A DNA stretch of 64,000 bases, taken from NCBI RefSeq assembly GCF_026914265.1, contig NC_069135.1:12741560-12805559 (forward strand). The letters are read 5' to 3'. The notes below the pieces were generated by a model. That model had not been told where the DNA came from, searched no databases, and worked only from the letters and a program-made list of their open reading frames with translations. The stretch is from Mya arenaria. Its lineage: Eukaryota > Mollusca > Bivalvia > Myida > Myidae. Positions 1 to 64,000 of this stretch are shown in pieces. Position 1 is the first letter of the stretch. The number at the start of each line of letters is the position of its first letter. Both the position numbers and the translations under genes were made by a program.

Positions 1-1168
1 TTTAATTATATATACTGGGCGAGTACCTAAATCTGAACAGTACCTCAATATGGAAGACCTGTTATAAAAGCGTTTTTCCGATTGTGATAGGTTTATTTAT
101 GATTTTAATCAATAAAGACATTTGCCTAAGATACATGTTCCAAAGAAAACAATACTCCGGTAGGTATTTCAAATGCTGCTATCATTCAAACTTTTTCATG
201 TTCAAATGTCAATACATGGCACACGGGGAAAAATGTTCATGCTTGCCACAATCACAGCATACTGGTACAGTATGAACTTTTTAAATTATATCATCAAATT
301 TTACTGACAAAAAACAAGCTGGAAATAAAATAAATTATTAATTTACTAAACCAAATTACTCTTTATGCAGATTGGTAGTATCTTAAAAAATCCCATTTAT
401 ATCAACTCATTGGTCTTGAATCCTAGTATGCTGATGGAAAATTTTGTAGTTGTGGTGCAAGTCTTACTAAAAATATTTAAAAAATAGGGCTCCGATTTAG
501 GTACTCACCCAGAAATTGTTTTTATTAAAGAACATATCAATCAAGTAAGATTATAACTAAGCATACGGGCAATTAGTTATCCTCATACAGTAGTCATAAT
601 GTTTTATCAATTAATTATTGTAGGTACATACATGTATATGAAATATATCAGCAATCATGTTCTTTAAATTGAAATTCTGCCTACTTTCGTCACCAACGAT
701 TGTGTCTCTATATATCATTAACGGAGTGAGTTACAAACACTTGAGGTATAAATGGTCAGATCATAATGCTGCCTTTTCATTTCACATTAATCTTCTTCTT
801 GAACACTGTTACATAAATGTTCTGAGAAATCACATCTCATTTATTAAACAGCTTGATTCCAGCCCAAATTCAAACAATGTAAGTAAATGGTGAACACAAG
901 AAGCATGCTAAACTCATATATATCTGACAGTCAACAAAACTAATGTAGATGATAAATGTGCATACTTGTATAATCTACACCTAGCAACAGAAACTAAGAG
1001 CAACTAACAGTGTCAAACAAATAATACAAGAAAAAACATTTATGAAAATAATATAATATCTGACAATTGTTATGATGTAATTAAGTATTATAATTTACAT
1101 GCTATTCCCGTAATTATAAAGCATAAATGAGAACATAGCTACCGGTAAGTTAATAACAATTTTGTTTG
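1..1168. other. AT-rich intergenic DNA downstream of ureF
   Basis: No exon, RNA gene or mobile element was recognised on either strand. Short open frames here have no similarity I can name and lack splice context. Confidence 0.5.
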
Positions 1169-1378
1169 ATATTCAATTCAGCAAACTTAAACATGTTTGG
1201 ATTGATATATTTACAAGGGAGAACAATAAAAGCAGTACACTTCATTGTGAAATATATATATATGGGCAGTCATATTATGATCTAGATATATTTCACAATG
1301 AAGTGTACTGCTTTTATTGTTCTCCCTTGTATAATATCAATCCAAACATGTTTCAGTTTGCTGAATTGAATATATATA
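1169..1378. repeat. Fold-back inverted repeat (MITE-like)
   Basis: Two arms of about 90 bp, 1169-1260 and about 1284-1378, are near-perfect reverse complements around a ~24-bp spacer. Both arms begin from the outside with ATTCAATTCAGCAAACT and run through ACAAGGGAGAACAATAAAAG. Mismatches between arms are few, so insertion or gene conversion is recent. It lies just downstream of the ureF stop, and its right arm supplies an AATAAA on the minus strand (1318-1313) that could serve that transcript. No ORF of its own. The superfamily cannot be told, because no clear target-site duplication is seen. Confidence 0.8.
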
Positions 1379-1600
1379 TATATAATGACCAGATTTCAGT
1401 TCATAAGCAGAATAGTCAGCTAAAGGCATGCAATGATTAACCAGATGCTATTTAATCAATATGACAAAAACAGCCAGCTTTAAGTTCTGACAGAATACCC
1501 CTGGTAGAATAGTAAGATTTAAGTCCATAAGTAGGTTAGCCAAATGTTGCTCAATGAAGAGAATGTAGCCAGATATCAGTTTATAAGAGGAATAGTGGGT

Positions 1601-4600
1601 TCATGAGTAGAACAGTTTGGTGAACATGGTGTCATGCGTGTTTTGACAGATATCTGCCTGGGGAAAAAGCATACAAGCATCCTCACTGCTTCTTTGTTTG
1701 TGCCTGCAAGTATAAAACATGCCATAAGCATGGTAAAACATCATCCTTTACAATCATACATTTATGATTTCTATTCAAAATCTTTTTTAAGTTTGTCTAG
1801 GAACATATCAAAAACCCATGGGAAATGGCTGTATAATTTGATTTAGTAACGTTTTTCTATGTAAAAAGCTTATTTTATTTTAGTAAACCACATTTCTCAA
1901 CTTCCATTCAATAAGAATAACTATTATATTATATTTAATATTACCTTTCAATAACTGCAGGTATCTCCTTCTGCAGCTCACGCTGTACAGCTTGAGCCTG
2001 AAATGACAATTATCCATGACTTTAACATTGGAATTGTTGGAATTGTAAGAAATTGTTGAAGTATTGAATATTTCCTCATAAAATGCATATTTTGGTGACT
2101 TGTTTTATCTTCATAAATAAAAGAGAACAGTTGACCTACTATGTCCTGTGATTATCATTACCTTTTTGCCCAGTGTAGATCTAATTCAAAGTGTTTTAAT
2201 ATAACATGTTTTACAATAAACTGATTTTCAAAAAACAATTTACCCAAAGCATGACATGTCATTTTTTTTTAATTTCTACTATCTGAGTTCTGTATAATAA
2301 ATTTTGCTCATATCTGCCATAAACAACACAATCAAAAGTGACCAAACTCACAAACCTCAATAGGTCCCAACAGGTCGAGCCTGACAGAGCTGGCAACCAT
2401 GGTGCGAATGCCAGTGAAGATGAAGGCAACAGTGGCTGTGTGGATGTCAACACCAAGGGAGGCACACACAACTCCATACACAACTGGCAGGTGCTTGCAT
2501 GGCAGATTATCTCCCACTTCAACCAGGCTGGACACGGAAAACACCCTCTGGCTTGTGTCCAATAGAGAGCTGCCCTGCAGTTACAGAGTGGGGTGTATTA
2601 TAGTTTTCCAGATAGTGTACTTTTTTATAATCTTGGACTATTGGTACATAATATAATCTTTATTCATGTTTTAATTATCCAAATGATAAATATTGGTATT
2701 CATGTCTCATGTATTTGTCAGAAAGAGATCTCAGAAAGAGGATATGAAGTTAACCATAACAGAGAAAAGAACCAGTCAGTTAAGAATCTTTCTTGCAGAA
2801 ATGTTTGCATCACTGACCTGTCTTGAGCTTGCCCTCCTGGCTACATGATTGGGTGTGCATGCCTCACACAGTCGGTCCAGTCTCACCAGTGATTCCATTT
2901 CTCCATACAGGCGGTAGGCATCTCGCATAAATGGAACCATAAACGAACCTTTAACATTCGACTGACAAAATCATATGTCGCAAACTTTTTTATATAAATA
3001 AATATCTTTTAAAATCCATGCATAAATTTATTCAGCTTTATAAATAATATTAATTTTTTTAAGAACATACAACTGAATTATGTTAATAAATATCACAAAA
3101 ATATATAAAGTTGTTTGTTTGTTGTCCTGTTAGCAGAGTGGTAAGGGCACTCACTCCTCACCTAGGCAACCAGCAGGGCTTTTTCACCAAAAATTGTGAA
3201 GAGGCCTAGCCTTTTCATTTTGGAAAATTTAAACGCGTGAAATTCTGCAAATTGGGAAATTTAAATGCGTTAACGTCTCAAAATGGGGAATTGATAACAA
3301 TATAATTCTATGGAGTAATTGGTCCTTGAATAATGTTTAAATTATACAGCTTTCTTCTTATGTCAACTTAAAAGATAAAAAGAATAATTTGCTCAAGTAG
3401 AATAAATTTTTGAAGTAAGATCTTCCTTTTTGGGAAAAATATCTGGGATTTGTGAAAAAAATATCTGAAAATTGGAAAAATGCCATTTTTCCAAATTGTG
3501 AAGTAGCCTTATTTCGGCCCCTAGCAAAGAAGGTGAAAAAGCCCTGATCAAGGTTTGATTCACCCGACTGGGCACATGTGAGTTTGGTTTGTGGTCACCA
3601 AGCCAGACAAGTCAGTGTATTTCCTCCAGGTATTTTGGTTTTCCCCGTAACACAAGACCACATTCTCGCGTTATATCATGCCAAGGAAAATGATCCTTAT
3701 ATTGTTGTAATGACTTGTTTCACAACTGCTGTAAAATAAATACATTTTAAAAAAAAGAAAAAAAAGTTAAATATTAAAAATAAAGATGAAATTCACAACC
3801 ATCATTAACGAAGTCACTTTCCAACTTACCAATATTTTCAAGACAAGAGTTGAAGTAAGTCTTCAATGAATCTGTAATTTATTAAAGCAAATAGTTTTGT
3901 TGTTTTACTTAAACATGTGATCAAATAGATGTCAACTTTTTTATTATTTTTCAAACCCGTCAAGTATATCATTTCCAGACAAAACAACAACACCTTTAAA
4001 AAAACTGAAATGAAAACTATTTACAAGGTTTTCATGTGGAAATTTTCATGAACATAAATAAGGACACCAAACATCTTTTATTGAAATAGAAATGTACATG
4101 GTTGAATGCAGAAAGACCAAGAAAATATTATGAAATACCTTTTTCAGAAATGTAGTTTACTTTCAAAGCTGCTTCCAAACCTCCACTGTGGGAAAAACCG
4201 CCAGTTGGAAACCCTGCATTGGTAAGAACATTATATACATATACATTTCGAAATGAAGTTTTCATTACAACCGTTAATTTCATAATAATTACGGTATGGC
4301 ATTAAATCTGATAGACATTTTATCAAGGTTATTCTATTACTTGTACAGAAATCAACCATATAATATTGTGCCTAATAAACTGTGTTGTTTTTTTTTGTCA
4401 GTTAGTCATGTGGTGCCTATCTCATGCCAGTTGGCCACTTGACCAGTTCTGCAGACTTTTTTTCAAAATAAATTCAGATAAAATAAAATATATCCTGTGT
4501 GTTATATATTAATCTAAACATATTTTTCCAAAGCCAGTAAGATATAAGGGTTTGAACTAACCAACACTCCATGGAGTTAATAGGGCATACTTTTAAACAC

Positions 4601-7377
4601 TGTCAGTGTACATAAATATTGAGAAGAAACTTGCTGAAATGTTACCTTTATGTACGTGAGATGTATGTTAATAATTGATGATTTTCATTTTTGGTATGTT
4701 AATGAAAAGCAATACCTGGGACCAATAACATTAATGCCAGGTCTGTGTCTATATAATTCAACATTAAATTTTTCAGAAGAATGTCATTTTGTTAAAAATG
4801 TCAGCAGGTTGATAAATAATCCATGTGTCAGAGGTACAGTAGCTGGGGCGACAGGGGCAGCTGCTGCTCCTCAAATATTTCGAGAATCAGCAAAAGATAA
4901 AACGTGCCTTTTTATAACACAGAAAAGGCTGAACCTCATGATGCTGAATGTGCACAGGGACATGACTTACGAAATCTACTTGATGGAAGTGGCAAATGAT
5001 TTTGTTTGTGGAAATGGAACTTGTCATGGTATATTCTGAAAGCTGAAATGAAATAAACTAAGCCTGCAAAATTGTGTGTGTAGCAGAGTGAACATTGTGC
5101 TTTGACAATGTAATATGTATAATTTGTCTTGGCAAGAAATGCATAGCCACAAGTGTTGTCACTGATGCAATGCATTCTGTGTGTAAATGATTTTGATATC
5201 AATTAACTTATTTCCAAAAATTATTTTACAAAAACTTCATAATCCAGCAACCTAATTATAAATATAATTAAAACAAAACCATAAAAAAGAATGAACCCTG
5301 TCAAGTGTGAGGGATAAGATTGTTTAACCCAGCAACCAGGTTAAAGCTATTCTGCGAGAACGTTACAATTTAACAAGAGCTGTCACAGAGACAGCGGGCT
5401 CGACTATTCTGCCGCTTTTCAGTGTTAGGATTGAAAAGTTTTGGCGAAACATGCATGGATCACTGTTAGATTAGATTTCAATGCAATACATGATGTGCTG
5501 AGATATTAACATAAATGTGGTTATATGCAAAATTTTAACCAGAATTTCTAAGTCTAATAATAAAGGGCCATTATTTGCAAAAAAACAGTTATCTAACTTG
5601 GTTATTCAAATAGGTTGGGTGGTTGAATACCATTGTATAAAGTCTCAATGCAATACATCAAGTAGTTACTGATATATTATCCTATATTTCACTGTGCTAA
5701 CATGCAAGACCTTAACCAGGATTTCTAAGTCGCATAATAAAGGGGCAAAAATTATATGATATGAAAGATAGAGTTATCTTACTTGATTAAATAAGAAGGT
5801 TAAATGGTTGGGAGCCTGTGAGTAAAGTTTCAAGATATTGACTTAAATGTGGTTACATGCAAAACCTTAACCAGAATTTCTATGTTAAATAAAAAAGGGG
5901 CCATTATTTGAATATATTTCAAACTAGAGTTATATCACTTGATTAATTAAGTAGGTCGGATGGTTGAGTACCATTGTATAAAGTCTCAATGCAATACCTT
6001 TAGTAGTTGCTGAGATATTAACCTATGTGTGCTTACATGCAAAACCGTAACCAGAATTTCTAAGTCGAATAATAAAGGGCAATTATTTGCATTTAATGCA
6101 AACAAGAGTTATCTAGCGTGGTTAATTTTAGTAGGTTGGATGGTTGAGTACCATTGTATAAAGTCTCAATGCAAAACCTCAAGTAGTTGCTGAGAAATTA
6201 ACCTATGTGTGCTTGCACGCAAAACCTTGACCAGAATTTCTAAGTCGAATAATAAAGGGCAATTATTTGCATTAAATGCAAACTAGAGTTATCTAACTTG
6301 GTTAATTAAGAAGATTGGATGGTTGAGTACCATTATATAAAGTCTCAATGCAATACCTCAAGTAGTTGCTGAGATATTAACCTATGTATGCTTGCATGCA
6401 AAACCTTAACCAAGGTATCACGCCTTATTCTTTGAATAGTCGAGCTAAAAATCATCTTTTTGTACCCTGTTAAAATAACTGCATGTCGTGGTAAGCTGCA
6501 CTGCGGCGATATGTCACAATTGCAATGTTTGTTGGAACTCATACGCAGTAGCAGCAGATGAGCACGTTGTTATACAGGGCTTTTTTGCCCATTTTGGGAA
6601 AAAGACCCTATACATTTTGTGAAATTTTAAAGGTATGGATAGGATCAAGCTTTTCAGTCTCCTGCGTAAGATGAAATTATTTAATATTAGTTCCTTTTCC
6701 CTTTCAAACCTGAAAAGGCTGAGATATTGGGGTGTAAATATCTATTGTAATAAATCATGACAGATAATATTTCATACTGAGCTCTGAATGTGATGAAAAT
6801 CAACGATTTCTGAATTCAAATTTTCCACTTTTTTATTTTTTATGTTTTTTTTTATGTTTTTTTTTTGAAGATTGGGGAAAATATCGCATATTTTGCTTTG
6901 TGAATGTGTCTGAAAGTTTGACCTGTGGGTACTATAGAAAAAGGCCTGGGTATATATCCCCATGTGAGAACTGGTAGTGTACATGTATACAGTATGTACC
7001 TTTTGTAATTGTCCAAAAATGTCAAAAGAATTTGGTACAATTACCAACACTGAAACAGTCGCTATAAATTGTTCCCAGAAATGCACCAGATCACACCTTC
7101 TAAATTAAATGATTGTAATTTCCAAAGGGGACACCCCAACCCTGATGTCGATTCCTGGACCGCCTCTTGCCAATGCTTATGGTCCAGGCTATACACTAAT
7201 GTGCTATATGTACATGCAGTCCAAATGTTGATATCTTAAATGGAACTCTGATAGAAAATCTATTTTTTCGGAAAAGTATTAATACTTGAAATCCTGTCGT
7301 TAAGTATCAATGAATTGAAAACACTAACCACTATCAGAAAGTTGGAGAATGTATAAAAGAGATTCATCGTGTGACAT
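1601..7377 (-). CDS. ureF: Urease accessory protein UreF, seven exons
   Basis: UreF works with UreD/UreH and UreG to load nickel into urease. Exons on the minus strand: 7377-7329, 4213-4139, 3871-3830, 2948-2818, 2574-2356, 1997-1945 and 1703-1601. All have AG/GT borders and the phases fit, giving 672 nt and 223 residues, normal for the family. The start is ATG 7377, reading MSHDESLLYILQLSDS. Family marks follow in order: GFPTGGFSHSGGLEAA (the signature motif), LENIGSFMVPFMRDAYR, NHVARRASSRQ, HLPVVYGVVCASLG, AFIFTGIRTMVASSVRL-LLGPIE, and the C-terminal THDTMFTKLFYS. Intron 1 is 3.1 kb and holds a repeat element and a hAT remnant. Nothing looks broken. Seen: splice sites, frame and motifs. Known: the UreF role. 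Inferred: the animal retains an active urease. Confidence 0.94.
3117..3735 (+). mobile_element. tRNA-derived SINE split by a hAT-like MITE
   Basis: The left part (about 3117-3173) has an A-box-like TTAGCAGAGTGGTAAGG. The B-box-like AAGGTTTGATTCACC follows only after 3546, and the body runs to about 3735. The two boxes should lie about 30-40 bp apart, so the 373 bp between them are a later insertion (see 3174-3546). Lies in ureF intron 3. Confidence 0.6.
3174..3546. mobile_element. Non-autonomous hAT-like element (MITE)
   Basis: Ends are perfect 15-bp inverted repeats, CAGGGCTTTTTCACC and its complement GGTGAAAAAGCCCTG, of the CAGGG type common in hAT elements. It interrupts a tRNA-derived SINE between its A and B boxes. 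No transposase frame inside. An 8-bp target duplication is not evident, so the superfamily call rests on the termini. Confidence 0.6.
4838..5038 (+). pseudogene. hAT transposase C-terminal fragment
   Basis: One open stretch in ureF intron 1 ends with QKRLNLMMLNVHRDMTYEI followed by a short tail. It resembles the C-terminal dimerisation segment of hAT-family transposases (pattern ..RL..L.L..IHRD......V...F). Upstream residues show no hAT core, so this is a remnant. Weak call made by eye. Confidence 0.45.
5372..6445 (+). repeat. Bivalve-type repeat element with ~175-bp tandem core
   Basis: Starts with ACAAGAGCTGTCACAGAGAC, continues with CTCGACTATTC, and closes at about 6435 with GAATAGTCGAGC, an inverted echo of its own start. 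The interior is about six decayed units of ~175 bp, each carrying the phrases GTACCATTGTATAAAGTCTC, GCAATACCTCAAGTAG and AACCAGAATTTCTAAG. Related ends recur at 17150 and, reversed, at 54412-56436. Lies in ureF intron 1. No ORF. Confidence 0.7.
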
Positions 7378-7602
7378 TTTTCTTCCGCCCTAAAGAAATG
7401 GCAATTCTGAAAATAAGGGAGGTAAATTAATAAAACAATGTACTGTACTGTAGACTGCTTTTCACAACTAAATATATTTTGTTGCGCGAACATCAACAAC
7501 GAATTTCGAAAGATTTACATCTTCTATTGATTTTAATGTTTAATTCATCTTTATTTATCAGACTTGATCACACGTTTGTCATACATATTTTTTCTCCACA
7601 AA
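7378..7602. promoter_or_regulatory. Divergent ureF / YEATS4 promoter region
   Basis: The 225 bp between the two start codons must hold both 5' UTRs and probably both promoters. No TATA box or initiator could be placed with confidence, and the stretch is not GC-rich. The role is inferred from spacing alone. Confidence 0.5.
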
Positions 7603-10600
7603 ATGTCTGAATATGGTCAAGAGTCCAGCGGAAGAGTTAAGGTAGAAACAATTAAATATTATAAATTTCGGAAAACAGTTTTCGGATACGATTAGGTTAT
7701 ACACTACTAACTAATTTCTATATACATTTCAACAGGTAACGCCTCAGATTATAAAGCATGCCATTTCTAGCGTTTCACTTACATGAAAACCATAAATATC
7801 CTTCAAATTCAATCCAGACCTACTTGTTTTAAATACTAAACTTAAAAGGTATGTCATGTTTCTTCTAAGAAAGTTCACGCACTCATTCAGTCATTGTCTA
7901 GAATTAGTAGTGTTTTAGCTAAAGCGGAATGGAAGGGCGGCCCGCCCTGCCCTTTTTTGACCCCGCCCCGTTGCCCCTTTTTACACGCCCTGTCATATTT
8001 TTCCCGCCCCCTTGCGCCCTTCTGGCCATTCAGATCGTTGTTTATCACAGTTACGCCCTAAAAGTATTTCATTGGTCAATGTCGCCGTTTCCTAATCTGT
8101 CACAGATCAGTGCGTTCTAAGGCACATGACCGTCATCACCGCGGGTCTGATTAACGGTAGTTCACGCTTCTAATCAGGGTGCTAATTGCTGTTCATTATG
8201 ACACATTATTCCTTGTCTGAGACATCGAAGTTGTACCTCTAAATGTCGATCTTTGATGCCGATGTTGTTACAAATTTAATTAATTTAGCAATTTATAATC
8301 GGTAATCTCCTAATCACACAATTGGGTCGTCTATCATCCAATTATCGAAACGTCCCATTTTAACCAATCAGAGAAGACACTGGTAAAATGATTAAAAGTT
8401 TGTTAAATTGCGATAGAAAACGCGAAGAAAGAATGAAAAATGTTGTCAAGTATTAGTAAACAATTGATACTTGCAGTGTAAAAACAAGGCACACTTTTTA
8501 GAACAGTGTTTCGTTTGAAGCAGACGGTCATTGAAAAACAGACGGTGGCGCTAAGAAAATCAAATACTTGACTTCATGACCAATATTTGATAGTTTTTGT
8601 GTTGAATGTTCGTAATGAAAATTTGTTTTGATATCTCAAAACTTTTTTATTTGCTTTATATAGCGTTTACTTGGAGTATTTTCCTCATTTGTACGATGTT
8701 TAAAAGTAGAAGATTCGGCGAGTCACCGCCATTTTGTCATAACATTTTTCGGAGTTTATTTTTCGATTTTCTAGTTCTATTATTAAGTATTAGTGAGTTT
8801 TTCATGAAGGATAGAGATTTTAAATGTCATTTTGTTTTAAAATGTCAGCATATTAAATTTATTTAACCAAAGACAAGTAAACAACAGCAAAGCTGAATGT
8901 GACATTCGTACCCTATCCTGATCATACCAAAACAAGATTCGCCCCCTGCACTTAAATGTTTTTAACAGCTCATATATAAGGCCATTCTGATTTTTTGTAA
9001 TGGTATTTTTTTTAAATGTCTTTGTTTTTATTTTATACACTTTTTTGGAGGTAAACTTTACATTGCAAAAAGGAGACTCTAGACAAGTACACTTTTGATA
9101 GGCCAAACAAGAACACTTTTTTAACATTCCATCTAGTAAAAGCAATCAAAGTAAATGTGAATTTAAAGTTTTGTGGCATGGCACAATATTTATCTCAGGT
9201 TTAAAGATAAGTATTTCGTCTCCTTAAAGTCTCCCCACTTCTCCCTAATTTGACTGGTGGGAGAAGTGACTTCCCCAAAAAAATCAGCCTTGTGAGAGCC
9301 CTGGTGACAACAACCCGAGATGGTAAAGAAAGTGTCTGAAGTGAAAATGAACAAGAAAAAAGAATTAAGAGTATTCTGTAGGGATATTACTACAATGTGT
9401 GCATGAACATGCATGTACTTTGATAAGGTACATGGTTGTTTTACAACAATACAAAGCTAATATTGTGCGCATTGTTTTCCCATTTAAGAAAGCACCATGC
9501 CCCTATTTTAGCCCACCCTGCCCTTTTTTTGGCCCACCCTGCCCTTTTTAATTCCTGGCTAAAACACTAAGAATTAGTAGTACCAGAATGATTTTATTAA
9601 ATCTTGAGTTGTCTTAATTAGATCAGATTAAATCCAATATTTTTGAAATGTTCTAGCACTAGTAAAACTTTTATAGAAACTTACTAAACTTAACTTACTT
9701 ATTAACTGTCTCTGTGGCCGAGTGGTTAAGGCTGTCGCCTACAGAGTAGAAGGTCCTAGGTTGATCCCTGGCTGTGTCATACAGAGAGACGTTAAAAGTT
9801 AGACGAAGCTGCCTTGCCTGGCGCTCGGCATTTCAAAGGTAGTGGGGAATAGCAGGGACTTTAACTTTCGGTCCAGCGAAGCCTGGGTAAAATCCCCGTC
9901 CTGCGGGGACAAACTGCTGGTAAAATCCCCACCAAATGCCCCCTGCACCCCAGGGACCCTAGGTAAGGAACATTCCCCGCTATTTTTGGCGCCCGCATTC
10001 ACCCAGCACTGCGGGGTCACCTGAAAGGTCAGAACACGGCTCTTTTTCCCTGCTATCCTGGTATACCCCCTGACCTGGAGGGGCTGTGGTTACAATTGAC
10101 TGGTGCATTACACTGAACATGTAAAAGAACCAAAGGGTCTCTTCGAAAAAGAGTTATTGTATCGCACCCTGACTTCCATGTATCCCACCACTGTCTCTTC
10201 CGCGTGCTGTCCCTTCAGCAAAATAGAAGGACCCCGTTGGCAATAAGTGCTTGCACTTTCACGGGTTGTCCTTGACTGCAAGGTCTAAAGAAATACATAT
10301 AATAATCCTGAAGACCTTTCTCTCAAATTTTATTATAATCTTGATTATTGTAATGTAAAAAATACTATACATGCATATCCAGGGAGAGAACATTCCAAAG
10401 CATTCTATAAGAAATAGTTTACTTTCATTAATCTAGGTCACCTCACAATGCAACTAGCTAATTGAACAATGGAGTACTGAATTTAAAATACATATACATG
10501 TAACATGTAACAATTCTTACCTCATACACCATTGGATAAATGACATTTAAATCATTGTTTTGTGATGGTTTTTCAATCAATCTTAAATGACTAAATTTAT

Positions 10601-13600
10601 ATATGTTAAACTTTAATTGTTATATTGTTTTTATTACTCTCTTATTATAACATCTTGTTTAGACGACATATATATTATAATAACTTGTATATGACATATA
10701 TATTGCACAAATAAAATTAAATGAAAATTAAAGACTTCCATTTAGTCCAATCTGAGCCAAATATTAAAATAAACAATGCTATCAAAACTCTTTGCATGTT
10801 ATACAATATGAACATCCAAGTTTTCTCTACACAAAAAAACTAGGCAATAGTATTATTTGCCCATAAAACTCATATTATAATATTTTTATTTTATAACAAA
10901 TAAGCACCAAGGGTCAAAATTACCTCAAACCTGTTCTGGTATAATTGGCTTGCTTAAATCTGTATTTTATTTAGTAGGTCTTGTTAATTCCATTGATTTC
11001 AAGTACATGCATATGATTTATGGCTTGTAACATTCAAAGATCTTATTTTGATGACTGAATCCTTGTTACATCTTGCCTTATGTTGCCAAAATCCCCTCTC
11101 ATTCAAGGGTTTTCACATAAACAGAAGATGGATGGAAATAAATAAAATGTTTTATTTTGAGCTAGTAAATCACATTTTTCAAGTTCATGTTATATAGTTG
11201 GGTCAAGTGTGAGACACTGTAACAAACCAGCTTCACATGGCATGTTGTTTTAGGGTGTGACGATAGTGAAGCCAATCGTGTATGGGAATGTAGCAAGGTA
11301 TTTCGGCAAAAAGAGGGAGGAGGATGGACACACTCATCAGTGGACCGTGTACCTGAAACCTTACAGAAATGAGGTAAATGGTCGATATGTTTACACTTCC
11401 ATCATGCTTCCCTGGATGATCGCAACATCTTTGGAATTCCTCTGATCTTTCAAAATGATGTTTATTATTGGTCAATTGAGTGTTTTTGGTGGTTAAACAT
11501 GTACATCATTGTAATGCTTTAAGAAAATTGCATAACGTTACAATTTGCGATGACAGTCTGTTGGAGACAGGGAGTGGAGAGAATGGAGAGTAGTTTGTTT
11601 AAACAGACTGTTGGTCAACAAGCCTGCTTAACCTCACTTTTTCTAGGCAATAATTAACAAGCATGGCAACATGTATGTAATTATGTATTTTGAGCAAGCC
11701 CAACACTCATTTTAAAAGTTGAGGACTTGCAGGTCTGTGTTATTTTCAACCACTAAATTAAATTACTTCTATAAAAAGATGCATCACATCTAAATGCATC
11801 ATATATATATACAGGATAAAGCTGTGAAATTACTACATTTCAGGATCTGTCCACATATGTGAAGAAAGTAACATTCAAGCTGCACGATAGTTACCCAAAT
11901 TCTACCCGAGGTACTCACTCAATTCGGATTAAACTTTTATGTTAAAGTATATATAATCAGGATATATAATTCATATAATATAAAGTACTTGACATCTATT
12001 TAGATGTTAAGTGTTCAATTTTATATCAAAATGATGATAGTTTATATATACAAATAGTTCCTCTTGAACATTTTTAAAATATTTTTTGTTTTGTTAGAGC
12101 AGTTCTTGTTCAATCTCACTCGAATTTAAACAGTTTAAAATGTATTCATTTAATTTTTTCAACTACCGGTATAAAATATAAGATTTTAATAAGAAAAAAA
12201 GAAGTTTCGCAATGTGGCTGGCCTAGGGGGTGCCATTTGAAATGTTCTAGCATGGCATGCAAGAAGAGAATATACCTGGAGTCATTTAGCCTTAATGTTT
12301 ACCAAGATGCCTGTTTGTTTCCAGTTCATACAAAGTCTCCCTACGAGGTGACAGAGACTGGCTGGGGAGAGTTCGAAGTCATAATCAAAATATACTTCAA
12401 TGACCCAACAGAGAGACCGGTAAATATTGTGTAGTGAATTTTACAGGTTACAGCTGAATGGTTATGTTCCATGAATCCATGAAATGTACACAGTTAACAG
12501 ATGAAGAAATGAAAGCAACCAGAGTAATAAATGTGCATAAGCAGGTCTTGACGCTTTTAAAACACTACATATTGAAGTTTTTTTTACCTGTGGCGTGCAG
12601 GTGGGAGGGTGGTTGGTTGAGCGGAAAAAATGAAAAATGAAAAGGATGCATAGGGTTGCATAACGAATAGTACATTCATAATTCTTGTTTCACTGAACAT
12701 GCATTAAATAAATAATACGTTATAACATATTTTTCCACGTTTTGACTTTAGGATTTTTTAACCGCCTTTTAGACCTAAGAGAAGGAAACAACAAGGTATT
12801 CTATTAAAGTTATTTTTATCACTTTACTTCTTACTAGAGATTTTTCTAGAATGAAAAGTAGATTAACACAGCTGATCTTTATAAAACACTGGAAATTGTA
12901 TTTTTTATTTAAGTTTTAGAAACTATTAAACAAAGAATAGATAATAATGAACCTTGTGATACCATCTTATGACAGATGAGAAATATTATTGATGAAGAAA
13001 GACCAAGAGTTTAGAAAAAATGAACAATGGCTCTTGAAAATCAGATCTCAAGAGTCAATGACTCTTGGGTTTTAGAACTTGTTGAAAGCCCTGATGCTGT
13101 TCACTCAATAATTTTGAAGCCTGTCCAATCACCACCGAAGTCAGTCAGCAGCAGTATGGGAATAATATCTCTGACACGCTAGATAACCAGCTGTTTTCAC
13201 TCACCGTTTATTGCCCTGTCATAGATTTTTTTTATTTCAGTCTTGTCTGACCGATAACTTTAGAAGCCTTTTTCTGATCATCTCCAAATTTAGTCATAAT
13301 GTGAAAGGGCATTATGCCTTGGACACTTTTGATAACCAGCTTTATCTCTCAAGTCACTCAAGAGTTATTGCCCTTAAATTTGAGAAATTACTTAAAAATG
13401 TTCATTTCCGCTAAATAACCTCTAATTATCACCATCATCGTCTAATCACCAGATTTGGTCAGAATGGGTATGGGAAAAATATCTTGGACAAGTTCATAAA
13501 TCAGCCATATTGCTTGAGATTAATTGGCCTTAAGTTACATAAATTACCTAAATAGGTCCTTTCCAATCATTTACTTTTTCCAATGATAACAAAATTTGGT

Positions 13601-16600
13601 CCGAATGTGTGTGCACAGTATATATTGGGTAAATGCTATAACCAGCCTTGTAGCCTCTGTCACTTAAGAGTTATGACCCTTGAATTGGTAAAAAGCTGTC
13701 TTTACTGTGTCAGCTTTCAAATTTGGCTTAGGGTACAACCACTTATCACCAATCTTTGTTTCCTAAAATTAGGACGGGCATATTTTGTAACAGTTAGCGC
13801 TTGTGTTTTAACAATATTCCCATAAACTGTGTTGTTTTAAATTCACCTGAGTTACTTGTGTCAATCAATGTTGGAATATTATCCAATGAAAACAATTATT
13901 ATGAAAGTACTGAATCTTTGAAGTTCATTTCAAAATTTAAATCAGCAACATAGGAATGCATTTTACAGCTGATGATAAAGACATTTATTATAGGCTTTTT
14001 ATAGAGATTGATCAGTTATTTTTTTTACTGTTTAGAAATTTTAGCCCGTTCTGCTATCCAAAATAAAACATCACACACACGAGATAAAACTACATCATTT
14101 CCGAAATAGCATCAAGTGTGAATACAGTTTGGCGCATTTTTCTAATAAAATGCAATTAAATGTCTTTTAATACCATTATCCACCAATAATTCTCACAAAG
14201 TTAGCATTACATTATACATGTATACAGTAGTTTATGGCAATATTTGTAATTTGATGCCCGTTGTATGTTTTCAGGTGACGGTTTACCACTTGTTGAAGTT
14301 GTTCCAGAGTGAGACGGAGGTCATGCTTGGCAAGAAATCTCTCGTTGCTGAGTACTACGATGAACTGGTCAGTATTTGGGACTTAATACAAATGTCTTAA
14401 TTGCCATTGTTATTTAGTTTACAATTTGAAATGCAATCAGTGAAAGAGCTCGTTAGTATTTTTAAGATCATATTTTAAGTAATTATTAGCAGTGTTTCCC
14501 TAAGGATAAATTTAAGGGTTGTCAGATTGGTCGGGGTCAGCCAGATAGGGGTGTTCCCTCCTTTTGGGTGATCTTTATCACAGATGGTGCAATTTGATGC
14601 ACTTATATTTGTTATTCTGATTTTTCATAATATTTATGGTAAAAAAGTAAAAAAAGTAGTTCAATAATTCTGAATAATTATATGCACATATCTAATGACT
14701 CTAATTCCAAAGACATGGACCCTACTTAGTTAAGAGAGATTTCACTGATGATGAAGCATATTTGTATTTTTTTGAACAGTAGAAATGTTGAGACAGGTGA
14801 TGTACGCTTTTTTTACTGTGACAGAATTGTAGTCCTTAATTGAAGTACATGAGCACAATACTGTCACAGATATATACGGTATTAGAGGGACCACTCTTCT
14901 GTTATTGATCATGATAATAAGCAAGCACCTAAGTACCAATGTGTGTTGTGTCAGTCTGCTGCATGATAATGCACCTGCACATCGCGCGGCAGTGGATGCA
15001 GATTATTTGCAACTTCCACCATAAAGCTGGTGGAGTCCCATAAGTGGTGTCTGCCTAGACCTTGTTTAGAGACATGCAGTCCCGCTTTGCATGCCTGATA
15101 CCAGTGTATTACAAAATAACAAAAGAAATGTTTATAATGGCATTTACTGACTGGATTTTATGGTTCCAAGAGATTGCCAAGAGGGGATACTTTGAGGGAC
15201 TGAAATACACATTATTGCCACTAACGTGTCACTGCTGTTGCCTCCTCATATGTCTAATAGAAAAAGGTCATTCTTTTTGTGTCATTGTTGCACTTGTTTA
15301 ATATAAAAAGTAAATGTTATCTACAACTCACAAACATGTATTAAGATAAAACTTGCTATGTGAATAATAGAGTGAAGCAAGTTCATTCGTTGTAGCTCAG
15401 GTTGTTCAATTGTTGCGTTATGCACCTTCATTAGCAAACATCACATGAGTGTTAGTATCAGTCTGCAGTAATACTCTTGTTATAAACCATGTTGTTTTTG
15501 TTTCTGCCTGCAGGTGTTTAATGACCCTTCCTACATGATGCAGCAGCTTCTCAACGGGACACGCTCTCTCTCCATCGGGGCATATAAACATGACTCAGAC
15601 TGTAAGCATTGTTTCTCCTATTATCAATTGATGTAATTATTTTGCCGTTATTTCCAATTCTTCCATCAGGGAGTGGTTACTTTGTTTAATCATTAATTTT
15701 CAGAACAGAGACCAGTACTGGATAGGCTGATCATAAACCAACAAATAAGTACCAGTAGCTTGAGGATAAATAATTTTTGTTCAACATAGGCACATCACAT
15801 ATTGCTCAGTAAATATGACAATATGGTACATGTACAACACAGATACTACACCCAGCCCTTGTGATTGAAGTCATACACAACTTCCACTTTAGGCTTTGTG
15901 TTAAATTTCAATACATATTTGTGCATAAAGTTTTGCTAAAATATGGTGGACATTTCAGAGGCTATGCCATTGTGAAAGTAGCTGGGTATTGGTTTCAGCA
16001 AAGAAGGCTCAAAAGGCCCTGGACAAAAATTGTGGCCATTATCAATATTTATGCGAAAAACTACAAGTCATGGTCATGTTAAATTGTCAGATGAATCAGT
16101 CTAGCATCACCAGAGATATACACATTTAAATATAGTTGGATGAAAATATTCATAACTATTTAAACCAATTTAGATATTTACTTGTCATGTTTTAACCCTT
16201 GATAAACAAATTCAATTATAATAAGTTCATAACTAAACACTTCACCAAACTAACACAAAGAGTAGTTCCCCTTGTATGTTGAAATATAGTTAGTTTATAT
16301 TTCTTGTGCAGATAAGATTTACAATGTTCATCATCGAATCATTTTGTACGATATTTAGTTCAACAATGACAAGCTCAGACAGGTTCTGCAGGTGTTACAA
16401 AATAAGTTAACAGTTTATTTTGAACTATATTCATAGATATTTTCATTCTAATATTTTCTACTTTTTCAGTTGAAGAGAAAAAGGAAAAGACAGTGGTGAA
16501 AATAGAAAATGCCAAACGGAAAATACGATATGAAATCTCAGAATTGAATGAACGCTTGAAACAAAAGAAAATGACAATCCAGAAGTTAAAAGACGAAATT

Positions 16601-16654
16601 TCAAAACTTGATACCCACAGCACAGACACTCCTGTATCAGAATCATTGACCTGA
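7603..16654 (+). CDS. YEATS4: YEATS4 / GAS41, YEATS-domain chromatin reader, seven exons
   Basis: Subunit of the TIP60/p400 and SRCAP chromatin complexes; its YEATS domain binds acylated histone lysines. Exons: 7603-7641, 11254-11373, 11844-11910, 12325-12419, 14275-14367, 15514-15601 and 16470-16654. All borders are AG/GT and phases fit, giving 228 residues against 227 in human. The YEATS domain spans about residues 15-140, with [25 protein letters not shown], Tyr70 and ETGWGEFE (Trp89 and Phe92 belong to the aromatic reader cage). [12 protein letters not shown] follows, then a C-terminal coiled coil (about 168-215) that in the human protein mediates dimer and complex contacts. Intron 1 (3.6 kb) carries a hAT element and a SINE; intron 4 carries a tandem array; intron 5 a mariner remnant. 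Intact and strongly conserved. Confidence 0.97.
7908..9569. mobile_element. Non-autonomous hAT element, 1662 bp, with 8-bp target duplication
   Basis: Ends are inverted repeats TAGTGTTTTAGC and GCTAAAACACTA. The flanks 7900-7907 and 9570-9577 are the same 8 bp, AGAATTAG, a perfect hAT-sized target duplication. Subterminal sequences on both sides are rich in CCCGCCCTGCCCTTTTT-like runs in opposite orientation. No transposase frame. It sits in YEATS4 intron 1. The exact duplication suggests a fairly young insertion. Confidence 0.85.
9708..10300 (+). mobile_element. Long tRNA-derived SINE
   Basis: The head has an A box TGGCCGAGTGGTTAAGG and a B box GGTCCTAGGTTGATCCC at proper spacing, as in a Leu/Ser-type tRNA. 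A ~500-bp body follows with GGTAAAATCCCC phrases and GACTGCAAGGTCTAAAGAAA near its 3' end. A second, reversed copy of the body lies in DCPS intron 1 (19484-19795). Sits in YEATS4 intron 1. Confidence 0.75.
13085..13840 (+). repeat. Decayed ~150-bp tandem units in YEATS4 intron 4
   Basis: About four units share phrases such as CCAAATTTAGTCATAATGTG, TTGATAACCAGC and AAGAGTTATTGCCCTT. Similarity between units is moderate. The pattern resembles the 160-bp core units at 54.8-55.5 kb. Confidence 0.6.
14941..15245 (+). pseudogene. Mariner/Tc1-type transposase remnant
   Basis: A first piece reads [20 protein letters not shown], the second catalytic region of mariner transposases. After a stop and a frame change, a second piece from 15062 ends with [20 protein letters not shown], the typical C-terminal F..W......I...G.YFEG. 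The N-terminal half and inverted ends were not found. Dead copy in YEATS4 intron 5. Confidence 0.7.
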
Positions 16655-16947
16655 TCACTGAAGTGTAAATGGGTGTAATTGCTTTTGGTTTGAAACTTTT
16701 TCAAGCGAATGCTTCCATGTAGCACATGAATAAAGGCTGGCATACATCGATAAGAATGCAGTGTGTCCAAAGTTGTAGTATGATGGACAATCTGTTAAAT
16801 ATGAACATTTTGTTTCAAAGGATGTATGTTTTCACGAAAACGTGTATTAATTAGATGCATGCATTAAATTTTTTTTTGGCAAAAAACAGGTATCAGAACC
16901 TGTTAATGCATTGTGTTGAGTACCGGTATTTTGTTGTGCCTTGTAAG

Positions 16948-16957
16948 AATAAATAAA
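16948..16957 (+). terminator. YEATS4 polyadenylation signals
   Basis: Two overlapping AATAAA hexamers lie about 295 nt after the YEATS4 stop, a suitable place for 3' processing. Confidence 0.6.
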
Positions 16958-16992
16958 CCATGCAAATACAATACTTAAGTTGTTATCCTCCT

Positions 16993-16993
16993 C

Positions 16994-17024
<31 letters not shown>

Positions 17025-17025
17025 A
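16993..17025. repeat. Poly-C / poly-A homopolymer
   Basis: A run of about 22 C is followed by about 11 A. It lies just past the likely YEATS4 cleavage site. Its length may be unreliable in the assembly. Confidence 0.85.
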
Positions 17026-17149
17026 CCAGTTACAATTTAAATATCTTAATGCAAAAACTGATTACCATAACTTGGAACACATGCAGAAGTTTCACGAGTC
17101 CAGCTATAACATTATTTCGTTTACAGAATGCCCTTTGAATGACTAAATT

Positions 17150-17900
17150 TAAGAACAGGAGCTGTTGTAGGACAGCGTGCTGGACTATACGCCGCTTTGT
17201 CTTGGAAACTAGTACAATGATGATGTTATATGTGCCTGTCACAAGCAAATATTTAAGCAGTGATGCAACAAAACCAAGTTTAAACTGTTTTAATTATTGA
17301 CAGAAGAACATCAGCCTCAGTTGTGATATTCAATTTTAACTCTTTCTATTTGTAGTAGCAGTGACCTTGACCCTAGGAGCCCGAATTTTAATCTCATGGA
17401 CGTCCTCCATAAACTCTTCATACATACCAAGTTTGATCATAATATGTCAACCCTAAAATAAGTTATTTAGTAGCAAATGAGAATTCATTTTTACAGTGAC
17501 CTTGACCCCAAACACAATCCCATGAATAGTCTCCATAAACTCTTCACATATACAAATTTGGTCACAATGTGTCAAACTAACTTAAGTTATGCAGTAATTA
17601 CCATGTTTCTATGATTAGCAATAGTAACCTTGACCTTTTCCATGACTCTCAGGGCCCAAAACACAATCCCATGAAAGGTCTCTATAAACTCTTCCTATAT
17701 ATGAGTTTGGTCACATTATGGTAACCCTAGCTAAGTTATTCAGTACCAACACTTTCTTTTTACAGTGACCTTGATTCAAGGAGCCCCAAACACTATCCCA
17801 TGAAAGGTCTCCATAAACTCTTCCCATATACCAAATTTGGTCACTATTTGTCAAACCTAACTAAAATTGTTCAATATCATATATGATTTGATGTGGCCCT
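17150..17900 (+). repeat. Repeat element with ~130-bp tandem core
   Basis: The start, GGAGCTGTTGTAGGACAGCG then GGACTATACGCCGC, is a diverged form of the start at 5372. The interior holds about four units with GTGACCTTGACC, AATCCCATGAAAGGTCTC and CATAAACTCTTC. The core is unlike that of the 5372 element although the ends are related. It fills the gap between YEATS4 and DCPS. Confidence 0.65.
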
Positions 17901-17989
17901 ACCGCAGAAATAAATTATGATCATCTATATAATCATGCCAAATATCAAAATAAACTTTATACAAGTGATGCTAAATGTCGATTTATTTA

Positions 17990-20204
17990 TTATTTTTCTA
18001 CAGAGACTTCTTCAGAGCAATCAAAGTATCCTGCATCTTTAAACTTCATGTACAAGTCTTCTTGCTCTCTTACGAGGAACGTCAGCGTCTTTTTCTTGTA
18101 GAAGTCGCCATACAACTGTATATTGTTAATTACATCAGCCAGAAGATGAGCCCTATCAGCTCCGAACCCCGGTGCTTCGAACTTAACATTGGTGAAATGC
18201 ACATGAAAATGGTAGTATGACGGCTGGTAATGGATGTAAACATTCAGTTTGCTGGCTGGAATGTCATAGGTGTCCTGAATAGCTTTCTGGAAAGTACATA
18301 TTTCAAGTCTAGTTATTCTTTGTGTACAGTCACAATAACATTCATTTTACACACAGAATATTTGCCACATACATTAAGAAATAAGTTCTTTTTTTCAACA
18401 AGAGCAAACTAAGAAGCTGCCAACAGTGATACCAATGCTATGATGAAATAATAAAATTATAATAGAATATATGGATCAAGAAATTTGAAACAACCCACCA
18501 GCCCTTTCTTGAGTATATTTTGCAGCAGCGGAAGGCTCCCTGTGTCCAGGTCTCGCAAAGACTTGATGTTATGTTTGTGGACAATTGCTACCAGGTACAG
18601 GGCACTTGTGTCTGTTCGGTCCCACTTCATGTCTGGCAGCAGGATGAACCCTGTGTCAGGGTCTGTGTCCTCATACACAATACGATCAGCCTCCTTCTTC
18701 TTCTCCAGTATGTTGTACACCCACTGAGGAAATAATTGTAATATGGTTTTGATTATTATCAATTCTTTGTTTTAGGGCTTTTGAACTCTACTAAAAAGTT
18801 TTAGAACTACTCTGGTTTCAAATGTATTTTTATATTTAAAAGCATGCAAAAAAGACCTTATTTGTTCTGAAATATGATATGTATGAAACTGCATTGGAAT
18901 GAAATCAAGCTTATTCCCCACTCATTAACATATTTAACAATACAATTCCATACTAAAGGTGCTAAGAAATACCCTTTATATCATAATCTAACCTTATAAC
19001 AACAACCTGTATTTTTTTAGATTTAACAAGGCCTAAGGTTGCTCCCATCATTACATATTGTTCATGTTTCCCACCTGTATGCTGAACTGTTTGCTTGTGA
19101 TGAGTGGCAGTGTCACCTGTTCATATAGACTGGGTGTCTCATGCACAATGTATCGCTCCTGGTCTGTGTACTTCTGCACATGTTTCTCTGTGGCAGGGTG
19201 AATCACCACCGCCTTCACAGCTGTAAAAAAGATATATTTAATTTCTTATCATCATTCAAAGTATACAGTAAATATAGTACCATCTTATTAATATTACCCT
19301 GAGTCCACTCGCAAAATACAGATGTAAACATTTATCATAATTTAAGACATATTTATTATTATAACTTTAACATTTATAACACAGCTTCCTCTGCCCATAC
19401 GGTACCTGATAACATGCAACTGCTATTTAACTTTCAAAACAGTTTGTAACGCATATTGTCAAATTGGAATACACATATTCTTGTTAATTTGCACCAGTCA
19501 ATTCAATCACGGCCCCCCCCCCAGGTTCGAGGGTATACCGGGGAAATGGGCAGTGTTTTAACCTTCCAGGTGGCCCCGCAGTGTTGGGTGAATGCAGTGC
19601 ATGGTTTTGTCTTTGCTCCAAAAAAAGCGGGGAATGGGCCTTACCTAGGGTCCCTGGGGTGCGGGGTGCATTTGGCGGGGATTTTACCAGCAGTTCATCC
19701 CCGTAGGACGGCGATTTTACCCGGGCTTGGCCGGACCAAAAGTCAAAGACCCCGCTATGCCCAGAACTTTTTCTTGGGGGGGGGGGGGGGCGGGCGGTTG
19801 TTACAACTGACTCATGCATTGCACCTGTGACGATTAGATAAATTGATCAATACTTTGTGAAAATATCAGACATAACTACAAGTAGCGTATAGTTAAAACT
19901 GTTTACCATTCTCTACTTTCGGTGGATATGCATCATAAGTTCCATAAATGTCATTCTTCAATGTATTCTCTAAACCTGTTTCCTCCGTAAAGTAGTTGCT
20001 AACATTACTGAGGTTGAATGGTTTTCTTTCCAACAAAACAATGGCGTCTTTCCCGTCCAGCTCCCCGTGGATGACAGCCGTTTTGCATCGCGAGTTTTCA
20101 CTGATCACGCTCTTCACTTTAAAACCCTCAAAACTGTCCAATATACGAAGGCGGTCGTCGTCCTGCCGATCACCAGATTCCAGTTTTCTTTTCTTTCTGT
20201 CCAT
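17990..20204 (-). CDS. DCPS: DCPS, scavenger m7GpppX decapping pyrophosphatase, four exons
   Basis: Hydrolyses the cap left after 3'-5' mRNA decay, releasing m7GMP. Exons on the minus strand: 20204-19907, 19220-19075, 18723-18499 and 18286-17990. Borders are AG/GT and phases fit, giving 321 residues (human 337). The N-terminal domain holds [20 protein letters not shown] and [12 protein letters not shown]. The C-terminal HIT domain begins near [19 protein letters not shown] and carries the triad H249-F-H251-V-H253 in [11 protein letters not shown]251 matches the catalytic His277 of human. GFEAPG-type residues and RAHLLADVI follow. The last eight residues are unlike the human tail. Intron 1 holds a reversed SINE body. 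Exons 3-4 with their intron are copied at 29912-30800. Confidence 0.96.
19484..19795 (-). mobile_element. SINE body fragment in DCPS intron 1
   Basis: Read on the minus strand it matches the body of the 9708-10300 SINE through phrases GGTAAAATCCCC, CACCCCAGGGACCCTAGGTA and ATTCACCCA. The tRNA-like head is missing. A G-run of about 15 (19776-19790) marks one edge. Confidence 0.65.
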
Positions 20205-20944
20205 TGTTCAAGAGTGTCAGTGTCTTTCAAAATTATCAAGGGAAGTAATTCAGAAAAATGTGTTGGGGTTACATTACACTTACTTTGATTTTACAGCAAG
20301 GCTCATTTTCATTTAAAGATACAATGCCCATATTAACTATTTAACTAAAACTGTGACTAATTTAACATTAAAACAATCTAAAAGGTAACATTTATTTTAC
20401 GTCGCAATATAAACATGACCTGGAGCAATCAAATGTTTAATAACTCTTAGATATTACTTACCATGGTCCCCATTTCTTTCTTTTTTCATTATTCACTTAT
20501 CAACAAAACAATATCAATACAGAACTAACTATAGTAATCATAAACTAGATATTTTCAAAAACATGTTGTAGAGTTTATAATGTAACAATCAACAACAAAG
20601 TTATGTTCGATATTGTATTGTAATGCTTTTTTGTTAAAAGAAAGAGGTTGTGCGAAAAATAAAAATAAAAAAAAAAAAAAAATATAAAAAGAAAAATACT
20701 AAGATAGTCCCCATTTCTACCATCGTTATTGTGTCTCTATAACACCTTAAACCGGACTGTGGTTAAATGTTCGGCTTCTTGGTTTGTCCCTGTAGTTAAA
20801 GGGGTCTATTAATATCGCCTCATTTTACAACTTATGATAAAGATTGAATATATTTACTGAATCGGAATAAAACATTTAGTCTTTAGACTTAAAATTCATA
20901 TGAATAATTAAATAGTTAATGTACAAGTGTACTTGTGTTACGTG
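20205..20944. other. Intergenic DNA upstream of DCPS
   Basis: It should contain the DCPS promoter. Only an A-rich low-complexity run near 20660-20700 stands out. No coding signal. Confidence 0.4.
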
Positions 20945-21510
20945 TGACGTCAAACAAACACCAACAGATCTCTTCAGAGAAAAGCATGCTCGACTTGAAG
21001 GGGTCCGTTGGTCTTTAGATACAGGAAATTCTCAATCCACACAGAGCCCGGGCTTTGCTAACTTGCATATTACCAACCAAAAGTAGACATACCTACCATG
21101 AACGAACTTCCGTCTATAAATGAATGCTATTGCACATCCGCTGCAGCGGACCGTTACATTACTTTCCCCTCCGAGAAGACTCGTCCCGAGTCTTGGACTG
21201 GGAAACAGATGGGTAAGGCAACTCCGGTCCGGCAGTTGTCATTAATAATCCCGCCGCTGCCAACATTTGTAACGTGCGACGTCAAACAACTTGGCACCAA
21301 CAGATCCCTTAAGAGAAAAGCATGCTCGACCTGAAGGGGTTCGCTGGTCTTTATAAACAGTAAATTCTCAATCCACACAGAACCCGGGCTTTGCTAATTT
21401 TCATATTACCAACCAAGTAAAGATACGTACTATGAACGTACTTCCGTCTTAACGGAATGCTATACTTTGAACGCACATCCGCCGCCTACAGTGGACCGTT
21501 ACAGTACTAT
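20945..21510 (+). repeat. Direct duplication of a ~220-bp unit
   Basis: Units at about 20945-21165 and 21275-21510 share long blocks, for example AGAGAAAAGCATGCTCGAC and AATTCTCAATCCACACAGA, with point differences. No ORF spans both. They lie just before duplication copy A. Confidence 0.75.
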
Positions 21511-22394
21511 AAAGTGATCTTTCAATCTGAGTCATTAGTTCTGTATGTAAAAAGAAGGAAGGTACATTTTCTCTACGTTTTGACTGACCGATGATATGTT
21601 TCAGTTTCAGATATCCACGGCTATGCATTATCGTACGCCAGAGCGACGATGCTATGCGTAAAACCGATTTGTTTTATCATTTTCAAAACATACTTGAATA
21701 TTTACATTCGCACTTGAGTTCCTGTACGATAAAACATGCCGCGGTCTATCTTTCGTGACCTGTGTAGGCTGAGTTTACCAAGAAAGACCTGGGTCATGAA
21801 AACAATACAAATAAAAAAGTTTTGATAATATTTTTGATAAGCGCGAAAATTATTATTTAACCAAAATATTTCCAGAAGTAATAAAAAGGAGAAAATGTTG
21901 ATGTAAGGAGTGATTATTTCGTGCGTTTATAGGTTTCCAAACCGCGGCTGCTTAAATGAGATTCAATAAATAAAGGGTTTTTAAAACAGTAAATATTGGT
22001 AACAGATATAAAAGAGGTGTTTTAAAGCAAACTTTGTGTTTACCATCTATATTCTATAACAATGGTGACAAATTCAGGACTATATATCGAAATTGAAGAG
22101 TTTACCCTGTTGACGGTGAACCAAATATCATACGATATAAGACATTGCCATGACACCATCTAAGAGCTTGAAAAACTTGACTATAAAAGCCTAAGCCCTT
22201 GTCTGTTGTATTCGACAGTTGTCAAAATACGATTTAACATCAGTATGTGATGTCCATTGCTTATGAAAAAGTAATCACCACAAAGTATGGGTGAAAGCCT
22301 CAGAAAGACGGCACTTAATGTGCGCGGCAATTTAGGCCTTTCCACATCTCAATGACAAGTTGCAGACATCGAAAATAAAAAGACTTTTCAGGTA

Positions 22395-25306
22395 GATCAA
22401 TCAGACTTATGTCGATTTCACGAACTTCGTACAGTAGCCGACATCCAAGTTGCTGGAAAATACACGTTATCGTAATATCGTTGGATATTGAAAAACCTGA
22501 TTGGCAAACAAATTCGCGAAGCATATGTGACACGACATATAGTCTGGGATATCAGCGTTCTCAACCCTTTCGTGGAATCATGCATGCCACACAGCGTGAA
22601 AACCAGTGTGTGAGCCTGAACACAGCGGTGGAAACCAGTGTGTGAACCTGAACACAGCGGTGGAAACCAGTGTGTGAGCCTAAACACAGCGGTGGAAACC
22701 AGTGTGTGAACCTGAACACAGCGGTGGAAACCAGTGTGTGAACCTGAACACAGCGGTGGAAACCAGTGTGTGAGCCTGAACACAGCGGTGGAAACCAGTG
22801 TGTGAGCCTGAACACAGCGGTGGAAACCAGTGTGTGAACCTGAACACAGCGGTGGAAACCAGTGTGTGAACCTGATCACAGCGGTGGAAACCAGTGTGTG
22901 AACCTGAACACAGCGGTGGAAACCAGTGTGTGAGCCTGAACACAGCGTGGAAACCAGTGTGTGAACCTGAACACAGCGTGAAAACCAGTGTGTGAACCTG
23001 AACACAGCGGTGGAAACCAGTGTGTGAACCTGAACACAGCGTGAAACCAGTGTGTGAACCTGAACACAGCGGTGGAAACCAGTGTGTGAGCCTGAACACA
23101 GCGTGGAAACCAGTGTGTGAACCTGAACACAGCGGTGGAAACCAGTGTGTGAACCTGAACACAGCGGTGAAAACCAGTGTGTGAGCCTGAACACAGCGGT
23201 GGAAACCAGTGTGTGAGCCTGAACACAGCGGTGGAAACCAGTGTGTGAGCCTGAACACAGCGGTGGAAACCAGTGTGTGAACCTGAACACAGCGGTGGAA
23301 ACCAGTGTGTGAACCTGAACACAGCGTGGAAACCATAGTGTGAGCCTGGACACAGCGGTGGAAACCAGTGTGTGAACCTGAACACAGCGTGGAAACCAGT
23401 GTGTGAACCTGGACACAGCGGTGGAAACCAGTGTGTGAGCCTGAACACAGCGCGGAAACCAGTGTGTGAACCTGAACACAGCGGTGGAAACCAGTGTGTG
23501 AGCCTGAACACAGCGGTGGAAACCAGTGTGTGAACCTGAACACAGCGGTGGAAACCAGTGTGTGAGCCTGAACACAGCGGTGGAAACCAGTGTGTGAACC
23601 TGAACACAGCGGTGGAAACCAGTGTGTGAGCCTGAACACAGCGGTGGAAACCAGTGTGTGAGCCTAAACACAGCGGTGGAAACCAGTGTGTGAGCCTGAA
23701 CACAGCGGTGGAAACCAGTGTGTGAACCTGAACACAGCGGTGGAAACCAGTGTGTGAGCCTGAACACAGCGGTGGAAACCAGTGTGTGAGCCTAAACACA
23801 GCGGTGGAAACCATTGTGTGAGCCTAAACACAGCGGTGGAAACCAGTGTGTGAACCTGAACACAGCGGTGGAAACCAGTGTGTGAGCCTGAACACAGCGG
23901 TGGAAACCAGTGTGTGAACCTGAACACAGCGGTGGAAACCAGTGTGTGAGCCTGAACACAGCGGTGGAAACCAGTGTGTGAGCCTGAACACAGCGGTGGA
24001 AACCAGTGTGTGAGCCTGAACACAGCGGTGGAAACCAGTGTGTGAGCCTGAACACAGCGGTGGAAACCAGTGTGTGAGCCTAAACACAGCGGTGGAAACC
24101 AGTGTGTGAGCCTGAACACAGCGGTGGAAACCAGTGTGTGAGCCTGAACACAGCGGTGGAAACCAGTGTGTGAGCCTGAACACAGCGGTGGAAACCAGTG
24201 TGTGAGCCTAAACACAGCGGTGGAAACCAGTGTGTGAGCCTAAACACAGCGGTGGAAACCAGTGTGTGAGCCTAAACACAGCGGTGGAAACCAGTGTGTG
24301 AGCCTAAACACAGCGGTGGAAACCAGTGTGTGAGCCTGAACACAGCGGTGGAAACCAGTGTGTGAGCCTGAACACAGCGGTGGAAACCAGTGTGTGAGCC
24401 TGAACACAGCGGTGGAAACCAGTGTGTGAACCTGAACACAGCGGTGGAAACCAGTGTGTGAACCTGAACACAGCGGTGGAAACCAGTGTGTGAGCCTGAA
24501 CACAGCGTCGGAAACCAGTGTGTGAGCCTGAACACAGCGTCGGAAACCAGTGTGTGAGCCTGAACACAGCGTCGGAAACCAGTGTGTGAGCCTGAACACA
24601 GCGGTGGAAACCAGTGTGTGAGCCTGAACACAGCGTCGGAAACCAGTGTGTGAGCCTGAACACAGCGGTGGAAACCAGTGTGTGAGCCTGAACACAGCGG
24701 TGGAAACCAGTGTGTGAGCCTGAACACAGCGGTGGAAACCAGTGTGTGAGCCTGAACACAGCGGTGGAAACCAGTGTGTGAGCCTGAACACAGCGGTGGA
24801 AACCAGTGTGTGAGCCTGAACACAGCGTTGGAAACCAGTGTGTGAGCCTGAACACAGCGGTGGAAACCAGTGTGTGAGCCTGAACACAGCGGTGGAAACC
24901 AGTGTGTGAGCCTGAACACAGCGTTGGAAACCAGTGTGTGAACCTGAACACAGCGGTGGAAACCAGTGTGTGAGCCTGAACACAGCGGTGGAAACCAGTG
25001 TGTGAGCCTGAACACAGCGGTGGAAACCAGTGTGTGAACCTGAACACAGCGGTGGAAACCAGTGTGTGAACCTGAACACAGCGTGGAAACCAGTGTGTGA
25101 ACCTGAACACAGCGGTGGAAATGTACACCATTAACGCTGCAATACGTTGTAATAGGGTTGGGTCGTTGCTGGAGGGGAAGATGGCCGACTTTATTGTAAT
25201 AGATGGAGACATCTTCCACATACACCCGTCAAACATATGTGGAGCTAAGGGGTTAATAACCTTTGTCAAAGGAAAGGTAGTAAAAAAGTTTAAATTGTTT
25301 AAATAA
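22395..25306 (+). pseudogene. YtcJ-like amidohydrolase pseudogene (copy A), split by a minisatellite
   Basis: Left part, 22395-22595, shows the end of the metal-dependent hydrolase barrel in more than one frame (DQSDLCRFHELRTVADIQVAG; then FRGIMHATQ). Right part, 25115-25306, reads YTINAAIRC, then VGSLLEGKMADFIVIDGD, then LITFVKGKVVKK and a stop. This is the standard C-terminus of amidohydrolase family 3 (YtcJ type: INAA, IGSLE.GK.ADFVVL, V.G..V). The 32-bp array at 22596-25114 lies exactly between, inside what was coding sequence. Frames disagree between the parts, and the N-terminal metal-binding half is absent, so it cannot make an enzyme. Confidence 0.8.
22596..25114 (+). repeat. 32-bp minisatellite, about 79 units
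   Basis: The unit is about 32 bp: GAAACCAGTGTGTGAGCC then TGAACACAGCGGTG. Variants cluster: GAACC for GAGCC, TAAACAC for TGAACAC, GCGTCGG at 24507-24630, GCGTTGG at about 24827 and 24923, and units shortened by 1-2 bp (GCGTGG, GCGTGAAAA) mainly between 22945 and 23450 and at the ends. There are no spacers, so it is not a CRISPR. The unit has no stop in the minus frames, and 32 is not a multiple of 3, so long minus-strand frames with a 32-residue period appear. These are by-products. Confidence 0.97.
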
Positions 25307-25732
25307 CATCAATAATCGCAATAAGAGCTTATTTTAAGTCTGATTTAGTAACATCGAACGCCATGTTGCCTCACATTGAACACTTGGACAAAGCAAATAT
25401 AGATTAATACATGAAGTATTCGTGACTTTACCCACATGATTAAGTTACTAACAAATGAAAATATCGAGCACGGATATAGGCAATCAAAATAGATTTTGAC
25501 AGTATAACGATAACGAAGATTAGAAACATGATACGTATACAAAACGTTTTTAGTTATCAAAGGTATGATGTACTTTTTGTAATTGGATTTTTCAAAATGG
25601 GGCGTACGTGTAATGTATTGATCCCAAAAGCAATAAATCAAACATGTACGAAAAAGTTAGATGCAAAATTCGTATATTTTATTGCAATTCCATGTGCGGT
25701 TATTGATACTATTCAGCTGTAGTAAGCTGAGA

Positions 25733-26668
25733 ATGTGCGATTCTATTGACATAAGTGAGTGGATTTACAAATACAGAAGTAACATTGTACGATTCCTGGT
25801 GTCGCTAAGGGATGTCGGGAAAGAAACGTGTTACGAAATCCAAGATATTCTTGACCCAAACCGAACTAGGGACAAGAAAAGGCAGCACCTCGCTGTGGCA
25901 TTGGTTTGTTCGAGAGAAATTGAAAACGAGAATCATTCCATTCTAGAAGAATTCACTAAGTATCTTCATTCGGGTGTCTTTCACATTGGTCACGATAGAT
26001 TGGTACAAAAGGACAGAATGGCTGTCGTCATGAACAGTACGAGAAGATTCCATTTTACCCATGGTGAATGTCGCATCTTTGACCCTCAAAGACATTTCCT
26101 TTATGAAATCATTGACGAAGGACATAGAAAAGCTGGTATAAACGAGTCTGTCAAACGGTCCAGTAAAACCATCTACGTGAACGATTCTGCTAAGGGGACA
26201 TTAGGACAAATGCATGCAAGTCTTAAAAAGACACACACGGCCCAAGACGGCTGTATACACCTTTATGTTTTATTTTCACACTATGTGCCATGTGACATTG
26301 ACTTCCACGAGTGTTCTTCCATACTTGACAAGTTTGTAAGTTCTGATAAACAAAATCTTATTATCGGATATGAGGCTGCTTTTGAATTTACAAACGAGAA
26401 ACGTTCTCTCGAAATTCTTGATCAAAACGAAAACATTTTCATTGTCAAGCCAAAAGCAATATTCAAAGAAATTCGTTCACAGATGGAAACTTTCTTCCAT
26501 TGCGCGAACCAAACTACATACAGAGAAGACGAGAAAAACAAAGAATATTTCAAGTCGAATGGTCTCATTAGTAAACGAAATAAATTATTTACGCAACCCG
26601 AAGCTAAAGTTGTTTCGAGGCGGAAGCGACATACGTTAAAGAGGAACTATTTTTATGATACAGTGTAA
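25733..26668 (+). CDS. Intronless 311-residue protein of unknown family, deaminase-like motifs (copy A)
   Basis: Open from ATG 25733 to TAA 26666-26668 without introns. An in-frame extension to 25661 has no support in copy B, so this start is preferred. Features by residue: HGE at 110-112 in RRFHFTHGECRIFD; a predicted beta strand then PC at 186-187 in HLYVLFSHYVPC; Cys194; basic tail SRRKRHTLKR. Zinc-dependent deaminases (AID/APOBEC/CDA fold) use H-x-E followed by P-C-x(n)-C; here the last spacing is six and the loop between motifs is long (about 73 residues). No signal peptide or membrane segment. It follows the dead amidohydrolase by about 430 bp on the same strand. The function is unproven; the fold proposal is inference from motifs only. 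Confidence 0.6.
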   Translation: MCDSIDISEWIYKYRSNIVRFLVSLRDVGKETCYEIQDILDPNRTRDKKRQHLAVALVCSREIENENHSILEEFTKYLHSGVFHIGHDRLVQKDRMAVVMNSTRRFHFTHGECRIFDPQRHFLYEIIDEGHRKAGINESVKRSSKTIYVNDSAKGTLGQMHASLKKTHTAQDGCIHLYVLFSHYVPCDIDFHECSSILDKFVSSDKQNLIIGYEAAFEFTNEKRSLEILDQNENIFIVKPKAIFKEIRSQMETFFHCANQTTYREDEKNKEYFKSNGLISKRNKLFTQPEAKVVSRRKRHTLKRNYFYDTV

Positions 26669-26751
26669 TAGTCTTACGCATACGCCCTGTTCTGCAAACG
26701 TTGACGTCAATAGCCGTGATATCGAGAATGTTTGTTTACAGTTGAAACTAA

Positions 26752-27086
26752 CATTCGGAACTCCTCGGCCATTTTATCGAAATCAACCTCGGATGTATTT
26801 GGATGGTTTACACACTCAAAAAGTGGTACGTTTAAGTCCGCTGCAAGTAGATCGCGTAGTAATTTTATTTAGCAGTTAAACTTTGTGACTTAACTCTTGG
26901 GATTGTTCATTATGTTTGCTATAATACAATTCAATGACAATAAATTTAAACTTAGATCAATAAGTACAACTCTAAAACACTACATTTAACTAATGATATA
27001 ATTCAAAATTTTACGAACTACTTCAACAGATGTACCGGCATACATCCGAGGTTGTTTTCGATAAAATGGCCGAGGAGTTCCGAATG
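26752..27086. mobile_element. Mutator-like MITE, 335 bp, 10-bp target duplication
   Basis: The terminal inverted repeats are about 50 bp (from outside CATTCGGAACTCCTCGGCCA, continuing through TTTTATCGAAA). Flanks 26742-26751 and 27087-27096 are both TTGAAACTAA. Copy B at about 32775-32790 has the same flanking sequence without the insert, a true empty site. Long inverted repeats plus a 9-10-bp duplication fit the Mutator superfamily. No ORF. Confidence 0.85.
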
Positions 27087-27096
27087 TTGAAACTAA

Positions 27097-27645
27097 TACA
27101 CGCATCATTTATATCGGCTTTTGTTCCAACAAAATTTTATTTCGTACGTTAAATGTGATTGTTATCTTCATGCGAACATAAACTATGCATACTGTCTACT
27201 ATGTATGGTGTGAATCCTTTGCCATAAATCGAACCGTGTGGTGTATACTTATCAGACTAGAGGTAAATGTGAAAGCAAAAGTAAGGTTGTACCAGAGATG
27301 TTGCGTTCAGATTTACAACTGAAGGCTTTCAAAAAACATTATCCAGTATCCAGTGGCTGGGATAAAAATAGAACAATGTTACCATAATGTTAAAGAACGT
27401 TCTACAACGGTATCTAGAAGCACCTTAATATGCAGTGCAGTTAAAGGCATAGTTTAAGCCTTCTATAAGTGACCCATCCCTCCTCCCCCAAAACAACACG
27501 AAAATAACAAAACAAAACAAAAAATGTGTACAGTACACAACCTCTGTTTACTGATCTTAATATTCTTGTCTTGATTCCTCTTATCAGATCTTTGACCTGA
27601 GTTGAGGTAAATACGGTGGCATGGAGGTGTGATACGTTTTTTATC
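27097..27645 (+). other. Tail of duplication copy A
   Basis: 27100-27210 matches 37855-37985 of copy D (TCGGCTTTTGTT and ATGTTAAATGTGA-like blocks). The rest shows nothing recognisable. Confidence 0.5.
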
Positions 27646-27647
27646 TG

Positions 27648-27795
27648 GTTAAAGCGACTTACGTTTCTCGTCAAAACGACTATGAAACTCGTTAACGACA
27701 TACTAACTCGTTTTAACGACTTTCGTATCTCAGTGAAACGACTTAATATCTCATTAAGGGATGTCTTGTGTATCTCGATAAACGACATACTATTT
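27648..27795. repeat. Degenerate ~21-28-bp repeats with CGTTNAACGAC motif
   Basis: Around six imperfect units alternate TCTCGTTAA-like and AACGACTTA-like words, for example GACTATGAAACTCGTTAACG and ATCTCGATAAACGACATAC. The core word is nearly self-complementary. Confidence 0.6.
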
Positions 27796-27849
27796 GCCAA
27801 TCAGAATAGCCTAATACATGTATCTACATAACTATCGATGAAGATCATC

Positions 27850-29230
27850 CCTGGTCTCAGCAAAGTTTACAATGTAGCGAGTTCGAGTAATTTTATTACG
27901 TGGTTCGGACTGGCAAATGTTGGGAGGTTTTTCGCATATGGACAAACATTTCCCGCCTTAAAGCGGAGAGTTCTTCCCATATTTAGTTGTTCTTACTGAT
28001 GGCATTTCTATACAGTTTTCATATCTGATATTAAAATTACATGTCTGAAAAGCTACAAGGTTTTGAGCATATTCTGGTGAGATACCGTACAGACATTTGT
28101 AAGTTTCAATAGCGATGCATCTATCTGCTAAAATGTAATGTTGGCTATTGAACTCTTTGAAGAGATTTTCATAAGTTGAGGTGTAATCATTGAAAACAAT
28201 GTATCGGATCTTTTCTATTCTTTTCTGTGTTGGTCTTGCTACAAGAATGCCAAATAACAGAACAGTAAAAGTTTAAAGATAATAAGCTTAGTATTGATTG
28301 TCAAAAATATGCTTAGTCTTTGAAGGATATTCATTTGCTTAGATGCTTTTGTACACATTTTAAAAATCTGGGCATCAAAATAGGATTATATATCTACTTC
28401 ATCGCCTAAAACGCGATTTTGTTCTTCACAAACGATAATGTGATCAAGTATATTGAGTTGCTCTTTCAAACGAACATGGTGCCAATTGAAACTGCTTGAA
28501 ATTTATCCGGGTTAGCCTGCATTCGTTTGGGAGTGGTCTTAACAATTTCATGATTGATTTCTATCACAGATAGAAAGAGCATTGTCATTTTCATTATTAT
28601 ACAAAGCTGCCTTATTAATTAAGTAGAAGATGTCATTGAGAAAGGAGTTGAAGACTATAGCCCAAAATATATTGATCCTTGTCTTTCAAGATAAAGTCCC
28701 ACACCTTGGTAATTTGACCAAGTTTGACCCATTGTTTTGTGTGTGTAAGGATGTTATTAGTTTACATGCTGGGACTGAGAGATCATATGCGTGAAGCTTG
28801 TCAAAGACGAGATCATGGGGCAGGCAGTCGATGGCTTTTGAGAGGTCCATTAGAACTGCACCCACATATTGGTTCTCATCAAGGACATTTCCCAGTCTTC
28901 CACCTGCCTTATTCAGCAGCCTTACGGGTAGTTTGACATTTAAACGTTGTTCTTAAAGCTTTCAGGAAAGGATAATTTTTACTATCACAGTGACTAATCA
29001 GTTGCTCTCTTTTGACATTGATGGTAAAAACTGACTGATATATAGTTATTTTCTATAAAGGGGTGTGGTCTTTTTAATGCTATTAGTGTACATGCTTTCT
29101 TGAAAATAGGGTTAACTTGTGCTTAAGACTATTTTGAAATGATCCTTAATTGGCTTATGATTTCATGTTTCGGATGGGACGTTTAAAGTATCTTTGCCAC
29201 CAATATTCATAACGAGTGAATTAATGTGGC
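27850..29230 (-). mobile_element. LINE fragment, reverse transcriptase C-terminal half
   Basis: On the minus strand, in order: LKxAxVNPIFKK-like entry (about 29100), NQYVGAVLMDLSKAIDCLPH (28800s), FLNDIFYLINKAALYN-like (about 28600, catalytic ADD region decayed), MQANPDKFQAVSIG (about 28500), then the end domain with RIEKIRYIVFNDYTSTYENL and GISPEYAQNLV (28050-28200). This is the usual order in CR1/Jockey-group LINEs. It is truncated at its 5' end and has several stops and frame changes; a dead copy. Confidence 0.85.
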
Positions 29231-29419
29231 ACTAACTTTTGATCCGAAACCCAATTTCCTATGTTGTGTATGAGTATTATTGGGTTATCAGATGTATTTG
29301 TAGGTAAAAAAATAAAAATAATTGTTTACTGATAATTTTCTTGATTAACGCGAAAATATTACCATCAAAATCTTAATTTCAAGAAAAAATAAAGAAAGAA
29401 AAAAGAAAATATTTATGTA

Positions 29420-29911
29420 AGGCTTGATTAATATTTTTCGTGCGTACATAGAGTAAGTACTCTCGTTCGCGATTTTGCATATTATACAAGAAGCCCTAGC
29501 GCGATTCCTGGATTCATAACATCGCGGGTCACGTGAGCGTTCATACTATATGAACACAGGGAAAATAAGAACCAGTCCTTAAATAAGTATATTTAATAAC
29601 TTAAGGTTTAAACATTAATTATTGGCAACACAAAATTATAGAACTATTAAAAGCAAACCTTCTGTTAACCATTAAAAAAATTAAATAACTGTTAATGGTG
29701 AACGCAATGAAATACTACTAAAATTGCTGGTAATATGGTACAGATATTGCCATGTCACCCTCTCCAGAGCTTGAAAACTTGACTATCAATGCCTTGTCTG
29801 ATGTCAGCTGTCAAAACACGGTATAACATCAGTTTGTGATGACCATTGCTACTGGAAAAGTAATCACCACAAGATATGGATGAATGCTCAGGAAGACGGA
29901 AAACTAAATGT
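29420..29911 (+). other. Leader part of duplication copy B
   Basis: Matches 33590-34040 of copy C almost word for word (GTAAGTACTCTCGTTCGCGA, ACATCGCGGGTCACGTGAGC). It stops abruptly at 29911, where the DCPS-derived segment begins. Confidence 0.75.
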
Positions 29912-30800
29912 CAGAGCAATCAAAGTATCCTGCATCTTTAAACTTCATGTACAAGTCTTCTTGCTCTCTTACGAGGAACGTCAGCGTCTTTTTCTTGTAG
30001 AAGTCGCCATACAACTGTATATTGTTAATTACATCAGCCAGAAGATGAGCCCTATCAGCTCCGAACCCCGGTGCTTCGAACTTAACATTGGTGAAATGCA
30101 CATGAAAATGGTAGTATGACGGCTGGTAATGGATGTAAACATTCAGTTTGCTGGCTGGAATGTCATAGGTGTCCTGAATAGCTTTCTGGAAAGTACATAT
30201 TTCAAGTATAGTTATTCTTTGTGTACAGTCACAATAACATTCATTTTACACGCAGAATATTTGCCACATACATTAAGAAATAAGTTCTTTTTTCAACAAG
30301 AGCAAACTAAGAAGCTGCCAACAGTGATACCAATGCTATGATGAAATAATAAAATTAATAGAATATATGGATCAAGAAATTTGAAACAACCCACCAGCCC
30401 TTTCATGAGTATATTTTGCAGCAGCGGAAGGCTCCCTGTGTCCAGGTCTCGCAAAGACTTGATGTCATGTTTGTGGACAATTGCTACCAGGTACAGAGCA
30501 CTTGTGTCTGTTGGGTCCCAATTCATGTCTGGCAGCAGGATGAACCCTGTGTCAGGGTCTGTGTCCTCATACACAATACGATCAGCCTCCTTCTTCTTCT
30601 CCAGTATGTTGTACACCCACTGAGGAAATAATTGTAATATGTTTTTGATTATTATCAATTCTTTGTTTTAGGGCTTTTGAACTCTACTAAAAAGTTTTAG
30701 AACTACTCTGGTTTCAAATGTATTTTTATATTTAAAAGCATGCAAAAAGACATTATTTGTTCTGAAATATGATATGTATGAAACTGCACTGGAATGAAAT
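29912..30800 (-). pseudogene. Truncated DCPS duplicate (exons 3 and 4 only)
   Basis: Matches 18012-18903 with about a dozen differences by eye, including the intron and both exon borders. Exon 3 is at 30619-30395, exon 4 from 30182 down to 29912. Exons 1-2 are absent. The last residues of exon 4 are replaced at the junction by an accidental stop after DCSDI. Exon 3 carries a few replacements (Lys to Asn, Arg to Pro, Asn to Asp, Lys to Met). The HIT triad is still encoded. Without the N-terminal domain and a promoter it is unlikely to function. Confidence 0.93.
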
Positions 30801-31002
30801 CCAATGTCTGTTGTCTTCGACAGTTGTCAAAATACGATTTAACATCAGTTTGTGATGTCCATTGCTTATGAAAAAGTAATCACCACAAAGTATGGGTGAA
30901 AGCCTCAGAAAGACGGCACTTAATGTGCGCGGCAATTTAGGCCTTTCCACATCTCAATGACAAGTTGCAGACATCGAAAATAAAAAGACTTTTTAGGTAG
31001 AT

Positions 31003-31427
31003 CAATCAGACTTATGTCGATTTCACGAACTTCGTACAGTAGCCGACTTCCAAGTTGCTGGAAAGTACACGTAATCGAAATATCGTTGGATATTGAAAAA
31101 CCTGATTGGCAAACAAATTCGCGAAGCATATGTGACACGACATATAGTCTGGGATATCAGCGTTCTCAACCCTTTCGTGGAATCATGCATGCCACACAGC
31201 GTGGAAGCCAGTGTGTGAACCTGAACACAACGGTGGAAATGTAAACTAGTAACGCTGCAATACGTTGCAATAGGGTTGGGTCGTTGCTGGAGGGGAAGAT
31301 GGCCGACTTTATTGTAATAGATCGAGACATCTTCCACATACACCCGTCAAACATATGTGGAGCTAAGGGGTTAATAACCTTTGTCAAAGGAAAGGTAGTA
31401 AAAAAGTTTAAATTGTTTAAATAACAT
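31003..31427 (+). pseudogene. YtcJ-like amidohydrolase pseudogene (copy B)
   Basis: Same segment as copy A but without the array: DQSDLCRF at the left, FRGIMHATQRGSQCVNLNT in the middle, then a stop shortly after (VEM then TAA), then NAAIRC, GSLLEGKMADFIVIDRD and LITFVKGKVVKK. It holds one 32-bp unit flanked by GTGGAA at 31201-31206 and 31233-31238, the apparent seed of the copy A array. Dead. Confidence 0.8.
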
Positions 31428-31784
31428 CAATAATCGCAATTGGACAAAGCAAATATAGATTAATACATGAACTATTTCTAACATAGTATTCGAACATGCA
31501 TGCATTCGTGACTTTACCCACATGATTAAGTTACTAACAAATTAAAATATCGACCACCGATATAAGCAATTAAAATAGATTTTACAATGACATTATAACG
31601 ATAACGAAGAATAGAAACATGATACGTCTACAAAACGTTTTAAGTTATCAAAGGTATGGTGTACCTTTTGTAATTGGATTACAAAATGGGGCGTACGTGT
31701 AATGTATTGATCCCAAAAGCAATAAATCAAACATGTACGAAAAATGTGCGGTTATTGATAATATTCAGCTGTAATTAGCTGACA

Positions 31785-32720
31785 ATGTGCGATTCTATTG
31801 ACATAAGTGAGTGGATTTACAAATACAGAAGTAACATTGTACGATTCCTGGTGTCGCTAAGGGATGTCGGGAAAGAAACGTGTTACGAAATCCAAGATAT
31901 TCTTGACCCAAACAGAACTAGGGACAAGAAAAGGCAGTATCTCGCTGTGGCATTGGTTTGTACGAGAGAAATTGAAAACGAAAATCATTCCATTCTAAAA
32001 GATTTCACTAAGTATCTTCATTCGGGTGTCTTTCACATTGGTCATGATAGATTGGTGCAAAAGGACAGAATGGCTGTCGTCATGAACAGAACGAGAAGAT
32101 TCCATTTTACCCATGGTGAATGTCGCATCTTTGATCCTCATAGACATTTCCTTTATGAAATCATTGACGAAGGACATAAAAAAGCTGGTATAAACGAGTC
32201 TCTCAAACGTGCCAGTAAAACCATCTACGTGAACGATTCTGCAAAAGGGACATTAGGACAAATGCATGCAAGTCTTAAAAAGACACACACAGCCCAAAAC
32301 GGCTGTAAACACCTGTATGTTTTATATTCACACTATGTGCCATGTGACATTGACTTCCACGAGTGTTCTTCCATACTTGACAAGTTTGTAAGTTCTGATA
32401 AACGAAATGTTATTATCGGATATGAGGCTGCTTTTCAATTTACAAACGAGAAACGTTCTCTCGAAATTCTTGATAAAAACGAAAACATTTTCATTGTCAA
32501 GTCAAAAGCAATATTCAAAGAAATCGATTCACAGATAGAAACTTTCTTCCAATGCACGAACCAAACTACATACAGAGAAGACGAGAAAAACAAAGAATAT
32601 TTCAAGTCGAATGGTCTCATTAGTAAACGAAATAAATTGTTTACGCAACCCGAAGCTAAAGTTCTTTCGAGGCGGAAGCGACATACGTTAAAGAGGAACT
32701 ACTTTTATGATACAGTTTAA
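31785..32720 (+). CDS. Intronless 311-residue protein of unknown family (copy B)
   Basis: Same length and stop position as the copy A ORF, with about 22 residue differences by hand count and roughly a dozen silent changes. Both HGE (110-112) and PC...C (186-187, 194) are kept, as is the basic tail. Keeping two full-length frames with no insertion or deletion, while the neighbouring amidohydrolase has decayed, argues for selection or very recent duplication. The amino-acid change is fairly high relative to silent change, so constraint may be loose or selection diversifying. Promoter unknown. See copy A for the deaminase-fold hypothesis. Confidence 0.6.
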   Translation: MCDSIDISEWIYKYRSNIVRFLVSLRDVGKETCYEIQDILDPNRTRDKKRQYLAVALVCTREIENENHSILKDFTKYLHSGVFHIGHDRLVQKDRMAVVMNRTRRFHFTHGECRIFDPHRHFLYEIIDEGHKKAGINESLKRASKTIYVNDSAKGTLGQMHASLKKTHTAQNGCKHLYVLYSHYVPCDIDFHECSSILDKFVSSDKRNVIIGYEAAFQFTNEKRSLEILDKNENIFIVKSKAIFKEIDSQIETFFQCTNQTTYREDEKNKEYFKSNGLISKRNKLFTQPEAKVLSRRKRHTLKRNYFYDTV

Positions 32721-32811
32721 TAGTCTTACGTATACGCCCTGTTCTGCAAACGTTGACGTGAACTGTTTGTTCACAGTTGGAACTAATACACGCATCATTT
32801 ATATCGGCTAT

Positions 32812-33005
32812 TAGTTTACATGCTTTCTTGAAAATAGGGTTAACTTGTGCTAGCTTAAAACTATTTTGAAATGATCCTTAATTGGCTTATGATTTCATTA
32901 GCCATGTTTCGGATGGGACGTTTAAAGTATCTTTGCCACCAATATTCATAACGAGTGAATTTATGTGCCACTAACTTTTGATCCGAAACCCAATTTCCTA
33001 TGTTG
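32812..33005 (-). mobile_element. Short LINE fragment
   Basis: Closely matches 29085-29260 (GAAAATAGGGTTAACTTGTG, TTGCCACCAATATTCATAAC), so it belongs to the same LINE family as 27850-29230. Only the start of the reverse transcriptase region is present. It marks the border between copies B and C. Confidence 0.75.
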
Positions 33006-34289
33006 TGTATGATCAGATGTATTTGTAGGTAAAAAAGTATAAAATAATTGTTTACCATTAAAATCGGAGAGAAGCAGGTATATGATATATAGACTTCATT
33101 CATATGAATAATTAAATAGTTAATGCATAAGTACCTGTGTACTTGTAAGTCATATAAAGTGACCCTTTAATCTGAGTCATTAGTTCGTAATCGGATGTAA
33201 ATAGAAGGAAGGTACATAGTTATTGTTCTCTACCTTTTGAATTGCTGACCTAGTTTCAGTGTCAGATACCGTAATACAATCTCGTTTACCAGATCAATGA
33301 TACAATGCATACAACATCTAATATTATCATTATCAAACCTCTGATACATGAGATATAACCCTAATATTTACATACGCACTTGATATTCTGTACGATAAAA
33401 CATAAACCGGTCGCCATTTCGAGACCTCTGTAGGCGGAATTTAGCGAGAAATACCTGGGCCATGCATATGTAAAACACATATGAAAAAGTCTTGATATTT
33501 TTTTTGATAAACGCGAAAATATTACCATCAAAATCATTATTTCAAGAAAAAAGAAAGAAAGAAAAAAAGAAAATATTTATGTACGACTTGATTAGTATGT
33601 TCGTGCGTACATAGAGTAAGTACTCTCGTTCGCGATTTTGCATATTATCCAAGAAGCCCTAGCGCGATTCCTGGATTCATAACATCGCGGGTCACGTGAG
33701 CGTTCATACTATATGAAAACAAGAACCAAGGTTAAGGTTAAAACATTAATTATTGGCAACAAAAAATAAAGAGCTATTAAAAGCAAACCTTATGTTAACC
33801 ATTAAAATACATAAATAACTGTTAATGGTGAACGCAATGAAATACTACTAAAAGTGCTGGTAATTTGGTACAGATATTGCCATGACACCCTCTCCAGAGC
33901 TTGAAAACTTGACTAACAATGCCTTGTCTGATGTCAGCTGTCAAAACACGGTATAACATCAGTTTGTGATGACCATTGAACTGGAAAAGTAATCATCACA
34001 AGATATGGATGAAAGCTAAGGAAGATGGAAAACTAAATGTGAGAGCCATTTAGGCCTCCGAATCTCAATGACAAGTTTCAGATATCGGAAATGACTCTTC
34101 AGTGACAATCCAGATGAATTGCTTAAAATTTCACAAGCTTTATTCAGATGGTCTTCTCGATCGATTCGACAACTGCTGCCGTTGAACCCTACTTGATTAA
34201 TTATCACTTTCAAAGTTTTAACAGAGGAATGAATTAATTTTGCCATAGAAGACTCACGCAGTGCATGCAACAATCAATAAAATAAGTTT

Positions 34290-34765
34290 GTAAAGGCTTT
34301 GACTTTCATGAACACACAATTGGCAATGGAGCTGCCAAGGAACTACGCAATGCTCTTAAAGAATCAAAACGCGTCCAAGATCACATGAGACAATGCATAG
34401 ACTTACACCTGTTGAAATAGTACATCAATCAGACATATGACGATTTAGCGAACTTGGTGTAGTAGCCGTCTACCAAATTGCTGGAAAATGCACTTTTCCG
34501 AGGTATCTTGCAGATAATGATAAACTGATTGGCAAAAGAAATGCGTGATAACGGTTTCTAATGCGGTCTGTCTTTGAAACAGGAGCATATGTGACACTAA
34601 GTAGTGACCGGGATATCAGCGATCTCAACTCCTATCTTGGGATCATGCAGACCACACAGCAAGGAGGCCAGTATGTGGACTTGTAAGCGATCGAAACGCT
34701 GTGTACGTGATGCGCCATGGGTTGGGTCGTCGGAGGCGGGGAAGAAGGCCGACTTGTTGTAAAGC
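34290..34765 (+). pseudogene. YtcJ-like amidohydrolase pseudogene (copy C)
   Basis: The longest surviving stretch of the amidohydrolase: GFDFHEHTIGNGAAKELRNA, then RFSELGVVAVYQIAG, then VFETGAYVTLSSDRDISDLN followed by SYLGIMQTTQQGGQYVDL and a stop. These match the YtcJ order H-x-H.IGD.A / D..RFAELGV.AS.Q / L..AGV.LA.GSDWP. Near 34760 it is joined by a deletion directly to the last third of the 311-codon ORF. Confidence 0.75.
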
Positions 34766-34925
34766 AATTTTCAAAGAAATTCGTTCACAGATGGAAACAT
34801 TTTTACATTGCGCGAACCAAACTTCATACAGAAAAGACGAACAAAACGAAGAAATTTTGAGGTCGAATTGTGTCATTGGAAAAAAACGAAAAAATAATAG
34901 CTCAATGAGATATTTTCTGATATGA
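34766..34925 (+). pseudogene. Fragment of the 311-residue ORF (copy C)
   Basis: Encodes AIFKEIRSQMETFLHCANQT and about 25 further residues that match positions 242-290 of the intact ORFs. The start and both motif regions are missing. Confidence 0.85.
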
Positions 34926-34945
34926 ATAAAAAGCAAACATGACAT

Positions 34946-35570
34946 AGCAATACATAATAATAAGTTGGTGACCTTGAAATAAAAGCATAAAGTTTTAAAA
35001 AGGTTACACATTGGAAAAAGTATTTACATAAACCGTTTATTCCTATAGTTGACATTCCACTATATAATGGTTTGTTCTTTAAAGAATATACATTAAGAAT
35101 AATAATAGTATACATTTTAAACAGTAAAGTTGAAAGTAGCACTATGTACACGGGAATTATAGCATAATAGTAATGTGTAGATGGTAAAAAACTATCGCTT
35201 GCTAGCAAAAAGTACTAAATTTATCATGTTATTTAAAGTACTGATATATTTTGCTCACATTATCAAAAACAGTAATGCACACAGGTATGCTTGCTCATAT
35301 GATTGGGGCAATCCCAACCTTCAGGCAGCAATCCAAATCTCTTTAATGTCTTTAATATCAGCACCTACCCCTGAATAAAAGATGTACATCGTCAGACTTT
35401 ATTAGAAATATTCCGAAAACACACAAGTAGTTGCATGTGCTCGATATATTTTTATACTTTGGAAACTCGAAACAAAAAAGAACAACTATTATTTTTATAA
35501 AGTTCAAATTTATAACAGATTAGTTGCACATCAGGTGCTGATCAGTCTTCTAAATTCCATGTAGTTTTGA
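34946..35570. other. AT-rich DNA without recognised features
   Basis: No similarity to the other copies beyond the short word AATAGCTCAATGAG, which recurs at 38350. No coding signal. Confidence 0.4.
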
Positions 35571-35574
35571 AAGC

Positions 35575-37330
35575 ACCGTATTTCCTGAAATGTTGGCAAT
35601 TGAACTCTTTAAAGAGATTTTCATAAGTTAAGGTGTTATCATTGAAAACAATGTATTTGATCTTTTATTTTTTCGGTGTTTGTCTTGCTACAAAAATGCC
35701 AAACAACATGACAGTAAATGAAATTGGATCTGATAAAACGTTTTAATAAGCTTAGTTTTGATTGCCAAAATTTGCTAAGTCTTTGAAGGATATTAAGTTG
35801 CTTAGATGTTTTGTAAACATTTTAAAATTTAATTTTGTGCATGGAAGCTAAATTACATGTAAATATCTTCTTCAACATTTAAACGTTTAACTTGCTCTTC
35901 ACAAACAAGTGCATTAAGCTTCTCAAAAATGAGATCATGGGGCAGCCATTCGAATGCTTTTTAGCGGTCCATTAGAACGGCATCTTCATATTTATTATAA
36001 TCAAGAACCTTTCCAAGTCTTCCATCAGCCTAATCCACCAGTCTTAAAGGCCTTCCACAGTGAAAACGTCGTTTGAAGGACCAAAACTAAAAATGTTTAA
36101 AAGTTTATTATTCATTTAGTTTTCAGGTTCAATATTTAGCAAGCATAATTCATGTATCCGCTGCAACATGTGTAGCTGTAATTGGGAAGTGAGGAAGAGG
36201 ATTTTATCTGATTTTCAATAAAAAAAACAACAACATTTACATATTTTCGATATGGTCTTAATACAAAATGAATATGTTTTGTTTCAAAATTGTGAGAACT
36301 ATCCAATCAACAATGCCTTGAGGCTTTGTTGTGATTGCAGCTATTTTAAAAATATATTTGCATTTTTGACAATAGGAAATGAATTGCATCCACTATTCTT
36401 CATTTTTTTTTATTGAATAACTTTCCTAATTGAAAAATCAAATACTCTCAATATGTATCTGAAAAAGTACAGAAACAAGCACAGTAGCCAAAAGTTTAAA
36501 CATAAACCCCGTTTAATGGCACATGGTAGACGCCAAATACATATAACACAAGAAACATGGCACAACAGCACAAAACTCCATAAATAACACAGTTCATCAA
36601 TACTATATGAAAAAATACGTGTGTTTAATCAAGGATTGTTAGGTACCGCATTGGAACGGTTAGTCAAATGTAAATTTACTGGAGCTTTAAACTGTTTGTG
36701 TGCACAAACTCACTCCAATCGAAAATAAATCATCAAATACTCTCAAGGCATTGTAATTATTTAGTCTGGGACATTTTGACTAAACAAATGGTATACTGTC
36801 GAGAGACTTTTCCGAAAAAATGTGAATCTTTTTTATCCAAAATCTGATAAAATATTCTTTTGTTGAATTTGGTCAACTCCTTACTACCCCTAAACATGTG
36901 ACATGACAAGGAATGTATGTTTTACTCCCCAAAACGATCGTTCCGCAAAACAAAATAAACATGAACATTTGAAAAGCTTTCATTTTTTTTTACCTTCCCC
37001 ACCTACTTTTGCACTGTGTAAGGTGCTTAACGGGGTAGTTTTATATCCATATGTTGTTTTGAAAGCTGCCAGCAAAGAATTATTTTTTACGAAAAATGAC
37101 TAATCAGTTGCATGCTTCTGGCCAGTTCATGATTTTGACATTTATTGTAAAAACTGACTGATATGTAGTTCTTTTCTTTATTGGGGCTATCATTCTTGAA
37201 AATAGAGTTCACTTCTGCTAGCTTAAGACTATCTGAAAATGATCACTGGCTTATGATGTTATTTGCTATGTTTCGGATCAGAACCTTTAGAGTATCTTTG
37301 CCAGCAATGATGATTCTGGAAGTCATCATA
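35575..37330 (-). mobile_element. Decayed LINE fragment interrupted by a later insertion
   Basis: Pieces at 35575-36075 and 37045-37330 on the minus strand match the 27850-29230 LINE (for example LKLAEVNSIFKND near 37210). About 970 bp between them is unrelated and contains the reversed 3' tail described at 36490. More decayed than the 28-kb copy. Confidence 0.65.
36490..36720 (-). mobile_element. 3'-tail fragment of a retroelement
   Basis: Its reverse complement matches 40665-40920: TTTACTGACCGTTCC-like, GGCGGTACCTAACAATTC-like and GGTTTATGTTTAAACTTTT blocks in the same order. A short 3'-end copy of the same family is typical of 5'-truncated retrotransposition. Confidence 0.7.
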
Positions 37331-37381
37331 TCTTTTCCAGTTGCTTTTCTACCTATCAATACATTTTCCAAGCAAGTTGTA

Positions 37382-37760
37382 AGCACCTGTATGTTTTATA
37401 TTCACACTATGTGCCATGTGGCATTGACTTCCACGAGTGTTCTTCAATACTCGACAAATTTGTAAGTTCATGAACGAAATCTTATTATCGGATATGAGGC
37501 TGTTTTTGAACGTACAAACAAAACAAAAAAACATTCTAATTATGAAGCGAAATGCAATATTCAAAGAAATCGACCCACAGATGGAGACTTTCTTCCAATG
37601 CACGAACCAAACTACATACAGAGAAGACGGAAAAGACGGAGAACATTTTAAGTCGACTTGGATCATTCGTAAACGAAATAAAAACGCCATCAGAAACTAA
37701 AGTTGGTTCGAGGCGAAAGCGACATACGTTAAAGAGGAACTAATTTTTATGATACAGTGT
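37382..37760 (+). pseudogene. Fragment of the 311-residue ORF (copy D)
   Basis: Begins at a sequence equal to residue 175 of the intact ORFs (KHLYVLYSHYVPCGIDFHEC), with the PC...C motif kept, and runs to the tail SRRKRHTLKRN through several stops and frame changes. The H-x-E half is absent. Confidence 0.85.
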
Positions 37761-37769
37761 AATAGTATT

Positions 37770-38589
37770 TCATTACGGCATGTTCTTCACACGTTGAAGT
37801 CAAAAGCCGTGATTTGTTTGTCTACAGTTGAAACTCATACACACTATTGATGCTTTTAGAAACATATCGGCTTTTGTTGAAACACATTTTATTACGTATG
37901 TTAAATGTGAGTGTTTACTTTATAAAAACATACACTATGCGTGCACACTGCCTACAATATATGGTATGCATTCTGTGTCAAAACTCGGGCCATTTGAACG
38001 TAAACGTTAATGTGTTGTTTTCCTCAGTTTAATTTTGTGGGCTGGTCTTGTTACTTTGCTGTTCCATATTTGTCAGAACAGTACTGAGGATAATGCAATT
38101 GTTTCGTTGTAGTTTCGTGTTTTAATAAAAGCTGCCCTGTAATGAATGAAGCTAGTTCAAGACTAAAATAAATATTTAAAGAAATAAACTCAACAACAAT
38201 CAGATATGAACATTCAACGAGGAAAATTAAGTTTACTTAAGGCTTAAGCAGACCCGGAACGGGAGGAAAACTGAAGTATCGATGTATTTCATCTTGGGTT
38301 CAAGTTACAAGAATCTCTGTTTAAAGTCGTTAATGTGATAATGGAAAATTAATAGCTCAATGAGGTATTTTCTCACATTTATAAAAAACAAAACATGTTA
38401 TTTTTATTTGCTGTTTATTGTTTTTTACATATTAAGAGATTTGCACTAGCATTAAAATGTCATGATTTAAAATGCTATGTACACAAGTTTAAACATAGTA
38501 AACGATTTCTTAAACATAAAAAATATGAGCAAACATATTGGTAAACTAATCCAAATCCATAAATTGATTATTATGCCCTTTTCACTATA
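37770..38589. other. Tail of copy D and unassigned DNA
   Basis: 37850-37990 matches the copy A tail at 27100-27210. After that nothing is recognised up to the Gypsy fossil. A long terminal repeat was looked for here and not found. Confidence 0.4.
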
Positions 38590-41500
38590 AATCATTTTTG
38601 CACAAAGTCTTGGACACGTTCTGGGGCGTTTCTAGTGCGCGATGAACGTCTCGGTCGTCGAAGTCGTCCTCGCTGTCGGAGCCGTGTAGCCTTATCAGGT
38701 TGAAAAAGGACGAATTGCGGGTGATTGATTTGTTTCCTCTTTTTTCTGTTATCATCGAACCGTTTATTTTTGTAATTGTATATGGCCGACTGTCGAAAGG
38801 TTAGGAGAACTTTTTGTTTTGTGTTGTTTGACAAGTACAGTATCGCCAACGCTAAATGTTTCCGGTTTTGCATGCAATTTTGCGTCCGCATACGATTTCA
38901 TTTTAGCTTTTTGATTTGCGTCATTTTTACGAGCCTTGACTTGCACATTTTTCTTTAAAGGTTTCGATGGTGCAAATGGTAATTTTATTCTAATCTGTCT
39001 TCCAATGATAGTTCTGCTGGACTGTATTTTGTAGTCGCATGTTTTGTAGCTCTATAGTTGCGTACGAATGCATACATGTCTGTGCGCCAATCTGCATTTT
39101 GAGTTTTTGCTGCGCGAATTACTTTTCCAAATGTTTTCATGAAGCGCTCGCATTCTCCGTTTGCTTGAGGCCAGATAGGAGGTCATTTTCTGTGTTTGAA
39201 ACCAAATTGTTTTGAAAAGTCTTGAAAGTCTGCACTATTCATAGGCGGTCCATTGTCATTTCTCAGTACTTCAGGTATTCGATATTCTGAGAATATTTTA
39301 TCAAGCTTCTCAATAACTGATTTTGGATTAAGAGATGTTATTATTTCAAAAATTGGGAATCTTGAAAAGTCATCAATCAAAACGTTAACAAGAAGAGATT
39401 TTCCACCAGGAAATGGTCCACAGAAATCCATACTCACTGAATCCCATGCCTGTTTTAATATTTCAGTCATTTGAAGTGGTTCCCTGGAGTTTTTATCAGT
39501 TGCTGCGAGACAGGGAATACAACTTGTGTAACACAAGTCCTCAACCATTTTGTCCATTTTTGGAAAGTACAGCTTTTCGCGCAATCCGTTTTAAAAGCAT
39601 CCTATTTAGAATTGCAACTAGAAATAAAAGATATATTGAGCACCAATTTTTATGATAAACGTGATGATTTTAATTTTAAAATTATTAATTACCCTTCTTT
39701 AGATGGTGATGTTCCTATTTTACCATCGTATGTTTTTTTATTGCACAGTTAATACGATTGGCTAGAATATGTACAGATGTAAAAAGTTTCAGCTCTCGCA
39801 GTAAACTTATGACGCAAAAACTTCTAAAACAGGGTTTCCGATATTTTAAATTAAGGAAAACTTTTTCATAATTTGTTAATGGTCATTATAATCTCATATC
39901 AAAGTACAATAGTAGTCTTAAATCGCTCATTGCTGATAGTATTGCTCATCCCGATTTTTATGGTGATGTTTTAAAGAAAATTCGTAAAATTAAAATGTTT
40001 CAGCAGGTAGTTGGGCAGATAGACTTAGTGAATTACTTGGATTTTATTTAAACCGTGGATATACAGGCAATATTTTGAAGAAAACTTGCCTTCTTGTTTT
40101 TGAAGATGAATACCTGAAACAAAATATTGGGTTGAATATAGCATCCTTTCATAACTAAACTTTCAGTGCTTTAATTTTTATGAAGAATTTGCTAATTCAT
40201 GTTATCTTTAAAACCGTTTTTGGCGGACACGTGTTGACTGACTCCGAGTGTTTTGGCTGTGACTTAAATTTCTTCAAATATTTTACATTTTCAAATTATT
40301 TGGAAGGAGAGAATAGCATACTAGTCGCTTTTATTTTTAATAATGTTTTTCTTTATTTGTTCCCAATTTTAGTACAATGATGCTTTTTATTATGAAACTC
40401 TATGATCACACAGTTTTAAACCTGTGTGTGATGTTTTTGGTTTCTAACGATGATTGCATCGTATCTTTGAAAAGTATTTGCATTAGGTGCTCTGAATTGT
40501 TTCCCTCCGTCTGCAGATAGAGTTGGGATCTCTAATCATTGAAGTTCTTGGGGTTTACCTTTTCGTTTTTTATTATTATTTGTTTTATTGATAAGTTTCC
40601 TCAAGTTAATGAATACTTTGATAAGATTTATCTTTTGCTTTTTATCTTTATTAAGAATTGTTGGATAAGAGTGAGGTTTGTGCTCATAAACTGGTTTAAA
40701 CCCCCAGTAAATTTACATTTTACTGACCGTTCCAAGGCGGTACCTAACAATTCTTGATAAACATACCAATTATTTATATCTATATATATAGTATTTATGC
40801 ACTGTGCTGTTTGTAGAGTTGTGTGCTGTTCTATGCTTCTTGTTTGTGAATTTGTGTTCTATGTCTATGGCGTTGCCCAGTGCCATTAAACCGGGTTTAT
40901 GTTTAAACTTTTTGCTACTGAGCATGTTTCTGTAGCTTTTTGCATATATATTGCCCTAACTATTCCTGGGTGTCCTTAGTTTGCTATTGAAATAGCCTTC
41001 TGTTGCAACTGTTAGGTAACACCAATATATTTCCATGCAAAAGAACTTCGCCGTTTTCGAACGTCACAACTGTCAGTTCATTTTTCACACGTGCACGTCT
41101 ATCTAGTACCGTACTGGTTTTGTAATTTGATTTCCACGTTTGGCATCACCTGTTGTAGGTCGTTGTCACGGCTTGTCTCATTGATTATGTCCTGCAACGT
41201 CATCGCTTTTGGAACATGATGGTACGTAATAAATGACATGTATTCTTCTGCAATTTATCCTGCGCAGCTTTCTTTTGTCTTTATGACATCAGGGTGCCTA
41301 CTTAGGTAGTCTTACATGTGTGATTCACCTGGCTTGTATATGACATCAAAATCATAGGCTTGTATTTTCACTCGCCACCGTTCGAATCTGGCTGGCGGCT
41401 TGGACTTCGGGTTTTTGTATATGTGTTCAAGCGCTTTTGCGTCTTTTACGATGGTGAATTTGTGTCAAAGGGGTATATATGCCATCGTTCAATAGCCCAT

Positions 41501-43380
41501 ACGTTAGTTTTCTTTTTCGGTCTGAGAGTACCTTTTCTCGATATCTGTCAATGATTTGCTTGCATAGCTAACTACTTTCCCTCCTTGCAGCATGATAGCT
41601 GCTATGCCTTGGCTTGTATTTGCAACAATTTGTGTTTTCAGTTTTGGATTGAAATATGTCATTACAGTTTCACTACTTAGATCGTATTTTAGATTGTCAC
41701 TAACTTTTTGTTGTCTTTCTTTCCAAACGAATTTGACATCTTTCTTCACGAGCATTCGCAAGGTTCTGTCGTTGTTGAGTAGTTTGGTATGAATCTGGAG
41801 ACAAAGTTTTTCATTGTGAGGAACCTTCTTACTTCTGATGCGTTTTGTGGAGCAGGTGTGTTCTTTATTATTTCAAACCTTTTCTTGTCAGCAAAAAATC
41901 CATTTTCACTGAAAATATAGCCGAAGAATTCAAGCGTTTTCTGGTTGAATTCACATTTCTGTTCGTTTATTTGTTCAGTATGAGGTCTTTTTCCTGTAGA
42001 CGTCGTAGGGCGGCTGCCAGTATACTGTCGTGTTGCTCCTGCGAATTGCCATGCACGATTATGTCATCGCTGATGTTTTGTACACCTTTAAGCCCTCAAG
42101 TGAGGTTCGTTTTGCATTTTGAAAAACTTCTGATGCACATGTTAATACAAAGTTTAGTCTTTTGTAACGTCTCATGCCAACATGTGTATTGAATGTGGTT
42201 ATGATGCGTGATTTCTTCGAGATTTCAAGTTGATGATATCCATGAATTAAATCTGATTTTGAAAATATTTTTGAACCATTTAAGTCCACAATTAGATCGT
42301 CAATTGTTCGTATAATGTGTCGAGTCCTTTTAATGGTTTCGTTAGGAAGCGCATGTCTACACAGATACGAATTTCATTGTTTTTGCTCTTCGGTTTCGGT
42401 GCTACGACAATCGGTGATACCTTCGTATCCGTTTTGTTTAATTTTGGCTTCGGTTTCATGGAGTTGTATGCTTTTTCATCAATGACATTTATCAATGACC
42501 CTGTGTCTACGAGCATTTTTAAGGCATGACCTTCGACTTTGACTTTGATTGTAGGTCGCTTGCAGGATATTACTGTCTTGTTTGAATTTATTGCAAATCC
42601 AAACGCTAATTCGTTACTGCTCATATCATTATCCGAAATTTCACCGTCAGAACATGTATCGGTACCTACTGTATGCACTGGCTTTGACTGCTTGCGTTTT
42701 GAACGACAAACAAGCTCAAAATGATTTCGTTTCTTGTAAACATTACATATTTTACCGGCAGCGGGACATTGGCCATTCACGTGTGGATATTTCTTACCAC
42801 AGTTTCTGCAGCGTTGTGTTTTCTGTTGCGACAGACGGTAAGTGTTGGTAGACTGTCGTTGTTAACGATGGTTTGGTTTTTGCTTTTGCCTGATTGGATA
42901 GGTGTTGTTACTGTTGTTGTGGTTGGTTGATTGTTCTATCTCGTTTGCGTTTTTGTCGGATAGTTCTAGAGATCGCGCTTCTTTGATTAATTCGTCTAAA
43001 GACATTTCTGATCTGAGCGCTTTGCGCCTTAGTCTTGACGTACAGCCTTGTATGATTTGTGAACTTATTTCCTTGTTTGTGTTTGCAAAGTCGCAGTGTT
43101 CTCCAAGCTTTCTGAGACTTGTGTGGAAACTGTCAAAGTTTTTTGAGATTCTTGCTTTGCCTGTCGAAACTTGTACACTTCGAATTCAATACTTTTCTTG
43201 GGTGCAAAATACTGAGTTAGTGCTTGCTTTGCAGCGTCAAAACGTTTCATCGACGTCTGGAAGTGTTGTTAAAATGTCATAATCATCTTTACCAGCGTAG
43301 TGCAAAAGTAACGCTCTTGTCCACTGCTGTTTCAGTGACATTGAATGATGGGAATACTGGTAGTCCTTGAGCCATTTTTT
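38590..43380 (-). mobile_element. Broken Ty3/Gypsy LTR retrotransposon fossil
   Basis: Parts recognised on the minus strand, from 5' to 3': gag with a zinc knuckle (about 43375-42700), aspartic protease (about 42500), reverse transcriptase and RNase H (about 42300-41500), integrase (about 41250-41035 and 39584-38592). The element is split by another retroelement at about 39590-41010. Its frames are interrupted in several places, roughly half a dozen or more. Long terminal repeats were not identified on either side, so its age cannot be set from them; the decay suggests an old copy. Confidence 0.85.
39590..41010 (+). mobile_element. Retroelement fragment inserted in the Gypsy fossil
   Basis: The left part encodes NFYDKRDDFNFKIINYPSLD, a phrase I associate with the C-terminal region of a widespread reverse-transcriptase family of marine invertebrates whose clade I cannot fix (possibly Penelope-like). 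Decayed matches follow to about 40100. The right part (40665-40920) is a conserved 3' tail with CTGGTTTAAACCCCCAGTAA and ACCGGGTTTATGTTTAAAC; its reverse copy lies at 36490-36720. Orientation is opposite to the Gypsy fossil. Confidence 0.65.
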
Positions 43381-43976
43381 TGGTAAATAATCAGTCCTAC
43401 TAATTGATTACACAGCACAGGTTTTTTACACAGTTAGTCCGCTTTTCATGTGTTTAACATTTTTATCCTTGCTGCCATTTATATGTATCATCTGATAATA
43501 ACCCGGTATCACATAGTCCGGTATGGTGTGATTTCGGGTACAGGGCGATACCGGGTACCGGGATTTAGCACCACCACTTTTTCTTTGGGTTAAATTGTGG
43601 TCAGAGTTATTTCCCTTATAACAAAATTTACCATTTATTATATTTTTTATTTTTGTATCACAAAAACACTATCAGAAAGGTATTCATACTGTTAATAATT
43701 ATCCTCCACATAATCAAAGAAAAACAATCATTTCTAATTTATCTGATGTTCTAGCCGTGTTACGTTTGCAATTAAAACAATATTTAAGTTAAACTAGTAG
43801 TGTAGTCCACCTAAATGCCCGTCACTGGCGTCAGCGAGTCTTTTGAAGATTTATTTTAGTATGACAGACTCATGACAGCGGAACAAGAATACATAAGAAA
43901 TGTCAAAATAATGAAAAAGAGTATCCCTGATCGCTCATTATTGTAGCTAGGTTCTCCTGTCACCGAGTCCAGTTGT
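43381..43976. other. DNA between the Gypsy fossil and the 43985 element
   Basis: Contains short GC-rich words (ACCGGGTACCGGG near 43550), no coding signal. 43860-43976 may be the continued 3' flank of the LINE at 45210-47110, split by the 43985 element. Confidence 0.4.
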
Positions 43977-43984
43977 GCTTGAAC

Positions 43985-45118
43985 CATACATGTGATAATT
44001 TTTTGGGTCGATTCCGGGACACTTGTCGTAATGTCAACGTACACTAGGGGGTCCGGGGGCATGCCCCCCCCTGAATTTTTTTTAAATGGGGAACGTCTGT
44101 GGTGCATTCTAGAGCATACCTGGGGCTATTTTAGTTGTTTTTAACGTCAAGAAAATGTACCTATTTTGACTGCCAAGACGTATAAGTTTGTTTTTTCTGC
44201 ATTTTCTTGAAAAAATAAAACCACCAGATATTCTCCCAGGCTTTAAATGAAGTGCTAACCAGGAGGATATGCAGTCTACTTTCGGTTTCATCAAAACAGG
44301 AAATAAACAACTACAGGCACAGGCACCTGTTTTTGAGAACATGCGACGTGTCTGTCACGTGAGGAGAAAGACCCGCGGTTTCTGCAGGGCGTGATATTTG
44401 TGGGTTTGAACAAGAACATCGACTGAAGGATTTCAATTTTATTGCGTTTTATAATCATACCAGCATGAATTAATAAAAATGAATACAATAGATTTTCTAT
44501 GTGTAATAAGTATTTCAATATACACAACGATAGTTCGAAAAAACAGTTCAAAACACTAAAATTCCTTATAGACGCGTAAGTTGTTTAAAGTTATTTAAAG
44601 TATAACGATGTATCGACTTTGAAATTTGAATGCAATATGGGATGTTTTCCGTGTTTTAATTTTGTTTTTTTACTCATTTTGTCACTTTCTTTGAACTTAC
44701 CATCATGCTCGTTTGTCGGTTAAATGTGTGAAAAATATCAATTCATCAATTAAAAGCTATCATTCATAAAACCAAACAAATCCATATGAAAACAATGAAT
44801 TTGTATACAAGAACCCTCCCCGACTCGTTAAGCACAACAATAGGCCAATAGATCAATTATCGGGTGATTGACGATGACCTCAACGACACATGTACCAATT
44901 AACGAATTAGTGTCAACATGTCCTGTGTTTTACGACCAGTGTCCCGGACAGGCAAAATAGCTGACTTACATTGGTAAAATTAAGATAATCGATTCCAAGA
45001 TTTTTTTTTCCGTTTTTTTTTATGACTTTCCGGGACAAACATGCACCCTCCGTGACTCCGTGACAGAGATACGATTTCCGGGATAATCCCGGACGTCCGG
45101 GACGTTATCACATGTATG
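43985..45118. mobile_element. Non-autonomous DNA transposon, 1134 bp, 8-bp target duplication
   Basis: Inverted ends CATACATGTGATAA and TTATCACATGTATG. Flanks 43977-43984 and 45119-45126 are both GCTTGAAC. Subterminal CCGGGA-rich stretches occur near both ends. No transposase was recognised. An 8-bp duplication fits hAT or P superfamily elements; the ends do not decide between them. Confidence 0.8.
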
Positions 45119-45209
45119 GCTTGAACCCACGAAGCAAGAACGGTCTGAACACCTCAGTGGCACCTATCTGTCTGTATATATATGACACAGGACCAATTCT
45201 GGCATAAGG

Positions 45210-47110
45210 CGTCGGTGGTAAGTCCTGGTCATTCAGTCATGACTTGTGAGAGCTGCCTTGAAGCTCTCCACTGTATTTTGTTGCTCGCCACTCTCCTCTA
45301 AATAGTTCCAGTCCTGCACTGCCTTAATAAAAAATGAATGTTTGTATTGTTCTGTTATAGCCAGTTTGTTTAGATAACAATGTGAATTGCAAACTTTTTT
45401 ACTATATCTGTTTTAACACTGTCACTACAGTTTATTGGTTTAATGCTTTTTTTGTTTTGAATAAGTGTTATGTAGCTGGATTTGTCGATTGCCGCACCAT
45501 ACCCCTGATGATTTTGAACATGAATACAAGCGTCTCCTGGTCTAAAGTGGGTCGTGATCGAGTCTCTGTAGCATGTCTGTGACACAGCCATCTTCTCTTG
45601 AAGTGTAATCTTTCATGATAAATCTTTCAGCATGACGCTGAATCTTTTCAATAGAAGTATTATCCTTGACATAGTAAGGGCCCCATATAACAGATCCATA
45701 TTTGTGTGTAGAACGTATGAGTGAAATATATGCAAGTTTCCTACAGTCTTGCACACAGTTTCGTAAATTTCACTTCAGAAAGCCCAAAGTAGAGTTAGCT
45801 TTTTTACAAAAGTTATAGTCCATATAAACAGCCGCTTCAGAGTCTTTGATGATTTTTTATTTGGCGACTCTACGCGTCCATACCCCACTTGTTGTTTTCC
45901 TGGCCAAGAATGACAGGTCCCAGCGCTAAGTATATTGGGCGGAAAGATAACGGGAACCTGCTAGATGGTTTCAAAATGGCGATGCTTTATTGACAGAAGT
46001 TTATCTAAATTAAACTAATTATTTGTGTTTCATTAAAAACTTATGTGCAATAAGTAAAAGGTTTGGGCTAAAATAATTAAAGTGTAAGTTTTTTGCTTTT
46101 ATTTAACAGTGAAGTGTTAAGTATTGTGGAGTAACAGTTGAAGATTTATTTTACATTGATATGGAATAGTCGACTTGTGGCATTTAGGGAACAAAATGAA
46201 TATCCAAATGTTAAAAAAGTTCCCTAAACGTGCATTATAGTGGCTACAAATGTTACTGATGTGAGTTTCCCATGTTAGCTCTTCTGACAAAGTCAAAAGA
46301 AGTATGGATTTGTATTTACTTGTTGTAGTATGATGTTGTCCCAAACATAGAAAAAAAAATCTGTCTTACACTTAGGATGTAGAACTTCTTTGCATTAAAT
46401 TTCATTGCATTCCCCATGATTTAGCCCAATTTTCAAGTTGTTTCAAATCATTTTGCAATACGAGGTTATCTTCGGTGGTGGGGATGGTTCTATAGAGAAG
46501 GCAATCGTCGGCAAATAAACGAACTGTAAATTTCATTGTATCTGGTAGATCATTTATATGGCATAAAAACATCAGAGGACTGAGTACTGTTCCTTGAGGC
46601 ATGCCGGAGTCTACTTTTACACTGACTGACTTTTCACCCTCAACAATAACATTCATGATTCTGTTTTATTTAAGAATGACAAGTGCCAAACTAGTAGGTT
46701 TCCTCTGACACCATAATTTTCTAATTTCTGTAATAGTTTGTTGTGTGGGACAATATCGAAAGCTTTTGAGAAGTCAAGTATAGCTTTATCTACTTGGCAC
46801 TTTTTATCAAATGATTGTAGTAGATCATCCATAGTTACTAATAGTTGAGTTTCTGTTGAAAAAACAGATCTAAATCGTTGAAAAAACAGATCTCAATCCA
46901 TGATTTCTATTAGTCAGAATATGATGTTTCTCAAAATGCTTCAGTAAATGTCCACAGATGATATGTTCTAAAGTTTAACAGAGCACTGTAGTTAGGCTCA
47001 AAGGTCTATGATTCTCTGCAACTGTCTGTCGCCTTTTTTGTAGACAGGACTTATATTTGCATTTCTCCAATCTGCTGGTAGGGTTCTCTAACTGGCTGCT
47101 CTAATAAAAT
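45210..47110 (-). mobile_element. LINE fragment (CR1/Jockey-like reverse transcriptase)
   Basis: On the minus strand in order: LPADWRNANISPVYKKGD (about 47080), VDKAILDFSKAFDIVPHNKL (about 46750), VDSGMPQGTVLSPLMF and VRLFADDCLLYR (46500-46620, the catalytic FADD box intact), LTWETHISNIC (about 46260), KANSTLGFLK (about 45800), CRKLAYISLIRSTHKYGSVI (about 45720), and AVQDWNYLEESGEQQ (about 45300), the usual closing W-N-L motif. About 400 bp at 45850-46245 is foreign. Several stops and frame changes; dead. The 5' part including the endonuclease is missing. Confidence 0.9.
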
Positions 47111-47775
47111 GACTTGTTCTTACTCTCACACACTACATTTTCTCACATTAACTTTTCCAGATGATGCTGGATATCATTAAAATACTAAATCTGAACAACA
47201 TTTTAGAATGACTAGCTAGTCCAGGTATTCTTGCCTTTACTTAAGCCACAATAATACTCCTTAGGGGGACATTTAAACATTTGCCGTTATTATTAGGATT
47301 TTCATTATGTTTCCCTTTACCAAACAAGTAGACCGATTCATTACAATGTAAAATATATTCTTCAACTGTAACATCACAATTACATTGTATTGTCCATTAA
47401 ACAAACGACAGTTACTCTAAATAGCCAAAAACATAAAGCACGGATTAAAATAAGTTCTGTAAACATTTCATCACCATTTTGGTTATATAGTGGCAGATAA
47501 GCAAGTATGTTATCTAGTCTTATATAATAGACGTTCAATATGTAGGATTCCTCAAATCCCGAAGGATTTGCCATATAAAAAAGTTCAAAATCTGTCAATG
47601 TAGAATTATTTGGACTAGTGCATTATCTTTCTGCAAGATTATCTTAGCTCTATGATTTGGCATGGAAAGAAGAAGTGTATTATGGATGCATAGAGTCACC
47701 CTAATAAAAGTTGTCAAAACAAGTAAGCGGCTGTTGGTATGGACTAGGCTTTGCTTCAGACACCAGTTGTAGTGT
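47111..47775. other. Unassigned AT-rich DNA
   Basis: Nothing recognised on either strand. Confidence 0.4.
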
Positions 47776-47779
47776 GTTA

Positions 47780-48075
47780 AGGTAAGAACCAGCTGCCCGA
47801 TTAGCTCTCAATAATGGTCAGATCCCCTTGCTTGGAGCACCATGCAAGTGTTTCGGCAGTCGTGGTTTGAGCCCTGCGCAAGGTGCTCTTTTTCTCCAAG
47901 TTTTACTTTACAGGTGTCAGAAGTACAAGGCAAGAGTGTGTAGGTTGTTCTAAAAGGTTAATGGGGGAGAAGTGTAGTGTGTGTGAGTAAAAACCAGCTG
48001 CCTGGTGAGCTTAGTTGGTAGAGCGCTGTGCTGGTGTTCCAGTGCTTGTGTGTTCGAGCTCCACACAAAGACTGA
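47780..48075 (+). mobile_element. tRNA-derived SINE heads, two in tandem
   Basis: The clearer copy at about 47996-48070 has an A box TAGTTGGTAGAGCGC and B box GTGTTCGAGCTCC. Another, more decayed, ends with GTGGTTTGAGCCCTGCGCAA near 47870. Both are preceded by AACCAGCTGCC. They do not fold as complete tRNAs by eye, and the anticodon arm is irregular. Confidence 0.55.
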
Positions 48076-48803
48076 TTCACTTTGACAACTGGGATTACTT
48101 AACAGTATTGTAAGGTACTTATATGAGTAACATTTAATCTTTTTCTTGTAGGTATGACTTTTGACCTTCTCAACAGATTCCATGATAAAAGAGTGAGGGC
48201 TCTGTCATTATGATATCTGTTTAACTCTGAAGCCTGGGCACCAAATCATTTACTTATAGTTATAGGGTTGTCGCCAGGTTTTAAAAAGAGAAAGACTCTG
48301 CAGAAAAGGGACAGGTTGCTAAGTGTGAAAAGAGCATAATGTATTTGGCTGTGAAGAACTTAAATATGATAAATTTGACAATAAAATTAGAAATGTGTTT
48401 AATTAAAGTAGTTATAGGTTTTTACTGCAAGATTTATTAACTTAAGTATGTAAACAATGTATGTATTACATTATATCTAATGAATTCAATTCTAAGATGG
48501 CAGATGGGGGCACATACTGTACTCATGAGGGCAAAAGGGTGCTACATTTTGCATGCCTCATTTTTTTATCTGATTTATTACATTCTAATTTTACTATGGC
48601 TTAATGTCAGTATGATGCATAGCCAGGTTTCATATACAACAAAACAGGATTAAAAGGTTCGCCATTTTATTGCAGTTGCTGACTAGATATTCAGGGCTGT
48701 GGCTCCTTTGGCCTAAACTCGTATGCTCCTCTTCACACAGGAAAGATGACAATTCAAACACAATTAAATGTACATTATGAATAATTTATATTATATACTT
48801 CCA
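48076..48803. other. Upstream region of the zinc-finger gene
   Basis: Probably an intron or 5' flank: TATATACTTCCAG ending at about 48803 looks like a splice acceptor ahead of the first coding exon. No earlier exon was found. Confidence 0.4.
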
Positions 48804-48872
48804 GAAACTGGTAGCACTTGCCAGCTTGGTATTCACATATTGCTAAAACATCACTTGATAGACTGTGACATC

Positions 48873-51800
48873 ATGGATCCATTCAACACTCTGGGTCGCC
48901 ATGGAGTTCCTGCCCCGCCACACTCAAGGGAAGATAACCAGCCCCTTTTTCCATCTGTCCCTGGAAGACATCCGACCTGGTCATCTGCGGAAGAAAACAA
49001 AATGCAATGTTATGGAAATCAGAAATATAATACTTTGAATACTTTGCCTTCTTTTGATCAGTCAAATATATTTCACCAGGACTCAATTTGCAAGGAGCAT
49101 GATAACTGTAACATACAAGCTACTCAAAGCAGTGCCATTCAAGATATTTCCTCTGCTAAAACATGTGCTATTGCAGTACCAGATAGCGGAAAGAAGATTA
49201 ACATGCCTCTAAATTCAGGCCAGTCCTTACCATCTGAAGCTCTGGTTGAAGACAATGAAACTCAAGCTGAAAATGTTGGGAAAGCTGGGAAGTCTGATAC
49301 TGGTAAAATTAATGACAAATCTAAAGGTGATGTTAAAAAAAGTGAGGCTGATTCTGTGAACAGAGACAAAGGTGTTGGAAATGATGATATTGGTAGTGAT
49401 TTGGATGATGATGAACTCTCAGATGCTAGTACCATAGTTGATGAAAAATATGATAATCCAGTTTCTGAGGACAAAGATGTAAAAAAGAAGTGCAAAAGAT
49501 CTGGAAGAAAGGAAACCAAAGGAAAGAGAAAAGAAAATCCCACTGGGAAGAAATATTATGAGAAACAGGATGTCACTTGTGAGGAATGTGGGAAAATTCT
49601 TCATTCTCTGCGAGCTCTAGACAGACATAAAAACTTACACACTGGAGTTTACAAGTGTGAGAAATGTGACAAGGTGTGCAACTCTGAGTCTTCATTGAAG
49701 AGCCACTCCAGAGTCCATGATGGTTATGAAGGCGATCAGGTTTGCAATGTGTGTGGCAAGAACTTCTACGACAAGAGCTCTCTCAACAAGCACACCCTGT
49801 CAGTGCACATGGGCATCAAGAACTTCCACTGCCGGTTCTGCAGCCAGTCGTTCTACGCCCGAAAGACATATGAGGAACACGAGCGGGTACACACCGGTGA
49901 ACGGCCATTCAAGTGTAATGAATGCCCTAAGTCATACAAACGAATCAGTGACCTCAACCACCATATACGCCTTCACAGGGGTAATAATAGTTTCTGATAC
50001 TACTATTTATTGCAAGAGCATAAAAAACTGCACAGGTTTTGCTGAGATTTTTCAAGGCACTTGTGAGACTCATAAATGCTTGGAATTGCATTGCTCTTAA
50101 GCCTTCATTGTTTAAGCATTATTTGGGGTACTTAATTTAAATTTAAGTAGTAATTGGTAAGTTCTAGATGTTTTTATTCACATATAGTTTTCAAATATGT
50201 ATCTTGTAAAACGGCTTAAGCATTTGTATAATATGTTTCCAAATATGTATCAAAAAATATGTACCAGTACATGTAGATGTAAATTTCACTCAGACTATCA
50301 TAACCTGTACAGGTGAGGTAAAGCACACATGTGAGCAGTGTGGCGACGGTTTCCGGAGGATATCTGAGCTGAATCGACACAAGTTGAAACACAGCTCTGA
50401 CAATCCAGACTTGAACCCACATGGCAAGGTACACAAGTGTGAGTATTGTGCCATCATTTTCAGCACCAAAAAGGCACTCACTGCCCACACAAACACACAT
50501 ATAGAGACAACTGCTGAAGCCTTGGTATGGGCTAAGCCTAAGACAGAAAAAGAGATGGTGGATGATATTGTCCAAGAGCTGGGTACCGGCTTCTTCCCCC
50601 CTGTGTCCGAATACAGCCAGGCCCAGGACCTCACTGTAAGGAACAACGAATCATTTCTAATGCAAGGACGCCACAATAACCTCCCCTTGTTTCCCAGGAA
50701 CTTGTACGATATACCACCAGTGCAACATACATTAACTACTACAGCTATAACAGACATAGATGATTGTATGCCTGGTGGCAGGGAAAGTTCAAGTTCTAGC
50801 AACTCTAAAAGCATGCAGTTTGAAACTAGTTTTCATACAGATGTGGGTCAAAGCCATAAATCTGATTTTACAATGACCAAACATTTCACAGATTATCAAC
50901 AAGTTAAAAAATCATCACCGACTGAAAGTGTTGATTCTAGCAAAGCTATTACTGAAGATATTGATTTAAGTATAGTAAAGACTGAGAAGATGGATGATAT
51001 GGAGAAAGACACAGACCTTGCAGTTGTAAGCAATGAGGAGAGAGTTGACTGGTTTAGTGACCAAGACAATGTTGTTCCAGATGAGGATGATGTGAAACAA
51101 AAAATAGAAATGTTGGCCGATGAGGTCAATGAATATGGTGGTGACACAGATGTGGAAGATTATAACTGCACACTGTCGAAGAAGGATAGCACTTTAGAAC
51201 CAGATGCTGACACAAATGATGAAGAGTGGACAATGAGGATTAAAAAGGTCAAGAAATCAAACAAAGGTCTCTCTAAGTATATGGTGAAAGAAAAAGCAAA
51301 AACTGGTGTGAAAAGAAAACGGGTGGTAATAAAGACAATTAAGACCAATGACAAGGGTGAAAAAGATGGAGAAACAAAGCATGTTGTAGATATTGTGCTA
51401 AAGAAGAAAATAAAGGATAAAAGCAACATAGAGACGAGTATATGTGAGGTATGTGGCAAGGTTTTCCTGTCAAAGATTGCCATGAAGAAGCACATGCACC
51501 TTCACAAAGGGACCTTTACATGCGGACTGTGTAGCAAGTCATTCACAACACAAGCATCACTGACCACCCATATGGATGTGCACGAGGGACGCAAGGAATA
51601 CACAGCAACATGTAATGTCTGTGATCGCAAGTATGTCAATAATTAAGTACTAATTGGATGTTAGCATATATTACTATATATATATATATTTATCTGTACT
51701 AATAGTATTTTCTATCTGGGATTCTTTAATGGAATTATTAGTGAACATGTAGAGCATTGTACATAAATGTACTTAAGTTATCCATCTTGGGATCATAGAG

Positions 51801-53751
51801 GTTTGTGACTAGATATATAAATTAATTGAAATATATATATATAAGGCTTTTAAGTTGGAAGATAATTTACATTGTGTGATCTTTTATTTTATGCTATGAT
51901 AATCAGTATTACCAGTATGATGTATTTTATAATTACCTGTGGAGTATCTTTCAACTTCACACTGGCCAAATACAGTATTCATTCCTGTTCTTTTATAATG
52001 AAAAAAACACTGTGATGTTTGATTTAAATTGAATTGTCAGCATCAATAATGTTGTGATTGATTTCTGATCATTCTTGTACCAACCCAAGGTTCTACGACT
52101 ACAGTTCCCTACACAAACACGTAAAGTCTGTGCACATGGGCTACCGCCCATTCCCGTGCCCGCACTGTGAACGCAGGTTTCCTGAGCGTAAAGGCCTTGC
52201 AGAACACATTCGCGTACACACGGGTGAGAGACCATTCAAGTGCACGGTAAGGTTACATACAGATTATTTATTATATCATCGTTGTTTAGTATGTTTACAT
52301 GTGCATTGTTTTGACAAATGATTTACAGAAGTTTGTAGAAAATTATAGGTGAGATATAATTTACAACTCACTGTGGCTCTGCCACTTGTCAAAATATGAC
52401 TGGAAATAATATCATACTTTAATACTGGTAAACAAACAATTATTCCCTTTTTAGCCATACCTTTTCATGTTGATTTAAAATTATTTATAGACAAAATTTA
52501 CTTATGATTATCAAGTATGATTACTTAGCAGTCATGAAACGGCTTGTTAAAGAAATTTCGATGAGCACTCCCCAAATGCAACACTGAAGAGTGCAGATAT
52601 AGGTTTGAAATAATTGGCTTGTGATAGGTCCTCAGACTTCATCATGATCGTATTTTCCTGTCAGGACTGTGACAGGGCATTCAAGCGGAAGAGTGAGCTG
52701 AACTTTCACGTGAGGAAGGCCCATACCAACGAGCAGAAATACTTCTGTTCCTTCTGTGGCAAAGGTACAAAAAGTCACTTAGCTAAATAAATGATTTATA
52801 TGCATTACTCCTAAATATGTTTCATTGAAGAAGCTGGTTGAATGGTACATTAAAAATAAGTCAAAATCGTTAAAAAATCACATCAGGAAGCTAAACCTCA
52901 TCCTATCTCACATAGAAACAGAATGATTGTGAAAGTCAAAACACAATATTGTTTAAAACATCTGCTACTATGATCTGTAATCATTCCCTTGCTTTTAAGC
53001 TATTTATAACATCCATATCTAACACTTTGGTGTGTTTGAAGCATAATGTTTAAATCATTCCTACATCTCAAAAAAACTAGCTATATGCTTTTATACCTAT
53101 TTGTGTATGTTTTCAGGGTTTCTGCGGCTGGCGCTGTTGCGCATGCACGTAGAGGACCGTCACGGGAGTCATGATCACCGGTGTAAAATGTGCCGGAAGA
53201 ACTTCCAGAACGAGGTTCAGCTCCAGGACCACCGTCTCCGCAAACACCCACACACCCCAGCCCAGCGTAAAATCTGTGACAAGTGTGGCCACTCCTTCTA
53301 CAACACAAACAAGCTCAATCGTCACCTGAAGAGCAAGACAAACTGTGCGGAGAACTCCTACTACTCATGCGGGGTGTACTCCTGCAGGATCTGCATGGCC
53401 AAGTTTGACAACGAGGATGATCGTAGCAGTCACCTGAAGGAGCAGCACCCGGAGGAGATAAAGAAGAAGAGCTACCCATGTAATGTTTGTGGAAAGACTC
53501 TGGGTCGCAGCCAGGCGTTGAAACTACACATGAAGATCCACTACCAGATCCGGGACTACCAGTGCTCCATGTGCTCTTCGACGTTCGTACAGAAGCACCA
53601 TCTCCTGCAGCATATGCGCACGCACACCGGGGAGAAACCGTACCAGTGCCACATCTGCCTGCGCTCCTTCGCACAGAGTGCAACACTCTACAGCCATATG
53701 AAGCATCATGATGAGAAACTCCCAAAACTGCCTTCAGATAATGTAACATGA
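48873..53751 (+). CDS. C2H2 zinc-finger protein with about 19 fingers, five coding exons
   Basis: Likely DNA-binding nuclear regulator. Coding exons: 48873-49980, 50313-51630, 52090-52246, 52665-52764 and 53117-53751. Borders are AG/GT and phases fit, giving 3318 nt, 1105 residues. The start at ATG 48873 ([11 protein letters not shown]) is chosen because an acceptor-like AG lies at about 48803 and the ATG context is good; an in-frame ATG at 48768 is upstream of that acceptor. An acidic and Ser/Lys-rich N-terminus (to about 230) precedes fingers 1-5 (about 235-369), fingers 6-7 (to about 425), a long low-complexity acidic linker with basic patches (about 430-740), then fingers 8-19. One finger ends in Cys ([12 protein letters not shown]). 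Three introns cut through fingers 10, 12 and 13. HTGE linkers occur only in places. No ortholog is recognised. The stop lies inside the first unit of a minisatellite. Confidence 0.9.
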
Positions 53752-54265
53752 TCTTAAGAAACGCCAAAAACTGCCATTCAGATAATGTTACATGATCTTG
53801 AGAAACTCACAAAACTGCCTTCAGATAATGTTACAGGATCTTGAGAAACTCCCAAAAATGCCCTTTAGATAATGTTACAGGATCTTGAGAAACTCACAAA
53901 ACTGCCTTCAGATAATGTTACATGATCTTGAGAAACTCCCAAAACTGCCCTTCAGATAATGTTACATGATCTTGAGAACTCCCCTTCAGATAATTGTACA
54001 TGATCTTGAGAAACTCCTAAAACTGCCCTTCAGATAATGTTACATGATCTTGAGAAACTCGCAAAACTGCCCTTCAGATAATGTTACATGATCTTGAGAA
54101 ACTCCCAAAACTGCCCTTCAGATAATGTTATATGATCATGAGAAACTCCCAAAACTGCCCTTCAGATAATGTTACATGACCTTGAGAAACTCCTAAAACT
54201 GCCCTTCAGATAATGTTTCATGATCTTGAGAAACTCCCTAAACTGCCTTCAGATAATGTTATTTG
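53709..54265 (+). repeat. ~44-bp minisatellite grown from the end of the zinc-finger gene
   Basis: Thirteen units with GAGAAACTCCCAAAACTGCC then TTCAGATAATGTTACATGAT. Unit 1 is the coding sequence for the last residues ([12 protein letters not shown]) and the stop. One unit, near 53970, has a ~10-bp deletion. The array continues through the 3' UTR. Confidence 0.95.
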
Positions 54266-54411
54266 AACTTAAAACCATTTTTTAAATAATCATATTTTTG
54301 CAAGCAGTTCCGTTATATCACCTCATGAACATACCAGCAGTTCTTAATAATTAGGTTATTTTTTTAAATTTGTTTGCCAATTATATTAAACAATTCGAGC
54401 TTATTAATTTT

Positions 54412-56436
54412 TAGCTTGACTATTCGAAGAAAAGGTGGGCTATACTACTCGCCCCAGCGTCGGCGTCCTGTTTAAGTTTTAGGGCAAGTTGGGATTTTCA
54501 CTTATAAGTCCAATACCTTTCATTCAATTGACTTAATACTTCACACAGTTGTTTAGGGCCATCACATGGTGAGGTTAAATAACTCCATATTATTCTTTAC
54601 ACAGATTATGGCCCCTGATTGACAATGGAACTTAGGTTAAAGTTTTAGGGCAGGTTTGGACATTTATTATCCCCCGCCTATGAAATAGGGAGGGGGATAT
54701 TGAAATGGCGTTGTCCTTCCGTCCGTCCGTCTTTCCTTCCGTCCGTCCGTCTTTCCTTCCGTCCGTCCGTCCGTCCGTCACCTGCGTTTTCTCAGTAACT
54801 AGCAGGTAGAATTTCATGAAACTTAAAACAAATATGAACCACTATACTGGAATGATGCCCGTCCAAAAAAAAATTCGATTGGTCAATTGTCCTTGGAGTT
54901 ATTGCCCTTGATTTTTTGAAAAATGCACATTCACAGCCATTTCTCAGTCACTAGCTGGCAGAATTTCATGAAACTTAAAATAAATATGAATTACTATACT
55001 GGGATGATGCCTGTTCATTTTTTTTTTGGATTGGTCAATTGTACTTGAGTTATTGCCCTTGATATTTTGAAAAACTCTCATTTACAACCATTTCTCAGTA
55101 ACTAGTTGGTAGAAATTCTTGAAACTTGAAATAAATATGAACCAACATACTGCGATGATGCCTGTTTATTTATATTTTGGATTGTGTAATTTCTATATGA
55201 GTTATTTGCCCTTGATTTATTAAAAGATCCATGTTTGCAGCCTTTTCTATGCAACTAGCTGGTAGAATTTCATGACACTTGGAATAAATAAGAACCAACA
55301 TACTGTGATGATGCCTGTCTATTTTTCTTTTGGATTGGTCAATTTTCCTTAGAGTTATTGCCCTTGATTTATTAAAAAAATCATTGTTTGCAGCCATTTC
55401 TCAGTAACTAGCTGCTAGAATTTAATGAAACTTGAATGTTATATGAACCAACATCCTGCAATGAAAAACAAGCCATCAAGCACAAACAAGCCATCGTTGG
55501 CGGGGGATATCTTTTCACTGAAAATGCTTGTTAATAACTTCTATTCCCCTTGTTCAATTGACTTAATACTTTACACAGTTGTTCAGGACCATCACACAAT
55601 GAGGGTACATAACTCCATATTATCCTTAATACAAGTTATGGCCCCTGATTGACTCAGGTTAAAGTTTTAGGGCAGGTTAAAGTTTTAGGGCAAGTTGGGA
55701 TTTTCACTTAAAACTCCAATACCATTCATTCAATTGGCTTCATACCTCACAATTGTTCAGAGCCACCACATAATGAGGTTAGATAACTCTATATTATCTT
55801 TTATACAAATTATGGCCCCTGATTGACTATGGAACTTAGGTTAAAGTTTTAGGGCAGGTTGGGATATTAATTAATAACTTCTATACTCTTCATTCAATTG
55901 ACTTAATACTTCACACAATTGTTCAGGACCATCACCCAATAAAGTTACAAAACTCCATATCCTTAATACAAGTTATGGCCCCTGATTGACTTAGGTTAAA
56001 GTTTTAGGCAAGTAAAAGTTAAGGGCAAGTTGGCATTTTGATAAAAAGAACTTCTATACCATTCATTCAATGCTCTTAATGAAATTCAAAATTATTAACG
56101 ACCATATTAGAACAAGAAACATAACTCCATTTTAACCCTAAATACAAATTATGGCCCTTGATTTTTTTGATTTTTTTTTTAAATTTCTTTTGAAAAGCAT
56201 ATTTGTATATTCTTGACCACACTTTCATAATGGGAAATTAAGTTATTTGAATGACTTGCATCATTGTTCGGGAAGGCTGGTGGGAAGGCAGCATCAAAAT
56301 CACCTAATGTATCGAATAATTTTAGTTAGGTTTGACATAAAGAACCAAACTTGGTAATATTACATTGTTATTTTATTCACTTCTAAGTCAAAGCGTTGTA
56401 GTTGAGTGCGCTGTCTTATGACGGCTCTTGTTCTTA
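54412..56436 (-). repeat. ~2-kb bivalve-type repeat element with nested insertion
   Basis: Opens with AGCTTGACTATTCGAAGAAA and ends near 56430 with GACGGCTCTTGTTCT, the reverse of the start seen at 5372 and 17150. The core units, ~180 bp, carry CATTCAATTGACTTAATACT, AACTCCATATTATCC and GGTTAAAGTTTTAGGGCAAG. A different element is nested at 54667-55511. Confidence 0.7.
54667..55511. mobile_element. pearl/Helentron-like (HINE) repeat with CCGT microsatellite
   Basis: Bounded by ATCCCCCGCC and GGCGGGGGAT. After the left end comes a CCGT-rich microsatellite (54715-54780), then about four ~160-bp core units (TTTCTCAGTAACTAGCTGG, GAATTTCATGAAACTT, GAGTTATTGCCCTTGAT). The order left end, tetranucleotide microsatellite and ~160-bp cores is that described for the bivalve pearl family, later placed with Helitron relatives. 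The family assignment is from memory and layout. Confidence 0.6.
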
Positions 56437-57435
56437 AAAACACTTGAAGTTAATAATTTATACATGAAGCCTGCCTACATATCACTTAAAATATTGTTGT
56501 ACAACTCTTTAGTCTTTAAACTGGTGTAATAATTCATTAACTATATTCGGTATTTAAAATACTGTATTTAAATTCAAATCAATGTTTTAATCAATTTTTA
56601 TGTTTTATCAATTTTGAAAATGATGGTTTGCCTGTATCTAGTCATGAAAAAGAGTTTGTATTATTGTTGTCACCTGTGATATATTGTCAGTTTTCTTTTT
56701 TGTCAGAAATCATTCATGTGTCTTAGAAGGGAGTTGGCTGTTGTTTTTAATGAGAAATTCTTTTCTTATATGGCATAGATTTTATTTTCCTAAATACCAA
56801 GATTTTTTTAATGTTTTACTCCATATTTTGAAAAAAATACAGATGGAAATTATGAACCAGTATTTATTACAAGTTTAAAACTAGAACATAAAACTTATGA
56901 AATAAGTAGTGAAGCATATAATGTTTTCAAATAGGATCAAGTCAATGCATAACAATAATATGTTACAAAATTAATGACGTGGCTTAGACTTCTGAGAGTT
57001 GTTTAAGAATGTTTAACTTCACATTTATTTGGAAGACGTGTTATGAGAATACAAATGAAATTACAAAATTACAAAAATTGGTAACAGAATGATTAAGATG
57101 TCATTATGAAAACTGTAAACAGTTAGGTTTTGTTCAGATGAATTGATGCCATACTGTAGAATTGACTGTAGCATATAAAATGGTACCATTATAAGAGAGC
57201 ATAAATATATATTTTATAAGATAAGTGTTTTTACATGTATTATACATTCATGTTTGTTACTTATGTTTATTGCATTATTTATTCAGTGTCTCACATGTGT
57301 TTTTGTAAGCACTTTGAGACATAATTTTGTAGGAATTTTTTCACAAAATGAAATGAATTATTTAAAAAAAAATGAAAATAATGATTTATACCAGAGCTTC
57401 ATCTTTATTTTAAGCATGAAAGCACAGACATCACA
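56437..57435. other. AT-rich DNA without recognised features
   Basis: Nothing recognised on either strand. No poly-A signal of the zinc-finger gene could be assigned with confidence. Confidence 0.4.
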
Positions 57436-57997
57436 AATTTACCCAACTTTTATGTACAACAAAGCCAATATATGGCAAATTTACCCAACTTTTATGTACA
57501 ACAAAGCCAAAATATGGCAAATTTACCCAACTTTTATGTACAACAAAGCCAAAATATGGCAAATTTACTTAACTTTTATGTACAACAAAGCCAAAATATG
57601 GCAAATTTACTTAACTTTTATGTACAACAAAGCCAAAATATGGCAAATTTACCCAACTTTTATGTACAACAAAGCCAAAATATGGCAAATTTACCCAACT
57701 TTTATGTACAACAAAGCCAAAATATGGCAAATTTACTTAACTTTTATGTACAACAAAGCCAATATATGGCAAATTTACCCAACTTTTATGTACAACAAAG
57801 CCAATATATGGCAAATTTACCCAACTTTTATGTACAACAAAGCCAAAATATGGCAAATTTACCCAACTTTTATGTACAACAAAGCCAAAATATGGCAAAT
57901 TTACCCAACTTTTATGTACAACAAAGCCAAAATATGGCAAATTTACTTAACTTTTATGTACAACAAAGCCAATATATGGCAAATTTACCTAACTGTT
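57436..57997 (+). repeat. 42-bp minisatellite, 13 units plus a partial one
   Basis: The unit is TTTATGTACAACAAAGCC, then AAAATATGGCAAATTTACCC, then AACT, with CC/TT and AAAATATGG/AATATATGG variants. Period 42 = 14 codons keeps two plus frames and one minus frame open, which creates apparent proteins (IYPTFMYNKAKIWQ repeated). No splice or homology support for a gene. Confidence 0.95.
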
Positions 57998-58079
57998 ATG
58001 GGTCTGAGCAAGACTTCGACCAATCCGCAGTTCTCTAGTGATCGACAGGTCAAGTTAAAGCAATTTTAGTGTATTTCAA

Positions 58080-61043
58080 AATACAGTTATTCAGTTATTC
58101 ACTTTTTCTTCAAATGAATTAAGCTCGATAAAGAAGTGTTGTTGTTGTTGTTTTCTTGTTTTAATATGTTTGTACCTTTAAATTGTACCTCTTTTGAAAA
58201 GTCTTGATTAAATTTTATTTGTTTTACAATACTATTTTTTAAATGGTTGTTTTTCGATGAATAATGATGAGGAATTGCTATATTCTCGATATCAGGTCTG
58301 TTCGAACTGGTGTGGTCGTGAACTGGTGTGGTCGTGAACTGGTGTGATCGTCGTTCATGTCATGTAAAAAACTTTTTACACACAACTATGAAATGTATTT
58401 ACACAAGGCTGTTTGTAAACAAGTGTTTCCAATGATAATCTGCTTAGATGACTGTTGATCGGTATTTGAAAGAACTAGAATGTCTGTCTAATTCTGCTTT
58501 ACACAGGATTTAAATAGTGTACTCAGTAGAGTGAGAAATTGAGTGATTTCGAGAAACTGGGGCCTGGTTGTTGGCATCTGTGTTCCCCTCGTTTGTATTA
58601 TTTATTTATCTTGTAAGAGATAAAATGTTAAGACATTTATTCAGAAATTGTAATATGTCAAATAACTTTGTATTTTGTTGTTAGAAAGGATTTAATAAAT
58701 AAATCGAATATGGATGATAACTTGCTATTTTGTCTAGAAAATGAACATTAATGATTTTTACCTCCGATGAATTCATGAATTCGTATTAATAATTTAACTT
58801 GAAACATGCATGATATGTAAGTGAATCTTGATTTTTCATTGTCTTAGCCAAAAAGCGCAAGTTTTTTTGTTTCATATAACAGATAATGAGAATCTACCAA
58901 GCTCAGCCACAAAAATTGCATTTCAAATCTAGGGATGAACTCCAAAGAGAAATTGACAACACCTTAAGTGCATCTATCAACTTCATTTGTGTTATTAACC
59001 CCCTGTTCTTCTGAGCCGTGGGTTTAAGCAAGTTTTGGTAGAAAAAAAGCACTTTTCGTTTGGGAAGCCATTACAAGTGAAGCTAATGGGATAATTTCGT
59101 TTTAACATTAACCTAGACACGCCTTAGTATCCATACTAAATTATTGTATACTTTTGTATGTATTGCTCAACGTCAAGGTACTAAGTCACAGGCCGGGTCG
59201 AACTCGTATGGATGAAGGGAAAACGTAACACAAGCTTTGAATGAAAATAGGGCATTTATTAATGCCATAAAAGTGTTTTTACGAAGTATCCATACTAAAT
59301 TATTGTATACTTTTAAAGCTTGTTCGTATGTGTTGAAGTGTGATTGCTCTTTACATACTCCCATTGTAATTCAATGTGTTCCCTGTCTGTAAAGCCTGGT
59401 GAATATTGGCGGTGTATGATTTTATAAAATTGTCATTCGTTTTGTTTCTCATTTAATTAAGCGTGACTATAAAATGTTGTATTTTTTAAACAAAATTGAC
59501 CTGGCGATTGTTTCATTAATACTTCAGAAGGTAATAATGGAGTTTATGACCGAATTAAAAGAAAATTGAGAATAATAATTGAAAATAATTTTAGCATTAT
59601 GGGAAGGTATCCCTAAACTACTAATACTAAACATAATAAATTATATTGTTATAAATAATCCTTGCAAATTTATGGTTGAAAGCGAAACGATTCTGTCCGC
59701 TTCTTTTTGCAATATAAACTGTTCGTTTTCACTTTCCAAAGTGCTCCTATAAATAAAAAAAAAACTACATGACTTAATATACTTTCATTGTATGTAAAAT
59801 AAATCATGAGTTCTTTTGTACGTATGGCATTTCAAATCTTACAAATTGTAACAAATCTCCTGACTATTGGCTATTATTTATGTGTGATCAAATTACTTAT
59901 TCTTCAAATAACTAGGTGTGCGTTGACGGCGCATTCACTGAAGGTGAGTGTACAAATTGGCCTTCTCTTTCAGTACTCTCAATGGTTTGTTATTTTCTAA
60001 TTTTAATATAAGACATTGAATTCATAAAAGCGCAATAATAGAAGAGCATTTTCGGTCACCTTCCAGTGACCTTCGATTTGCTGAAATAATGTTAGGTGAT
60101 TAGTACGAGTTTAGACTGTTTAGTATGCTTAAGCTTGTAAAACAAAACTTTTTCGTTGTTTAATCCAAAATCTTTACTAATACGATATCAGAGTTCCTCT
60201 TGAAGACGTAACTTCCATACTATTTTCGTTTGCTTTAAGAAAATTATTGTCCAAACTTAAGGTTAATAATAACGTATTAATCTTAAAGGTGGCACTCTTC
60301 TTACATTGTGGCATTAAAATAACATAGCAGTCTGTACAGTAGTGCATTTAATAAAATGAACAATATGTGTATTACCATTAGAAATTTATATATCTTAAAG
60401 ATTCAATTATCCTTCCTTATACAAGTCGCAGCGTTAATGGTAAAAGTGTTTGAAATATGAAACTACCATCTGTATAATCGGGGTAGGTGAGATATACCTT
60501 GACTGAGGTATGTTTACCTTGGTCGACTTAAATGCGTATAAGATTGAATTCTTAATTTCGAATATTGTTATAATCTTTAAAACGCCGTCGGATTTTATTA
60601 TGAAAGAAATTTTGGGTTTGTGCTAAGTAAAGTGACATAATGAGCTTATGGTTCATACAAACAGCGACCTAGACGCGATACTATTCTCTATTGTACTCGT
60701 TCAGAATACCTATTTTGAGTACCGGAGATTTAAATATTGTGTTATAATTCTTTAAAAGGAAATAAAGGAAATAAAAAAGTGCACAAACAGCTTTTTGTAC
60801 TGTTTATATGGTGGATGATGTACATGTTTGTGTAATGGTAGTCGAATTGTTTGAAGGAAGGTAAACTGCGTGTTGTATTCTGTTTTGCTTTAGTCAAGTT
60901 AACATGGTGAAACTTAAGGAGTTTACAATTAAAAAGGCCATGTGTCATTCCTGAAGGGATATATGTTGGAATATACTTCAAATAATAGGACTTTAAGGCA
61001 TACCTCTTCATAAATCTAAAAGAACTGAACAAAACAGACCATC
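58080..61043. other. AT-rich spacer before the potassium channel
   Basis: Contains a 16-bp unit repeated three times at 58304-58351 (GAACTGGTGTGGTCGT) and a ~30-bp direct repeat (GTATCCATACTAAATTATTG, then TATACTTTT) at about 59128 and 59286. No gene was recognised. The channel promoter should lie in the right part. Confidence 0.45.
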
Positions 61044-62528
61044 ATGCATTTTATGGCACGGAACTCGACGGACATGGCCTACCAGGCTCAGGGCTACGCG
61101 CTTCGGCCGGACCCGCTAAACGTATTCAAAGGTCAGCCCACAATCCGCCAGTCCCCTGTGCTCTCCCACCGGCGCGTTGGGTCCTCCGGAAGTGCCAACT
61201 TGGTGAGACTACATGAATTTGGAGCACCCAAGGACAGCGACCCGCTCCTCGCTTTGCAGAACGTTGAGCGCCCACCCACTCCCCACGGGCCTGACACACA
61301 CCCAGATGAGAACGAGAACCCACTGCTCTCGAATCACATGATCCATGACTGTGCCACAGAGAAGTGCTCACGAGTCGTCTTGAATGTGTCCGGTCTAAAA
61401 TTCGAAACCCAACTCAAAACTCTAAACAGACTTCCAAGTACATTGCTTGGAAATACTCAGGAAAGACAAAAGTTTTGGGACCCGAAAAGAAAGGAATATT
61501 TTTTTGATCGACATAGACTGTCATTTCAGGCCATTCTGTACTACTATCAGAGTGGCGGGCGACTCAAGAGGCCGGTGGAGGTTCCAATGGACATTTTCCT
61601 GGATGAGCTCGACTTTTTCAAGATGGGAGATTCTGTTATAAGCGCCTTCAAGGAGGCTGAGGGTTACCTGATGGACGACGAAGATGAAGAGATGGTATTG
61701 CCTGACCACAGGGTCACATGTTATATATGGAAAACATTTGAATACCCGGGTAGCAGTGTCCTTTCTAATATTGTAGCAGTGATATCCGTGATCTTTATTT
61801 TGACGTCGATTGTGACGTTTTGTGTAGAAACGTTACCGCAGTTCAAAGGCAGAGACTGTCTTAACGATACGGTGATTGGTGAAGACGGCAAGAAAACGGT
61901 TGTGGTAAGGTTCAACTACAGTGATCCGCTGTTTATAGTGGAATCGTGCTGTATAGTGTGGTTTGTTTTTGAACTTGCAATCCGGCTCATTTGTTGTCCG
62001 AGGAAAGTGAAATTCCTGACTGATATCACAAACTGGATCGACTTTGCGTCCATCGCACCCTATTTCATATTCATAATATTGTTCTTCGTGGCTAACACGT
62101 GCCAGAACAACAGCAGGTTTCTGTCCGTGCTGCGCGTGCTTCGCGTGGTGCGCATTTTCAAGCTCAGCCGGTTCTCGGACGGACTGCAGATTCTTGCCAA
62201 GACGATGCGGGTGAGCATGCAAGAGTTGTCTATGTTCCTGTTGTTCTTAGGCATCGCCGTCATTATCTATGCGGGGGCCATCTTCTATGCCGAGGCGCAG
62301 GTTGAGAATTCGTTCTTCACGAGCATACCGGATGCGTTCTGGTGGGCGGTCATCTCCATGACGACTGTGGGTTACGGCGATGTATATCCACAGGGCGTGT
62401 TTGGGAAGTTGATCGGCACCATGTGCGTGCTATCCGGCCTGCTTGCCATCGCCCTCCCCGTCCCCGTCATCGTAACCAATTTCAACAACATATACCGACA
62501 AACCACCGGAAGGGGCGGCAGCATATGA
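61044..62528 (+). CDS. Shaker-type (Kv1-like) voltage-gated potassium channel, single exon
   Basis: Opens on depolarisation to let K+ out of excitable cells; works as a tetramer in the plasma membrane. 494 residues without introns, as in many Kv1 genes. T1 tetramerisation domain about 110-207 (VVLNVSGLKFETQLKTLNRL, EYFFDRHRLSFQAILYYYQS). S1 about 239-261, S2 296-317, S3 327-350. S4 is at 358-377 with RFLSVLRVLRVVRIFKLSR, the regular gating charges. S5 about 393-414, selectivity filter TTVGYGD at 440-446, S6 453-480 with PVP at 472-474. The C-terminus ends only about 14 residues after S6 (IYRQTTGRGGSI), much shorter than usual and without a PDZ-binding tail. The start is the first ATG; ATGs at residues 4 and 11 are possible. 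AATAAA lies at 62652. Confidence 0.95.
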   Translation: MHFMARNSTDMAYQAQGYALRPDPLNVFKGQPTIRQSPVLSHRRVGSSGSANLVRLHEFGAPKDSDPLLALQNVERPPTPHGPDTHPDENENPLLSNHMIHDCATEKCSRVVLNVSGLKFETQLKTLNRLPSTLLGNTQERQKFWDPKRKEYFFDRHRLSFQAILYYYQSGGRLKRPVEVPMDIFLDELDFFKMGDSVISAFKEAEGYLMDDEDEEMVLPDHRVTCYIWKTFEYPGSSVLSNIVAVISVIFILTSIVTFCVETLPQFKGRDCLNDTVIGEDGKKTVVVRFNYSDPLFIVESCCIVWFVFELAIRLICCPRKVKFLTDITNWIDFASIAPYFIFIILFFVANTCQNNSRFLSVLRVLRVVRIFKLSRFSDGLQILAKTMRVSMQELSMFLLFLGIAVIIYAGAIFYAEAQVENSFFTSIPDAFWWAVISMTTVGYGDVYPQGVFGKLIGTMCVLSGLLAIALPVPVIVTNFNNIYRQTTGRGGSI

Positions 62529-63455
62529 GTGGTGGGAACGTTCTACAAGCAGGTTGTCGCCTGTCGAGGTTTCTTCAAAGCTTTTAAAGCTTAACTAGCT
62601 TTAAAGGTTAATTTCATGAATCCAAATTCCTAAATGATTTTTTATGTTCTTAATAAACAAGTTGTTTATCGTGATTATTATCAAGAAAATCGTTTTATTT
62701 GTCTGGATCAAAATATTAAGTACTGGGTATCAAAACATAAACTATCCCTTATTATATTCACAATCCTCGATCTTTAGAGACCGAATATAATTGGAGATTA
62801 AGATTACACTGATTATCCTCTTTTGTGAAATGTATTTGAATCGTTATAATTTGATTCGGCATCTTGTTTTTCCCTGATTGTTAAATTCTGACGTGCATAT
62901 AAATGTCAAATTTCACAAGGACACCAAACCAACCTCAATGAATGCATTTGGTTGACTCTCCCAAACAAATGATACTTATACCTATATATTTCTCAAATTT
63001 TGCATCGGATCATCTGCAATAATTTTGATTTAAAAATATACAGCTGCTAAAGTAATTTAGTGTATTTAATGTTCGGTCTTAGGCCTCCGCTTATTGGATC
63101 GATGGACAGATTCACTTTTAAATATTTAGAAGGCCTGGCCACCAAAACTCCATTACACAGAAGATATATATCTTTTATTTTACTCCAAATATGAATAGCA
63201 CACGACCGCCAATGTCAGCCACAACACTGTCATTAAGTCATTAACCGGTTTATATCAGAGATCATTTAGATGGCAAGGCATCCGATAGGCATTTCGCGCT
63301 TAAGTTTCTTAAATCTAAAGTCAATCATACCTGAGTTATTGCCCTTGGCATTATTAAATGCAAAGCATATTTGTTTCCACTCCTGGTCACGTTTCTGTAA
63401 TTCTATAGGAATTTCTTTTGAAATGTACAAATTAGCCTTGTATAGGTATCGTGGC
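62529..63455. other. 3' flank of the potassium channel
   Basis: AT-rich. Around 63330-63400 are words of the bivalve core repeat type (GAGTTATTGCCCTTGGCATT). No gene recognised. Confidence 0.45.
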
Positions 63456-63459
63456 CTGT

Positions 63460-64000
63460 AAATGGACCGGGGTATTGCCAGTCCATCCTTCATACAACAT
63501 CAAGGCCTGTTTGTTGACATGGGTATCGCCAGTCCATCATTCCTACAAACGTCAAGGCCTGTATGTGGACATGGGTATCGCCAGTCCATCATTCCTACAA
63601 ACGTCAAGGCCTGTATGCGGACATGGGTATCGCCAGTCCATAATTCCTACAAACGTCAAGGCCTGTATGCGGTCATGGGTGTATGTAGAGATGGGTATCG
63701 CCAGTCCATCCTTCCTATAAACGTCAAGGCCTGTATGTGGACATGGGTATCGCCAGTCCATCATTCCTACAAACGCCAAGGCCTGTATGCGGTCATGGGT
63801 GTATGCGGACATGGGTATCGCCAGTCCATCATTCCTACAAACGTCAAGGCCTGTATGTGGACATGGGTATCGCCAGTCCATAATTCCTACAAACGTCAAG
63901 GCCTGTATGCGGTCATGGGTGTATGTAGAGATGGGTATCGCTAGTCCATCATTCCTACAAACGTCAATGCGTGTATGCGGACATGGGTATCGCCAGTCCA
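63460..64000 (+). repeat. 52-bp tandem array running off the window end
   Basis: The unit is GGGTATCGCCAGTCCATCAT, then TCCTACAAACGTCAAGGCCT, then GTATGTGGACAT. About ten units are seen; three carry an extra ~22 bp (GGTCATGGGTGTATG...). The array continues past 64000, so its length is unknown. Frames across it are by-products. Confidence 0.95.

Follow-up and report, generated by a model that had tools for sequence, protein, structure and literature searches.

A minisatellite in a decayed amidohydrolase gene copy of Mya arenaria and its one-unit relatives

Most minisatellites no longer have the sequence from which they grew. In the model of Haber & Louis, as cited in PMC6947457, a minisatellite is born where single-copy DNA contains a unit flanked by short direct repeats, and the direct repeats of such birth models are put at 5–10 bp (PMC6947457) or 5–20 bp (PMC3389668). 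In the slipped-strand model of Taylor & Breden, a chief hallmark is that the last unit is incomplete (PMC3389668). The array described in this report lies in a window of 64,000 nt from the Mya arenaria genome (assembly GCF_026914265.1, contig NC_069135.1), in the first of three decayed copies of an amidohydrolase gene (copies A, B and C) whose full-length relative is located on C3. It is a minisatellite in the usual sense of head-to-tail units of roughly 10–100 bp, with 79 units of 30–32 bp. A single-copy ancestor bounded by direct repeats is represented by both C3 and copy B, each of which has one unit and a 13/14-bp word pair. Set beside the Haber & Louis type, the copy A unit likewise began as single-copy DNA between short direct repeats and was later amplified head to tail. 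It differs in that the source is a decayed enzyme gene with three one-unit relatives still present in the genome, and in that the words are 13/14 bp long and unequal by one base, which marks the junctions. The array also resembles the Taylor & Breden type in ending with an incomplete unit of 14 bp (25107–25120).

The copy A array and its place in the genome

The array occupies positions 22589–25120 on the plus strand. Cut at CACAGCG, it resolves into 79 full units (consensus ACACAGCGGTGGAAACCAGTGTGTGARCCTRA) and the 14-bp partial unit, and the count of about 79 given in the first-pass annotation is thereby confirmed. TRF reports it as the dominant repeat of the window (22589–25121, period 32, 79.5 copies, 96 % matches, score 4597). 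By the unit cut, 70 of the 79 units are 32 bp long, eight are 31 bp and one is 30 bp. Unit 1 (22589–22619, plus strand) forms the left edge and is of the 31-bp, short-word form, with GTGAAA at the place of the first seed word. The right edge (25076–25120, plus strand) is made up of unit 79, also of 31 bp, and the partial unit, which reads ACACAGCGGTGGAA and is directly followed by ATGTACACC.

The Mya arenaria genome (1,216,080,610 bases in 18 contigs) was searched with a 25-base unit pattern, allowing up to 3 mismatches. All 70 forward matches fall inside the copy A array. Two reverse matches, with 3 mismatches each, are on C13, and the reversed pattern, used as a control, gave no match in the same search. 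A chance origin of the array is thus out of the question, and as far as the 25-base search shows, the unit is arrayed at one locus in the genome. Within the array no higher-order repeats are seen, at the level of non-overlapping identical blocks of at least five units.

The array has clean edges. On the left, the final 56 bases preceding it show 0 mismatches between A and B; on the right, the two copies differ at 4 of 55 bases from unit 79 through the edge. Copy A agrees with C3 at all four of these positions, and at the fourth (ACC/GCC) copy B agrees with C.

A variant map of the units bears out the reported clustering for individual variants, all of them chosen post hoc. The six GTCGG/GTTGG units all lie within units 61–74 (p 0.0003), AACC units are more frequent in the left half than in the right (21/40 vs 7/39, Fisher p 0.002), and short units lie to the left (one-sided p 0.012). 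Tests over the whole array are, however, weak: a Mantel test gives r 0.06 and p 0.096. Adjacency tests of the three variant features return p values of 0.12, 0.06 and 0.01, and the mean edit distance rises from 1.13 for adjacent units to 1.45 for units more than 40 apart. Local spreading of unit variants, as read from this map, is likely, though modest.

Other arrays are located in the same window. One, at 53712–54261 (44 bp × 12.8), has its left end within the final codons and the stop of a C2H2 zinc-finger ORF (53047–53751); it appears to be a further minisatellite that arose from the end of a coding sequence. The view that array and seed in one window are rare is weakened by this second array and was overstated, the birth model being already published. 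At 57434–58000 an array of 42 bp × 13.5 has a period that keeps the frame, and long ORFs remain in it. A compound array of 52, 68 and 120 bp begins at 63453 and runs to the window end at 64000.

The parent gene and its decayed copies

The flanks of the array, copy B and copy C all match the C3 gene, which lies on the minus strand of L003. This relative is intronless, with one frame of 555 codons from the ATG (560 codons when measured stop to stop) and a single TAA at codon 90. The array site falls in the 3′ part of this uninterrupted gene, and to call the source sequence an ‘exon’, as was done at first, is misleading. A 465-codon part of the C3 gene matches Amidohydro_3 (PF07969) with an E value of 1.6e-73 over profile positions 39–472 of 472. 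Against a cut-off of 29.7 bits, C3 scores 283.7, the copy A tail 40.0 and the copy B tail 36.3; among the matches listed for the genome, C3 is the sole nearly complete one and the A and B tails are the other two above the cut-off. No intact Amidohydro_3 member was found in the assembly among these matches. Measured against the family, A and B retain fragments only, and even C3 carries the in-frame TAA. The label ‘YtcJ-like’ we take to be the earlier reader’s own; the family is here assigned via Pfam. The best PDB match of the 465-residue part is 3icj (residues 162–439, E 4.8e-10), with the array site included. The peptide encoded by the site in C3 is TQRGHQSVDLNTAVEMYTINAA, which belongs to the C-terminal part of the Amidohydro_3 protein.

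All three decayed copies are on the plus strand. In copy A, a match to the C3 gene start (gene −73 to +56, 71.6 % identity) lies at 21985–22113. The left pseudogene flank (22130–22588) corresponds by blastn to parts of gene positions 608–1440, with deletions, and the right flank (25121–25398) covers the C-terminal end of the gene and continues past it. Copy B consists of a left flank (30805–31193), a one-unit site (31194–31238) and a right flank (31239–31438), the site being a 31-bp unit (31194–31224) followed by a 14-bp partial (31225–31238). Copy C (33827–34762) is a decayed version of gene positions 571–1573 and holds the site once, around 34653–34693. It is more decayed than B, with the second word eroded and a small deletion at the site. 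Stops are present within the fragments of all three copies.

A deletion of ~335 bp (gene 872–1208), a 35-base gap and two one-base gaps are common to A and B. From the pattern of these disablements A and B are sister copies, because the deletion and gaps are common to both and absent from C and C3. An intact reading frame is not found in the array-bearing copy A, given the deletions and one-base gaps that it shares with B. The gene having died before the A/B split, the array grew in an already dead copy. The proposal that it grew from coding-derived amidohydrolase sequence in a dead enzyme copy is therefore upheld, by the Amidohydro_3 flanks together with the shared deletions. As the site is present a single time in each of B, C and C3, the ancestral state was one unit.

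Seed words, unit length and the proposed origin

According to the first-pass annotation, copy B holds one unit between two GTGGAA words exactly 32 bp apart, and these words seeded the array. The words are indeed present at 31201 and 31233, and copy B does show the one-unit state. However, GTGGAA also occurs at 31177, which fits a longer word as the true boundary, and the first word of the array itself reads GTGAAA. The unit is bounded by an imperfect direct repeat of 13/14 bp, ACACAGCG(G)TGGAA, whose two forms, ACACAGCG-TGGAA and ACACAGCGGTGGAA, differ by one G. The 5′ halves of the words are 31 bp apart and the 3′ halves 32 bp apart. The order at the site is ACACAGCG-TGGAAGCCAGTGTGTGAACCTGA-ACACAACGGTGGAA-ATG in B and ACCCAGCG-TGGACACCAGTCTGTGGACCTGA-ACACAGCGGTGGAA-ATG in C3; the word pairs are ACACAGCG-TGGAA / ACACAACGGTGGAA and ACCCAGCG-TGGAC / ACACAGCGGTGGAA, respectively.

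Unit length changes mostly at the GCGGTGG/GCGTGG word, with the short word in 9 of the 79 units (1, 12, 13, 15, 17, 24, 26, 28 and 79). The mixture of 31- and 32-bp units arises because the seed words differ by one base. No unit comes closer to B or to C3 than units 12, 17 and 79, which are 1 edit from B and 4 edits from C3. Unit 79 being one of them, the right edge still holds founder-like sequence.

It is likely that the array was born by mispairing from the word pair in the dead Amidohydro_3 copy, and that it then lengthened by unequal exchange, conversion or slippage. A broken intronless copy of the gene would have inherited two near-identical words of 13/14 bases, ~31–32 bases apart. Mispairing of the words, by replication slippage or unequal exchange, would have duplicated the stretch from word to word. 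Two units would then have offered a longer homology, through which further unequal exchange, conversion or slippage could have led to the 79 units in A. The first word being one G short, an exchange to the left of the extra G would produce a 31-bp unit and one to the right of it a 32-bp unit. Slippage, the origin favoured at first, is indistinguishable from unequal exchange. The two would leave identical junctions, and nothing in the copy A array separates a slipped-strand birth of the kind set out in the cited parts of Taylor & Breden (PMC3389668) from unequal exchange. The array itself is most likely neutral.

Two candidate features of the site were rejected. The seed words of the parent gene are not exceptional in strength: equally good word pairs stand at 35 of the 1626 positions of the C3 gene, and of 60 codon shuffles 98 % contain one as good. 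The words permit the first duplication without predicting why this site grew. Hairpin-driven expansion is unsupported, the hairpin potential of the unit being non-significant. As DNA the unit folds at −4.6 kcal/mol (z −1.10), with 31 of 200 shuffles as good, and two units folded together give a z of −0.96. Folding is weaker at the sites in B (−2.8), C (−2.9) and C3 (−2.0).

Age of the array, alternative readings and significance

Divergence between A and B is uneven along the loci. Mismatches number 7/389 in the left flank, 5/200 in the near right flank and 57/1288 farther right. Compared with the far right by Fisher tests, the left and near right flanks together give p 0.011, the left flank alone p 0.015 and the near right flank alone p 0.26. 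A DcpS_C gene fragment on the minus strand (29911–30801) is near-identical to 18012–18906, with 10/891 mismatches (p 6e-6 in the same comparison). It adjoins copy B directly upstream, and at copy A it is found 3.3 kb upstream of the flank. These mismatch counts make it probable that recent copying between the loci took in the DcpS_C piece and the left flank and extended to the array site or through it. At copy B, 3.3 kb of the A locus is missing from the join between the DcpS_C segment and the amidohydrolase fragment.

This copying bears on the alternative in which the array predates the A/B split and B lost all but one unit by collapse, possibly during the copying itself, so that B is a relic. 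Arrays can lose units, A and B are sisters whose likeness is in part recent, and the copied stretch may span the array site. Substitutions specific to B in the polarised flanks (31065, 31073, 31244, 31247, 31249 and 31268) can be read in the same direction: by plain count, four of the six (31244, 31247, 31249 and 31268) lie within 30 bases to the right of the one-unit site, and a further B-specific change, AACGG, is in the seed. A collapse, however, needs an extra event, since C and C3 are single-unit and the state before the A/B split was thus one unit. Additionally, neither the GCC nor the AACGG of B occurs in any of the 79 copy A units. The GCC is indecisive here, as the base of B is shared with C and that of A with C3; parsimony is tied, and GCC was rejected as proof of an array-free history of B. 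Collapse in B is therefore less likely than growth in A, and taken by itself is an unlikely account of the locus. Growth of the array in A after the copying, the order that we infer, is simpler than its loss from B at the copying.

A functional reading turns on the sequence downstream. Separated from the array by 612 bp is an intact plus-strand ORF of 311 aa (25733–26668), which has no Pfam family at the default threshold, and a paralogous intact ORF, likewise of 311 aa and on the plus strand, lies downstream of copy B (31785–32720). As point values, dN/dS is 0.37 between the A and B ORFs, 0.35 between A and C3, and 0.48 between B and C3. These values below 1 and the intactness of the A ORF would be compatible with the array acting as a length-variable control element before the ORF at 25733, and the long open minus-strand frames, up to 457 aa, with the array being a coding repeat on that strand. 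But at B and C3, where the paralogous ORF is not preceded by this array, it is intact all the same, and the 32-bp period shifts the frame with each unit. The plus strand of the unit contains stops; the long minus-strand ORFs exist because the unit has no stops on that strand, and are not coding evidence. No evidence for a function of the array was found, and nothing links it to the ORF at 25733. A functional array in either sense is thus very unlikely, and that it is a new length-variable element altering expression of the downstream ORF, possibly of a deaminase-like family, between individuals is hardly less improbable.

The ORFs of the window pair form a family of ~250–310 aa with a relative at C3:83317093–83318019 and distant relatives on C9, C11 and C15. 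An array of 27 bp × ~97 (C3:83313341–83315948; L048 341–2948) lies near the C3 relative of the gene pair. The signature of zinc-dependent deaminases is HxE and PCxxC. In the ORF family HxE is invariant in 9/9 aligned sequences, and PC-x6-C, which is not the canonical PCxxC, is found in 8/9, with TC-x6-C in 1/9; this combination of motifs possibly recalls zinc deaminases. Among eight family proteins searched against Pfam none had a match above a family cut-off, with sub-cut-off matches only at E ≤1. A PDB search with the family profile found no relative at E ≤10, and one with a single ORF protein gave one match at E 0.79. The AlphaFold model of the downstream ORF, from a two-sequence alignment, has a mean pLDDT of 31.3 and is unusable.

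That the unit number is inflated or the array misplaced by the assembly is very improbable: long arrays are hard to assemble and this one is known from one assembly, but the window contains no N, some internal variants are spatially ordered and no second array copy was found genome-wide as a source of a misjoin, even if the exact count may be off.

The reading preferred here, birth from the word pair in a dead gene copy, leaves the accepted model of minisatellite birth unchanged. No titles on the copy A array were found in literature searches; the array fits the published birth models and is a new example of an understood form of repeat birth. Together with the array, the genome retains three one-unit relatives, a set of relatives that is in our judgement unusually complete, as well as an end unit that is founder-like, and the base difference between the seed words marks the junctions. 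The site is thus a neat test case for slippage versus unequal exchange, in sister species or in long reads from populations.
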